From positions 15,150,501 to 15,214,500 of the forward strand of contig CM065321.1 of NCBI GenBank assembly GCA_033032175.1: DNA of 64,000 nucleotides, in the 5' to 3' direction. This stretch comes from Saturnia japonica. Its lineage: Eukaryota; Arthropoda; Insecta; Lepidoptera; Saturniidae. Shown here piece by piece: positions 1 to 64,000 of this stretch (its first letter is position 1; each line of letters starts with the position of its first letter). The position numbers were made by a program, and so were the translations under genes. The notes beneath the pieces were generated by a model, which saw only the letters and a list, made by a program, of their open reading frames with translations, made no database searches and was not told the origin of the DNA.

Positions 1-420
1 CTCGAGAGCGCGAAATCTGCTTTCAAACGAACACGGCGCTTATTACCAACACTAGACGAACCATTTCCATGATAAATAAACCTGAATTTATAAATAACTA
101 GCATTTAAACACGATTTTGTTGGCTTCAAGTCCAAATTGAGGCATTAATACCAATTTTTGTATGGTACATAACAAAGATATTGAAACAATGCCAATACAG
201 CAAGGCTGCCCAATTAATTTTACAGGTGGGTCACAATTATGATATTTCAAAATGAATCTTCTGTAGGGTGAAAGTGTTTCACCAGTTGAGCTGCCCGAAT
301 TAGAGAGGAAATCTCCAAATAAATGTTTCAATGGCCTACTTCTTTTGAAACTTCATAGTTCTTTCACACTGTAGAGTATTACAAAATATGTATATATATA
401 CACGTCGGATATCGATAACT

Positions 421-625
421 GCCTCATTAGCCTAGTGTTCTTAAACGTGATTGCTATGATAGAGGTCCTGGGTTCTATTAAATAGCTCGGAGTTTAGCTT
501 TGTGCCCGATTAATGTCAATAAGCTCGCCCCCTATTACATGGGACCTAAAATATACCCGGTGAACTATGTGTTCACCTCTGCCTAACCCCTCGGATAATA
601 CAGCCGTGATTGTATTTTATACTAC
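421..625 (+). repeat. tRNA-derived SINE, family A, copy 1
   Basis: TTAGCCTAGTGTTCTTAAAC (A-box region) and GAGGTCCTGGGTTC (B-box region), then the body GAGTTTAGCTTTGTGCCCGA and tail with GTTCACCTCTGCCTAACCCC. Part after the B box is deleted. Confidence 0.75.
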
Positions 626-1023
626 GTAGGAAACTAGAATTACCGCTTTGGGATCCCATTTATTTTTAACGTTCAGCCGGCGTGAGAATAGTCGCGGGAT
701 CCCAAGCCGTATAAAGGCCTTAGAAAGGCATTCTAGTTGACGATCGAGTCGATTACGGTTAATTGTTGTGCGTGTTCTGGGAGAAGTTATACCATCACGC
801 TTAGTTAAGTCGATGATAGCAAGGAAATTTTAAAATCTGTTTTCGTTAAATTCATAATTTTTACGCTATTTCGTGGCGCAGCTAAAATAACCGAGAAGTT
901 GTTATTAAGAATTGAATTCTCACATAAACGATAACTTGTTTTCTATACTTGAGTATTCGTTGTGTCTGTATGTAATCTTTTTATATTAAGTGAGCAATTC
1001 TTGTATATATATGTATGTAAACT

Positions 1024-1305
1024 GAGGTTACCGACATAGCCAAAAGGATTAGCAAGTTGAAGTGGCAGTGGGCGGGGCACATAGTTCGGAGAACTGACGG
1101 CCGTTGGGGCAGAAAGGTTCTCGAGTGGAGACCACGCACCGGAAAGCGCAGCGTAGTACGGCCCCCCACTAGATGGAAATACGACCTAATAAAGGTCGCT
1201 GGGAGCCGTTGGGTGCAGGCCGCACAAGGTTGGTCGCTGTGGAGATCTATGGAGGAGGCCTATGTTCAGCAGTGGACGTCCTGCGGCTGAAATGATGATG
1301 ATGAT
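1024..1305 (+). mobile_element. RTE-clade LINE 3' end (ORF2 C-terminus)
   Basis: Frame reads VTDIAKRISKLKWQWAGHIV, RRTDGRWGRKVLEWRPRTGK and AYVQQWTSCG then TGA at 1290, the typical end of lepidopteran RTE ORF2, followed by the clade's (ATG)n-type tail AATGATGATGATGATAGG. Everything upstream of about 1020 is missing by 5' truncation. Confidence 0.85.
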
Positions 1306-1639
1306 AGGTATGTAATTGGTTTCTCGAAAACGGCTCCAACGATTTGGATGAAACTTTGTATTTAGATAATGTTTTATATTCCAAGTATACCTTGATAGGT
1401 GTTTTTTTAAGCCACCTAGCAAAGCTTTGTCGCCCAGATATTAATATGTATACTAGCTTTTGACGGCAAATGAAAATGAGACGATCTGCACGTCATCTGT
1501 TGTAAACTAATTGTACTAATAAAGTGTTAGTTGAAATAAAAACTGAAGTATAACAAATTGGAGTTTTAAAGTTAAATATATAATTTTTCTTTGAATGAGT
1601 TTGTTTTCTTATGTATGTATTATTTCATTGTTTATATGT

Positions 1640-1890
1640 TTAGCGGTATGGCGACAATTTCACCTGATGTTAAGTGATCATGTGGTCTAAGATTGTAATA
1701 CGCTAAGCCTAGTGGGAAAACTGGCAGCAGTCGGAATATACCTATAGGTGTTTGGCGACAGATTTTCAACTTGAGGGTGGTAACTAGCTAGGCGGGCGTT
1801 AGTAAATACCCTACCACCATACTATGGTTTCATCACGATGAGTTTCTTCACGGAAATCTCATTGAGGGGATTCGAAATCACGTCGATCGA
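1640..1890 (-). repeat. tRNA-derived SINE, family B, copy 1
   Basis: Plus-strand words ACCTATAGGTGTTTGGCGAC, TTCAACTTGAGGGTGGTAAC, CTAGCTAGGCGGGC and GGGGATTCGAAATCACG identify it; the last is the reverse complement of the B box, so the SINE reads on the minus strand. Confidence 0.7.
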
Positions 1891-2094
1891 TGTTCTGTTT
1901 TTATTTAGACTAAAACTGTATTAATGCAATCATTTTGCGACAGATGGTATGAAAGTCGTTCCGTGTGATTTGTAGATAAATGTGCATTAAATTCAAGGTC
2001 AATAGCTGTTTGGTTGTTATAGTAGGTAAAAGTTGTACATAGGTCGGTATGTATGAGTTTTTGGAGGGATATTGAAGTGACATGTTGTGGTTTT

Positions 2095-2250
2095 TTTAAC
2101 CGACTTTAGGGATACTCATCCATAACTTCTTTGAATATGAAGCGATTTTGATGATACTTTTGTTTTGGGTGGGTCCCATTTTAATTTCATGGGCACTGAA
2201 CTTTCAACTTCGAAAATACACAAGGGAACTCTTCAAAATCATTGAAATTG
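2095..2250 (+). repeat. Dispersed repeat, family D
   Basis: AACCGACTT, GGGTCCCATTTTAATTTCAT and ACACAAGGGAACTCTTCAAA recur at 2878-3062, about 9700-9785 and 9925-10050. Noncoding; widespread-looking but unnamed here. Confidence 0.6.
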
Positions 2251-2877
2251 GTTTTCTTTTTGGTTAAAAATTGTTAATTCATTAACCTAAGTTCTCTTGA
2301 CCCTATATTATGTAATATTTGTGCCAATTTGCGTGGTATAGTTTGGTTTTTGTGAATATGTAAAGTGTATTATAAATATAAACTAAGAGCATGTATTTTG
2401 AGATGTCACAAAAACTCCCCATCTTGTCAGAAGACCTCACTTTATAAATAATAGAAAATTTTAAGAAAGCTTAAAATATTGATACTGGCAAGTGCTATTT
2501 GCGGCGCCAAAACCAGAAGAACAATTCGGTATATAGGTATAATATATAAGATCCCCAATATTAATAGTACTACAGGATGAACACATCTTCATAATTAGTG
2601 ATGAATGAAAGGTGTTGCTAATAACGCCAAAACATAAATAACCAGAACACCTTTATCAAATAACCACTGCGCAACCGACGGGGTAATATTCGGACGGTTC
2701 ATTAACTAATTTATTCTTGAGAAAGTCCCGGTTATCCGGGGGTAGTCTACGAGAAACAAAACTAATGGCGTCGGCAACACGAGAGCTTGAAGCATTCGCT
2801 GCGGCCCAAAGTATAAGAGCCGCCGAGAGCGTTTATTGATAGCGATTCTTGTTAATATTTGTATTTACTTTCTATTT

Positions 2878-3062
2878 AACCGACTTCAAAAAAATTCGAA
2901 TTTATGTTTTTTTTACACAAAACTCTTTGTTTATGAACCGGTTTACTTATAGATGGTTCCTTTTTCATTGAAAAGGGGATACCACAATAGATCCCGTTTT
3001 AATTTCATTGGCATTGCACCTTCGACTTCCAAGATACACCACGGAACTCTTCAAAATCAAAA
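2878..3062 (+). repeat. Dispersed repeat, family D, copy 2
   Basis: AACCGACTTCAAAAAAATTC start, CGTTTTAATTTCATTGGCAT middle and CACCACGGAACTCTTCAAAA end. Directly joined to the LINE 3' fragment at 3068. Confidence 0.6.
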
Positions 3063-3067
3063 GACCT

Positions 3068-3310
3068 GATAGTTTCACAGGGCTTGGGGGCGAGTGCTGA
3101 AGGCACTCAGGTTCGCAAGCGGGAAAAGAAGTGGCCAAACCTCAGCTTGGAATTTAGATCGTTGCCATGCATGCAAATAAGTCACGATCTGGCTAATTCC
3201 TTATCCGTAAATTACGATATAACGATACAAATACTTAAAAATACGTTTCTTCCTGGTGAAAGGAAGAAAGAAACATGCGTATATGTATGTAGTAATCTGG
3301 CATATTAATT
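3068..3310 (-). mobile_element. Truncated LINE 3'-UTR copy (jockey-like family)
   Basis: Shares CTTGGGGGCGAG, CACGATCTGGCTAATTCC, and the GGAAGGAAG-type run with the 50.6-kb LINE 3' UTR. Both the extreme 3' end and the 5' part are missing. Confidence 0.6.
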
Positions 3311-4479
3311 TTTGTCTTATTTCTTTTTTAAAGTTATACTTCTTTTAACGCTTTTAGTAGAGGGTAAAATTGAGCTGCGAGCGTATAGTTAACGGAAGTG
3401 CGATACGAAGAAGTTAGCTATCAGTAATAAATGACAATATTGTGAATTAATTTTACCTATATTTATCTATTTTCGATTAAAAACATTTAAACGCTGTAAA
3501 TAAACATTATTTTAATCATTTCATAATTGATAACTAGCTTCATCATGTACTCGGCACACGGGATAAAATATTTCTAGTTATTTTATTTTTTCACGCCAAA
3601 GACTTTTCAACTCCAACACCGTTTGACAGATCACCATGAAACTTGGTATATCTGTTTCTTTTAATGAAGAAAGTTTATATGCTGTCCCTGAATGTGATAG
3701 ATGGCGCTGTGGTCGAGTTATCGATAACTAGGAAAGGTAGAACATCGTCTGCGTGGCCATCTAATATAACATAGGTAACCGTAATACTTATAAAAACTGA
3801 CATCTCTATAATTTTTTTCGTATTATTGTTGAGCTAACTTTAATCGTGACCTGAAGTGACATACTACAAATCAAGCAAATCGCTACCGCTTATAACTCAA
3901 AACGCGTTATAATTTATGGACGGAAGCCGGGACGGGGACGCGGCAATTAGCCGACGCGTAACGAACGCCCGGAATAAATATCATTTTGTGATTAATGCCT
4001 GGTACTCTGATATATATGTTGGTATTATTCATTGGACAATCACGTTTACGCGGTCGGGTACGCCGATGGCCGTCACGATATCCTTCGTTAAAATTTCATA
4101 TTAAATATAAACAAAGTATGTTTATCATATTTAATTAATTTAATCTGTTTACGGGCCTTGGACTACAGTTTATTTCAAACGAACTTTAAACAGAGGAGAG
4201 ATAACAAATCCAGAATAAATAATTTTTTCCATTTGTACGAGCACTGGTAATATCATGCACTGTTTTGGAATCTAGCTGAATTTTTAGGATTCGGAAGTCC
4301 ACAATGAACCTTTTTAATTACACCATGTCCGTTCGTCTTTTGTTGTCTTTCAATTCGATCCGATTCTTTATACTAGAAAGCTGTAATTTAGTATGAAAAT
4401 ACATATTAATCACGCTGACAGTGATAAAATTAGGATCGAGGATGTACATGCTTGTTAAAGATTTATAATATATTTATTT

Positions 4480-4790
4480 ATTTATAGGTATCATCGTTTA
4501 ACCACAATCTCATCTGAAGGCCTAGCCAAATTGGTTTTCTATAACAGTTTACGCTGACGAAAAGGAAAAAATGTATGGATTTAACGTTGAAATATTATAT
4601 CAATTCCATACATTTTTTTCCTTTTCGACAGCGTTAACGATTGTAGAAAGGCAACTTGGCTAGACCCTCATGTATGTTAAGTAACAATGTGGCGCATGAT
4701 GTCAACACGCTAAGCATAGTAGGAGAACCAGCTCCGAAGTGCAGCTGCCGGAACACAGGTTTTTGACGACCGATTTTCAATTTTTCCACA
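4480..4790 (-). repeat. SINE family B, copy interrupted by a MITE
   Basis: Left part ACCACAATCTCATCTGAAG and right part CATGTATGTTAAGTAACAATG belong together as in the copy at 1640; the 148 bases between are the MITE at 4519-4666. Continues with CACGCTAAGCATAGTAGGAG. Confidence 0.65.
4519..4666. mobile_element. Snap-back MITE inserted in SINE family B
   Basis: Two arms of about 60 bases form an imperfect palindrome: GGCCTAGCCAAATTGG at the left and, reverse-complemented, GGTCTAGCCAAGTTGC at the right; the inner 30 bases (ACGCTGACGAAAAGGAAAAA) pair almost perfectly. No coding capacity. Confidence 0.8.
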
Positions 4791-5463
4791 ATATTACTTC
4801 CATGATAAAAATGAATAAAGCTGATCTATTATGGCTTCATTGAAAACATTTAATAGAATATTAGTTTGTTTAAAAAGAAGACTACATATCGAGAACCATG
4901 ACACGTCGCGTGATAATTATGTTAAATTCCGGCACATCCCTACTTTAATAACCGGCCGAACGATCGTAACGGCTATTTTAAAATCATACACTCGCGAGTG
5001 TTGGACCAATAACATCTGAAAAGAGAAGTCTACGCCGTGGGTGCTAACTAGACTAAAGAAGCGATTGGGACAATTCGTAATCGTGCCACAAACTTCACGC
5101 ATACTAATGACGAGAAGTCATTACGTTAGTAAACAGCCGTAAGTGGATTTACGTTATTAGTTGCAGACCTTTTGCTGGCTTCGAGTGCTCTGAAATCAGG
5201 GGATGTAATCTACATTGGGCCTTCGAAAAAACCACCAGCCCAAAGTTGATACTGTTGATACAATTCTGTTTTTACAAACGAAGTGAAAACAACAAGCGAT
5301 TTAAAAAAGACATTTCCAAGAGGACGATAGAGGAAGAAACTATAAGTACGATAACACTACATTCGAAGAATGATTTGTAAGTTTGTTTGAATTGTATTTT
5401 TGAGTACGAATAAATTGTTTACGCGATAGATAACGGCATTTTCTACCCACGGGTGTAAAAATA

Positions 5464-6553
5464 TTAGGTCCTTACATATTAAGAAATTAGCGTTTGTCGT
5501 AATGACCACTTTGATCTGAAATTTCTCCTCTGTGGTTAAGAATTCCAAATTTAAATTTATAAATTCATTTAGATTGTACATTAGAGTTTTGAAAACAGTC
5601 ATTCATTTGTTTTTCCTCATTATTTTTTTCTTTGGCGTCGCTTATTACCGCACAATTGAAAACATCAAATATCGGTATATTTACGAGTACGAGTTCTACC
5701 GTGGCACCAGTGCTGCAGAAACAGCTCGAATGATTAATGATGTGTACGGCGCTGGTGTCGCAAAAGAAAACACGGTACGTTTTTGGTTTCAACGTTTTCG
5801 TTCTGGAAATTTCTACCTTCAGTACCAACCCCGTGGACGGCCGGAGAACAAAGTGGAAAATAAAGAATTAAAGGCTATTGTGAAAGCGGATCCATCACAA
5901 AGCACTTCAGAGGTAGTAGTAGTAGGCTTCGGGGTAAGTGATAAAACTGTATTAATCCATTTGAAGCAAATCGGAAAAGTAAAAAAACTTGTTCGATTAG
6001 TACCTCATGAATAGAGTGAATCGAACTTTCAAACACGCGTCGACTGCTGTGTTACTTTGCTCAGCCGCCACAATAATGAAGGGATTCTAAATCAAATCAT
6101 TACTTGTGATGAAAAGTGGATACTGTACGATAATCGGAAGCGCTCATCGCAATGGCTGAACCCTGGAGACCCAGCCAAGTCCTGCCCTAAACGAAAATTG
6201 ACTCAGAAAAAGTTAATGTGAGTGTTTGGTGGACTAGCGCCGGTGTCGTTCCTACAGCTTTCTAAAATCTGGCCAAACGATTACGGCAGATATCTATTTT
6301 TAGCGGAATTTGGACAACTTCTTACAATGATAAAAATTCTACTCCGTTGGGCAGTCCAAACCGCCTTCAAAGAGTTTATTGATTCTCGCCCCCATGGTTT
6401 TTTTAGTAAAGAGATCAATGAACTACCTATGAGATGGCAAAAGTGCATAGATAACAACGGTGTATACTTTGATTAATTAAATATATTTAACAAAAAAAAA
6501 TTGACTTTATATTCCTTCCGTACAAAACGCCAATTTCATATGTAAGGACCTAA
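5464..6553 (+). mobile_element. mariner element (cecropia-like), internally deleted, TA target duplication
   Basis: Terminal inverted repeats start TTAGGTCCTTACATAT on both sides, flanked by TA (5462-5463, 6554-6555). Transposase remnants in order: helix-turn-helix (AETARMINDVYG, VRFWFQRFRSGNF), frameshift and stop near 6014, CDEKWILYDNRKRSSQW with the first catalytic Asp, VWWTSAGVVP-type strand, then a jump directly to the C-terminal LPMRWQKCIDNNGVYFD. The second and third catalytic acids are missing, so it is dead. Confidence 0.88.
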
Positions 6554-6574
6554 TATGATATTTATTTAAAACAT

Positions 6575-6830
6575 ATTATAATACAGATATGGCAAACATG
6601 CGTACGGCACGCCTGATGGTAAGCGGCTACCGTAGCCTAAGGACGCTTGTAATACCATAGCTATTCGCTAGCGAGTTGCTGTTCTTGAACCCCCCTACCC
6701 CAAGAAGCTTTGGAAACCCTACTCACCGCAGGAACACAGCTCAAGGTTATTTAGCCGCGATCTTCTGTAGGGTACAAGTATTACAGCAGTCAGGCTACCC
6801 CAAAAAGAGATCAATCCCCAAATAAATTTC
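6575..6830 (+). repeat. Dispersed repeat, family C
   Basis: Contains CACGCCTGATGGTAAGCGGC, TACCGTAGCCTAAGGACGC and GGAACACAGCTCAAGGTTAT. A fragment at 37978-38035 has CCCGCCTGATGGTAGGCAGC, and a reverse copy lies at about 19835-20030. Probably another short interspersed element; no head promoter was recognised. Confidence 0.55.
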
Positions 6831-7374
6831 TCTGTACCTTACGTCTTTTGATAATAATATATTTAATAAAGCAAGCAATCTCGAAAATTCGACCCCTCGT
6901 TTTTATCTGATATAGAAGCGAGTCACATTCCGACCGATGACAGTTTTATTATAGAGATCAAAGTTAATACAACAAGTAACAAACTGATGAAAACTACAAT
7001 ATGACTACAAACACAGAGGATACTTGTATAGACTGTTTAATAAAATGGTATCTATGCTAGAGCTACGACTGAGACCACCTGCAACAGTGTTTTACTTTTG
7101 TATTAATAAATCATTTTACTGCAAACGGCTTCTTATTACACATTTATAAGAATATTTATTTAACCACATACAATTATAATCAGTTTGTTAACTTGCCTGA
7201 ACGTTAAGAATACGATCTGGCCGGGTTCCAAGTAGCTCTTCTCTGCGAATGCATTCCTATTAACTTCGATAAGTCTCCAGTGCTCAGGTTAGGTTATACC
7301 GTGTATACGAGGGTTTCTCCAAGTTTTTACGCTGAGTTTTTTCTTATTACTGTCATTATTATAAGCTATATTTA

Positions 7375-7610
7375 ATATTGTAAAGCTGAAGTGTTTGTTT
7401 GTTTGTTTGATTGAACGAGCTAATCTCAAGAACTACTGGTTCGAATGGAAAAGTAATTTTAGTGTTGGATACCCCATTTATCTAGGAAGGTTATAGGCTA
7501 TATAACATTAAGCTATGATAAATAAGAGCGGAGCATCAGAGAAAATGTTGTAAAAACGGGGATTTTACTCCTTTTAGAAGCTCTATTGCGTGTGCTATTT
7601 AAATGGTTAA
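7375..7610 (+). repeat. Dispersed repeat resembling a common lepidopteran interspersed family
   Basis: GTTTGTTTGTTTGATTGAAC, GAGCTAATCTCAAGAACTAC and GAAGGTTATAGGCTATATAA are words I associate with a widespread lepidopteran repeat. No ORF. Family name not certain. Confidence 0.45.
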
Positions 7611-8919
7611 AGTTACGCAACAGTCATGTGTGACGGAATTGTTTCTCTTAAAAAGCTCTAAAAAAGTCCACAATAGTATAATATGCCTATCTTTTAAGGT
7701 TGACTCAATATAACCTTATTTATGGTAATAAAATTTGTTCTAAAATAATGCATTATTTGCGGAGGGTGTTTTTAAAATTTTTATTAATCCATCAAAATAA
7801 ATACGTTATGCATCACAAGTACTTAATTTTGAATAAAATTACCCTCTACATCAATTGGTTTCAATGAATATCTTAGGAGATATCACAGTTTTAAAATAAC
7901 TCTGCAGTAAAGTTATGATCAAGAACCGCGCGTGCATTTTTACTATGCGGAATGATGTGGGAAGCGAGCGGCACCCTGTAATTGTATGATGTGACGCAGA
8001 CGATGTTGCGCGGGTCAGCTTGTATGTACTTAATAAATTTACTTTCAAGTACAGCGTTCAGCTAATTGCGCAATCAAGAAGAAAACTTATGGTGCCACAT
8101 AGCTGAATTAATTTTGGATAACTCTCCTGAGTCAGCCACTTTGGCTGGTGGCTGATACCTTAACACAAATATCGCTCTCCCAGTACCCCTCGGATTTTAA
8201 TGGGAGACATGGGATGGAGCAGGTGCAGGGTCTCTAAGCTAGCATAAAACATCACAAAAATTGAGAGAAACAATCGGTTATAAAAAATTACGGGCTGTGG
8301 AGAAAGACAAAAATGACCGAGGAATAAAACCTCATTAAAAAATTGTCATAAAAAAACTCCATTAAAAATCACTGGGCGGTATTATGAGTGGTGTTGAGTA
8401 TGGAACTACTTAGGAGACAAAAACCTTCTTAAAAATTAATGAAGAATAAATCCTCGTTAAGAAATACAAAGAATGTTGTGATTGGGTGGTGGTACATCGG
8501 CGGTGATGTAGACGTTTTAGTAGAACCATTCACACATAACCATGCAAAAAAACGGGCCAGTACCCATAAAGTATATTCCTACACTAGAAAAAAACGACGT
8601 CTAATCTTCTCTACACACAACTGCATTAAACACGGTTTCAATTCTTTTTTATTGTTAATCAAAGCTTAAAGTCGTGTACAGCAAAATTAAACAAGAAAAC
8701 ATACGTTGTAAAACAATTTATTTCGTCTATAATTTGCCAAAAATCTAACAAATCGGTCTGTAGTATATGATCTTCTTCTATTATTATATAGATACATTTT
8801 CAGAAAGGTCTGCTAGTCGAATTTTACAATTTTTAAAACATTCACGTCCGTGAAGTTTATTTGTTGTATAATATCAACTTTGGTCACGTAAAGGAGGCGT
8901 TATTATACAATATTGCTTC

Positions 8920-9273
8920 TTGGGATGTAACGATGCATAATTTTGCCGATTCGATATCGATACCGATTATTGTAGTAAATAATCATCGATCCCGATAGAT
9001 TAGTAATACATAATGAAGTATATAAGCTCTTACACATTTTCACCCACCCACTGGAAAGTAAAGTTTTTTTGGATGTTTATGTGTTGTCTCTATGATGTAC
9101 AAAATTGGCTATAACCTTTTTTAAATAAGTACATATTACTTATTTAATTTCAAAAACAATAATAGACGCGAAACAATACAACGCATAGTGAATTAATTTT
9201 TATATATCGGTAGATAAAAACTCGGCGTTAGGTGCCGATATATCGTTTCGGTATCGGCATCGTTACATCCCTA
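8920..9273. mobile_element. hAT-type MITE
   Basis: 354 bp with inverted ends TTGGGATGTAACGATGC and TAGGGATGTAACGATGCCG, flanked by ATTGCTTC (8912-8919) and TTTGCTTC (9274-9281), 7 of 8 matching. Internal palindromic CGATATCGATACCGAT words. No coding capacity. Confidence 0.75.
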
Positions 9274-9924
9274 TTTGCTTCATTAATTAATGTCCATGTA
9301 ACGTGAACTTAACTAAGTTATCTTAGGCAATGTATGCATAATAAAAAAATTAAAGAAGTAACACATAACAGAAATGCTTTGTAATAATTACATGTATTTT
9401 TTTGTTAAAAAATCTGTTCTGATTATTTCTTTTAAATTGTTAATAAATTTCATTTACAGATAATTTCTGTATATATTAATTAATTAAATATATAAATTAA
9501 AAAACCGTACGTGCTAATATATAAATATTAAAATATTTCCAGCAAAGTATAAAATCATTGCTTATTAATTTGTTGCTATTTTTTGTTAGCAATCACAATA
9601 TGTTCACAGCTTATATATTGTAATGCAATTATTTATATAATATACAATTATAACGCGAACGCCCTAAGCATCACTCGAAGTGAGATTTCTAGTATACAGA
9701 TAGGGGGTAACTCAAAGCATTTTAACCATTTTTTTTTTTGTAACCATTTTAAGATACACTGCGAAACTCCTCGAAATCAAATAGGAAATGTTTAGTGATT
9801 GAGATATTGGTATGTTTATGATTGATTACACAAATTAAAATTAGTTATCCAAGTAAATTTGAGTGAGTGAGTGAGTGAGGAAGCGCGCAAATAATAAACT
9901 CCAGTCGCTCGTTGGACTTGATAC

Positions 9925-10050
9925 ATACAACTTTTTTTATTTTGTTGGTATGGGAATACCTCAGGTATTCCCATTTTAATTTCATTGCCATTGGACGTTG
10001 GACTTCGAAGATACACCAGGGAACATCTCAAAATCATTGAAGTTGTTTTT
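9925..10050 (+). repeat. Dispersed repeat, family D, copy 3
   Basis: TATTCCCATTTTAATTTCAT and AGATACACCAGGGAACATCT; a fourth, shorter piece lies at about 9700-9785 (AGATACACTGCGAAACTCC). Confidence 0.55.
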
Positions 10051-10059
10051 TTGTTGTTG

Positions 10060-13000
10060 TTTTAGTTCATATATTCGGTTCTAACTTCAGCATTTCTATG
10101 AACTAATATCATATTTTTTACATTTAAATGTATAGAAAATTTCATCATTATATTTTAAAACGAATGTATATTTCAAGAGAATTCTATTTCATACTTACTA
10201 AATTTATCATTTCAATCTTCATTACCTATTCTGATAATTTCGATATCTGTGTTCGTAAACATCAACAGATTAAAAAACTTCAATGCAAAATATACTTATG
10301 ATATTTCACGGGCAAAAATATACATACTTTTATTAAAAAAATATTATTATGGAAGTAAATAGTGGTTTTCCCGGGATATATAGACAAGTACAGAACGATA
10401 TCTACATAATGCGTAAATTAATCAGTCTAGGTACTAACATGTAGCGCCAGTTTTAGCTATCCCAACGACCCGGGCAAAATATCTTACAGCGTCTTTATTA
10501 AATTTAGATTAAACTGGTTATTGCTTTTCATGTACCAGACTCAGAGGCGGCTTACGCCAGCATTGATGTAAGCATATTTAAAGACAACACTAACGCTGGC
10601 CATACACGCTCCAGTTGACTGGAGAGGTCTACCTGTACAGGTATTGTAGAGTACATGTATTGGAATAAAATCAAAAATACTCGCACAGAAAGCCGTCTCG
10701 GATACACCGTAGCGTATATGGCCGGTATAAAAAAGTTACCTATCTGGAAATAACAGACCGCGTCCATTGGTCACGACAGGCAGGACCACCGCTTGGGCCA
10801 CTCCTCCCTAAGTCCGGCAACGCTAACATGTAATCCTCACCCCGAGGAAAGGCACGAAAGTAATACCACCGAACTACGCATTATCCATACTAGTATATTA
10901 TGAAGTAATTTCAATCGCCGAGGAATTTACAGCCAGTTATTCCTCATCAGTTGGTGCGATATTTAAAGCTTCTCAAGCACTAAAGCTTCCTCTCGATTTT
11001 CATTTCTAATCAATTGGCCGATGACTTTAAATTACATAGAGTTAAGCACAGTAGTTATTATTAGATATACAAAAGTAATCATTCGATTATGAAGATATCG
11101 AGAGATATCTCGATTATAGCCATTGCTAATTACTAATATACTAATATTAGTAGTTACTAATTTTATAGAATTAGTAATTATTACGAATGAACGTCCATTT
11201 TTGACTAATAGTTATTTAAATTCTTCTAATGAACTTTGTTACAATTTTAATAAGTATATATCTCAATACATAATCGCCCTTCTCTGAGTGTACGTAAATG
11301 GTTCGATTATGAATGACCGTTTATAATCGTGATATCTCGATTATGTAAATCATTCATAATCGCCCACCTCTAAAGCACAGATATGTAAGCTTCCTTTGTT
11401 CTTTCACCGACGCATCAATAACACGCTTTAAAAAGTCACTAGCAACAAATAATGAGGCACGCTGCTAAAACAATGAACATATTTGATGCCACAATGTCAA
11501 GATATATAACTATTTGTATCTAGTCTCAACTTTATGTTTAGTAATTCAAAAACGTAAAAAGCATGTCAGAGTTAAATCTATGTCTGTTTAATTTACTACA
11601 CTATGATAATACTGCGTTCACAGTGTGCGTCAATTCAATCAATAACGGCATCAATTTCAATATTTTATTTAAAACACGTTTAACCCTTTGGGCTCTCTTA
11701 CATAATAATAATGTACGTGAAACTGGTATATATGCCAACCCTGGGAGCAGAGGTATCAATAGTTTTATTTTTATTTTTGTTTTACGTTTGACAAATAAAC
11801 AAACACGACACAGTGACTAGTTTCTATGATAATTTAAACTAGGGTAACTAATATTTTGAACATAATCACAATAAAAATAAGATTAAAAATAATTTTGACT
11901 TCATATTTATTTTTTAATTTTGACTATCTGCCTATGTAGGCATTTTTGTCAATGACAAGTGTGACACGACTTTATTATCGTGTTTGACCCTTAGACCCTT
12001 ATATATATATATATATATCGATTATATAGGCCATTTTAAATTGTATTTTTCATTTGCTTATCTATTAATTAAAAGTAATTTAATATACCTAACAAAATTT
12101 AAGGCCTATTTAAAAGTATAAAAAATAGACATCTTAAATTTTGTTTAACACTTTACTTGTATATGGAAAGTAATGTCCGTGAATTTATATTTATTAATTG
12201 TTACACTTTTAAAAGTTATATACATAAAAAATATGCCTCGAAAACGCGGCATTATGGTCATGTGACCACGCGTGATTTTCTACATTTTCACTTATGAAAG
12301 TTACGAAAATTGTACACATTATTTCCACACTTAGTATTAATTGAAGAGTCACGTTTATCACAAGATAAATTAATATCACTCAACTACGTAAATTTTTTAT
12401 TCGATGAAGTCACGTTTTCTGATTTGCGTTTCCGATCACGTGATTCGCAGACAAAAAATCTGAATCTTGCCAAGGGGAAAATAAAATGAATGAACAATTT
12501 TTTTTTTCAAGTTTGTATTTTTTGGCTTTTTACCAATAGACCGTTAATATAATTGAATAATTAACTTAAATTAAACAACTTTTAAACATATCGTCCACTC
12601 AACGATTTGAAATTCAACAAATAATAAAAAAAAACTTATATATATTTTGAAACAAGTTTCTCGGTGGTGTCAAACCTACTGTTATTTTATACGCATGCTT
12701 ATCAAACTCCATAATTATTTAAAACATTATTTATCTTATTTATAATCAGTTGCATAAAATATAACGTATTCCTACAGTTCAAAATATTATTGTTCAATTA
12801 GCTGATACCAGTTAAAACAAGAAAATACCATTGAAAATTATTATTTAAAAAAAAGTATGTAATCGATTGAACTGTCACATCACTGTGAACACACTATATT
12901 AGAGATTTACATACCATAAGACCTAGTATACATTATTAATCTGCAATATATCTTCTAAGACATAACGGGGTGTATGCGTGTGACATAAAATTGCTCTTTG

Positions 13001-15490
13001 ACTAGAGAAGTATGTTTCATTTTCCATTTAATACATGGATGCAATTACAGATATGCTTTACAGAATACGCCATTTCTGTTCCGTTGAACATTCATTCAGG
13101 CTTTAGTTTATTCTATTTTATTGTTGTTCATTTATTTATTTTTAATAACAAGTAGTATTTTGTGATGCTTATTATTTACATCAATATAAAGATATACCTT
13201 TGTACCATTATTAATTTCATATACAAAAATATATTATTAACAGGCACATTCAAAAGATACGCTTATACAATTTACAAATCAAAGACAAAATGTATAGTTA
13301 TTTGGTATAATTATAACCGTGAAATATTTATATCACTGCTATTTCACATGTTAAGATTATTGTCACCGTGGCTGCATTTATTTCCGCCTACGATATGATA
13401 TAACTATAGGCGAACTATTTCTAAATGTGACCTCTAAAGTCTTGCGGTAGGAATAGAAAAAAAAAGGAATTTAATGTTACTAACTTGTGGGACTCCCACG
13501 CAAACGACCTCTTTTAGCAGGCGTATGAATTATGCGAATTGTAAAGTAAATTATTCGTTCTTGCGATCATTCTGAAATGAAATCATACTCTTGCCATTTA
13601 AAGAAGGCGTATTGTAGTATATCATATGAAAAATAGCAGTAACACATGAAATCTTCCACGTTTAAAAGGACTATTTAAAGTACCACGGTGAGAAGTGAAA
13701 AAGTCAGCTATAGCTGATTCATGTCTCTAAAAGGACAAGTTTAGTGTCAAATTCTTAACCACTTGGTTAAGCAAATATTACGAATTTATCTTGTTTTTAA
13801 CTTATCCAATCCCGACAGCGTTTCATCTGATAATAATTGTAGTAAAGAACAGAGACTAAAGACGAGACATAAGGATCGTTCGACAGCTGTCACAATTATT
13901 TCAACCTTAACATACCACTGCGAAAACCGCCTAAGTCAAAAAAAGAAAATCAATTATATGTCACACGCAAAACACCACGTCTCCTATATTTAAAGCTATA
14001 ATTATAGGAAATCGTAAGTATATCACATATACAAATATTTTTATGATAAAAATATTATAGTATTATTTATTATAAGGCTCAAAACTGTAACAACATTTTC
14101 AAACAGAACATTCGAGAAGACATAAATAAAATAAGAAAATATTATAGTAAAATTCAATAAAAACCTTTTCGTTTTATTTGAAGTAATCAATCTCTTGTTC
14201 GCTTCGCTCCCGTGTCAAGCATTTTTGTTTTTAAATAATAGCTCGGGTGAACTGCTGATTATCTTAGGCCAGACGGAATTTCGAACAATTACAACAAGTA
14301 TTATTTAGCGTCAACAGAAACGATAACGCTTTTTACTGCATACCACGGTACGGGGTGTAGGGTAAAAGACACGTTCATTCTAAGGTAACAAAAGAAAGGG
14401 CTAACAAAATTCGTGGGAAATAAACATAGTCCTATTATTGCCCGGTTAACTATTCATATTGTAAAAACTGGATACATTCAATAAATACGAAAAACATGTT
14501 TATGTTTCTACAATATGTCTTGTCTTCTTCCCTTTTTGTTAATACCAAGAAGAATAAACATTGTTACAACTTTTAAGTAATAATAAAAACATTATGTTAA
14601 TTTTCTTAATTTCTGGAGAAAATGGTAAAAATGTAAATATTCCCTACGCTCAAAGATAATTGTCTGAAATTGCGCCTATAATATGAACAACAGTTTATAA
14701 CAGCCTTTTAATACGACGCTGCATTATATAATAATGCAGTGACCGCTTAGTAACAGACCAAATGTATGCCAATTTACTACTAACTCATAAAACAAAAGCT
14801 TATTCACGATGGACGGACAAAAGATTAATTACTCCAAAGCAATTATTTCATACTTCAATATACTTAAGTGACAAAAATGAAAACTGATAAAATAAGTTTT
14901 AAAATTGGGGCATATAAATAATAATTAGGAATTCGATTAAAAATGTATTAAAATATCTAGTTGATGTTATAGTATATCATTTTTTTTTTATTTATTTAAA
15001 ATTAACATTACAAAATGTACAAATAAAAACAATAATAATAGCCCAATCGTATCTTACAAAACGATGTTATATAGAGAAAGCAAAGTTACGAATTGTTAAA
15101 TCACAGTACATTGTTATAGGTACACTCTAAGAAAATTGTTTGTTTAAATTGAAACATACGTCTTAACCGCAAGAATAGCGACGAGAGAGGTAAGATTTAT
15201 TATTATAAAAGGAAACAAAAATCCCACTGCAAATATATTATTACAAATATATTATTCTATTTTTTTTCATTTTATTTCATTCTCAGTTGTCGTACTTAAA
15301 TATTATCTAGCCTATATCACTCCCATAATTAAAACAAATTTAACGACACCTCGTATGCTAAAATACATCAATCCATTTAGGCTACAGAACGTGCCAAAGA
15401 ATTAGTTATACATGCTCGAAAAACATAATCCTCCTTTTTCGCAGTCGGGTAAAAACTATTGATTGGAATGAATTCGTGCTTTTTGATAAC
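10060..15490. other. AT-rich intergenic stretch without recognisable genes
   Basis: Very AT-rich. Contains a (TA)9-type run at about 12001-12018 and clustered CGATTATG/CATAATCG words at 11085-11370 that suggest an old palindromic hAT-like end (...ATAATCGCCCACCTCTA). Short open frames here have no family resemblance. Confidence 0.6.
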
Positions 15491-15499
15491 AATTCAATC

Positions 15500-15745
15500 A
15501 CCTTGTAAACTAAGCAAGCCAAGCTAATACTGGTTCTCAAGTGCAGTTGCCGGAACACACCTATTGCTGTATGGCGACAGATCTAGCCAGGCGGGCATTA
15601 GAAAAAGCCCTACCCACCATGTTATGATTTCATCACGATGTTTTCCTTCACCGCAAGCTCAGGCTCACTGCAGGGATTCGAACTTACGTGGATTAACGCG
15701 AAATCCGTACACGCTACCAACTGTGCCATCGTTGCTTAAGTCGGC
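15500..15745 (-). repeat. SINE family B, copy 3
   Basis: TCTCAAGTGCAGTTGCCGGA, ACACCTATTGCTGTATGGCG, and the reverse-complement B box GGGATTCGAACTTACGTGG with the tRNA-like arm to about 15735. Confidence 0.7.
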
Positions 15746-15864
15746 CCACGAAATATAAGCCATTTCAAACGCCAAGTAATCAACAATGACGTACGATTCC
15801 CAAAACATGAAAGTACGATTTCCCCGTACCGTCAGCAAATATACTAAGTTTACTGAAATAACAT

Positions 15865-16108
15865 AACTTACTATCACGCCTGTATCCCCGAAGGGTTTGG
15901 CAGAGGTGTACTAATGTACACCCACAGTTCACCGGATATGTTTTTTTTTGGGTCTCATGCAATAGGCTCGTATTGCTATTGGGTACAAAGCCAAACTCCG
16001 AGCTGTCATAGAAAACCCCAATAACACTTTGCTCGACCTGGGAATTGAACCCAGGACCTCGACCATAGCAGTCGCGCTTACGACCACTAGGCTAATAAAA
16101 TGAAAACC
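15865..16108 (-). repeat. tRNA-derived SINE, family A, copy 2
   Basis: Reverse orientation, ending with GACCACTAGGCTAATAAAAT at the tRNA-like head; B box GGGAATTGAACCCAGGACC on the plus strand. Nearly complete. Confidence 0.8.
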
Positions 16109-16477
16109 CCAAACACACCCTTTTATTGAGACCATTCCAATAAGCCTTTACTGTAAGTTGGTTATTCCAGATGATGCTGCAAAATCAGGTACAAACTTCT
16201 CATTTTCTTCTAATATCATTGGAGTTACAGAATACCAAATTTAGACTCGATCAAACCTGTGGAATATGCTCACATCCCTTCATCAACTAGAAAAGAGCTG
16301 ATAATCTTCAAACGGCTGAACAGATTTTCTTAATTCATGCCTAAGAACACTCTCGATCAAGTCACCTTTCTAGCAAAAGAAACTAAATCAAATTCGGTAC
16401 AGCAGTTCGGGAACTACGATGCCACACAGAAACTTATAACAGTTAAAAAATAAGGAAATTCACGCCAAAATCGAAAA

Positions 16478-16755
16478 AGCGTCGTTAGCCTAGTGGTCGT
16501 AAGCGCGACTGCTACGATCGAGGTCCTTGGTTCGAATCCCAGGTCAAGCAAAGTGTTATTGGGTTTTTCCTATGAAATTCTCAGTAGCAGCTTTGAGTTT
16601 GGCTTCGTGCCCGATTAATGGCTATAGGCTCGCCTAGGTCTAGGTTTAGGTCCCTAGGCAAAGGGACCTAAAAACATACTCGGCGAACTGTGGCTGTACA
16701 TTAGTACACCTCTGCCTAAACCTTCAGGGAGTACAGGCGTAATGGTATGTACTCG
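16478..16755 (+). repeat. tRNA-derived SINE, family A, copy 3 (most complete)
   Basis: Head TTAGCCTAGTGGTCGTAAGC, B box GGTTCGAATCCCAGG, body AAAGTGTTATTGGGTTTTTC and TGTGCCCGA-like GTGCCCGATTAATGGC, tail CATTAGTACACCTCTGCC. Opposite in orientation to copy 2, 370 bases away, so the two can pair. Confidence 0.8.
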
Positions 16756-17516
16756 AAACAGTATATGAAGTCAATATTCCACCGACCTTAACCCCATTAA
16801 TCACTACTTTATATACAAGGAAATAACGTCTCAAATTACTCGTAATGGTTGCTTTTGTTTTCGTATACGATATTTTGCATGACGTCCGCACCCGGATTCT
16901 CTTGCTCATTCATCGTGACGTAATATTAAAACTCTTCATTTTACTTAAAAACCCAGTAACAACATAATAACATATCAACACAGAATCAAAGAGATTCGCA
17001 AGTTAACCTGTACACTAAATGAATTTCCGAGAACATTTTTTTTTACCGTCCACTTTTTCGCTTTACGTAACGCGTGTGCTGTAAGCGCGACCGTCTTGTG
17101 GTTTACGGGACGTGTGACAGCGGGTGTACACGGATATACACGGTACTGAGACAATAATACCCTATATCTTAAGATCAAAATATTATGCATATTATTGTAA
17201 CTGTGTTATTTGGAAATAATAAAAAAATAATATATAAGATGATTGAAATTCATTGCAAATAACATAATAGGCCCGTTACCGTATTCCAATATCCATTCGA
17301 ATAAAATACAGTTTCTCGATGTTTGTCAACAATTAAAAATCGATATCTATTTAAAAGCTTCCAAAAGAAGCGGTAAAATTAACAAAAGAATTAATCACAA
17401 TACTGAGGAATTATTGGTTTGTACAACTATAAGCTATATCCGAGTACCATATAACAATGTACCATTATTCAAAGAGTATACAATTCGATACACTTTTAAC
17501 AAAGTGTAACGTATCT

Positions 17517-17621
17517 TCATAGAGGTATGTACTCCCTGATCTGTTGAACCGTATCCTGATCGGTGGATTGTACTAATCGGTCGAAAGTCTCCGCTCCGAT
17601 TTGACCCTTTAGTGTCTCCAA
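17517..17621 (-). CDS. IPO11: IPO11 coding exon 16 (stop codon)
   Basis: 105 nt, 34 codons plus TGA at 17519-17517. Encodes LETLKGQIGAETFDRLVQST and VQQIREYIPL, equivalent to the vertebrate EQGFQSLMETVDTEIVTQLQ tail; joined to exon 15 it gives a gap-free alignment to the vertebrate end. Acceptor TTTCATTAG. Confidence 0.9.
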   Translation of the reverse strand: METLKGQIGAETFDRLVQSTDQDTVQQIREYIPL

Positions 17622-20600
17622 CTAATGAAAGAAAAACATGACATTGTAAGGAACAAAAATATAGGACGAGACATTAAAAAAAAACACATAAAAACTATTA
17701 TTACTTTTAAGTTGACTTGATTGAATTAAGTTCAGCAGTTATACTGGTCTTTGTTTTTTTTTTTATTTATGCGCTACTTATATAACTCAAAAAAATCGTA
17801 TGCGACCTCCTCTACAAAATGTAATATTTAACTTTAAAAATTCAGGATACTTATAATGTCAACCATAGGCTATTTAAACGACGAGAAAAAAAATAGAAAA
17901 TGATTTTTTTTGTTACCATTTTGCTATTTAAAAAATTCTTTAGCGACCTTTTAATTATTTTTTAATCAAGTTGATTTTTTGTGAGAAATACAATTTTTTT
18001 TGTGTTTGTGGTTTTACAGCTGTGCTCGCTCATGGTAGATCAGGAGTTGTCGAGCTCTGAGAGACCACATAAGATGGTTTGTATTGCTGGCGACTGCTAA
18101 GGAGGTCAAATCGTGCTGGCGACTGCTAAGGGCAGATCGTGATGGCGGCTGCTAAGAGCAGATCATGATGGCGACTGCTAAGGGCAGATCGTGATGGCGG
18201 CTGCTAAGAGCAGATCATGATGGCGACTGCTAAAGGCAGATCGTGCCGTCGACTGCTCCGGCAGGTCGCGCTGACATGCAAATGTGCTATAGATCAATAA
18301 AGATTGATACCATTTGTGCGATTTGTGGCTACGGACCACCAGTAAAGAGAATGATGTAATAACAGACCACTAGAGGTTGGCGCACAAATTATATAAGCCG
18401 GTAACGACCGGCCTAAAGTTCCCAATTTCGGTGAAGCTGTAAAAGCCGCAGCGGCTCTGTTTTTGGATGGGGCCCCTAAGGATAACAGTGTAGTCAGTTC
18501 GAAAAAAATAAATACAAAATAAAGCCTAAAGTTCATTCTCGCTCGAACTATAGGACGAGTAGTACTCCGTGATTCATAGTCCATAATTTATAATACGCGA
18601 CTGAAAGTTTATTATACGTAAAGTAATAAAGTTAACAGTATAGACAATCCAAAAAAAAAATTTAGTTGTTTCCATATCTCTCTGTTTATAGCTAAATAAC
18701 TATTCCTACGTCTATTTTGCGTTAGAGACGTTACATAAATCGTTGCACTGCAATTCGACCTTGGAATTATAAAAAAAAATATACAGTTGTATTGATATAC
18801 CTGGTGATGGGTGACGGCGCGCAAGTCGATAGAGTAGGCGGGGTGCAAGTGCGCGAGCCGACGCTGTCGGAGCTCGTGGGGCGTGTCGCCAGGCTCCGTG
18901 CCCTCCCCCCACCGAGCCGCACCTCCGCGACCTTCGAGCGGCGACGGCGGCCGCGACCCCGGCGGCGCTACCAGACCGCTGGGTACAAATATTCTCTTTA
19001 ACATACACATCATCTCAGGTGGTATAGGACACGACAATAGGCAACCGGAAAACTTTTCAGAAAATATTAATTGTAAATTATTAGCCGCACGGGTACAATT
19101 TACAAAGTGGTCCATTTTATGTTTAAAAAAGCTTAATTTAGGGTGTATCTCTTTAATATTAATAGTTCATAAATGCCTCATTAGTCTAGTGGTCATAAAC
19201 ACGACTGCTGGGTTCGAGGTCCTCGAAGTCGCAAGTAATTTTGAATTCGTGATATCTTCTACGGTATGCATTTAAATGGAAAACTGTAAAGGATAATTTT
19301 AATCTACATGAAATGCCCAAGTTGTCTAAATTTATCCGGATAAAGGTTAATTATTGAATTGGAGATAATAGCTTGGCAAATAACGAAATATTATTAGGAT
19401 AAGGAGATAAACATAATGCAATCGCGGACTCTTTTTAAGCTTTTTGAAGAACTACGATTCTTTAGATTATTTTGATGTATTTCATAAGGTTTAGCCAGCG
19501 TAATCTATGTAAGCGCCCGAAAATTATTTTTTGAAGATTTGATTACTACTAATTAAATTTTCTCTACTATACAAAAACGTAATTGAAATGTATTGTCTAA
19601 ATAAATATCAGTAAAAATATTTCTAATTTATAATGAAAACCGCATTAAAATCCGTTGCGTAGTTTAAAAGATCTAAGCGTACATAGGAACAGACAGCGGG
19701 AAGTGACTTTGCTTTTTAAACTATATATAGTAGATGTTAACGATCATTTTTAAGTTGACGCGCAAACGATACTGCAGAGCTCGTGACGTCATACGTGGAG
19801 TCGGCAGTAAGTAAACGCCCACCTACAGAAGGTCACGGCTAAATAATCTTGTGTTGAGTTCCCGGGTGTGAGTAGGGTTTCCAGAGCTCCTTGGGGTCCC
19901 TACCCTACCTTGGGGTCCTTGGGGTTCAAGGTCGGCAACGCTCTAGTGATGCCTAAGGAATTCCAAGCGTCCATAAACTATGGTAGGCGCTTACTATCGG
20001 GCGAGCCGTATGCCTTTTTGCCACCTTTGTAGTATAAAAAATTATATTAAAAAAAAACGCAAAAATTATAAGGAAAAAAAAGATGCCAGCTCAAGTTAAC
20101 CAATTGGATAACGTTCGCTTACACACGAATGACGTCATGTGCTGTTTATCGGTGTCTCGTTTTATATGAGAACAGCACAAAATATACGATCTTAGTTATT
20201 AGCTTGGTTATGAAGCTTCGCTCACATGGACCACATAATGCCATTGATCGGGCACAAGCGTGAATCTTGCTTCCCCGGTCCCGGTTATATTAAAGACAAA
20301 AATACTTAATGTGGGTATTCCTTAGAAGATAGACAAAGACTCTCGCTGACTTTTTAGGAGGTCTTTTTTAACGTCTACAATTATGTAGTACATTAACATG
20401 ATATATCTTTTATGGTTTACTCAGCGTAAGCCATATAAACGCTCGAATTGATTCACCGTCACCAGTTTTATGTAATTTGCGCAGAACCCTACTTCTTTTT
20501 TAAAATAAAAGTAGCCAATTTATTCTTCATGCCATCAGCCATCTACCATTGAAAGTCCCGTCAAAGTAGACAAACAAACATACAGACAGAGAAACAAAAA

Positions 20601-23600
20601 TTATCATATTGTTTTTTGTTACCTTCACATATGTATATGCATACATTCCGTAAGAAACAGACACTTCAATTTTATTAAAGATTATTAATTGTGTAGATTG
20701 ACTAGTACAATAAATTTTATTGTTTCTATGTTAGTTTTTTTATTTTTTTTGCATAAGGAATATTTGGTGTGCCTTTGTACTATGTCTGTGATTATTACGA
20801 TGTCCGTCATAAGTGCCTTGGCATTCAGATCGAATGGCTTGCGATCGTATTTTATGGCCTTGCATGGCCCATTGTGTACTTACTGTTGCTTTTACTACAT
20901 ATAACAGTATGTTTCGGCATTAAATAAACGGACAGATATTGTACACCTGGCTTCATATTTCATTACACCTTTTGCAGTTGAATCTGAACACCGACCAAGT
21001 TCCAATCCAGGCATAGTGTTGTCACTTTCTTTTGCTACTATAAAAAATTGTCAATCTTCTAAAACTAATCATTATATTAATACGTGAAGAAAAACTTTGT
21101 ACCCCTTTTTAAGCGTAATGCGTACACAGAAGACAGTGAGATTTACCATGGTTAAAGTTTATATGGAGAAGGAGTGCAGAAAGTTAAAATTTATCTATAA
21201 TATCTGTTACTAATGTATTACATTTAATTAATTAATACTGCGAATATTAAACCGGCCAGTGCCATTGAACTTAGACCTCCCAATTGACATTGTCACTCCA
21301 TGAAAACTGACAATATTCATTGTTTAGGTTCATACTGCAAATGTCAAACAGAAAATAGTCTATGATTAAAAAGTCGCTTGTCGAATTTCGATCATTGGAC
21401 GACCGCTAGTTATTATAAATTTTCGTAGTAAAGTGAAAAATTGACCTTCATAATAATGATTGCCAAAAGTCTGTACAGTTATTTAAAAAAAAAAAAGTTC
21501 AATTAAAAAACAACTCACTCGACGTAAGAGCCGACGTACTCTGTCTTCATGACATCATTCAATACCTCCGTCAAGTTCAGGAGTATGGCGGAGAACTTGG
21601 AGAGCACGGTCGGATTCTGCGTCGTCAGTAGAGCAGCCAGCCCTAGACCTAGAGGAGAGAACCCTCAATCAGTGACATATTTTCGTTATTTCGGTAAAGT
21701 GGCCACGTGAATATCCGTTGTTAAACTTATAATGCAAGTACACATTCTAGAAATTGGTGAATTACTTCCAAGATATCTCTTTCGGAAAGGGGCAAGTAAT
21801 GAAGTCATAACTGGACGAGGATAACTATAGTCGAAAAAGTTCGCGCGCGACCGTCCCATGTGATGCGAGTGACGTTGGCGGGGACAAGGTAGCATGCCGT
21901 TACGTCACTACAGTACAATAAAGTAAACAATATGTTGCCACGGCAATGTTCTTGAAATAATTATGTAAAGCCGCTCGGTAGATAAACGCGCATTGGGGCT
22001 GCTCTTTGTCTGTATTTCTTGGGTTACCCCTACTTACGTACGTATTTGATAATCCTATATTAAAATGTCATTATCTTGTCACCAAAATATATTATCTACT
22101 AGAAATATTGTAAGTTTTAATTTAAATTATTTGTACTTCGGTTTTATTTGTTGTTTCAAAAGTGATTATGAGGTAGTAAGAAGTAAATGTATTTTTTTTT
22201 TTTAAAGTAATATAATTTTTGAAGTGAAACTTCTTTGCGCGCATGGTGGTAAAATTTTACGGATGCAACGCGTCACGAAAATGTGAAACGTTTTGTGAGA
22301 GTAAGGGAGAGAGCGATTAAGTGAGAGTGAGAAAGGGCGAACGTAGCATGAAGCACGTAGCCATGGAGACAATGTATAAACACTGAGTTAAATTTATAAA
22401 TAAACATTTTGTGATAAATTTGTAAATCGTCCTATACTAAGCAGTTGTTCAGAGTAAGTAATATATTTGTTATCTTTTTTATGTTAATTCGTATGAAGGT
22501 TAGGAAGTTTTAATATTTACAAATAATATGTGGCATTTTAATTTGTCACTGGTCATTTAAGAATTTAATATACTTAATATTTTAATGTCAATTAAATACA
22601 TTAAATTTCTAACATATCTTCCTTTTTCCTCCCTCTAAGTCTCGGAAATTTAAAGCTTTAGATTAGTATAAATATAAATGAGATTTAAAAATTAGTTTGC
22701 CAATGAAGTTTCACTTCTGACCTGTGTACTTTGTACGCACGCTCTTTTTTTGCTTAAAGTTTAATAAATCAAAAACAATTTTAAATTCTAGGAAGTAAGT
22801 AAAATAATATTTCGTCACTAGCTATAAACTGCGTTTATAAGTTTCATTTCGGTCGTTTGTAGGAAGGTGTAATACTGTTTACTTCAGTGTACTGTAACTT
22901 GCGCGCCTACGTTATGCCATTGCACGCGCTTCCCTTCCCCGCTACATAACCCACCCCCGTTATCGTCAGTTATACCTCGTCCCCGCCAACGTCTGTCGGA
23001 AACATAGGACGGTCGCGCACGAACTTGTATGACTATAATAGGTAACCTGTAATTAATTTTTTGAAAGATTTCTGGATCGCACTTATCACTAGGGCATCGA
23101 GCCCGGGTTTACCCGGACCGAAAAAACCCGTGATTTCCCGGTTCTGTGGATTACAAAAAAACCCGGGTTTGATTTTTAAAACTCGGGTTTTTCGGTTTTT
23201 TTTAATACTTTTGTTTTTGTTATTTATTATGTTTAAGCCACTTCGAATGCAATAATAAGTAAATGGAATAAAAACACGCTTTGATAAATTATTATTTATT
23301 ATGTAAAAAGTAGCTTCGTTGCTACGTTCCTACCAATAAAACAAGCCATGCAAGTTAAATAGAACGCGCGCGTCCATCTCAGGACATGAATGAGGTGAAG
23401 TGTGGAGCTGTGGAGTGGGGAGGGTGTAGCGAAGCTCGTCGCGCGTTTCGCGGGTGATGAATACCTCCGCCATTTTGTTTAGTTAGTCTGCCATAAGTAT
23501 TCGACGCGCCAGCACGAGCGGCGTGAACGTGAGGAGTGTTATATGTAGTGTTAGGTGACGCTCTTTATAGGTGAGTATCTACTAAATTAATTTTGTTATT

Positions 23601-26600
23601 CAATAAAACGTAACTTACAGTTTTAGCTTGTTGTTCTAGGATTCTAATGTAACTAATCCAATTATTTGATATATTGACGTGATGTCGTCCGCCACTCGTC
23701 GCGCTATTTTTAGGTGTATTTGAATTTATTTTTTTGGTATTTATATCCGATTTTTATTGCTAATATTTTAATGTAATACTAGCGCTAACTAACCATGAAT
23801 AGGTAAGGCCTCGTAGCCGTTGCCTGCAAGCATTACATCGTGAAAAAATACGATTGCTATTATTATAATAAAACTAAGTTTGCTTTCAGATGTATCCCCT
23901 TCGTTGACTATAAATCAATGAGACATGGATTTTAGAGTAGTAACTAGTAAGGAAGGAGACAACACATCTGTTTGACACTATTTTCTCAGAAACAAAAATG
24001 AAGCTAAATGTAAAACATGCCAAAAAGTATTGAAATCAGCCGGTGGTAGTACTAGCAGTCTACTAAGACATTTAAAGAATATTCACACGGTTGATATAGA
24101 GGCTGCAAGGCATTCAACAATCGAAACAACCGCTCAAGGTAGTGCATCTTCTTCAAAAGAAATTCCCGAAGCGCCAAAAAAGAAAACTAAGTTGACACAC
24201 TATTTTGCTTACTTAATTACTTATGTACTTAATTGCTTAATTACTGATGCAAACCCAAGTATGCAGGTTATGGTGTCTCGTATGGCTGCAGTTGATGGAA
24301 TTCCTCTTAGAACGTTCTCTAAATCTCAAGATTTAAAGTACCTTTTTGAAAAGACCGGCAACAAATTACCCACTACTGCAATTGCAATTGCAATTGCAAC
24401 ACAACTGCAATTTAAATTATATTAGAATAGTAGAATAGAAGACTAGAACTATTCGTTAATGAGAAGAAGAGTTTTATTAATGTTAAAATTATTTGTGATA
24501 CTACAAAAATGTCTTTTGAAGATATTATTTTTATTAGCTTTTAAATACAATAAGTGAATGTTACCAAAATAATTCATTTAATGTTAAAAGTAATCTCTGC
24601 AAGTCTGTGATTTAAAAAAGACTAGATTACTTACTAAGTTTTAAGATATTCTGAAGAAAAAATAAATCTTTATCACTTTTTTAAACATTAAAACTGTTTT
24701 TATAATTTGTAAAGTACTGTTTAATTTATTTAAATTCTTCCTCATCCTTTATATTTTGTACTCATTGTAGGAAATCAATATATAAACGCAGATTAGTGTA
24801 TTTTAAAAAATTACAATAAAAAGATCGAAATGCTCGAAAAAACCGGTCTACCCGGGTTTTGATTACTCTTAAACCCGAAAACCCGGGTTTTCAAAATTGA
24901 ACCGAGTTTCGATGCCCTACTTATCACTCAGTTTATATCATAATTCTTTCTTTCATTTTCTCTCCCTCTCTCTCTCGCTGACCGAGTACTATTTCCGTTC
25001 TTATTGCGTCAGCAACGTTGCGTATACACTGTAATTCGACTTTGAAATTTTACTCGGCGCCTCACCTAAAGAAGTTTTAAATGAAAAATACAATAACTCA
25101 CCAACGACCTTCCATCTCTCCACCTGCGTAACCAGATTCATCTTCTCGGTCCAAACGTTGAGGAACTTGTTGAGGACTTTGTCCGGGTCGGAGTCGTACT
25201 CGGCGAGACCCTGGGCGGCCTCCGCGATCGCCTTGTAGAACAGATCAGTCGACAGCAGTATGACACGCGAGACTAGGCACAGCTGCACTGATAGGACCAT
25301 TGGAAGATCATCGCTCTCTAACAAGCAACTGGAATTATAACATTTCTTGTCTTCAGAACACATTTTCATGTCTGTCTCTTCGATACGTGTTTTTACAATC
25401 GATTTTAAACAGATTTTGCCGATGATCTAGAGTTCTTTAGGGACTCCAAAACAGCTGATCGGCTGGACCGAATTTGATGAATTTTTCAGACAATCTTCAT
25501 ATTAACACAGCGGGTGATCCTGTAAACATTGGTAGAGAGAACGAATCCAAAAATTCGGATTCACAGAAACGCATGGCCGGGTTTACTAGTATAATAATAT
25601 ATACTTGGTGTCTCGTCTGTTTGTCTATTCGATATAAATGTTATAATAGATTTAAAACTATCTCATGTTGATTCTCGTCTGGTTATGTTATGTATTATCT
25701 GATTACGTCATGTCTTGGTTATAATCTCAAGACGTCGATTGCAAAATTTCACACGCACAATATTACAAAGCAGAATATAGAATATAGAATAAAATTTTAA
25801 AAATGATATAATATACCTATCTGTCTATTAGCATGCACCCCACATATTTCATTATCATTTTTTTTTAAATACTTTTTAGTCAACCTTTAAGATCGATTAT
25901 TATTTGTCGATGCAAATAAAATTTAAGTGTCTATTTGTAATGTCAAAATAACCGCTTTTTACTAAATGCATGTGGCATTATGTAAGGCGCTTATAATAAA
26001 AAACTTCCCTTGATTTGTTAAATTTTCAGATTTTTAAATAATAAGAAAATAACACCGGTTACATTTAAATAGTAATCGGTAAATACCGGTTATAATTGTA
26101 ATCGGTTCACATCACTAACAAAGACTTTTTCTTAAAATGTGTCTGCACATTAAAAAAACACTAACTATTTGATAACAAACGTAAAGAAAGGTCCTTAAAA
26201 AATGTTAGGTAAGCATAAAAACACTAACCGTATAGCTCTAATAAGTATGGGCCATATAACTTTGACGCCCAGGAACGCGTTCCTCTCGGGGAAGGTCACG
26301 CTGATGCATATCTCTGCCATCTTGAGCACGGTGATGACGCCCTCCGTCCTCATATCGCTCAGCATGTCCTCGAGCAGGGCCATGCATTTCCCTCCGGCGC
26401 CCGAGAGGAACTCTTCGGGGCACAGGAGGGTATACGCTTGCATTATATACACTACGATGCGGAGATGTTCTGACGATTGTTCTGGAAATAAATCCACATA
26501 CTTAGTCTTGCCATAAATATTGGTACAAGGAAAAAACTTTTTTTTTCTATTGAATAAATCATTTATTACTGTAATGTGTGTTAGTTTATACATTAATATA

Positions 26601-29600
26601 ATAACAATATATGAAGCTCATTCAAAACGATCGCCATTAGCTTTAATACAGTTCTTTAAACGTTGAGGCCAGTTATCAATGGAAACACGCACTTTCTCCA
26701 TGAGGAAATTCTCCACTGCCAATCTTATGGATTGTTTTAGGGACTCCAAATTATCATGGCGTTTAGAGCATGCCATACTTTCTAAAATTGATCATAAATC
26801 ATAACCCAGCGGATTAAGATCGGGACTAGATGACGGCCAGTCTTCAGCTCTGATGAAGTCCGAAACGTTCTTTTCCAACCACGCTTGAGTGGATTGAGCT
26901 TTTGACCCGGTGCTGAGTCTTGCTGAAAGGACTATTCTTGGTTATGGAACACGATGTTGTTAAGAGGCTTAACCACCTTCTCAAGAATCGTATCTTGCGA
27001 TGTTTTGATACATTTTTCACAAAAATATGGCTCAGTCACTCCTTGATAGCTAACACCACACCAAACCATCACTGAAGTCGGATAATGTCCACGTTGTACT
27101 CTGCTGACTAATTGGGAAGCTTCTATAGAGCTTCGAGCATAAACTCGGTCATTCTGCTTGTTAAAACATTGCTCAATAGTAAATAATTTCTCGTCAGTAA
27201 ATAACATTTTTCTTTGACCTACCTTTGCGTATAGCTTAAGAAGATTTTTTGATTTTACCACCCTATTTATTTCTAAATTATCAGTTAAATAATGACCAGT
27301 GCATCTCTTAAAGGTTGCAAGTCCTAAGTCATCGTTTAAAATATGCGACATGGTTCTAGGTGCTATATTCATTTCCCGAGATAAAATCATTTGCTTTCGG
27401 ACAGGATTTCTTCGAATTTTTTCCTTCACTGTTTTGATCGCCTTTTTTGTACGAATACTACGTGGACGACCAGATTTTTTTCAGTCACAAGCAGAGGAGG
27501 TTTCATTGTACCTACCAATAGCCCGGTATACAAATATTCGACTAATACCAAGAGGACGTAGAGTTTCAAAAATTGCATTTGGTTCCCTACCTACTTTGTG
27601 TAATGCTATCACAGCAATTCCGTTATCTTTATCACCCCACTCCATTTTAATATCACAAAAATATTTAATACCGATTGGCCCGAAAATGAAAAAACACAAT
27701 GAATATTCATACAGGTGGGCCAGAAAGATTTGCGAATTTAAAAAAACTAAATATTTAGTTAGTTAGATCCGTACTTCTAGGCGGCCATGTAATGTCACAT
27801 CGGCGCGATATCAGTTTTCTAGCAAACATCTCGTTTACGGCCGCCAACGAAGCATTAGATGTATGGCATGTCGCACCATCTTGTTGAAACCACGTCGCAC
27901 GATTATAGGCTTCAAATTGTTGCAGTTGCGGAAAGAAAAATTCCCTTAACATGGCTATGTATCGGTCGGAATTTACAGTGACAGATTGGCTTTGTTGATT
28001 TTCAAAGAAATAGGGTCCGATAATTCCATGTGCTGATATGGCCGCCCAAACGGTTACTTTAAGCGAATGCACAGGCTTTTGATGTTTTGCACGTGGGTTC
28101 TCTGCAGCCCAGTAACTGCAATTCTGTTTATTGACATGCCCATTTAAGTGAAAATGGGTTTCGTCGGAGAACAGGATATTGTTGAAACTCTGAAAGCGTT
28201 CCAACATTGTTTCAACAAAATCTCGTCATAAAATTCCGTCATTTGACAGTAATTCCTGCACAAGTTGAATTTTATACGGGAATTTGAATTTTAAATGCGA
28301 CGCAAAGATGTTCTGGACACCACAAGTTCAGCTGATCGCTTGCGAGTCGATAGACTATGATTACTTTGAACTGAAGCTCTAACTTGTTCAATTGTGTCTT
28401 CGGTTCTTGTTGACCTTGGGCGTCCTTAGGCATCTGTTTGAGAGTCGAACCAGTAGCTTCAAACTTTCTGACCCACGATCGAATCACACTTTCCTTCGGA
28501 CACTGATTTACGTCATGTAATCCAAACTCACGCCGAAATAAACGTCGAACAATAGCGCACGAATCGCCATTTTTTTTCCGAGAACCGAGCTTCTCATCCC
28601 CACCACACGCGCAGCCCCCGCTCATAAAGTTCAAACGCAAGAGTGTTTTTAAAATCGTACGCCTTTCTGGCCCACCTGTATAAGAATAACAGATTGCAAA
28701 TTCAAATATAGTATTTTTTTTATTGTAATAATATTTATGGCCAGATTAAGTATAATACTTACTTCGACTGCATTGACATTTTTTTTTCATTGTACTTAAT
28801 TACAAAGTAAAAGTTAAGTTAAGTATTGGCGACTTCAAATGCAGAGTAATCAACAGATCTATATATTCTCCACATACAGTGGTTCTACAATAACATTACT
28901 CGAGCCAGTTTCCTCACTATTATGCCAGTCCAAACCACTCGATCACCACGACCATATAATAAAATAATATAAAACAAACAAACAAACTCACCCAATATGG
29001 GGTATAAATTTTCAGCCAGCTGTAACGTGGCTGAATCAGCTACCTGCGAGGTCTCGAGCACAGCCAGCCACAACTCCATCGCGTCCTCCAGGAGGTACAC
29101 GTGCGCCGGCTCCGATAGCTTCGTCGACTCGTCCACAACAGTCAGCATCCACGAGCGGATCTCCGTCGCGCATTCTCCCAAAGCCTATTATATATATATT
29201 TATTTACTGTAGCTCTATTGACGTTATTGTCCCTGATGATAAGCACAGTACAATTGAAACACAAAGGCGGCCACCGAGAGATCGAATTCCATCGGCGGTC
29301 GCGGTTGTCATGCCAGCCTGTATCCATGTTACGCTTAAAGGACCCATGTCGTAATAAGGAGGAAACACACTGCCCGGGAGAAGGTTCCACAGCTTCACGG
29401 TACGACGGTTTGATGCCTTGCTTTTTAATTTTGATATTTTTATTAAACTATCTATAAAAGAAAACTTTGCTCGTTTTAAATATCTGCACTGCGGACTTTT
29501 TTATTCTCACGGAGTAAATTGACAATAACAAATGTCAGACTTGAAAATAATGTTTCCAAATTTATTTGTTTAGAGTTGTGCTTCCATATATTTTAAAATA

Positions 29601-32600
29601 CAATTATTATTTGAATCATAAGATTTTTAATGCTGAATTGAAGGATTTAATTTATTAATTGAAATCATTTTTAAAATGGGCTCGCGTCTGCCCGTTACAA
29701 AATGTGCTACGTCAACAATACAGAGCGGGACCGCGCACCGGTAGCGCGAACGCGTCGGAAACGATTCCCTCGAACTCTGTATAACCGACGGCGGAATACA
29801 CGCTACGGTAACCAGCTGTCTGGATACCAGTGCGTGCGAGCCCCTCTCGCTACGTGTGACCGACCCTGCTCACACCCGAAACTACTAGGCGTGAAGAGGG
29901 CGAAACATTAAGGTACACACGCAGTGAGGTGCCTTCGTACTATCTTCTTAGTACTGTTTCTTACAGTCTTGATTCTTGAGTCTTGAGTCTTCAGTTTGTG
30001 ACACCTGTGTGTGCCGGTAAGCCCCGACGGCTAGACTTTTATTTCACCGTTGGAGCGGGACGGAGCGATAGCGTCTATCTCTCCACTACTCTAGCATTAC
30101 CAAATATGGTCATGGCGCGCTAACGCGGTGGCGCGTCGCGGCTGCACTATTGCTGTCCCTATCTACGTTATTATTATTATTCTATACAATGTTCAATAAA
30201 TCGTTAATATCTCTAAATATACTCATCAAATCACTATAAAATCTGTCTTATGTTATTATGGACATAAATACCTACATAAAACATTAATTGCAACATTAAA
30301 GGTTGATAAACACCGTAAATATCAAGCAATAAACATTACAACCTTAAACGGCTTAAAAACACGTTATGTACGCACTATTAAACGTTACAAACATTATAAA
30401 ACACACATAGTAGGCTAACTATCCTATACGACATTAAACATTACATATAACTGTTATAAAACACAGATTATTGATGAGACATAAGTTCAATACTTGAAGA
30501 GACTTTTTCTACGATATTATAAGCATTATTACAAGTTATTTACTATTCTTATATACCTACAAGTTGCAATATTATATTCAAAACATTAAATCGCCGATCG
30601 TGTGTATAAATTCTTAATCCCTACAACTTATATTTACAATTATGATTTTTATCATCACGCTTAGCCCTACGCGTCGCTAACAATTTTATTATTCGACATA
30701 CCCCATCATTAGCTATTTATCACTAAATAATTAAAGATAGTGAGTGTATAACTGCAAACTATGAAGCTATGAACAACTGCAAAAAAAACTAAAAAAAGAA
30801 CGTTTTGGTGTGAGATGCGAATTTGTCTCCAGAGTATTCGGTATTCGTAATTCAAGGGTCTAATATTTAAAAAAAAAACTAACAATCGGTATAATATCTT
30901 ATACGGTATTACAATTAGTACCGATTGGTGACATCACTATTTTAAAAACACAATAAAGTAGTAATACAATATAAAATGTCATTTTACTCCATGGTAAAAA
31001 AAACGCACTATATCTACTTATATGTGAATCTATCTATAAAGAAAGAAATATTTATTCACTACGTAGCCCGTCAGCTAACTTGAACTTGAAATTATGGGCC
31101 CCCTCCAAAATTAATTGAAGAGCCTTGTTCTAAACAGGCAACCGGATTGCATATTTAAATGAATTAACGGTCGCCCAATGATCGAAATTCTACCAGCGAC
31201 TTTTTGAACATAGACTATTTTCTGTTTAACATTTGCAGTATGAACCTAAACAATGAATATTAATATCACTTGCTGTCACTTTACATTGAGTGACAATGTC
31301 AATATTTTGGGGGGTCTAAGTTCAATGGCACTGGTCGTATTAGGATTCGAAGTATTAATTTATTTTATTTAATATATTAGTAACAGATATTATAGATAAA
31401 TTTTAACTTTCTGCACTCCTTCTCTATATAAACTTTAACCATGCCAAATCTCACAGTCTTCCGTGCACGCAATACGCTTAAAAAGGGGTACAAAGTTTTT
31501 GCTTCACGTATTAATATAATGATAAATAAGATCAAATATTTTTTACTGTTCTTCATGACAAACGTAACACTAATAACAGCGCATCACGTCATTCATATGT
31601 AAGCGAACGTTACCTGATTGGTGCGTTAAACTGACTTGACATCTGTTGTTTCCTTATAATTTTCTGCGATTATTTAGTACCTGATCCTACGCAGACGTCA
31701 TGCATTCTGCGGCATCGTTTGCGCGGCTATTTAAAAACGCATACGTTTAGACGTTATTTTAGGTACTTGACAAATTGTTCGGTCGCCTATGACGTTCTAC
31801 TTCGTCCCCATCAACATCTGTCTCACATAGGACGATCGCGCACGAACTTGTACGAACTATAGTACTACATTTATGAAAGTCGGCAACTTCATTTTTCTTA
31901 AAAAATTTGACTATAGTAAATAGTATAATAAAAACTATAGCAAAGACTAGCGAATAGACTATAGTAAAGTGATATGTGTATTTACCCTGAGCAGCTGCAC
32001 GAGCGCGGACAGCGCTGCAGCGCGGAGCATGTTGTGGTGCGAGGCGGCGGCGTGGTGCCACAGCTGCGGCAGGTACGCGAACACAGCGCCCGCGCTCCCG
32101 CCCCGCGCGACTGCCGCCCCGCTGCGTTCCATTACGCACGACACCACGTGCAGCACGTGCATCTTCGTCTCGCACTCCTCAGAGTCCACCTGACACATGT
32201 ATCACATACATCACAAACTGTTCGCTGTTTTCAACTAATATGTAAGCAAACTTTGTAAGCATTAGGACCCCTTACCTTGCCTCAAGAATTAAAAAATGAG
32301 GTAAGAGTTTTTACTCAATATTAAAATTACCAGATTTTTTATTATTTACTTTATGTCAATTCTCGGAGCACTCAGGGAATATGTAAAGAAATTCAAAGAG
32401 AATAAAAATAATATTATTAATTTAATTTGAGGCCACGAGAACCAGAGTGGTCTATCTGCTTTTATCGATAAATTCACCTAATATCCTGCCTCAACCCCTC
32501 AACCAGCCTCAATTATAAATATGTATTGTTTTAATAAGGTTTTCATTACTTTATAAATTTTCATCTTACGTATGATTTCTAATATTCACCTCACTACCTT

Positions 32601-35600
32601 TGTCAGCAAAAGTAAGAAAAATTGAATAAAGATTTTTGGTTCCCACAAAAATTACATGCACAGCTTTAACAAGGGAGCCACCATTATTTTAAAGCATTGT
32701 TAAAGTCAAGTGACGTTAGCAGAATCGTGAACATAATTGTTGTTAAATATTTATTTATTTATTACAAGGGAAACAAACAGTTACAATTCCTTATTACAAT
32801 ATTAAAAGAAAAAATTAAACACAAACCAAAATCAGTCCCCACAATATCTAGCAATAATCAATATGAGTTGATATTGCTAATCACAAATAACACTCCAAAT
32901 AGTTCATCAGCCAAATTATTCAAATTAAACTGAATTTAAATTTCAAGAAAAAAAAACAAATCAAACTATCAATAATAACAAAATTATGAATATTAAAAAG
33001 ACCCAAATACTAAAAAATACAAATTAAAAATAATAAACATACAAAAACACAAAAACAAGTTTAAGTCAAATAAATATCAAGATGTTCAAATATGTATGAT
33101 CAAATAATCAGTATTCATAAATTGTACATTGTACTTACCAGGAGTTCATAAAGTGCAGCGATCGCATGAGGCGCGTACGGCGCGAACTGTTCTATGTCGA
33201 AATTAAAATCATCTATCGAGCTCCTCAACGCTTCAGCTGCAGCGAGCTTCACAGCTGCGTCCTCGTCGGTCCGCGAGAGCGGTTCGAGCAGCGCCTCGTA
33301 CATCGCTGGTCGCAAAGACTGGAAGGGACGTACACCGCACCACTGACCTGCCAATGTAATGAAAAACACTAATATCCCATTCGCAGGAGCGTTGCAAAAT
33401 TATGTATTACTTTTCATCACACTTACAAATAAACAGTGTCATAAATGCAGGCTATCTTGGGTGTGACCCCTTAAATAATACCCGAGGGCCTTTTTTGCGC
33501 TAACAGCCTTTTTTAGAACTGACTACACTGTTAGCGAGGGGCCCTAAATACCGCTGATGGCTTTTACAGCTTTACCGTGCTTGGGGGCGAGCGCTTAAGG
33601 CACTCAGGCGCGAAAGCGCGGGCAACGAGCGCCCAATGGTGCCAAAGTGGCCGGACCTCGGCTTGTGCTGTTGCCGCGATTGCAATGAATTCGCGATCTG
33701 ACTAATTCCTTATCCGTAAAATTCGAGCTAAATTAACATATACATCCTGGGAGGAAGGAAGGAACATGTGTATTTAGTGACCTGAAAATATGGTCTACAC
33801 TAACTAGCGTAAAAAAAGAAAATAAAGAACTGTGTGGTGTGTACGTATGTATGAACATATTATAGTTTCTAAGTTATTGCGAGTGCAGTGTCACTTGTAT
33901 CGCGGGGGCGGCTGCCAGACTCAAGGATTTCACACCGAGGAACGGACCTGGGCTTGAGTTGCCGCAAGAGGAGGTCGCGGCGGTGGGTGTGCGGGAACGA
34001 AGTTAGCCGCCCGTGCGCTAACGCCAGAGGGCGTAATGGCTTTCTTTATAGAGTTCTATAAAATTTTAGTTTTGTTCAACGCAAACATATAGCGTGTGTC
34101 ATTGTTCGATTTCCGCCTGCCTTAGAAACTCGCTTTAGATCAATGGTCCCCAAACTTTTTTGTCTCGTAGACCCCTTACCAATTTTTACTGTATTAGGTA
34201 GATCCTCAATAAACACTTTACTTACAAAACTGCGAAGACAAATAAACAAGTCTTTACAATTACAATCGGTACAGGTCTTAAAAAGTATTTATAAAAATAA
34301 TTGTATGAGATCATCCCATCATCGATCCCGAATTTTCCCATGATTGATGCAAATAATCATGAAATTCTGTGAATTTAGCTCCATACCTTCATCAAAATCC
34401 ATAAAAATTTACCTTTAAAAAATATTTACTTACACGTTTATTGTAAAAAACGTATTATGTAAGTACAAAGGTACTACATGTTTTATTATTAAATTTATAG
34501 AAAGGAAGTTAAAGTTTTCGTCACGACTTGCTTAAATGGAATTCACTATGACCCCTAGGGGTTCATATGTACCACTTTGGGAACCTACTCTTTCGATACT
34601 AGGCTTGATATTATTTATTAAATTACTTTTTTTATTCCTCACGAAAACGCTCTTGAATAGGATACATTTTTACCACCATCTAATGGGTGGAGTCAATTAG
34701 AATATATTTAATGTTTTAAAAAAAACTTTTTAAGAAAATGTATCAAAACATTATAAAAATTTACATCGCAAAAAATATACTACCAACATATAGTACTATA
34801 TAAACTTACCAATTAGTTGACAGACTCGTCTTCTAATAATCCTATAATTATTGTCTTTGATTTTCAGTTCTTGACTTAGCACGTTCGTAAACCACTCCTC
34901 AAAGTCAATCTGAAATTTAAAAAAAACTCATATTTCGTGTCTAAAGATCTAGTTACGTTATTGTTTTTATAACAGAACGAAACGCAAATCTTCCACAGAA
35001 TAGGCAAAAAAAAAATCCGAAGAGCACGAAGGTGGTGTTTAAAAGAAATTGCTGATAACATCAAAAATATCAAACATTTAAGACACGTAACAATATAGAC
35101 CTTTTTTTTAAATAGGAAAAAAATACTGCGAGTTCACACGTGGTAGAAGTGAAACCTCTCTCCTTCCCTCCTGCCTCTCTTTGTATATATTTCGAGAACA
35201 TTAAGAATAGACGAAGGATAGGGAAACTATATAGAAACTCATTCTAACTCATTCTCTCACAGCCTAAAACCTATATAATATCATATACATTTATAGCTAT
35301 CTCTTTTTCGTTACACATTTTCGTTTAATAAAATCCAATTCACACCGTCCCTGAAGAAGTTTCACTTCAAAAAATCACTATTGCGGGCTCGTATACTTGA
35401 TGGAAGTGATTTTACTAACGTTGTTACCTGGTTCATGCTATATTCTCTAACTGTGTATAGTTTTGACCACTTTTATACAAAAAGAAAAGTCATTTTCAAG
35501 AAAAGTCAATATTATTTTACGGCCTATGGCCTAAACCTAATAGGACTTATCATATCGTCCTGTACCACACTTGTTATCAGGTGAGAATTTAACGTGTCAT

Positions 35601-38600
35601 GGGGGTTATGACCTCATCGAAAAATTTTCAATTATGGTAGAAAATTCTATTTTTTTTTCTGATATTTTGAAACGTATTCGATGAGGAATTTAGATTCGCG
35701 CCTGCGTGTCATATACACCTTTCGAAAATAATCAAATCTCACAAAAAGTATCAAGACACTCACTTCGTCGTATAAATCGAAAGACGCCAATCTGACAGCG
35801 TTATAAATGGCGTCCTTTTTCAAAATGGCGGGCAAGTCGTCGGGCGATATCTGTTGTTGCTGCAACGAGGCGAGCAGCCGGACCATCTCCGGCGCCAGCA
35901 CGTCACGGTATTGCGATGAATTGAACAGCTCCTTATACAGTGTTTCTATGCAAGGCTGTTTAGGGTCAAAAATATTTTTAAGATTATAATTACAGATGTA
36001 ACAGATATCCGGCGACTATCGTTTAAACGGCCTATCCGGTCAATTTTAATTATCGGATTGTGAATCAAAAATTATAATTATTTGTCATTATGAGAAAATA
36101 AAACATGCCACAATAGCTTATATTATATTAGTAGACATTGAAGTTCAAATCATAAGACCTTTTTTGGTTTATGACATGGATTCAATCGCACTAAATGTTG
36201 ACTATTACAGTATTGCCAGTTTATAATTAGATATTTCTACCTATAACAAAATCTAAAATTGCCTGATTACCCTATATCTACTAAAAAAGTAGAAAAATAC
36301 TAAACGTGGTCACGCTGTGGCTTATGGTAGCCACTTACACGCAATAACACCCGAAAGCGGTCCTTTAAGCGTAACATGACAAGATATTTATGCAAGACAG
36401 CATGACAGCGGCAACCGCCGATGAATTTAGATCTCTCGGTGGTCGCCGTTGTGCTTGGATTGTGCTGTGCTTACCATCCGGGAAAGTACCGACAATGTGG
36501 CGAGCTATTATAAAAAAAACCGTTTCATCTCTAATTATAATCTGTTTTAATCTTTTTAAAAGAGTGATCGAATATTTTTTTAACGCTCTAAAAGACCAAA
36601 CGAAAATGCGGTCTCCATAAAGTTAAGTGTACAAGTTAAGTTAAGTGCAAGGTTTCTGGATACACGTCCTTCAAGCCTAACTTTGTATTATTCCTTTAAT
36701 TTTCAACTAACAAAATGGCGGCTCCTACTTAAAATGCATATTCTTAAATATTATTTAACAATAACCAAACTACAAACAAAATACTATCAAATTACACAAC
36801 ATAAGACCAAATAATATGAGTTCATGACAAATCAAGACCCCGCCAAACACTCCAACTTATTAAAAAGAACTTGATTTTGAGGATGGATTTTGGATGTATG
36901 GATTTTGAGGGAGTTATTAATAGGTCGGAGTTGGAAGGTTCCGTGTTGAGATCGAAACGCAATGGGAGGATTTACGTTTTTTTTTATATACACGATATAA
37001 AACATACAGTTCTCGCCAATCTTTTATGCCGCTCCGAACATAGCCGCCTCAAGTTCGGGCTTGTGCATGTACTGTTGTACCATTACTGTTTTTTTTTTAC
37101 TGTAATCGTTTGTATATTCGCGGATGAGTACCCTAAGCGCTCGCCTCTAAGTCAAGGTGAAGCTGTAAAAGCCGTCTGAGGCTTCAGGGCCCTTATGGCT
37201 AACGGTGTAGTTAGTTAATATATAAAAATTGTGCGTCTCGGGACGCTTGACAGAAGTGATAACTTAAACTAATCAAAAATAAAAAAAGCCCAAACGAAAT
37301 ACAGAAAGGGAAGCCGGCGAGTATTCGAACCTAGGACTTCGGCCATAGTAGTCACGCTTACGACCGCTAGGCTACGAGCATGTTGTTAAGATTGACTGAA
37401 ACTATGCTACTATTAATGGTGCCGTAACGCGTTACGTTACGAAGCGGTTTGTTTACCCTCCCATAAGAAGTTATCACTTCAAAAATCGTTTTTATTTTGT
37501 ACATACCCTTAAACTATATTTCCAAGATTCCCCGGCTTCATCAGTGGCAAAACTTTCCGGTTCAGCGTCCCAAAGTGCAAGGTCGTCTGCGCTTAAAAGG
37601 AAATAGTGAGTGACGAGATGCCGGCACATGTGACATACCGTGTTCGCTTCCAGCACTTCTGACTTGGCCTGGTGAGCTTGTAAGGTCACTGTGGATGTAA
37701 ATAACATACCATTACGCCTGTATCCTCGAAGGGTTAGGCAGAGGTGTACTAATGTACACCTACAGTTCGCCTGTTATGTTTTTAGGTTCCATGTAATAGA
37801 GAGCGAGCCAAGCTCCGAGCTGCTACTGTGAATTTCATAGAAAAACCCAATAACACTTTGCTCGACCTGGGAATCGAACCCAGGACCTAGAATACAGCAA
37901 TTGCGCTTACAACCACTAACAAAAAATAAATTGAGGTGTCATGAAACTCCTGGCAGACTTTTTCTTATACAATTAAGATGGCATGCAAGTATACGGCCCG
38001 CCTGATGGTAGGCAGCTACCGTAGTATTCAAATACAAACAGTCATTTATATAATGAAATATCAATGTTATTTAATTATTAGATTTTTATAAAAAACTGGA
38101 TTTTCCCAAAGTAAAGATCTCAAGAACGACTAATTTCCTTTGGAAACACCACGCCTTTCTATGTGTACACCAATTCGTTATTGCCTTGCGATGTCTAAAA
38201 TATTCGAGTGAATATTTCGAGCGTATGTATGTACCAGGGTTGTTGCGGATGCAATAATTTTAACATTTGCGGATGCAGATGCGGATTATTTGACTAAAAC
38301 AGTTTTTAGTCTTACTTATTAGCATTTTGAGTTTATCATATCATAATAAAAAACTTTGTTTAATAATTAAACCTAAAATAGGTGAATTATATTCAATAAA
38401 TAGTAATATTGCAGCCTTCCCAGCCTCTATCTTGTTCCTAAGTGTATTCGCTGGGAACACTGGATGGTGGAGTTGATAAATATCTATGTGCAAATCTGGA
38501 GAGAGATTTAAGTTTAACATGATTAACTTTCCACCAATTAAGTGGATTTTCATTCAAATTGTCTATGTAAAATAAGTCCAGATACCGCTTTTTGTTGGTG

Positions 38601-41600
38601 GAAACATTTTTATTGACTTTTTCACGCAATATTTACATCGAAATATTCATCAACACGCAAGCAACTTGAACAAACCCAGTAAACAAACGCTATAACTGAT
38701 TCACAATGGAAATTACGTCGATTATTAAAACAAAAGTAACAAAACTTATAGGATCTTGACACCAGTGTGCCTTCCTATTGGTCAATTAGAGATCACGTGC
38801 GAGGCACGCGGCACACTGGCCCCACCCACTTTCTTTAAATTTCGTAACTTACTCGCTTGCACTTATAATTCACATCCTTAAAAGCTCCGCATCGATTGAT
38901 ACGAATGCGAATGCGGATGCAGATGTCTGAATTAATGCGAATGATCCACATTTGCGGATGCGGATGCAAGTATCTGCAACACCTCTAGTATGTATGTACC
39001 TCTGTACATATGTATCTATGTACTTCTAGTATGTGTCTATTTCTTTGGCACGCTCTGTAGCCTTATAGCCTTCAAATAAAAAGTGTAAAAATATTTTTTT
39101 TTTCAGTAAGTGTTTTTGTTGCAGTCTGGTAGTTTGTTTCCTGTTTAATAGTTTAACTTATTTTAAATATACTTACTTGGCTCTATAACCCTGGGATCCG
39201 AAACCTTCGAAACCTTATACTCGGCGCACTTCAGAATTCCTTTGACTATATTCAGACACTGTATAGTAAATCTCTCATATATCAGAGCCATGCCAGGTTC
39301 AGTGAAGCAGTAGTATAGAGCAAACTCCAGAGAAGGCCTTATGAGTGGCACGTATGAGAATGGATGGAAACATAGGACTCCCAAAGCTACTTTAGTGAGA
39401 TGAATTATGAATTTCTCACATAACTCCAGCGGGTAGATACCACGGCCTTTAAGAAGTTTTCCTGAAATAAATTGATGTAATCAGTTCTGTATACCAGCTG
39501 AACAAAATATTCTTAACTAGCTGTGTCCCACGTTTTTACCAGTGTTAATTTTATCCGCCCAACACCGCAACAGCAACGCGCCTATGTAGCCTATCATAAT
39601 TGTTCTTCCCGCAAGTACAAATTATTTGAACTTTTCATTATCTACTATAGTATGTCTCCATATAACATGCCGTAAAGAGCAAAATTTAACTTCATAAAAC
39701 TGTCTTTATTGAAGTAACTTTTGTTCGTAAGGATTAATATGCTATGTCTAAAAATAATATTCATGAATCACTTTTTAATTTGTACCAACTGTTTGCCACA
39801 GGTATATGCTATTCGGACTTTTTTTAGATATACTAATAACCAATATTTTGTAGAACATTGTATTTGCGTATCATTAACCATTACGCCAGCGCACGCGGAT
39901 AAAGCAGTTCGGGAGGGCTTCCATCTTGGACCTGCTTAACAAATATCAATATTTAAGGTTAGCTGAGAGTTGTAGCCTAAGGTTAGATAGCCTATATTAT
40001 TCCTCGTGAGTCTGGCTATCATATATAAAAATATTTTTTGGAATCCGTATAGTAATTCCAGAGATTAGCGTGTTTAAATAATCAAACAAACTCTTCCACT
40101 TTATTATATCATATAGTATAGAATCACAATATTACACTTTTCTTTGTGAAATCTAAAACATGCTACAATGTAAAAATGTCCACTTTTTTTAATAACGAAT
40201 ATTGTTTTGCCACTACAATGACGCCTTTACAAAAATGACTGAAGAAAACCTTGTTAAAAATTACACGAAATAACTGAGAGTGTGTTCGGAGGTACCACAC
40301 TGATGCCTTCATTCAGATTTCAGAGACAAAAAATACTACAATACTTACTACACTCCAAACTAGTTTTAGCCCTGTCAAAAACGGCGTTAAGGAAAGCATT
40401 CGCATCCTGACTCTCATGTGCCTTCTTAAATCCGAACACTGTCAGTTTCCTCAATATCCTGAGACAGAGTAAGGCCTTTTCTAAATGTTCCGTGATCAAC
40501 TCCGTCGCAGCGCCCTCTTGGATGTGCCGCAGGAACAGTTCCGTGTGCTCGTGCCATAGATTCAATATAAAGGAATAAACTGAATTTGTTAGTTCCTGTA
40601 ATAAATATTTCTACTGTGTTCATTGGATATTCGTTTTAATACTTATAACAGTAATATAAAATTGTTTATTTTTCAGAAAAGAAGATGAAGAAAGAAGAAG
40701 AAATTTTAGAAATGAAATAACCATGACTATAGTCATTTTTATTCTTACGAAAGAAAGGACCAACAACGCATTTGATTCATATGTATAGAGTGAAAAATAC
40801 AGGTTTGTCAGAAATCAATATTAAAAACTTACGTGGAAGGTCCGTCGATCATTAATGAGCCTCTTTGAAGCAAGTGCTTTAACGACATGATGGAATATCA
40901 ACAACGCTCTATGTTGGACAAGTGGCTGTGGTGCTTTGAGTGCGCCTACCAACTCGGGGACTAAGTCTGGCCAACTTGCAGGGCAATCGAACCTAATTTA
41001 ACATATTTTTCAAATTAATATTAACACTGATTTATTGGAATAATAGATCTAGCTTTTAGATCAATATCAATTTACATAAGATATAGTTATTTATTAGTGT
41101 ACTCAGAAACTGTGTAATATTAGGTCCTTAGATACATATGAAATTGGCGTTTTGTTGATCTGGCCACTTTGATCTCAAATATCTGGCATTTGGTTAGGAA
41201 TTCCAAATTCAAATTTATTTCAAATTTAGGCTTGTGTACTTGTGTTTCGAATTTAGTGATTTATTTGTTTTCGCACCATTTGATTTTTCTTTGACAACAT
41301 TTTTTTTTCACAAAATAAAAAACAAAATATCGCTTTATTTACAAATATGAGTTCCACCATGACATCATTGCTGCAGAAACAGCTCGAATGATTAATGATG
41401 TGTATGGGAAAGCTACTGTATAAGAAAGCACGGTATGTTTTTGGTAGCAACATATTCGATCTGGAAATTTCGACCTACGAAACAAACCCGTTGATGGTCG
41501 AAGACCCTAGTCGATAATGAAGAATTAAAGGTGATTGTGGAAGCGGATCCATCGCAAACCACGTCAGAGTTAGCGGCAGGCTTCGGTCTGAGTGATAAAC

Positions 41601-44219
41601 CAATTTTTTTTTTCTTTGTGCTTGGTGTTTGGTCAGTCAGTGTAAAACAATTTTAATTCATTTGAAAGCATTCTGATAATCTTTTTTGTATCAAATATTC
41701 AAATTATATTATGAAAGTAATTGTGTTTTTGATAATGCTTTGTAACAACATGGCAATTTTTTTACAAAATGAATCAATATTCACACATAGTTAGTGATGT
41801 GGTGACTCATCCAAGCACATTACCTTTTTCAACAAATTTTGATAGTTGTGAACAGGAAAGTTTCTTATATATTTGTCGTTATGTATTGAAGCCTTGCATA
41901 GATTAAAAAAATATTTATCGACAATTAATTACGCATCAAGTTATACTGACAAACCAATAACAAGTAATTTGTACTTTAGCCAAATTAGTTGGATGGAAAG
42001 AAAAACGAATGACAGGTATTAAACATGCCAAAAGAGAGAAGGATATTACTAGAGATAATTAAAAATAGGAGGGGAAATTTGGTGGGGCATTTGGTATTTC
42101 ACATTCAGCAAGTTAAGTAAAAAATAGGCGTCCTGTCGTATCATGATGTTAAAAGGAAGGCTTTGTTAAAAACTTTAATTATTGTTCTTTATTTAATTAA
42201 AAACAAGTTATATGTATAAAAAATAGTATAAATACATATAATTTCGGTATACGGTACATGTATATACTTGTCTAAATAAGTTTCAGTGAGACCGAAACTA
42301 AACATTTGATTTCAATTTCGGTTGAAAATCTGTTTTCGGTCAGATTCTAAATGTAACCTTACCTCGCAATTTTAGATATCAACACAGCCTGTTGAGTAGC
42401 AATTTGAGCAACTGGTTCACTGAATATATTTGTGTTAAGAAGCCCTTGGCGTAACTTCTGCTTCTCTTCATCTGTCACTGCATTTGGTGCATTCCGACGC
42501 CAATACCTATCCACACCATTCTTGAAGCACATCACAGCTAACCAGCGTACATTGACGTCTATTGAGTGGTTTGAAAGTACATTCTGAAAACAAATAAAAA
42601 TACTAAAAGTTGTACAATATCAATTTAAACAAAAGGAGAGGTTTGCCATCACGCAAAAACTACTGGATAGACTTTGATCATTTTCTTTTGTAATTTTAAT
42701 CCTTGCATAGCTATTTCTTCAATATCTTCATTCAATAAAAGTTATTAAACATTTTCAGAAAGTACGATTTTTATAAACACTACGCGTTCTTATGTCGTCT
42801 ACGCGAGCGAAGCCGCGGACGCAGCTAGTTTAAAATTATAATAAATTGCAAACATAGCTAGCATATTATAGCTGTAACTGTAGCCATTCACTTTTTTCTA
42901 ATAAAAATGTTTATTGGATACTGTATTCTACACACTTGGAAATATGATTAGTGAAATTGTAAAAGTCAATTTAATTGTAAAGTAAGAAATATTTGCTTTC
43001 ATTGATAATATATCCAGCATTATCTGTTGTTGTTTTTGAACATTATGCAGTGGACTCATGGTTTATAATCGTAAATTCGGAAACTTAATTATTTGTATCG
43101 TAACTTTGAAGTTTTCTCTCTTACACACCTATTGATGGTTACATAATGCTTGCTTGTTCACATGTTGCGATAACATCGTGACCATTGTCATTTTCAGCAA
43201 TGATTAAGAGCCAGTGATAATAATGGACAACAGAATAATTTTTTCCATAATTTTTTTTTTTTAAATAATATTTCTGCTCATTGACAGTATTGTCCCTGAT
43301 GGTAAGCACAGTACAGTCCAAACACAACGGTGACCACTGAGAGACCTAAGTCCATGGGCAGTTGCCGCTGTCATGCCGGCCTGCATAATTATCTCATGTT
43401 ACTCATAAAGGACCCTATATCAGAAGGAGGGCACACACTGGCCGGGAGAAGGTTCCACAGCTTCACAGTATGACAAAGATAAGTCATATAGAACTTTTTA
43501 GTTTGTGCCGAGATGGAGGTTAACATAAAACTGTGACTCCAAAGCCTAGCGCATGTGGTTCTGTTGTAGAAGGGAGAGGAGGGTATTAGATTGAGCAGCT
43601 CTTCTGAACAATCACCATGATACGAACAGTAGAACACATTCAGCGAAGCGATGTTCCCACACAGCTGAAGTGGCTCGATGTATTTGTTAAAGTCTGCATC
43701 ATTAACAGTGCCGACATTATTAAATTAGATTTTTCATTGTTGTAATAATTATCACCTTTAATTATGAGAACAATCCAATTGCAGGCCAGTTCAATTTTTA
43801 TTTAAAACATATGCCTGAAACTCATCAGTTGAGTTATTGCTTATATTATTATGTACTGTAGATATACCTTTAATTATATTCAGCAGTAGAAGCCAAAATT
43901 CTGACGGTTTCATGATAGACAAAACATTTTATATTTATAAATTAATTTTATTGCTCAAGAGACTCTACTAATTAAGTAATACAAAAAAATACATCATAAA
44001 CTTAAACACAGACTTCCATAGAATTTAATAATCAAATCAGAAATAAATATTGTATGTATTCAAAACTTAAATTAATAATCTTACCAATAAAACAGAATAA
44101 AACCCAGGTTCTATCTCCCATTCTTGAAGTTTTTTTTCTGCCGGTTTTAATATTTCTGTGTCCTGACTTGTAGCTCGGTTGAGAGTGTCCAACACCAGAG
44201 CATAGATGTTAGGATCCAT
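17517..44219 (-). CDS. IPO11: Importin-11 (RanBP11-type nuclear import receptor), complete, 16 coding exons
   Basis: Importin-beta superfamily receptor that binds cargo in the cytoplasm, passes the nuclear pore and releases cargo on RanGTP; known cargoes of the human protein include E2 enzymes of the UBE2E group. Exons in transcript order: 44219-44085, 42583-42363, 40992-40833, 40595-40349, 39461-39177, 37688-37507, 35955-35764, 34909-34810, 33347-33139, 32189-31986, 29184-28992, 26481-26229, 25328-25102, 21648-21519, 18978-18801, 17621-17517. All junctions are AG/GT and all phases close; the lengths sum to 3021 nt, 1006 residues plus stop (human about 975, from memory). Recognisable blocks include the N-terminal AEKKLQEWE, CFKNGVDRYWRR, LRILRKLTVFGF, VTHYFLLSADDLALW, CETKMHVLHVVSCVMER, VYLLEDAMELWL and a C-terminal acidic/amphipathic tail. 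The introns are loaded with mobile elements, but the exons show no lesion. It lies head-to-head with the arrestin gene at 45973. Confidence 0.95.
18088..18272 (+). repeat. 26-bp minisatellite, seven units (IPO11 intron 15)
   Basis: Unit TGGCGACTGCTAAGGGCAGA plus TCGTGA. Units 2 and 4 are identical and units 3 and 5 are identical, giving a 52-bp higher-order period; outer units are diverged. Confidence 0.9.
18428..18515 (+). mobile_element. Short LINE 3'-end fragment with A-rich tail (IPO11 intron 15)
   Basis: CGGTGAAGCTGTAAAAGCCG, GGGGCCCCTAAGGATAACAG and TGTAGTCAGTTC match the LINE terminus, then an A-rich tail follows, as expected for a severely 5'-truncated insertion. Confidence 0.6.
18801..18978 (-). 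CDS. IPO11: IPO11 coding exon 15 (GC-rich, poorly conserved)
   Basis: 178 nt, phase 2 to 0. Encodes a Pro/Gly/Arg-rich linker followed by ELRQRRLAHLHPAYSIDLRA, which matches the vertebrate DKRKKMLALKDPVHTVSLQ by position and spacing. Acceptor TTGTACCCAG, donor GTATATCA. The assignment rests on phase closure on both sides and exact spacing to exon 16, because the linker itself is not conserved. Confidence 0.85.
19171..19235 (+). repeat. SINE family A, head fragment
   Basis: GCCTCATTAGTCTAGTGGTC and GACTGCTGGGTTCGAGGTCC; only the tRNA-like head remains, upstream of IPO11 exon 15 (intron 14). Confidence 0.6.
19835..20035 (-). repeat. Dispersed repeat, family C, reverse copy (IPO11 intron 14)
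   Basis: AAATAATCTTGTGTTGAGTT, GGTAGGCGCTTACTATCGGG and CGAGCCGTATGCC are the reverse complement of the family C body at 6575. Includes a local triplication of the TCCTTGGGGT word. Confidence 0.55.
20075..21420 (+). repeat. Dispersed repeat, inverted partner of 31145-31655 (IPO11 intron 14)
   Basis: Matches the reverse complement of 31145-31655 in blocks: AACGTTCGCTTACACACGAA (20113), TTTGTACCCCTTTTTAAGCG (21097), GTTAAAGTTTATATGGAGAA (21150), AATATTCATTGTTTAGGTTC (21312) and TTCGATCATTGGACGACCG (21386). About 900 bases between the first two blocks (20160-21060) are not shared. Ends ...CGACCGCTAGT, compatible with a Helitron 3' end but not proven. Confidence 0.6.
21519..21648 (-). CDS. IPO11: IPO11 coding exon 14
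   Basis: 130 nt, phase 1 to 2. Encodes GLGLAALLTTQNPTVLSKFS and LTEVLNDVMKTEYVGSYVD, corresponding to the vertebrate LSALALLSLLPSDN to LHDVMTEDPETGTYKD segment. Acceptor CCTCTAG, donor GTGAGTTG. Intron 13 upstream (21649-25101) holds a hAT element and an older inverted-repeat element. Confidence 0.92.
21825..23037. mobile_element. Long-inverted-repeat element (IPO11 intron 13)
   Basis: The first ~85 bases (TATAGTCG..GTTCGCGCGCGACCGTCC, CGTTGGCGGGGACAAGGTA) are the inverse of the last ~85 (CTCGTCCCCGCCAACGTCTG, GGACGGTCGCGCACGAACTT). GTAAAC at 21930s also pairs with the right side. No protein-coding remnant. A smaller element bounded by GAAGTGAAACTTC (22221-22233) and GAAGTTTCACTTC (22705-22717) is nested inside. 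A solo terminal fragment is at about 31775-31865. Confidence 0.65.
23090..24919 (+). mobile_element. Non-autonomous hAT transposon with perfect 8-bp target duplication (IPO11 intron 13)
   Basis: Ends TAGGGCATCGAG and TCGATGCCCTA are inverted repeats, with multiple CCCGGGTTT words subterminal at both sides. Flanked by identical CTTATCAC at 23082-23089 and 24920-24927, the 8-bp duplication hAT elements make. 1,830 bp. It keeps a BED zinc-finger segment (about 23970-24110) but lacks the RNase-H core and hATC domain, so it depends on another copy for movement. Confidence 0.9.
23970..24425 (+). pseudogene. hAT transposase N-terminal fragment with BED zinc finger
   Basis: The frame reads HYFLRNKNEAKCKTCQKVL and STSSLLRHLKNIH: a BED finger with aromatic residues, Cys-x2-Cys and His-x4-His. 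The following residues are a Ser/Lys-rich linker and HYF, then unrelated sequence ending in a translated (CAATTG)n run at 24377-24412. No catalytic domain remains. A stop (TGA, 23970-23972) lies immediately upstream of the finger, and the nearest start, at 24030, lies inside the finger. Confidence 0.75.
25102..25328 (-). CDS. IPO11: IPO11 coding exon 13
   Basis: 227 nt, phase 2 to 1. Encodes PMVLSVQLCLVSRVIL and a block with LNVWTEKMNLVTQVERWKVV, matching the vertebrate EMWVDRMDNITQPERRK segment. Acceptor ATTCCAG, donor GTGAGTTA. Confidence 0.92.
26229..26481 (-). CDS. IPO11: IPO11 coding exon 12
   Basis: 253 nt, phase 1 to 2. Encodes EQSSEHLRIVVYIMQAYTLL and RTEGVITVLKMAEICISV, matching LSSENLRTCFKIINGYIFL and EGQVQVLKVVENALKV of the vertebrate protein. 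Acceptor ATTTCCAG, donor GTTAGTGT. Confidence 0.92.
26613..27663 (-). pseudogene. Tc1/mariner-superfamily transposase pseudogene (IPO11 intron 11)
   Basis: Frame from MEWGDKDNGIAVIALHKVGR (27660s) through a stop at 27483-27481, then RRNPVRKQMILSREM, KMLFTDEKLFTIEQ (first Asp), VMVWCGVSYQGVTEPYF, NNIVFHNQE and a TAG at 26934-26932, SFQQDSAPG (second Asp), a frameshift, DWPSSSPDLNPLGY (third Asp), another stop, and the end NGDRFE. All three catalytic Asp motifs persist but at least three nonsense changes and one frameshift kill it. Terminal repeats not identified. Confidence 0.85.
27712..28678 (-). mobile_element. Tc1/mariner-superfamily element with CAGGTGGGCCAGAAAG terminal repeats
   Basis: Perfect 16-bp inverted ends CAGGTGGGCCAGAAAG flanked by TA (27710-27711, 28679-28680). 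Encodes two broken parts of a transposase: an N-terminal HTH (SCAIVRRLFRREFGLHDVNQ, VIRSWVRKFEATG, 28640-28272) and a catalytic part (ILFSDETHFHLNG, WFQQDGATCHTS, TWPPRSTDLTN, 28207-27755). By my count 36 residues separate the last two Asp. The middle is rearranged and the C-terminus missing. It abuts the other pseudogene at 27663. Confidence 0.85.
28992..29184 (-). CDS. IPO11: IPO11 coding exon 11
   Basis: 193 nt, phase 0 to 1. Encodes EPAHVYLLEDAMELWLAVLE, almost identical to the vertebrate PPHVYLLEDGLELWLVTLE block. Acceptor TATAATAG, donor GTGAGTTT. Intron 11 downstream contains two degenerate Tc1/mariner elements. Confidence 0.93.
29218..29400 (-). mobile_element. CR1/L2-like LINE 3' end, short copy (IPO11 intron 10)
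   Basis: Same family as 43139: VKLWNLLPGSVFPP-type end (29398-29350) and the GGACCCATGTCGTAATAAGG and AAGGCGGCCACCGAGAGATC words of its 3' UTR. It begins only about 34 bases upstream of the acceptor of exon 11. Confidence 0.65.
31145..31655 (-). repeat. Dispersed repeat, inverted partner of 20075-21420 (IPO11 intron 10)
   Basis: Carries the reverse complements of the blocks listed for 20075-21420, in the same order and without the internal unshared part. Noncoding. Confidence 0.6.
31986..32189 (-). CDS. IPO11: IPO11 coding exon 10 (GC-rich)
   Basis: 204 nt, phase 0 to 0. Encodes CETKMHVLHVVSCVMER followed by an Ala/Gly-rich insect-specific stretch, then VFAYLPQLWHHAAASHHN. Far more GC-rich than the surrounding introns, so several long overlapping frames appear here by chance; only the frame continuous with the importin repeats is real. 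Confidence 0.92.
33139..33347 (-). CDS. IPO11: IPO11 coding exon 9
   Basis: 209 nt, phase 1 to 0. Encodes SLRPAMYEALLEPLSRTDED and AEALRSSIDDFNFDIEQFAP, corresponding to the central HEAT repeats of importin-11. Acceptor ATTGGCAG, donor GTAAGTAC. Confidence 0.93.
33505..34030 (-). mobile_element. 5'-truncated 3' end of the jockey-like LINE family (IPO11 intron 8)
   Basis: Matches the 3' UTR of the 50.6-kb LINE from AACTGACTACACTGTTAGC through GCCGGACCTCGGCT to CACCGAGGAACGGACCT and GAACGAAGTTAGCCGCCCG. About 520 bases, the longest truncated copy in the window, still noncoding. Confidence 0.75.
34810..34909 (-). CDS. IPO11: IPO11 coding exon 8
   Basis: 100 nt, phase 0 to 1. Encodes IDFEEWFTNVLSQEL and YRIIRRRVCQLIG, matching the vertebrate FDQWFKNQLLPEL and PLRRRVIWLIGQW region. 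Acceptor AAATTTCAG, donor GTAAGTTT. Confidence 0.92.
35145..35368. repeat. Short element bounded by GAAGTGAAAC / GTTTCACTTC (IPO11 intron 7)
   Basis: Ends GAAGTGAAAC (35145) and GAAGTTTCACTTC (35356-35368) match those of the nested unit at 22221-22717; isolated ends occur near 37467 and 59910. Internal sequence is not shared, so this is a family of termini rather than of bodies. Confidence 0.5.
35764..35955 (-). CDS. IPO11: IPO11 coding exon 7
   Basis: 192 nt, 64 codons, phase 0 to 0. Encodes PCIETLYKELF, a QQQQ stretch, and KKDAIYNAVRLASFDLYDE, the last matching the very conserved KDAVYNAVGLAAYEL block of importin-11. Acceptor CTAAACAG, donor GTGAGTGT. Confidence 0.93.
36355..36500 (+). mobile_element. 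CR1/L2-like LINE 3'-UTR fragment (IPO11 intron 6)
   Basis: GGCAACCGCCGATGAATTTA, CTCTCGGTGGTCGCCGTTGT and CATCCGGGAAAGTACCGAC match the 3' UTR of the copies at 29218 and 43139 in the opposite orientation. Confidence 0.6.
36708..36860 (+). repeat. Diverged copy of the hairpin-headed repeat (IPO11 intron 6)
   Basis: Shares AACAAAATGGCGGCTCC, ACCAAACTAC and ACCCCGCCAAACAC with the copies at 47468 and 58769. The hairpin is decayed. Confidence 0.45.
37155..37220 (+). mobile_element. Short LINE 3'-end fragment, plus orientation
   Basis: GGTGAAGCTGTAAAAGCCG followed by GGGCCCTTATGGCTAACG and GTAGTTAG reproduces the terminal hairpin region of the jockey-like LINE in the opposite orientation. Confidence 0.55.
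37308..37376 (-). repeat. SINE family A, head fragment (IPO11 intron 6)
   Basis: TCGAACCTAGGACTTCGGCC and TACGACCGCTAGGCTACGAG are the reverse complement of the family A head. Confidence 0.6.
37507..37688 (-). CDS. IPO11: IPO11 coding exon 6
   Basis: 182 nt, phase 1 to 0. Encodes CRHLVTHYFLLSADDLALW and GESWKYSLR. A tRNA-derived SINE ends only about 20 nt upstream of its acceptor (CATCCACAG), so the branch-point region must lie at or inside the SINE tail. Confidence 0.92.
37708..37923 (-). repeat. SINE family A, copy abutting IPO11 exon 6
   Basis: Complete from the head (plus-strand GAATCGAACCCAGGACC near 37871) to the tail (CATTACGCCTGTATCCTCGA at 37710). It is transcribed in the same sense as IPO11 and ends about 20 bases before the exon 6 acceptor. 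Confidence 0.8.
38235..38987 (-). mobile_element. Internally deleted hAT element with hATC remnant (IPO11 intron 5)
   Basis: Ends CAGGGTTGTTGCGGATGC and, reverse-complemented, TAGAGGTGTTGCAGATAC, with repeated GCGGATGCGGATG words inside both. Flanked by GTATGTATGTAC at 38223-38234 and 38988-38999; the true duplication is presumably 8 bp within a GTAT run. Minus-strand frames at about 38341-38629 read NPLNWWKVN, RFAHRYLSTPPSSVPSE and EAGKAAILLFIEYN, which is the C-terminal dimerisation (hATC) domain, split by a frameshift. Confidence 0.8.
39177..39461 (-). CDS. IPO11: IPO11 coding exon 5
   Basis: 285 nt, phase 1 to 1. Encodes SYVPLIRPSLEFALYYCFTE and YERFTIQCLNIVKGIL, typical importin-11 HEAT repeats. 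Acceptor TTATTTCAG, donor GTAAGTAT. Confidence 0.93.
40349..40595 (-). CDS. IPO11: IPO11 coding exon 4
   Basis: 247 nt, phase 0 to 1. Encodes LWHEHTELFLRH and LLCLRILRKLTVFGFKKAHE, closely matching the importin-11 family. Acceptor TTATTACAG, donor GTAAGTAT. Confidence 0.93.
40833..40992 (-). CDS. IPO11: IPO11 coding exon 3
   Basis: 160 nt. Encodes FDCPASWPDLVPELV and LVQHRALLIFHHVVKALASK, matching the conserved second to third HEAT repeats. Acceptor AAATTAG, donor GTAAGTTT. Intron 2 (40993-42362) contains a truncated mariner. Confidence 0.93.
41120..41680 (+). mobile_element. Second mariner copy, 3'-truncated (IPO11 intron 2)
   Basis: Begins TTAGGTCCTTAG after TA and follows the 5464 copy through AAACAGCTCGAATGATTAATG and the GGAAATTTCGACC region, with many lesions. 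About 45 unrelated bases near 41600-41645 interrupt it, then TTAATTCATTTGAAAGCA resumes the mariner. No right terminal repeat. Confidence 0.75.
42363..42583 (-). CDS. IPO11: IPO11 coding exon 2
   Basis: 221 nt, enters in phase 0 after TTTTCAG and leaves in phase 2 (AG|GTAAGG). Encodes the segment with VNVRWLAVMCFKNGVDRYWR, the diagnostic importin-beta N-terminal motif that contacts RanGTP in this superfamily. Intron 1 upstream (42584-44084) contains a CR1/L2-like LINE tail. Confidence 0.93.
42600..42826 (+). repeat. Possible non-autonomous Helitron 3' end (IPO11 intron 1)
   Basis: Ends GCGAGCGAAGCCGCGGACGC then AGCTAGT: a GC-rich hairpin-prone segment followed by CTAG before T, as in Helitron 3' termini. 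Body AAAAACTACTGGATAGACTT is also typical of a common lepidopteran family. The 5' end (TC after A) was not located. Confidence 0.45.
43139..43650 (-). mobile_element. CR1/L2-like LINE 3' end with ORF2 C-terminus (IPO11 intron 1)
   Basis: Minus-strand frame with ARLWSHSFMLTSISAQTKKF and VKLWNLLPASVCPP, the standard C-terminal tail of this type of reverse-transcriptase ORF, followed by a 3' UTR shared with copies at 29220 and 36360. 5'-truncated. Confidence 0.7.
44085..44219 (-). CDS. IPO11: IPO11 coding exon 1 (start codon)
   Basis: Contains the ATG at 44219-44217 in a good context (CACTATGG) and encodes 45 residues beginning MDPNIYALVLDTLNRATSQD, which align well with the start of vertebrate importin-11 (importin-beta N-terminal HEAT repeat). 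Ends in phase 0 at LL, followed by the donor GTAAGATT. No in-frame upstream ATG was needed to match the family start. Confidence 0.93.
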
Positions 44220-45972
44220 AGTGGTGATTCAGCTGTGACGTTAGACTTAATTTAAGATACAACAATATGATGCTTATTTAAAAGAAATAAAACTGTAATT
44301 AATATTTAAATTGTTATTAAAAAGCTGAAACTTAGCAATTAAATTATTTTAAAAATAAACCAATGAACCTGAATTATGTACCTAAAAAACTTTTATTACT
44401 TTACTAAGTCTGAAACATGGTACATCTAATTTATGTCCATTTCTAGTATTAAAACTGTGCTTCTACTTTAACAAAATGTAGACTGACTGACACAGCATTA
44501 CATAGATCTGACATAGCAACACACAGCCCAAATTACTGGGGTAAGGACTGTATAAATTTGCATGTATGTTATTTTTAGGCTGTAGATGAGCACTAATTTT
44601 TCTTAATTCAACCCCTAATATGGTGGGAAAGGGGATGAAAGTGTGTATGAAAGCCCATCATTTTTGAAGGTAGATCTATGAAAATTTGTATTTAACAATC
44701 GAGTTAGAAAGTAAAAGAAACATACTTTTGCTATACCTAGTGTTTAATAAATAGCATAAAAAGATCACACATATTTTTATTTGTTAAAGCCTAATACAAT
44801 ATTCAAAACAAAATAATCTTTTTAAATATTGGAAGATCTTTGATAATGACGAATGCAATTTTAGAAAAAGATTTTATTATTAACAGAACAAAGATAATTA
44901 TTAAAGTCTTACAAAACTATTTTCAACAAATCAATTTATTGATCCTAAAATTATCGACCCTGCTATGATTTCTAGAATTTTCTTGAAACTTATTAATAAT
45001 ATTGTTATAACAGATGTTATGTAGCTAAACTTTACTCTGTGTATTAGATGTATATATAAAATGTTAGTGGCACTAAGTTACATTGCATGGCCTTTCATCT
45101 ACAAAAGTAACTATAGAACATGTCATAGTAACAACACGGGCACGATATATAAACTGTATGTATAAACAAAGAATGATCATGTTACAAGAAAATATTTTTC
45201 AATGATGCAATATACACATAATTATATATAAATGTTGCTTTATATTGCTACATGATCACCTTCTATAAATAAAATGGTTATTTTATTTAGTCTAAAGCCC
45301 TGTAGTAATACTAATTACTATAAAATTTAAAAAACAGACTTACTGCTCACCCTGAAAACGTAGAGGGCATAACATAACCTAAAACTAATTGCGTAAAATT
45401 CATTAATCCGGCGTCAACTAATGTTTAATATATTACTTCTAAAACATTTACTTTAATGTTACACAATTTGGAATTCTTAAACCCGTTTTATCAGTGTTTA
45501 TTACATGAATAATAACAAAATGCCGATCGGAAAACACTTCGAAACAATTTTTCAATAAAATGAAATGTCATGTCACTGTCAAATGTCATATGTCAGTTTT
45601 CAGAAATGTCAATAATATAATTAGGCCGTTCGGAAATTGTTTTTTATTCTATTTTTAAAGAAGGTATGTAAGCAAAGCATTAGGGAATAAAATGAAACGT
45701 ATAAAGACTTCAGTAATCATTTCATTATACACTTAAATACATAATTAAATATTTATAAACGATACAGTACATTTTTATAATGAAGTGCTTATAATTTTGT
45801 ATCTCTCGTTCTTTTATCAATTCGTAAAAGATTATGAGCTCGTTTATTAATAATTGCTATCGTTTCTTATCATCATGTACCTGTATGATAACAAGCACGG
45901 ATATTGTTATTCAGTAAGAAAAATAGATTTACCGAAATAATATCTCTACAGTGAATTAAGAAATGCTTCAAC
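44220..45972. promoter_or_regulatory. Shared upstream region of the divergent IPO11 and arrestin-domain genes
   Basis: 1.75 kb between the two start codons. AT-rich, with no recognisable repeat family or ORF of substance. The segment around 45540-45610 has repeated TGTCA/TGTCAT words. A bidirectional promoter is an inference from the head-to-head arrangement; I see no clear TATA box. Confidence 0.4.
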
Positions 45973-46090
45973 ATGTCATGGATTAATTGTACTGTGAGCC
46001 TTAACAACGATTCCACTGGTACTTTTTATACTGGTTCTATCGTCACTGGAACATTGTTACTGGAATGTGAACATGCACTGAAAATTGAAA
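45973..46090 (+). CDS. Arrestin-domain gene, coding exon 1
   Basis: Starts MSWINCTVSLNNDSTGTFYT. The ATG at 45973 was chosen because it gives the family-typical N-terminus; an ATG at 45963 opens a short overlapping frame that stops at 45986. Ends in phase 1 before GTAATTTT. Confidence 0.85.
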
Positions 46091-49000
46091 GTAATTTTGT
46101 TGATTTCATTAAATAGTTAATAATTATCTTAGTTCTTTATGTAGTTATATTTTAAAAATGTATATTATCTTACATGTGGCACCCGCGCCCCCCGCACAAA
46201 ATAATTTTAAAAACTTATTAGTATGGCAGTAGTAATTAAATTAATAAGATTATTTTTTGGTTTTGCAGGCATAGATTTTGAGGTAACTGGAATTAGTAAA
46301 GCACAATGGACACGCCCCATGCCGACACTGCCATATATAAAGATTTATTCAGAAAAGAAAAAAGTCCTTAGTATAAAAATGTGTAATATATTGAGTGATA
46401 TTATTGCCGGTAAGACACCTTTTTCAATTACTTTTTAATAACTAACCGTCCTCTGAGGTAAGGATCCACGTAAAATTTGTATTCCTTTATTTGAATCTAT
46501 TTTAAAAATTTTATATCTGTGAGCAGTTTGACTTAAGCTTTGAATACACAACAAAACAAAAATAGACATCAACACTGCAATATACAGGCAATGATAGTTT
46601 AGTTGTAGCGTGTATGGACGCCACGTCAAATGAAGTGAGTTCGAATCCCTGCAATGAGCCAAAGCTTTCGGTGACGGAAAAAAAGCGATGAAATCATACG
46701 TAGGGTATTCTGTAATGCCTGCCCTAGCTAGCTACCACCCTCAAGTTGAAAACATGTCGCCAGACACCTATAGGTGTGTTCCGGCAGCTACACTTGAGAG
46801 CTAGTCTCCTCACTAGACTTAGCGTGTTGTCATCTTTGACCAAATAACGCAAAACCTATAAAACCGATTTAATTTTTTTTAAAGCGGAGAATAATAAATA
46901 CACTTAGCTTAGCATCGGCAGCTATAGAAACAGATATAGTTTTGTTACCAATGTGCTTGCAGTAATCGATGGTGATATATCTTTTTTCGACCTTAAAAAA
47001 AATTAAAATAATTCTTTCAGATAGAAGAATGCCTGCAGGTATTTACACGCACCCGTTCCATTTCGCACTTCCAGAAGACTTGCCATCTTCATTTGAAAGT
47101 TCCATCGCCAAAGTTTTTTATTTTATCAAAATAAAAAGCAAACCAGACAAGAAGTTAAGAAAAATAATGCCGTTTACTGTCTTAGGAAATGTTAATGTAA
47201 ATCATTTGGAAGAAATGTTGGTAAGTGATATGTTTGGGAATTCCTAAGCTCTTTTACATACGAGAGGGCTATGTTCGGAGTTTCTATGCCTGATCAAATC
47301 AGAAATGAGGAGATCTGCAGAAGAAACAAGTCAAACAAAGCTATGGCTCTAAAAAGAACTAAACTTAAGTGCACTTCTTCTTTTTCTTATTTTGACGACA
47401 TAAAAAACACTAGCCAGTGTCAATGTTTTTAGGCCTTTAAAGAATTTTCTAACATTCAATGTCTGGTCTGACAAGATGGTGGCTCCCTTGTCAGAACTAC
47501 CTAACTAGATTCTTGCGACATCTATAAATGCTTGTTTCCAATTTATATTTATAATCCACTACACTTATGCACAATAACCAAACTATAACATATAAAATGC
47601 CAACAATATTATATAATATAATACATGGTTCAAAAATGGCTATTTCTATGAATTAACACAAAAACCTAGCAACAAAAACCAACCCAAGATTCCGCCAAAA
47701 TCTCTCGCCAAAAAAACCGGTGGGGCATTTATCTTCGTAGAACGGATGGCCGATGAAGCCAAACAGTTCTCGAGTGACGGCCGCGCACCGGAAGATGCAA
47801 TGTGGACAGACCCATCACAAGGCGGAACGACGGCCTGGAAAAGGTTACAGCTAGCCGCTGGAAGCGTGCAGCAGAGTACCTGTCACTATGGCGATCTTTG
47901 GGGGAGGCCTAAATTTAGCAGTAAACATTATTCGGCTGAAATGATTATGACGATAAAGCTCTTTTACATAGACTTAATTAGTTTGCGCAATGGACAATAA
48001 TTTGACTATCTGCATTTATCAGACCTAGTCTAGATTCACAGTCGAAGGCTAAATCTAATATTAATTTTGGACGTTTCATTAGTTGTTTCAAGCGCTAATT
48101 TAAAAACAAACGAAGCGCAATGGATTATCATTTCAAGGAATCTATATGGGTACGAATGTAAAGATAAACATGGTGAATTAAGGAAAGCTACTATAGCATG
48201 GTGATAAAGCATTTTTTTATCTCACCACTAAACTCCTACACTCAAATTAAATGTCTCTCGGAAGTATTTATTCCGCTTTCCGTTGGCGTCAGCGTATTCT
48301 TGCTTAAGATTCATTGAATATGATTATGGTTAACCCGCAAAACAAGGCTCAAACGATAGCCACTGTTAAAAAAAATGTGCTCGTAAATTATACCTTAAGT
48401 GAAACTTATTTCAATATGTACACTATACATTTTTAACCAACAAAGTATTGTCGGTAAATTCAGGATAAAAAAAACTTTACATTGCCCAAAGTAGGTTCAT
48501 TTTAAAAATATCAATAAATTTCAGAAGCCGTCCATTCATGATTTCAAAAAAACATTTAGCAGTTCAGGAAATTTCTCTATTACTGTTAAGACTTACAGAG
48601 GATTCGCTCCAAAGCAAAAGGTTCCATTTGAAGTTACTATAAGCAATGAAAAGAAAGTCTTAATACAAAAGGTTAACGTTGTGTTATTACAGGTTAGTTA
48701 TGAATATTTTTTATTATTCTGCACCAATAAATTTATTCTATGTCTGCACCAGTATTTATTATGAATGGCAGGGGACGAAGAACGTTACATAGAATGGATA
48801 CCTCGCTGATGGGGTTTGCCAGTATACGTCCGCTCTGCACTACGGTCGTGTTGCTTATATCCGCCATTGTCAACAAAAAGTTCTCGAGTGGCGAACGCAT
48901 ACCGGAAGAAACGGCGTGGTTTGAGCCGCCACAAGGTAGACCGACAACCTGGTAAAGGTTACGGGAAGCTGCTGTAGGCAAGCATCGCCAAACCGGTTTC

Positions 49001-50300
49001 TGTGATGATTTTTGGTGGAGGACTATCTCTTACCTAAATCCACTTAGTGAATGTAATGGTAATGATAAGATTTTAGAACCAACCTATTACCCATTTTCCA
49101 AGTAGGCCAAAACAAAGATAGCTCAATGTTGGCCTATTTGGATACGACTTGGATACACGTGAGTTTGAATCCTATCTAAAAAATAACCCTAAGCTTTCAG
49201 TGAGGCTAAATTTTTTAATGCCCACCCTGCTAACAGCCTTAAATTGAAAATCTCTTGCCACAACCTGTACTTGTATTCATTGAGCACATAAAATATTTGC
49301 CTAACGCTAAAATCTGTTAAAAATACAAAAAATATAGATAATAATGAATCATTCACCATCATTACCATTTCACTGTTAAATTACGATTAAGGAAACAAGT
49401 TAAACAATAAAAATATGTACTAGTAACCCTTTTATTACTTAGTAAAACAGACGTAAATACTCTATATTGTAGCAGACAATCTCTGTACTGTATTTTAATT
49501 TTGCTAACACTATAGATACGTTCTTAATGTTCTTAGTCTGTTTTAAGAATTTATTATCAATATGCATTTCAGTTTTATGATGTACGCGATGATACGGGTT
49601 TTTGGGTATTTAACCTCTGTAATGGAATGGACGAAAACGCAAAATTTTATAATGTATCAGTAACCAGAATTTTTCCATCATCTTTCCTAACCTCCCAGTG
49701 AATACGTTACTTTAGTTTGACATCACAGTGATATCATATGCGTGATAATTTTATTATATAAATATATTTTACACATAATTTGATGTGAGGGTGATATCAA
49801 ATATAGGTCATATGTTCACTGGGCTATATATTTATTTAACTAGTACTTTTTTTTTAAATGAAAGTTATTTTTATTACAGAAATTAAAATATGAAGTCCAA
49901 ACTGGTTACGCAGAAGAGGAAAAGAAAATCTGTAAAATATCACATAAACAATTTGCTAGTACAGTAATTGAAACATGTCTTTTTGAAATTGAAATTCCTC
50001 AACTGATTCCTTCAAGCGTACATTTAACAGAAACAATGGTTCACATATCATATGTTTTTAGAGTGAGTGTATATGATTACAAATTACATATAATATTTAT
50101 CCAAATAACAAAAATTAATTATCAAGACTGTAAATTACACTTTAAAAATTAAAGTAATTTTCTTTTAAATTCTTTATTCCAAACAAATTATTATTATAAA
50201 TTTGTTTCAGATTGAAGTTATATTTTCTTTTCATTTTGCACTACAAGGGGATATACCGGTAACAATAGCAACACTGCCAGTTACACATTATAATTTTTAA
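45973..50300 (+). CDS. Arrestin domain-containing protein (alpha-arrestin-like), complete, 6 coding exons
   Basis: Cytoplasmic adaptor of the alpha-arrestin (ARRDC) family, whose members link membrane receptors and transporters to ubiquitin ligases and endocytosis. Exons: 45973-46090, 46269-46409, 47021-47220, 48525-48692, 49880-50062, 50211-50300; total 900 nt, 299 residues plus stop, all phases closing. Arrestin N-domain signatures are FYTGSIVTGTLLLECE near residue 18, IDFEVTGISKAQW near 41, and PFHFALPEDLPSSFE near 96. The C domain begins near KVPFEVTISNEKK and ends with GDIPVTIATLPV just before TAA. There is no C-terminal tail and no PPxY motif, which most alpha-arrestins use to recruit Nedd4-type ligases. 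Divergently transcribed from IPO11, with 1.75 kb between the start codons. Confidence 0.9.
46269..46409 (+). CDS. Arrestin-domain gene, coding exon 2
   Basis: 141 nt, phase 1 to 1. Encodes IDFEVTGISKAQWTRPMPTL and the middle of the N-domain. Acceptor GGTTTTGCAG, donor GTAAGACA. The usual EVTGEAKVRW motif of alpha-arrestins is recognisable. Confidence 0.88.
46590..46840 (+). repeat. SINE family B, copy 4 (arrestin intron 2)
   Basis: Plus-sense head GATAGTTTAGTTGTAGCGTG and GAGTTCGAATCCCTGC, body CCTAGCTAGCTACCACCCTC and GACACCTATAGGTGTGTTCC. In the same sense as the host gene. Confidence 0.72.
47021..47220 (+). CDS. Arrestin-domain gene, coding exon 3
   Basis: 200 nt, phase 1 to 0. Encodes GIYTHPFHFALPEDLPSSFE, the most conserved motif of the arrestin N-domain, then a chain of Lys-rich strands. 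Acceptor TTCTTTCAG, donor GTAAGTGA. Confidence 0.92.
47468..47705 (+). repeat. Hairpin-headed dispersed repeat, second copy (intron 3 of arrestin gene)
   Basis: Same layout as the copy at 58769, with stem CTGACAAG...CTTGTCAG: the third stem pair changed from A-T to G-C on both sides. It then shares CACTTATGCACAA, ACCAAACTA and CCGCCAAAA. Confidence 0.6.
47740..47960 (+). mobile_element. Degenerate RTE LINE 3' end (arrestin intron 3)
   Basis: Shares GTTCTCGAGTG, CGCGCACCGGAA, GAGTACCTGTCACTATGGCG-type words with the RTE tail at 1024 and ends TGAAATGATTATGACGATAA. ORF broken. Confidence 0.65.
48525..48692 (+). CDS. Arrestin-domain gene, coding exon 4
   Basis: 168 nt, phase 0 to 0. Covers the N/C domain hinge and the first strands of the arrestin C-domain (APKQKVPFEVTISNEKK). 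Acceptor AAATTTCAG, donor GTTAGTTA. Confidence 0.9.
48763..49070 (+). mobile_element. Degenerate RTE LINE 3' end (arrestin intron 4)
   Basis: Contains AAGTTCTCGAGTGGCGAACG, CATACCGGAAGAAACGGC and CAAGGTAGACCGACAACCTG, parallel to the ORF2 end at 1024, plus an unrelated inserted stretch near 48800-48870. Ends in GTAATGGTAATGATAAG. Confidence 0.6.
49125..49315 (+). repeat. SINE family B, diverged copy (arrestin intron 4)
   Basis: GAGTTTGAATCCTATC (B box), AAGCTTTCAGTGAGGC and AATGCCCACCCTGCTAACAG parallel the copy at 46590 with many changes. Confidence 0.5.
49880..50062 (+). CDS. Arrestin-domain gene, coding exon 5
   Basis: 183 nt, phase 0 to 0. C-domain strands including FEIEIPQLIPSSVHLTETMV, equivalent to the IPPLPPS region of alpha-arrestins, ending HISYVFR. 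Acceptor TTATTACAG, donor GTGAGTGT. Confidence 0.9.
50211..50300 (+). CDS. Arrestin-domain gene, coding exon 6 (stop)
   Basis: 90 nt ending in TAA at 50298-50300. Encodes EVIFSFHFALQGDIPVTIAT, the last strand pair of the C-domain (the 'lPVtIGt' end of the family). Translation stops 9 residues later, so no regulatory tail is encoded. Confidence 0.88.
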   Translation: MEVIFSFHFALQGDIPVTIATLPVTHYNF

Positions 50301-50334
50301 TAGTTACTAAACTTAATAATATAATATTGTACTA

Positions 50335-50535
50335 ATCGTGCGCGATAAGTTGAGACCTGAGCGCGGTGACGTCATTTTCGGGTCCCGGTACAGTAAACAT
50401 AAAAGAACACAACTAGCTTAGTATAGTAAGAGACTAAAAAAACCTAATGTCGTTGCGCGCTGCACAAAGCTGTTGTCATCGGGGAAGCGAGTGGGGAGTC
50501 GCATTCCGTGCGGGTCTCAACTTATCGCGCACGAG
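50335..50535. mobile_element. 201-bp MITE in the 3' UTR of the arrestin-domain gene
   Basis: Inverted ends CGTGCGCGATAAGTTGAGACC on both sides (mirror copies 50337-50357 and 50513-50533), flanked by TA (50333-50334 and 50536-50537). It lies between the stop codon and AATAAA, so it should be in the mature mRNA and fold as a hairpin. Confidence 0.8.
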
Positions 50536-50579
50536 TAGTAGGTTTAATTAAATTAAAATGTTGCATATTAATGTTAAAA

Positions 50580-50585
50580 AATAAA
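50580..50585 (+). terminator. Polyadenylation signal AATAAA of the arrestin-domain gene
   Basis: AATAAA lies 280 bases after the stop codon and directly upstream of the LINE insertion site at 50612. It is the only canonical signal I see between the stop and the LINE. Assignment by position only. Confidence 0.55.
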
Positions 50586-50623
50586 AAAGTTCTGTATTTA
50601 TACGGCTTTTATTTTGGAAAGTA

Positions 50624-53600
50624 TTTTTTTTTTTTTTTTTTTTTTAAGAACTGACTACACTGTTAGCCTTAGGGGCCCTAAAGCCGCTGCGGCTTTTACA
50701 GCTTCACCGGACTTGGGGGCGAGCGCGGAGAGCACTCAGCCACGAAAGTTATAAGGACGACTCGCACGAGGGCGCCAGAGTGGCCGGACCTCGGCTCGGG
50801 CGGTCGTCGCGTACGCAATTAAGTCGCAAACTAACTGAATCCCTACACCTACGATTCGAGCTAACTCAATTATACACATAGGCACGTTCCCTTCCTCCTG
50901 GGAGGAAGGAAGGAACCATGCGTATGTGTATTCAGTAATCAGAAATGTTTCCTACACTAACTAGCGCTAACTAACTAGCGTAAAAAAAGAAAAAAAAAGG
51001 TCCCTCACAGAACCTATGTACCTGTGTGGTGTGCACGTGTGTTTGTTCATACGTGTGTAATGTTGTATGTGGGTAACTAAGTGCTGCACGTATAGTGTCA
51101 CTTGTATCGCGCGGGCGGATGCCTGACCCAAGGGTTTCATACCGAGGAACGGACCTAGGCTTGGGTCACCCGCTAAAGAGGGTGAACGTATGGAGTGTGT
51201 GCGGGAGCGAATTTGACCGCCCGTCCTCTGCGGAGAGAACGGTGGTTACGCGGGCGTGGGCGCTGTCACGCTCTATTTGGAGAGACGAATCGGTATATTT
51301 TATTGTACATACGAGAATAAAATTTTGCGCGGCCGGTGTTTATGCCGGGTGGTCGCGTGTTTCAGAGTCGAGACGGTGTAACGTCTCGACGAGGTGGGGG
51401 AAGGCGCATATGGTCTTGACGAGACCGTAATGCTCTAGGTGGTCATTGTAGTCCATGACCTCCTGAATGCCGTGTTCACGAAGGAGCAAGATCATGATGT
51501 CGTTGCTCGCAACGTTGGAGGGAGCGCGGGGCACGGAATTGTTCGTCGCCATACGAGGCTGTGGATTAGGGCGACGGGGCCCCCATGCGTTCGGAGCCGA
51601 ACGCACGGGTTGTGATTGACCGCGAGGCGCGGGAGGGCCGGCGGCGGCCGGGATCTGGCGAGGCACTGGAAGCGCAGGAAATTCCCCTGGCGCCAGCAGG
51701 GGTTGCGCTCGGAGGGCTGAGGCGGGAGGCGCCGCCCGGGGGGCCGCCTGCCTCTGGTACCGAGGCCGCGTAGTGCGCGGAGCTTTGGGGCAACCGCGAT
51801 AATTCGCAGGGTGCCCCTCCCCTTCGCACAGTACGCAGCTCGGGGGGGTGGTGGAGTCACGCTCGCGCGTGCACTCCCTAGTAGGGTGGTCCTCTCGGCA
51901 CTTGACGCACCGCGGACGAAGATGGCAGTTACGGGCGGCGTGCCCGTAGAGCTGGCAGTTGTGACACTGCGAAGGCATGTGGGTTTTGTATGGGAGCTCG
52001 ACGGTGACGCCGGAGAGCCCGCATACATTTTCCAATTGAAAGATTGCCTTTCCCTCGGGGGAAAGGTCTAGGATGGCCACTACCATTTGTAGAGGCCGCT
52101 TCTCCTTGTTGTACATTCTATGTACCTCTCGGATAGGATAATCTTGCTCCGCGAGCGAGGAGCACACCTCCGCGGGGCTGACTTCCACCGGAATACGGCG
52201 GATCACCACGCGGAGGACGCGCTCCTCCGCAAGGGAGTAAGTGAAAAATTGAAGCCCTCTCTCCCGGAGGAGGGCAGTGAATTTACGGTGAGTATCCGAC
52301 GAACTCACCGTAACGGAAATACCATTAAGGGTATTTCGAGCTTTGTGGTATGGCAGGTTAAGCCTGCGCAACTCATTTACCAGAGTCGTCAAAGCCGCTT
52401 TGTCCCGGACGATAATAGGAGGTGGGGGGCGCTCTTTTTTCCCGACAGCGGGTGCGGGGAGCGCGGAGGACGCGGAGGCGACGGCGCCACTGACCGTTTT
52501 CACGGTTTTTGTTGCGCGAGACGGTTGCGCAGTTGGACTAATTCGCGACGGGCGTTTGCGCGACGCGACAACGGTAAAACCGTCATTTGGGGCCGCGGTA
52601 TCCATCTCCGGAGACGAATCCGGGCACGCGGGTGAGTCTAATTCGACCGGAAGGGCCGAAAAAGAATTGTTTGTTTTCACCGCGGTTTCTGTGGAACGCG
52701 CGGGACGGACGTATGGGCTATTTTTAGCCGACCTAGATTGGGACCGCGAATTGCGCGGCCCTCGCCTAACGGACGCGGGACTTGACCCGCGCGAATGGCT
52801 AGTCGGGACTGGGGGCGTGGCTACGGCCCCGGATGACGCGACGGGTGGACGCGCGACGCTATCTACGTCTCTCCACGACGAAACGCGTGGAGGCGCGGCG
52901 CCGACGGGTGCCGCGTCAGTCGGCTTGACGGTTGCGATATTTGCGACAGAGGGCGCATCGCTCGTAGAAGCGGCCCCCTGATTGGTCGCGGCGGACGGAC
53001 GCGCGACGTTGCCTGCGTCTCTCCACGACGCGACACGTGGAGGCGCGGCGGTTACTGGCGCGGCGCCAGTCGGCCCGGCTGTCCCGGCAGAGGGCGCACC
53101 GTTCGCATAAGCGGCCCCCTTATTGGCTGTGGTCGCAGCGGTGCGACGCACATTCGGAGTTTTCGTCAACGAGTCGAAAAACTCGTCTTCGGCCGTAGGG
53201 TAACGCACGAACATAAAGTTCCGATATTTTTGGTGTGCGAGTTCCATCGCTTGTATTCTGTCCTGTTGATCGCGAATGCAAGCAACCAGGTCTTGCATAT
53301 TTTTTGCCATTTCGGCGGCATTGGGTGGGGTTTGGGACATGTTTTTAATTGAGGCCTCCCTGCCTTAGGGGCAGGGGGGTGCGCCAAAAATTAAATACGA
53401 CTATCCGAGTCGGGCAAGAGTCCTGTGGTCAAGGTGCAATGACACACAGGAAGAACCTATCGGCCCTAAGGAACCCTAGCAAGCCCGGGACTGAGGACGC
53501 AGACCGGTAGTTAAACCGGGCTAGGCCCAAACAGGTTCCCGGGGATGGAGTGTGCAGGATCGGAGGGTTTGGCAGGAGACACCTGGGGCAAGACTATGCG

Positions 53601-53952
53601 ATAACCGCAAAGGCCTAGATTCCCAGGCCCGTCCGAGTCTGGCTGTTTGCCTCTGAAGGAGACAACCAGCGGGCTGCTCGGGTCACGCCCCGCTCACTTT
53701 AGTTAGCACCGTCAGGTATCCAGTGAGCGACCACAAAACCGTGGATTTACACAAAAAAAAAAACAGCAAGTCGCACCGAAAAGTGCGGTTTACCGCGAGC
53801 GTTCGACACTTGTTGAAGTACGATGAATATTGCGAGAATATATTTGAAATAAAATTTCAAAGATACGATCGTAATAGTATGGTCACGTGATGGTCGAGAG
53901 CACAAACGGAGACACGTCCGTTCGCAACCAAGACCAAATCGGAACCCCCTCC
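50624..53952 (-). mobile_element. Gag-only jockey-like LINE, apparently full length at its 5' end, with 12-bp target-site duplication
   Basis: Flanked by identical TTTTGGAAAGTA at 50612-50623 and 53953-53964. The poly-A end is the T run at 50624-50645; the element therefore reads right to left. Content in transcript order: about 610-nt 5' UTR, ORF1 (53340-51340), about 700-nt 3' UTR ending with a GCCGC/GCGGC hairpin and poly-A. There is no endonuclease or reverse-transcriptase ORF anywhere between the duplications. It is inserted 27 bases downstream of the arrestin gene's AATAAA. The 3' UTR matches several 5'-truncated copies elsewhere in the window, so the family has been mobile. Confidence 0.88.
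51340..53340 (-). CDS. LINE ORF1 protein (Gag-like, jockey type), intact
   Basis: 666 residues, ATG at 53340, no lesion. N-terminal coiled-coil-like segment (about residues 10-50, IRDQQDRIQAMELAHQKY), a long Pro/Ala/Ser/Arg-rich region with an imperfect internal duplication (AAPPRVASWRD near 110 and AAPPRVSSWRD near 155), an RRM/PRE_C2HC-like domain (about 300-450: ITVTV-type strands, LRVVIRRIPVEVSPAEV, IREVHRMYNKEKRPLQMVV), then three zinc knuckles (CHNCQLYGHAARNC, CVKCREDHPTREC, CVLCEGEGHPANYRGC). The order PRE_C2HC followed by CCHC knuckles is typical of jockey-clade ORF1, which binds element RNA. High GC, unlike all neighbouring DNA. Confidence 0.92.
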   Translation of the reverse strand: MSQTPPNAAEMAKNMQDLVACIRDQQDRIQAMELAHQKYRNFMFVRYPTAEDEFFDSLTKTPNVRRTAATTANKGAAYANGAPSAGTAGPTGAAPVTAAPPRVASWRDAGNVARPSAATNQGAASTSDAPSVANIATVKPTDAAPVGAAPPRVSSWRDVDSVARPPVASSGAVATPPVPTSHSRGSSPASVRRGPRNSRSQSRSAKNSPYVRPARSTETAVKTNNSFSALPVELDSPACPDSSPEMDTAAPNDGFTVVASRKRPSRISPTAQPSRATKTVKTVSGAVASASSALPAPAVGKKERPPPPIIVRDKAALTTLVNELRRLNLPYHKARNTLNGISVTVSSSDTHRKFTALLRERGLQFFTYSLAEERVLRVVIRRIPVEVSPAEVCSSLAEQDYPIREVHRMYNKEKRPLQMVVAILDLSPEGKAIFQLENVCGLSGVTVELPYKTHMPSQCHNCQLYGHAARNCHLRPRCVKCREDHPTRECTRERDSTTPPSCVLCEGEGHPANYRGCPKAPRTTRPRYQRQAAPRAAPPASALRAQPLLAPGEFPALPVPRQIPAAAGPPAPRGQSQPVRSAPNAWGPRRPNPQPRMATNNSVPRAPSNVASNDIMILLLREHGIQEVMDYNDHLEHYGLVKTICAFPHLVETLHRLDSETRDHPA

Positions 53953-54454
53953 TTTTGGAAAGTAGCTGTGCCTGCGATTTTGTCTGCGTAGAATACGCGC
54001 GGGGTGCGGCGCGGTGCGGCGAAGAGGAACATAGGGCGCGCGATGTACTAGTCTACTAAACACTGCTACTTTAGTTTATTTTAATAGCGCGGAACCCTAA
54101 TAATTATTTTCCTAAAATAAAAGTAGCCTAAGTTACTCATAACATCAGCTATCAGTGAAAGTTCAGTGAAAATGGGTCCAACCGTTTCGGAGAATAGACC
54201 AAACAAACAGACAAAAAATTTAAAAATGGTTTTCTGTTATAATTACGGTAAATACTTCCATGTGTATTTAGTAAAAAGTTGTTCTTTTGGCATTACAAAC
54301 AAATACGTCTATTTTATTATTAATTTGTAAACAGATCTAGTCAATGATATTTTATACGTAGTTAAGGTATTGACGCTCTTTACATGCCATCGTAAAAGGT
54401 GAGCAATTGTCTTCAGTTCACAACTTTTATCATTTTTTTCGCTGTTTCCGCCTT

Positions 54455-54775
54455 ATGTTGTAATTTCCTATTGACTACACTGTTAGCCTGAGGGGCATAA
54501 ACAAATAGAGCCGCTGATGGCTTTTACAGCTTCATCGGGCTCGGGGGCGAGCGCTTAAGGCACTCAGCCGCGAAAGCGTGGGCAACAAGCGGGCAAGGGT
54601 GCCAAAGTGGCCGGACCTTGGCTTTGGGCTGTTGCCGCGATTGCAATGAAGTCGCGATCTGTCTAATTCCCTATCCGTGACATTCGAAGTTAAACTAACA
54701 TATAGGTACATTTAAACATGTCCCTGCCTCCTAGGAGAAAGGAAGGAATATGTGTATATGTACATATAATTCCTA
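54455..54775 (-). mobile_element. 5'-truncated 3' end of the jockey-like LINE family
   Basis: Starts with the diagnostic minus-strand end GACTACACTGTTAGCC, followed by GCTTCATCGGGCTCGGGGGC and GTGGCCGGACCT, matching 50645-50950 base by base with scattered changes. No coding sequence. Lies just right of the full-length copy but is a separate insertion. Confidence 0.75.
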
Positions 54776-54849
54776 GGTATCTCTTTTGTTTCAACATGCT
54801 GTTATATTGTTTTCAAATTGCTTTTACTGAGAGTTTAACGCGTCTTGTT

Positions 54850-55590
54850 GCGGACAGCGAGCGGGGCGAGTGAATAACGATAGTGTAATAGTATAGAATG
54901 AACAAATAAATGAAATAATACGTGTTAGGAATAAGGTTTATAAATACGTGTTAGGAATAGATATAATAATATGAACTGAATATATGTATTTTAAAACGAT
55001 TAGAATAAGAATATAGCTAGTTGTAAGTTTAAATGTATAAATTTCACTAGTTGTAAGGATGAACCATGCCAGACTCGGAACATCTGGCATGGTGACTCAT
55101 GGTACTGCCGAGAGCGCGCACACAGGGCGTGCGCGCTCATTGCCTGAGCGACGCCCCGCACGGAATCCATCGCACTACCGGTTGCGAGGCAAAGGGCGAG
55201 GTTAAATATAGCGGAGAGGGCGGCAGTACTGCGATCAGTTCGAGAAACACTACAACAACAGCAAGCAGCGAATCTGCGATCAGTTCGAGAAACACTACAA
55301 TAACAGCAAGCAGCGAATCTGCGATAAGTTCGAGAAACACCACAACACCAGCAACAGCAAGCAGCGAATCTACAAGCAAACTACAGTCAAGAACGTTATT
55401 AAGAAACCACATTGTTACTACGAACTACTGTAACTTTGTAAGAAACAAGAATAAAACAAGCGCTATTAATTTAGCACACATTAAAATATTGTGGACGTCT
55501 TTTATTCACAATACGTCTATTAATACGTCATTGGACGTAGTCACAAAATTACTATTATGGATATCGACTGAAACAATGTGGTTTAGATGT
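54850..55590 (+). repeat. LTR-like region with promoter, tandem repeats and polyadenylation signal
   Basis: TAAATATA at 55203-55210 in a GC-rich context, three repeats of 45, 45 and 51 bases at 55231-55371 (GCGATCAGTTCGAGAAACAC... AGCAAGCAGCGAATCT), AATAAA at 55450-55455 and a downstream T/G-rich stretch, the order found in a retrotransposon LTR. No second LTR, primer site or pol gene is visible, so it would be a solo LTR. Boundaries not fixed. The DNA transposon at 55601 sits next to it. Alternative: a stand-alone promoter of an unrecognised transcript. Confidence 0.4.
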
Positions 55591-55620
55591 TATTATAATT
55601 GAGTCGTATAATATCAAAAA

Positions 55621-55870
55621 CGGCGTTCTCCATTTTAGTAACATTTGAAATAAACAGGAAAATTGTTTTTTTTTATTCTTTAGGCGAAATTTGGAACATT
55701 TTTTTTAAATTATACTTCATAGCTATTGTCCTCAATAATTTAAAGGAATTAAAATAGATGTATGGAGAAAATACATGAAGAAATCTTAAAAAAACCATTG
55801 GAGACTGCCGACTTTGTTAGGCACTTTTGGAGACTGCCGAGTCTGATAGTAACTGTGTTGGAGATTGCCG
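55621..55870. repeat. Left subterminal GGAGAYTGCCG repeats of the 55.6-59.1 kb transposon
   Basis: The 11-base motif occurs at 55621-55631 (minus), 55800-55810, 55829-55839 and 55860-55870 (plus), the last three about 30 bases apart. Right-end copies are at 58551-58560, 58582-58592 and 59076-59086. Clustered short repeats near both termini are the usual form of transposase-binding sites. Confidence 0.7.
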
Positions 55871-56187
55871 TTTTTGACACAATCAACGCCATCTTTAAAT
55901 CATACAAAAAGTGAGCATGTAATCTTGATACTGTATGGCAGATTCAGGTAGGTTTAGCAATATAAAGCAATCGCAAGAAATAGTACACAAATTGTTATAT
56001 TGAACCTTGAAAATATCCTGAAATTTTTATACTTCACATTACTAAATTAGGATACGTTATTTATTGATTATATTTGATGATTACACATAATATCATAGCA
56101 TTTAGGCAGTAAAAATAAAACTACATTTTTAAATATATAAGAATTTTTATAAAAAATCAGTACTTAATCATCACAATAAAAACTAAA

Positions 56188-58415
56188 TTATATTCGCAAA
56201 ACAGGCTCCTCATTCTGACATTGACATAAGACCTCATCTACATGTCCATGCGTTTCATTAGATCCTGTAGATTCATCTTCTGTATTTGTAGACGCAGTTA
56301 TTAAAGATTTGTAGAACACCAATTCCTTATCTTCGGTCCAGTTTTCTCCGTAATGTTTTACTAATAATTTCTTGACGTCTAATATCTTATTTGTGTTCAC
56401 GTGCCCAGACGAACTTACTTCGCCAACCCTCATCGTATAAAAGGTTTTTGTTTTTTTTGTTATCGCTCTATATATTCCTTCACTTACTTTATAAAACAAA
56501 TCGCCCTTTACTACCACATTATCTTTGCTCTTCGTTCTTTTGATAAAAAATCTTTTACATTTTTGAAATTGTAAATGCCAGTGACCGACATCTTTGACAA
56601 AAGTTTTCGTAGCGTTTCTCCGATCATAAACTTTAAAGTCAACTCCTAATTTAATAACAGTACTGTAATTTTTTATTATGTTCAAGTATTCTTTTGGATT
56701 TTTGATTATTTCTCGTTTTCGTATATCTTTTTCTATCATTCCAAATACTCGATCCGGCGGTATAAATGAGTGTCCTACTACAAGGAATACTATTTGAACA
56801 TTTTTTATGGTGTCTGGGACATTGTTTGCCAGCCACTTAGCTAACATTGTCATCATGGACGTATTTTTATTTTGTCCACCGCATCTATCCGCGATCAAAC
56901 GTACCGTTTTCATCCCACAAAAATCTGTTGAACAAAGTCGGTGGAATACAGCTGAGGCAATTTCATTTGAGCCCTACGCAAAAGTATCTTCAGTCCAGCA
57001 ATAAGCAAATACATTTTCTTGTGAAAGTTTGGTTTTAGAACTGCCTTGAACAATGGTGCAATTATAAAGGTATAACTGTCTAGAATAATATGTGCTTTGA
57101 TCAGGCAGTTTAGGCATAGGGCAATTTTTTTGACAATCAAAACAAAATGTCATCATATCATCTTTTTCTTCGCGAACCAAATCAAAAAATGCTTTTATTC
57201 GCAATTTATGCACTCTTCTTTCTATCATTATATTATTTCGTTTTGATGTATCTTTCTCTACTTTCAATAATTCATCATACTGCAAACAAGTTGAACAGAC
57301 ATCCGTTCGTAGCGAGCCAAATCCCAAATTAAAATGCGTATTAAATATCTTTCTGAAATATGCCTTTTTCACTTTTAAATGACTCTCTGCTGGAGCGTTA
57401 TACATACGCCACATCTTATTAATGTTAAGGTCAGCTGCTAGATAAAATCTTTTTGTTTTACCTCGACAATAATGAGGCTCATCGCAATTGAAACTACCGA
57501 TAAACGTCTTTACAGCAGCAAGTTTTTCTCTGAATACAAATTCTTTGCGATTACCTTCGCACCGTTCAGTAATTAAAGAACCAGTTTTAAAAAAATGTTT
57601 CATTATTGTTAGAATTCTGTGTTTCGTGATTTGCAATATATTAAGAAATGCTAACTGACAAACAGGAATAATGCGTTTCTGACTTAAACAAAACACCTTA
57701 AATTTAGTCTGTATAAGTTTCCGTTTATTAGAATTCTGTTGCCCTCTGCGTCTTTTTATATTTTTTGGTTTGCAATATTTTAAAATAAATGCATCTTGAG
57801 ATACTTTTTCTAATTTTTTGTAAAACATTTCGTAAAAGTACTTGATGTCCCCCATCGTTAATGATCCACATTTAAAAGCATTAGTGTTGTGTTGACGAAC
57901 TGGTAAACTCTTAGAAGAATACCTGTAAGGAAACAGCATCTGATAAAACCTATAAATACTGATGAAGTTCAAATCAGTGTTTTAGTCGTGAAAATGTAGG
58001 AAAAAACACAATTTCGCATTAATAATATTAGTAAGAATATGTTAGCTATAGCTAAAACTTGTATCTCCGATAATAAGCTTTGATCATCGGAATAGTATAA
58101 ACTAAAAACTAAGGATTATCGTAGAAGCCCAGCATAGATATTTTAAGTTAATTATTGCTCCTAATAACATATATTTACTTGTTTGTTATAAATACATTGA
58201 AGGAATAAATATAATATATTATTATACTTACATACGTAATAAATAATCTAAATAACTAAAAATCACAAAAACAATAAATAAAAAATTTCAAAGTATCAAA
58301 ATTGTGTAAGCGTTGCGTACGAACCTCGCCCGTTTCTTCATGTTTACTGTCCAATTATCTGGATTCTTCTGCCGTTTTCTTGATTGTCTGGGTAGACACG
58401 GTGACACGGGATGTT
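56188..58415 (-). pseudogene. Transposase-like gene (RNase-H-like, DUF7869-type) with one in-frame stop
   Basis: Two exons are visible: 58415-58325 (basic, RQSRKRQKNPDNW then MKKRAR, a likely nuclear-localisation/DNA-contact segment) and 57922-56188, joined by GTTCGTAC...TTTCCTTACAG in closing phase. The second exon is one continuous frame of 578 codons with a single TAG at 56976-56974, ending LRI and TAA. Candidate catalytic acids are Asp in CFDCQK (57136-57138), Asp in IADRCGGQNKN (56887-56889), and Asp (56752-56754) and Glu (56731-56733) in GHSFIPPDRVFGMIEKD. This D...D...D/E order is what DDE/RNase-H-fold nucleases show and, as I remember it, is the conserved core of proteins labelled DUF7869. 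CSTCLQYDELL gives a possible metal-binding pair. A further 5' exon with the start codon is expected between 58416 and 59070 but not identified. Confidence 0.75.
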
Positions 58416-58768
58416 CTATAATTTAAAAGAAACAATAGTTTTGTTTGTTTTATCAAAAATATACAGCTAAAATCATTAAAAACCAAGAGCAAATTCACCA
58501 TTTATCAACTTCGATCCCATACTAAATTCTAGTTCCTGATTGGCCGAAATGGAGACTGCCATGTTAGAAATCAACACACTAGGAGAATGCCGCTTTTGAA
58601 AATTACCTTAAAGTTTAAAGTGGTTTTTAATAGGAAGATTACCGTTTCTGTAAGAAAGTTCTTCTTCTTCTTCTTCTTCCTAACTTGGCAACCAGTCCTC
58701 TTTAATGAAGATCATTACTGCCATTATCGAGTGAATTATATTGTCATGTGTTATGACGATTCAGTATC

Positions 58769-58995
58769 CTAACAAGATGGTGGCTCCCTTGTTAGAACTT
58801 TCTAGGAAGTTCTTGTGGGATCTCGGAATGAATGCTTTCAGCTTATATTTATAATACACCTCACTTATGCACAAAAACCAAACAATATCAAGCAAAACGC
58901 CACCAATATTTCATAATATAGGGTTGAAAACCTAAGTAAATGAATTAAAAATAAAAATCACAACATGTCACTTCAAGATCCCGCCAAAACCCCCT
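58769..58995 (+). repeat. Hairpin-headed dispersed repeat nested in the transposon
   Basis: Begins with stem CTAACAAG...CTTGTTAG around ATGGTGGCTCC and continues through CACTTATGCACAAAAACC to CCCGCCAAAAC. A full second copy is at 47468-47705 and a diverged one at about 36708-36860. No coding capacity; family unknown, perhaps a small Helitron-type or SINE-like unit. Confidence 0.6.
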
Positions 58996-59106
58996 GTAAG
59001 AAAGTTATTATTCAAGATGAAAACTTTGATAAAAGACAATATTTTGGCATTGATAACTTATTTTTGGCCAAATGTGGAGATTGCCTTTTTTGATAATATA
59101 CGACTC

Positions 59107-59570
59107 AATTATAATGGTCTCTAAATCTATCTGATAACAATATACTTGTAAAGGATAAATATTATTTGTGTGAAAATGATATAAATTAATATAGTAATTG
59201 CAGAACAAATATCAGATATGTAAAAATCTGGATAATTTTAAAATAAGGATATTTTACTAAAACACCTAATTTTATTTATTAGGTAATTTTCTGGCAACTC
59301 TACATTCAGGTTATAATGCCACCTAGCGGCGTGAAACAGAGCCGAGAATCATTCAAGTTTCATTGCGTTTTACTCCTTTTAATTGGAAAAATGTATTCAT
59401 ATTATAATAACTTCGTTTAATTTTTCTTAAAAATAATTGCTGTTTTAATAAAGAACTCACAGTTTTTTATATATTTAGTTTTACTCAATGTATATTTAAA
59501 AATGTGTTGTTGACAACTTCCTTTTTCCATTACTTTTTTAAGATAGCGGAAGTGGTTGGTCCGCCATAAT
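59107..59570. other. Upstream region of the Hrb27C-like gene
   Basis: AT-rich sequence between the transposon and the likely 5' UTR (about 59570-59647, GGTTGGTCCGCC...CCGGTGCCAACC). No clear TATA box. Promoter assignment is by position. Confidence 0.35.
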
Positions 59571-59647
59571 CATTCGTGTGGGTCTGTGCTTGTGTGGTTT
59601 GGGTGTCTTTACCGGTGCCAACCATTATTTTTAATTAGTAGTAAGTT

Positions 59648-59685
59648 ATGCGTATGAATCCAGACATGGACGATGATGAGAAGGG
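59648..59685 (+). CDS. Hrb27C: Hrb27C-like coding exon 1
   Basis: 38 nt; starts at ATG 59648 and ends AAG GG|GTGAGT. The acidic MDDDEKG directly before the RRM is like the start of Drosophila Hrb27C. A second in-frame ATG lies two codons on. The preceding 80 bases (from about 59570) are relatively GC-rich and are the likely 5' UTR. Confidence 0.82.
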
Positions 59686-62435
59686 GTGAGTTTGTTTAAT
59701 AATATTTCCCGAAATCTTAATGACCATGTTTTGTGATATGCCAACTATAATAGGTCAATCTGGCGTGTTCGCTTGGTGTGTCGCATTTCACGGATAACCA
59801 GCAAGGCTTACAAGATATCGTAATGTGATGTTTAAACTGTATCGGATTGTGTAGTTACTAGTAATGATTCTATTTCCTATATCAAATGCTTATCTATTAA
59901 GTTAAAAGCTATGAAGTGAAACTTTTACTTCATGCCGGGTAGCGGGCACCGACCCCAAGCCTCGACATACGAGTTGCGTGGTGCGATCATGGCAGCTATA
60001 ACTTCCCCATGATATTTGACAAAGATATACACATTATCCAACTAAAATTTGCATACAAACTATTTATATAACTGTAAATGAGCAGAAAAGCCGTGATGGA
60101 TTATCATACATACTGTAGAAAAATTAACATTTCTGTGACTAATCATTACTTTCTCTTATCTTTGATTTCGTCTTATAGATTCGCGATATTATGTTTTGCG
60201 TTAAAACTTAGAATTTAGAAGAATGTTTTGCAAATGAGGTTATTAGATCAATGTTCGAAGTGCCGCGTAGCTCGGTCTCGATTGCCTACCTACAAGACGC
60301 GAAAGGTGCTGATTCATTTGCATATGGTAACATACGTTGCAGAGTTATTTTCCCAAACGTTAGTGGTGTAATATCCATAACGTCGTCGCATGTTACTTTC
60401 GCGCGTTGGTTTGTCGTTCCGTACGCTTCATGGCTTATTTTCATATAACTACCATGAAAAATTCATTCATGCGGTCATAGAAGGGCTTATGCGTGTGTCC
60501 TTTTCTGTTATCATATTGATTTCAACTACGATACATTTAACGTGATTGATGATAATCAACATGATTCAACTTAGACAGATATCTATCTGCCTATTAGACA
60601 GTTGGTGTTAATTTTGATAATAATAGTTTATAATTGAGGTTATGACATTTGCAGGAAATATGATGTATCAATAAAGACCATGATACACTTGCGGCTCAGA
60701 AAATATTTAATCCATTTTGAATTTTATTTTACCTATCATAGAGTATAAAAATGATCTAACTCATATTATGCACAAAAATTACACAAACTTAACCTTGTGT
60801 GTTAGGTTGATAAAATATGTATTACAAAGTTAAAAAGAAAATAACTTGGTCATGATTAAAAAGGCCACTAGAAGGTCGAAAGCTCTGGTGGATTGAACTT
60901 ATAGTACATGTTAAAAATCTCCATGTCACTAAAGTGAATGTCACTTTCACTTTGTAATTGTGCTTAGCAAGCTGCTTCTTACTGTGCTGAATATAATGAG
61001 ATTGTTTGTATGGCATCTTCTGAAAATTATTTCCACAGTATAAAGATTAGATAAATTATTTATTAATGATTAAAAAATATTGCAAGAATTTTTATTTCTG
61101 GTGTTAGTTTGTTTACCTATAAATTATTGATAATAATGAGCCATATTCAAAGATATTAATTATTCTTTAAATATATTGAATGTTTGTTATCTAACTAGGA
61201 TTTCTTTTGCCATGAGATAGCAATTGTCTGACAGACGACTTGTGGCCTCAATCTGAACTTAAACTTTGTACATTTGTTTTAGTAAACCATTCCTTGCTCC
61301 AATTTTTTTCTTTATCAGTGTAAATATAACTTGGTTTATTATTTAAGTATCCCTTTAATATGTATATATATATATACATATGTATGTATGTATGTTAACA
61401 TTTATTTAACATAGCAACAGTACTTTATAGTTGTTTTTTTACAGTGTTGTTTTTAAAAATGCTTATGAAAGTGATCTGGGTCATGTAACTTAATGTGTCT
61501 CATTTATACAAATTTTTCTTTTTTTTTTTTTAATTATATTCAATGAAATGTACTTCATTAATTTAATTTTCAATTAGACTATTGTTTATAAACCCAATGA
61601 CGTTTTTATTAATAGACTCATAATATAGTCTCACTAAAAGCAATTTGAAAATGTTACAAATTTTGTTACCAGCATGTTGAAAACATAAGGGATAGAAAAA
61701 ATCACAGCCTAATGCTGAACTCTGTTGTTTAAAAAAATTGTATTTTTCTTAATGGTTGCCATGGGTTTCAAGTTGAAAGTGAACAGAGGGCAATTGCCCA
61801 CCATCAACAATTGTAAAGAGCGTCAATTCCATATCTACTTATAAAATATGATTTTATAAACCACGTTTTTTTTTGTACACTACTACACTTAAGAGATATG
61901 ACATACCAATAAAATATAAACTTTAAAATAGCTGTCCTAAAAAGTATGCATTTTTGATTTGTCAGCATAGTATGTTTCAATCATTATATGGAATTGTATA
62001 CAGCTCATTTTATAGTAAGTGTATAGAGGAGAAATCAGATATTTGCAACATGGAAGAATGGAGCACCTGTGCATAGACTGTTTTCTCTTTTACGGGTGTT
62101 ATATAAGATGTTATCCAGACTGTCCATGGCTGGCTAAATTCAATTGTATCCAGCTATATTCAATTTTCCCTAATGTTGGTTATGTAGACATTTCCATCAA
62201 GTATTGATTGTAAATTATTATTGTAAAACAGAAAACTGTTCGTTGGAGGTTTGTCATGGGAGACATCGCAAGAGAATTTGCAGCGCTATTTTTCGCGTTA
62301 CGGTGACGTCATCGACTGCGTGGTCATGAAGAACAGTGAGTCTGGACGTTCGAGAGGTTTCGGTTTCGTCACCTTCGCTGAGCCATCGCTAGTGAACGTT
62401 GTGCTGCAAAATGGGCCTCATCAACTTGATGGCAG
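59648..62435 (+). CDS. Hrb27C: Hrb27C/hrp48-type hnRNP (two-RRM RNA-binding protein), 5' part, runs off the window
   Basis: Nuclear/cytoplasmic RNA-binding protein of the hnRNP A/B class; the Drosophila orthologue controls splicing and mRNA localisation and translation. Coding exon 1 is 59648-59685 (MRMNPDMDDDEKG, phase 2 donor GTGAGTTT). Coding exon 2 is 62232-62435, encoding the first RRM from RNP2 (KLFVGGLSW) through RNP1 (SRGFGFVTF) to QLDGR, leaving in phase 2 before GTAAGAGA. The RRM sequence, especially the GDVIDCVVMKNSESGRSRGF block, is the closest remembered match to Hrb27C rather than Musashi or DAZAP1. RRM2 and the Gly/Asn-rich tail must lie beyond 64000; nothing matching them is seen in 62436-64000. 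Confidence 0.88.
62232..62435 (+). CDS. Hrb27C: Hrb27C-like coding exon 2 (RRM1)
   Basis: 204 nt. RNP2 LFVGGL and RNP1 RGFGFVTF are both intact, so the RNA-binding surface is complete. Acceptor TTGTAAAACAG, donor GTAAGAGA. Confidence 0.92.
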
Positions 62436-64000
62436 GTAAGAGATTAGCTTTCTGCTACCTCCTTTTTTAATAGAAAGAATCATGAGCCAAAGTATTAAAA
62501 AAAAATCAGCCTGTATGATAAATTGTTTCCTCCTATAGCTCCACAACCCCTGGTCATTGGGTGAGAGGTCATTCAAAGAAAGTCATTTTTCAGTATGCAC
62601 TTCTGAATGTTTATGCTGATTACAAATTAGAAAGTGAAATGTTTAAGAGCGAATAAATACTTACAGCAAAGTTCAATATTAAACTATCACTTTTTAATTA
62701 AACTAGAGAAGTCTATAAAGAGCATCTTTGATTGAATATTCATAGAAAATTGCTTAATGATTATAATCAATTTGATAAGTAATCTCCTGAGTATACATTA
62801 TTATACTTAGGAATATTACAATTTTTTAGAGTGTTTTATATCTTACTTAGAGATATATTGATTGACTTACAGTATTTAGGTATAGGATAATGGATTTTAC
62901 GTGTGGAAAACGTTATTTTACTAGCTAGTAGGTGATAAAATTAATATTATATGTTTATCGAAATTAAATGGTTAGGAATGCTTAGGAGACGAAGAAACTT
63001 CTGCATTTTTATATTTTGTTTATAGGAGAAAATGGCTAATAATATTCTTATTCCGTAAGATTATTGGGATAGGTGAAAGGGTGAAGTGCATTTTTACATT
63101 TCAGATTTTCCTTACAGGATTTTTTTTAACCTTAAAAGTTATTCTGTGTTTATAATATGTATGTTTAATGATTTGATCAATATAAAAGTAAATCGCGATC
63201 TTAATATTGGAAAATATAAAGATAATAAAAAAATATTGAGCAACTCCTGTGACCCAGTTATAAATATAGAAATAAAGCCGACCCACCTTCATGCAAATAA
63301 ATTGAATTTGCCGAATCGGTGATTTTAATTGCCTTATTTTACATTCTTAATCTTTAATTACTTTTAGATTTACATCAAACTGGTTTGGAAAAAAATATTG
63401 TCATAAATGCGAAACTATTATGGGTTAGTACGGGTCGTGGGGTCTCGAATAATTCTACTAAAGAGTTACCATCTCTACAGAAAAGTACGAAAATAATTCT
63501 TAGATTTAAATTCAAGTCATGTTAATAAATACTTTTTCCAATTTAATGAAATATGTGGTTTTTTTTTAACTGTTGTATTTACATAGTTATTAATACGTGC
63601 CAGTGATTATTTGAAATTGAGATTATTTTCATTTACTTCGTGACCATATTTTTTAGCGCGGAACTGCGGTTCTGGTGAAACATTGCATTTGTTGTTTTAT
63701 AATCTTAATAAATTTTTTGGTTATTTTACTTTAATTAGTAAGATATTAAAATTGTTTTCTTAGCATTTTGTTATTGTTTCCTTAGTTTTCAATCATTCCA
63801 GTCACCTACTTGCACTGGTTTATTATACACAAAAGTGCAATAATTCCATTAATTGTCTTGTAGTTAATGCAAATGCATCAATTAAATCTATGTAGGAATA
63901 CAAAAGAGTTGAGAAGCGAACAAAAAGCTAGAAAGACAACTCCATGAACGCTAGCCAAGCAACAGCTGCGTAATTAGTACAAAACCATTTTTAGGTTTTT
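62436..64000 (+). other. Hrb27C: Hrb27C-like intron 2, open at the window edge
   Basis: AT-rich, no RRM2 signature in any frame on the plus strand, no recognised repeat. The first intron (59686-62231) is likewise noncoding, with a (TA)/(TATG) microsatellite at about 61360-61395. Confidence 0.5.

Follow-up and report, generated by a model that had tools for sequence, protein, structure and literature searches.

Among described transposons, Sola elements have a DDD transposase and 4-bp target-site duplications (PMC10741241), and the Sola2 elements of slime moulds are described as producing AT-rich duplications of the form AWWT, among them ATAT, AAAT and ATTT (PMC3627910). The Sola target has also been given as 'AT' (PMC5704228), which may mean an AT-rich or a 2-bp site. 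Sola elements of moths are tabulated as insertions into a baculovirus (PMC4735498, PMC6983493); Sola tops one table of chimeric reads, and most full-length insertions in the same paper are piggyBac (PMC6983493). As described, Ginger1 targets CCGG or CCGT and Ginger2 the 6-bp RTATAY, both groups having TGTNR ends and an H2C2 finger (PMC2836005).

Here we compare with these systems an element lying in a 64-kb window, by which we mean the whole stretch of DNA analysed. We hold with considerable confidence that it is the decayed copy of a cut-and-paste DNA transposon that was recently active, most likely of the Sola superfamily, with a DUF7869 transposase built on a predicted DDD(/E) RNase-H-like core. 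Judged from its ends and from copy lengths, the element proper occupies 55601..59106 (3506 bp with its nested insertion, against 3169-3202 bp in 11 other copies), and the extent of 55592-59115 given in a preliminary description had taken in flanking bases. The 32-bp terminal inverted repeats that it had reported are present at 55601..55632 (plus strand) and 59075..59106 (minus strand) and match at 28/32 positions, counted from GAGTCGTATA inwards. A 20-base end motif occurs twice within the window, against 0.01 matches expected from shuffles. In the genome searched (580 Mb in 402 contigs), the exact 20-base end was found at 32 places. With up to three mismatches there were 205 forward and 205 reverse matches, many of them due to chance because the reversed control also gives 78 and 96.

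The element is flanked by AATT on both sides, at 55597..55600 and 59107..59110. Including the window copy, we examined 17 close copies, 14 of which have both ends; of the other 16 loci (L009-L024), L014 lacked a valid end pair and L023 and L024 retained one end only, and at L016 we left out an additional left-end match that was weaker and had no duplication. A perfect 4-bp duplication, a flank match that chance alone would give about 0.5% of the time, borders every one of the 14: AATT in the window copy, L010, L015, L016, L020 and L022, ATTT in L009, L012 and L021, AAAT in L013 and L019, ATAT in L011 and L017, and AGCT in L018. Several of the duplications of the 13 other two-ended copies are non-palindromic. 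The target duplication had earlier been read as palindromic, either AATT or the 8-bp ATTATAAT. The former stands; the latter is rejected because the 13 other copies have only 4 bp in common, and the wider ATTATAAT around the window copy is a coincidence of flanking bases. As the preliminary description had anticipated, the ends come back with the gene between them, in 14 copies. It had also named MITEs with the same ends as support; the search established no such family, and the single internally deleted copy verified was a 1582-bp derivative (L045) flanked by AATT at either end. A different group of ends, GAGTCGTATAAAATCAAAAG, was listed at 12 genome places, for example L046 and L047, where it is preceded by AATT, and L048, where ATAA precedes it.

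The L020 insertion sits inside a dispersed repeat, and we searched for its empty site with the L020 flanks fused over one copy of the duplication. Four of the 40 scored places were the flanking sequences of the two insertions themselves, in the window and at L020, and 36 span the L020 junction, the best of them over 92 bases at 86% on contig C30. Five of these 36 were aligned; they carry no element at that point and have AACA or AACT opposite the AATT of L020. This empty site is paralogous, not orthologous. A genome search with joined flanks found no empty site for the window copy's own insertion. Identity between the window copy and the 11 others is 98.4-98.6%; nine of the latter share 99.5-99.9% identity with one another, and L015 and L019 are 98.7-99.1% identical to the rest. 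Such high identity points to recent activity of the family, and with full-length copies so nearly alike an activity test is practical.

A single spliced gene on the minus strand had been noted earlier, and we find one gene with one predicted intron, running from 58419 to 56188. Exon 1 (58325..58419, its splice donor predicted by eye) is separated by an intron of 402 bp (57923..58324) from exon 2 (56188..57922), which encodes the DUF7869 domain; these splice sites were read by eye from the sequence and the copy alignment and are predictions. Exon 2 contains one in-frame stop at 56974-56976, from which some other copies are free. A splice between two long open frames at this place was rejected, there being a single frame split by the stop codon. 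All 11 other copies have the ATG at the start of exon 1 that the window copy has lost. The joined exons are open over 612 or 613 residues in 6/11 (L009-L013 and L015) and broken in L017-L020; for L021 the script produced no joined frame. The window copy also contains a nested SINE-like insertion of 333 bp (58661..58993), absent from the preliminary description and bordered by the 13-bp direct repeat CTGTAAGAAAGTT at 58648-58660 and 58994-59006. The insertion has a TTC-rich end, and a related repeat (85% over 224 bases) adjoins L015. With its ATG lost, an in-frame stop and the 333-bp insertion, the window copy is, on its sequence, dead, and intact copies exist elsewhere.

Towards each end, all 12 aligned elements carry three copies of the motif GGCANTCTCC, six in all and in the same orientation, which reads TGGAGAYTGCC on the plus strand of the window. 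The left repeats span 55799..55877 (starts 55799, 55828 and 55859) and the right ones 58550..58651 (starts 58550, 58581 and, weaker, 58633). These repeats are candidate transposase-binding sites.

DUF7869 (PF25273) was detected with 38.1 bits in the C-terminal frame and 41 bits in protein P0001, against a Pfam cut-off of 26 bits. It was the only family that Pfam and NCBIfam gave for the protein (NCBIfam returned 0 families for 2 proteins), in agreement with the preliminary description, in which such proteins are annotated solely as a domain of unknown function. The putative RNase-H-like catalytic core (56632..57198, minus strand; P0001 residues 262-450) holds D282, D365 and D410, conserved on the predicted integrase-like fold, and E417, conserved too. 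The three acidic motifs named earlier are present and conserved. In more distant elements, the conservation script found no usable frame in, and is uninformative for, L025, L027, L028 and L033; two of the acidic motifs are present in L025, L027 and L030. When the fold was predicted, as had been suggested, the core came out like those of DDE recombinases, including a likeness to retroviral integrases. A sequence search of solved structures returned two carboxypeptidase chains only (E ~0.8), and Foldseek against viral models gave nothing at E <= 0.001. Among the 120 best relatives listed, 20 have a species name, which we take to be 15 moths or butterflies, four beetles and one leafhopper; on this showing the host is probably lepidopteran. 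Searches for carriers elsewhere confirmed 0/51 pattern stretches in viral contigs and 0/52 in genome contigs, and the domain was found in 0/14 control genomes.

Twenty distant loci in the same genome (L025-L044) comprise family B (nine), family C (five), family D (four) and the untraced L033 and L035. Where they match the window protein, identity is 35-55%, and 41-42% in the longest stretches. Family B has the ends GAGGGGTATAG and 4-bp duplications in 8/8 two-ended copies (AAAT three times, ATAT twice, ACTT, ATCT and ATTT; L043 has no left end). Family C has the ends CAGGGGTATAG and, by eye, the duplications ATAT, ATGT and ATGT in 3/3 two-ended copies, L036 and L041 not having the full pair of ends. 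Both families share the architecture of the window family, with the DUF7869 gene between inverted ends. In these traceable families we thus found no homologue devoid of flanking repeats, an arrangement that would have spoken against the preliminary description; family D (L032, L034, L038 and L044), whose right end was not located, and L033, L035, L049 and L050 lie outside this statement. The last two form a deep DUF7869 lineage. Its open frames extend over 937 and 721 residues, and two copies agree at 99.8% across 4932 bases, the right end lying outside the stretch retrieved.

That the DUF7869 protein is the element's transposase, as first proposed, is well supported because it is the sole gene found within defined ends, recurs with them in 14 copies, lies between inverted ends in two like families and has a predicted DDE-like fold. 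Related ends of another, untraced group in the genome could suit the view that the protein is a passenger and that the element was moved by the transposase of another element. We regard this as very improbable, given that the DUF7869 gene was the only one found, is open in 6/11 copies, and recurs between inverted ends in families B and C with a predicted DDE-recombinase-like core. A Ginger-type element would account for the fold match to retroviral integrases, its core being integrase-like and Ginger1 duplicating 4 bp (PMC2836005). We give this reading hardly any credence and reject it: the ends here read GAG or CAG (GAGTCG in the window family), the targets have the form A..T rather than CCGG, CCGT or RTATAY, none of 40 proteins matched an integrase family, and neither the TGTNR ends nor the Gypsy-integrase sequence with H2C2 finger described for Ginger (PMC2836005) was seen. 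Mariner elements of the Mos1 kind duplicate the 2-bp TA (PMC10741241), in contrast to the present duplications, and the protein matches no Pfam family but DUF7869. Sola3, Kolobok and piggyBac have TTAA targets and were set aside, a TTAA duplication occurring in 0/25 tabulated copies.

Compared with Sola by its published descriptions, the element most likely belongs to this known superfamily, nearest to Sola2 by its duplications. It has 4-bp duplications as in Sola and Sola2 (14/14 close copies, 8/8 of family B, 3/3 of family C), AT-rich as AATT, ATTT, AAAT and ATAT, and a core that may be of their DDD type, E417 being conserved beside the three Asp; its 32-bp ends and 3.2-kb length lie within the 11-1124 bp and mostly 2-9 kb described (PMC10741241, PMC3627910). 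The AWWT form, as described for Sola2 in two slime moulds, holds for 13/14 close copies (one has AGCT), 6/8 of family B and 1/3 of family C; AGCT, ACTT, ATCT and ATGT differ from it. Alternatively, DUF7869 elements might form a separate, unnamed superfamily with (G/C)AGNNGTATA ends, 4-bp A..T duplications and a DDD core, its likeness to Sola being superficial. Pfam and NCBIfam tie the protein to DUF7869 alone, and the word DUF7869 is absent from the papers of the literature collection that we searched, a finding that holds for that collection. We consider a separate superfamily unlikely, as the length and sequence of the duplications, the putative DDD core, the size and the inverted ends fit the published accounts of Sola. 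The preliminary description's idea of a poorly described kind of transposon is likewise not supported, DDD transposases and 4-bp duplications having already been published for Sola, AWWT duplications for Sola2 and baculovirus insertions for Sola elements of moths.

If the element is a Sola transposon, DUF7869 would be the Sola-type transposase core, and the group would be among the host transposons entering baculovirus genomes in moths. On the simplest reading, the transposase would presumably bind both the inverted ends and the TGGAGAYTGCC repeats next to them, would cut the element out rather than copy it, and would insert it, preferably at A..T targets, through cuts staggered by 4 bases; repair would then produce the 4-bp duplication. 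What the sequences themselves show are the ends, the 4-bp duplications, the paralogous empty site, the near-identical copies and the conserved acids, together with the predicted fold. The analysis contributes a new family whose ends are exactly defined, corrects the target duplication and assigns DUF7869 a role. For three families of one genome, a domain listed as of unknown function is in this way linked to precisely defined ends and to a target rule, and the proteins that databases enter as DUF7869 or hypothetical, from moths, butterflies and beetles as well as a leafhopper, should be treated as transposons.

In the surroundings of the element we saw by eye a short array of imperfect direct repeats containing AGTTCGAGAAACAC to its left (55212-55380) and, about 0.5 kb to its right, a possible first exon of a host gene (59559-59686), in which an ATG (59648) precedes a GTGAGT donor. 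Elsewhere in the window, frames with Pfam matches to HTH_48 (Mos1-type; 5520-6014), zf-BED (23976-24425), DUF4817 (28272-28745) and PRE_C2HC (gag-like; 51340-53364) are other mobile elements or relics. The frame at 25001-25426 matches Importin-11-like TPR repeats (32.8 bits; cut-off 27) and probably belongs to a host importin gene as one of its exons.
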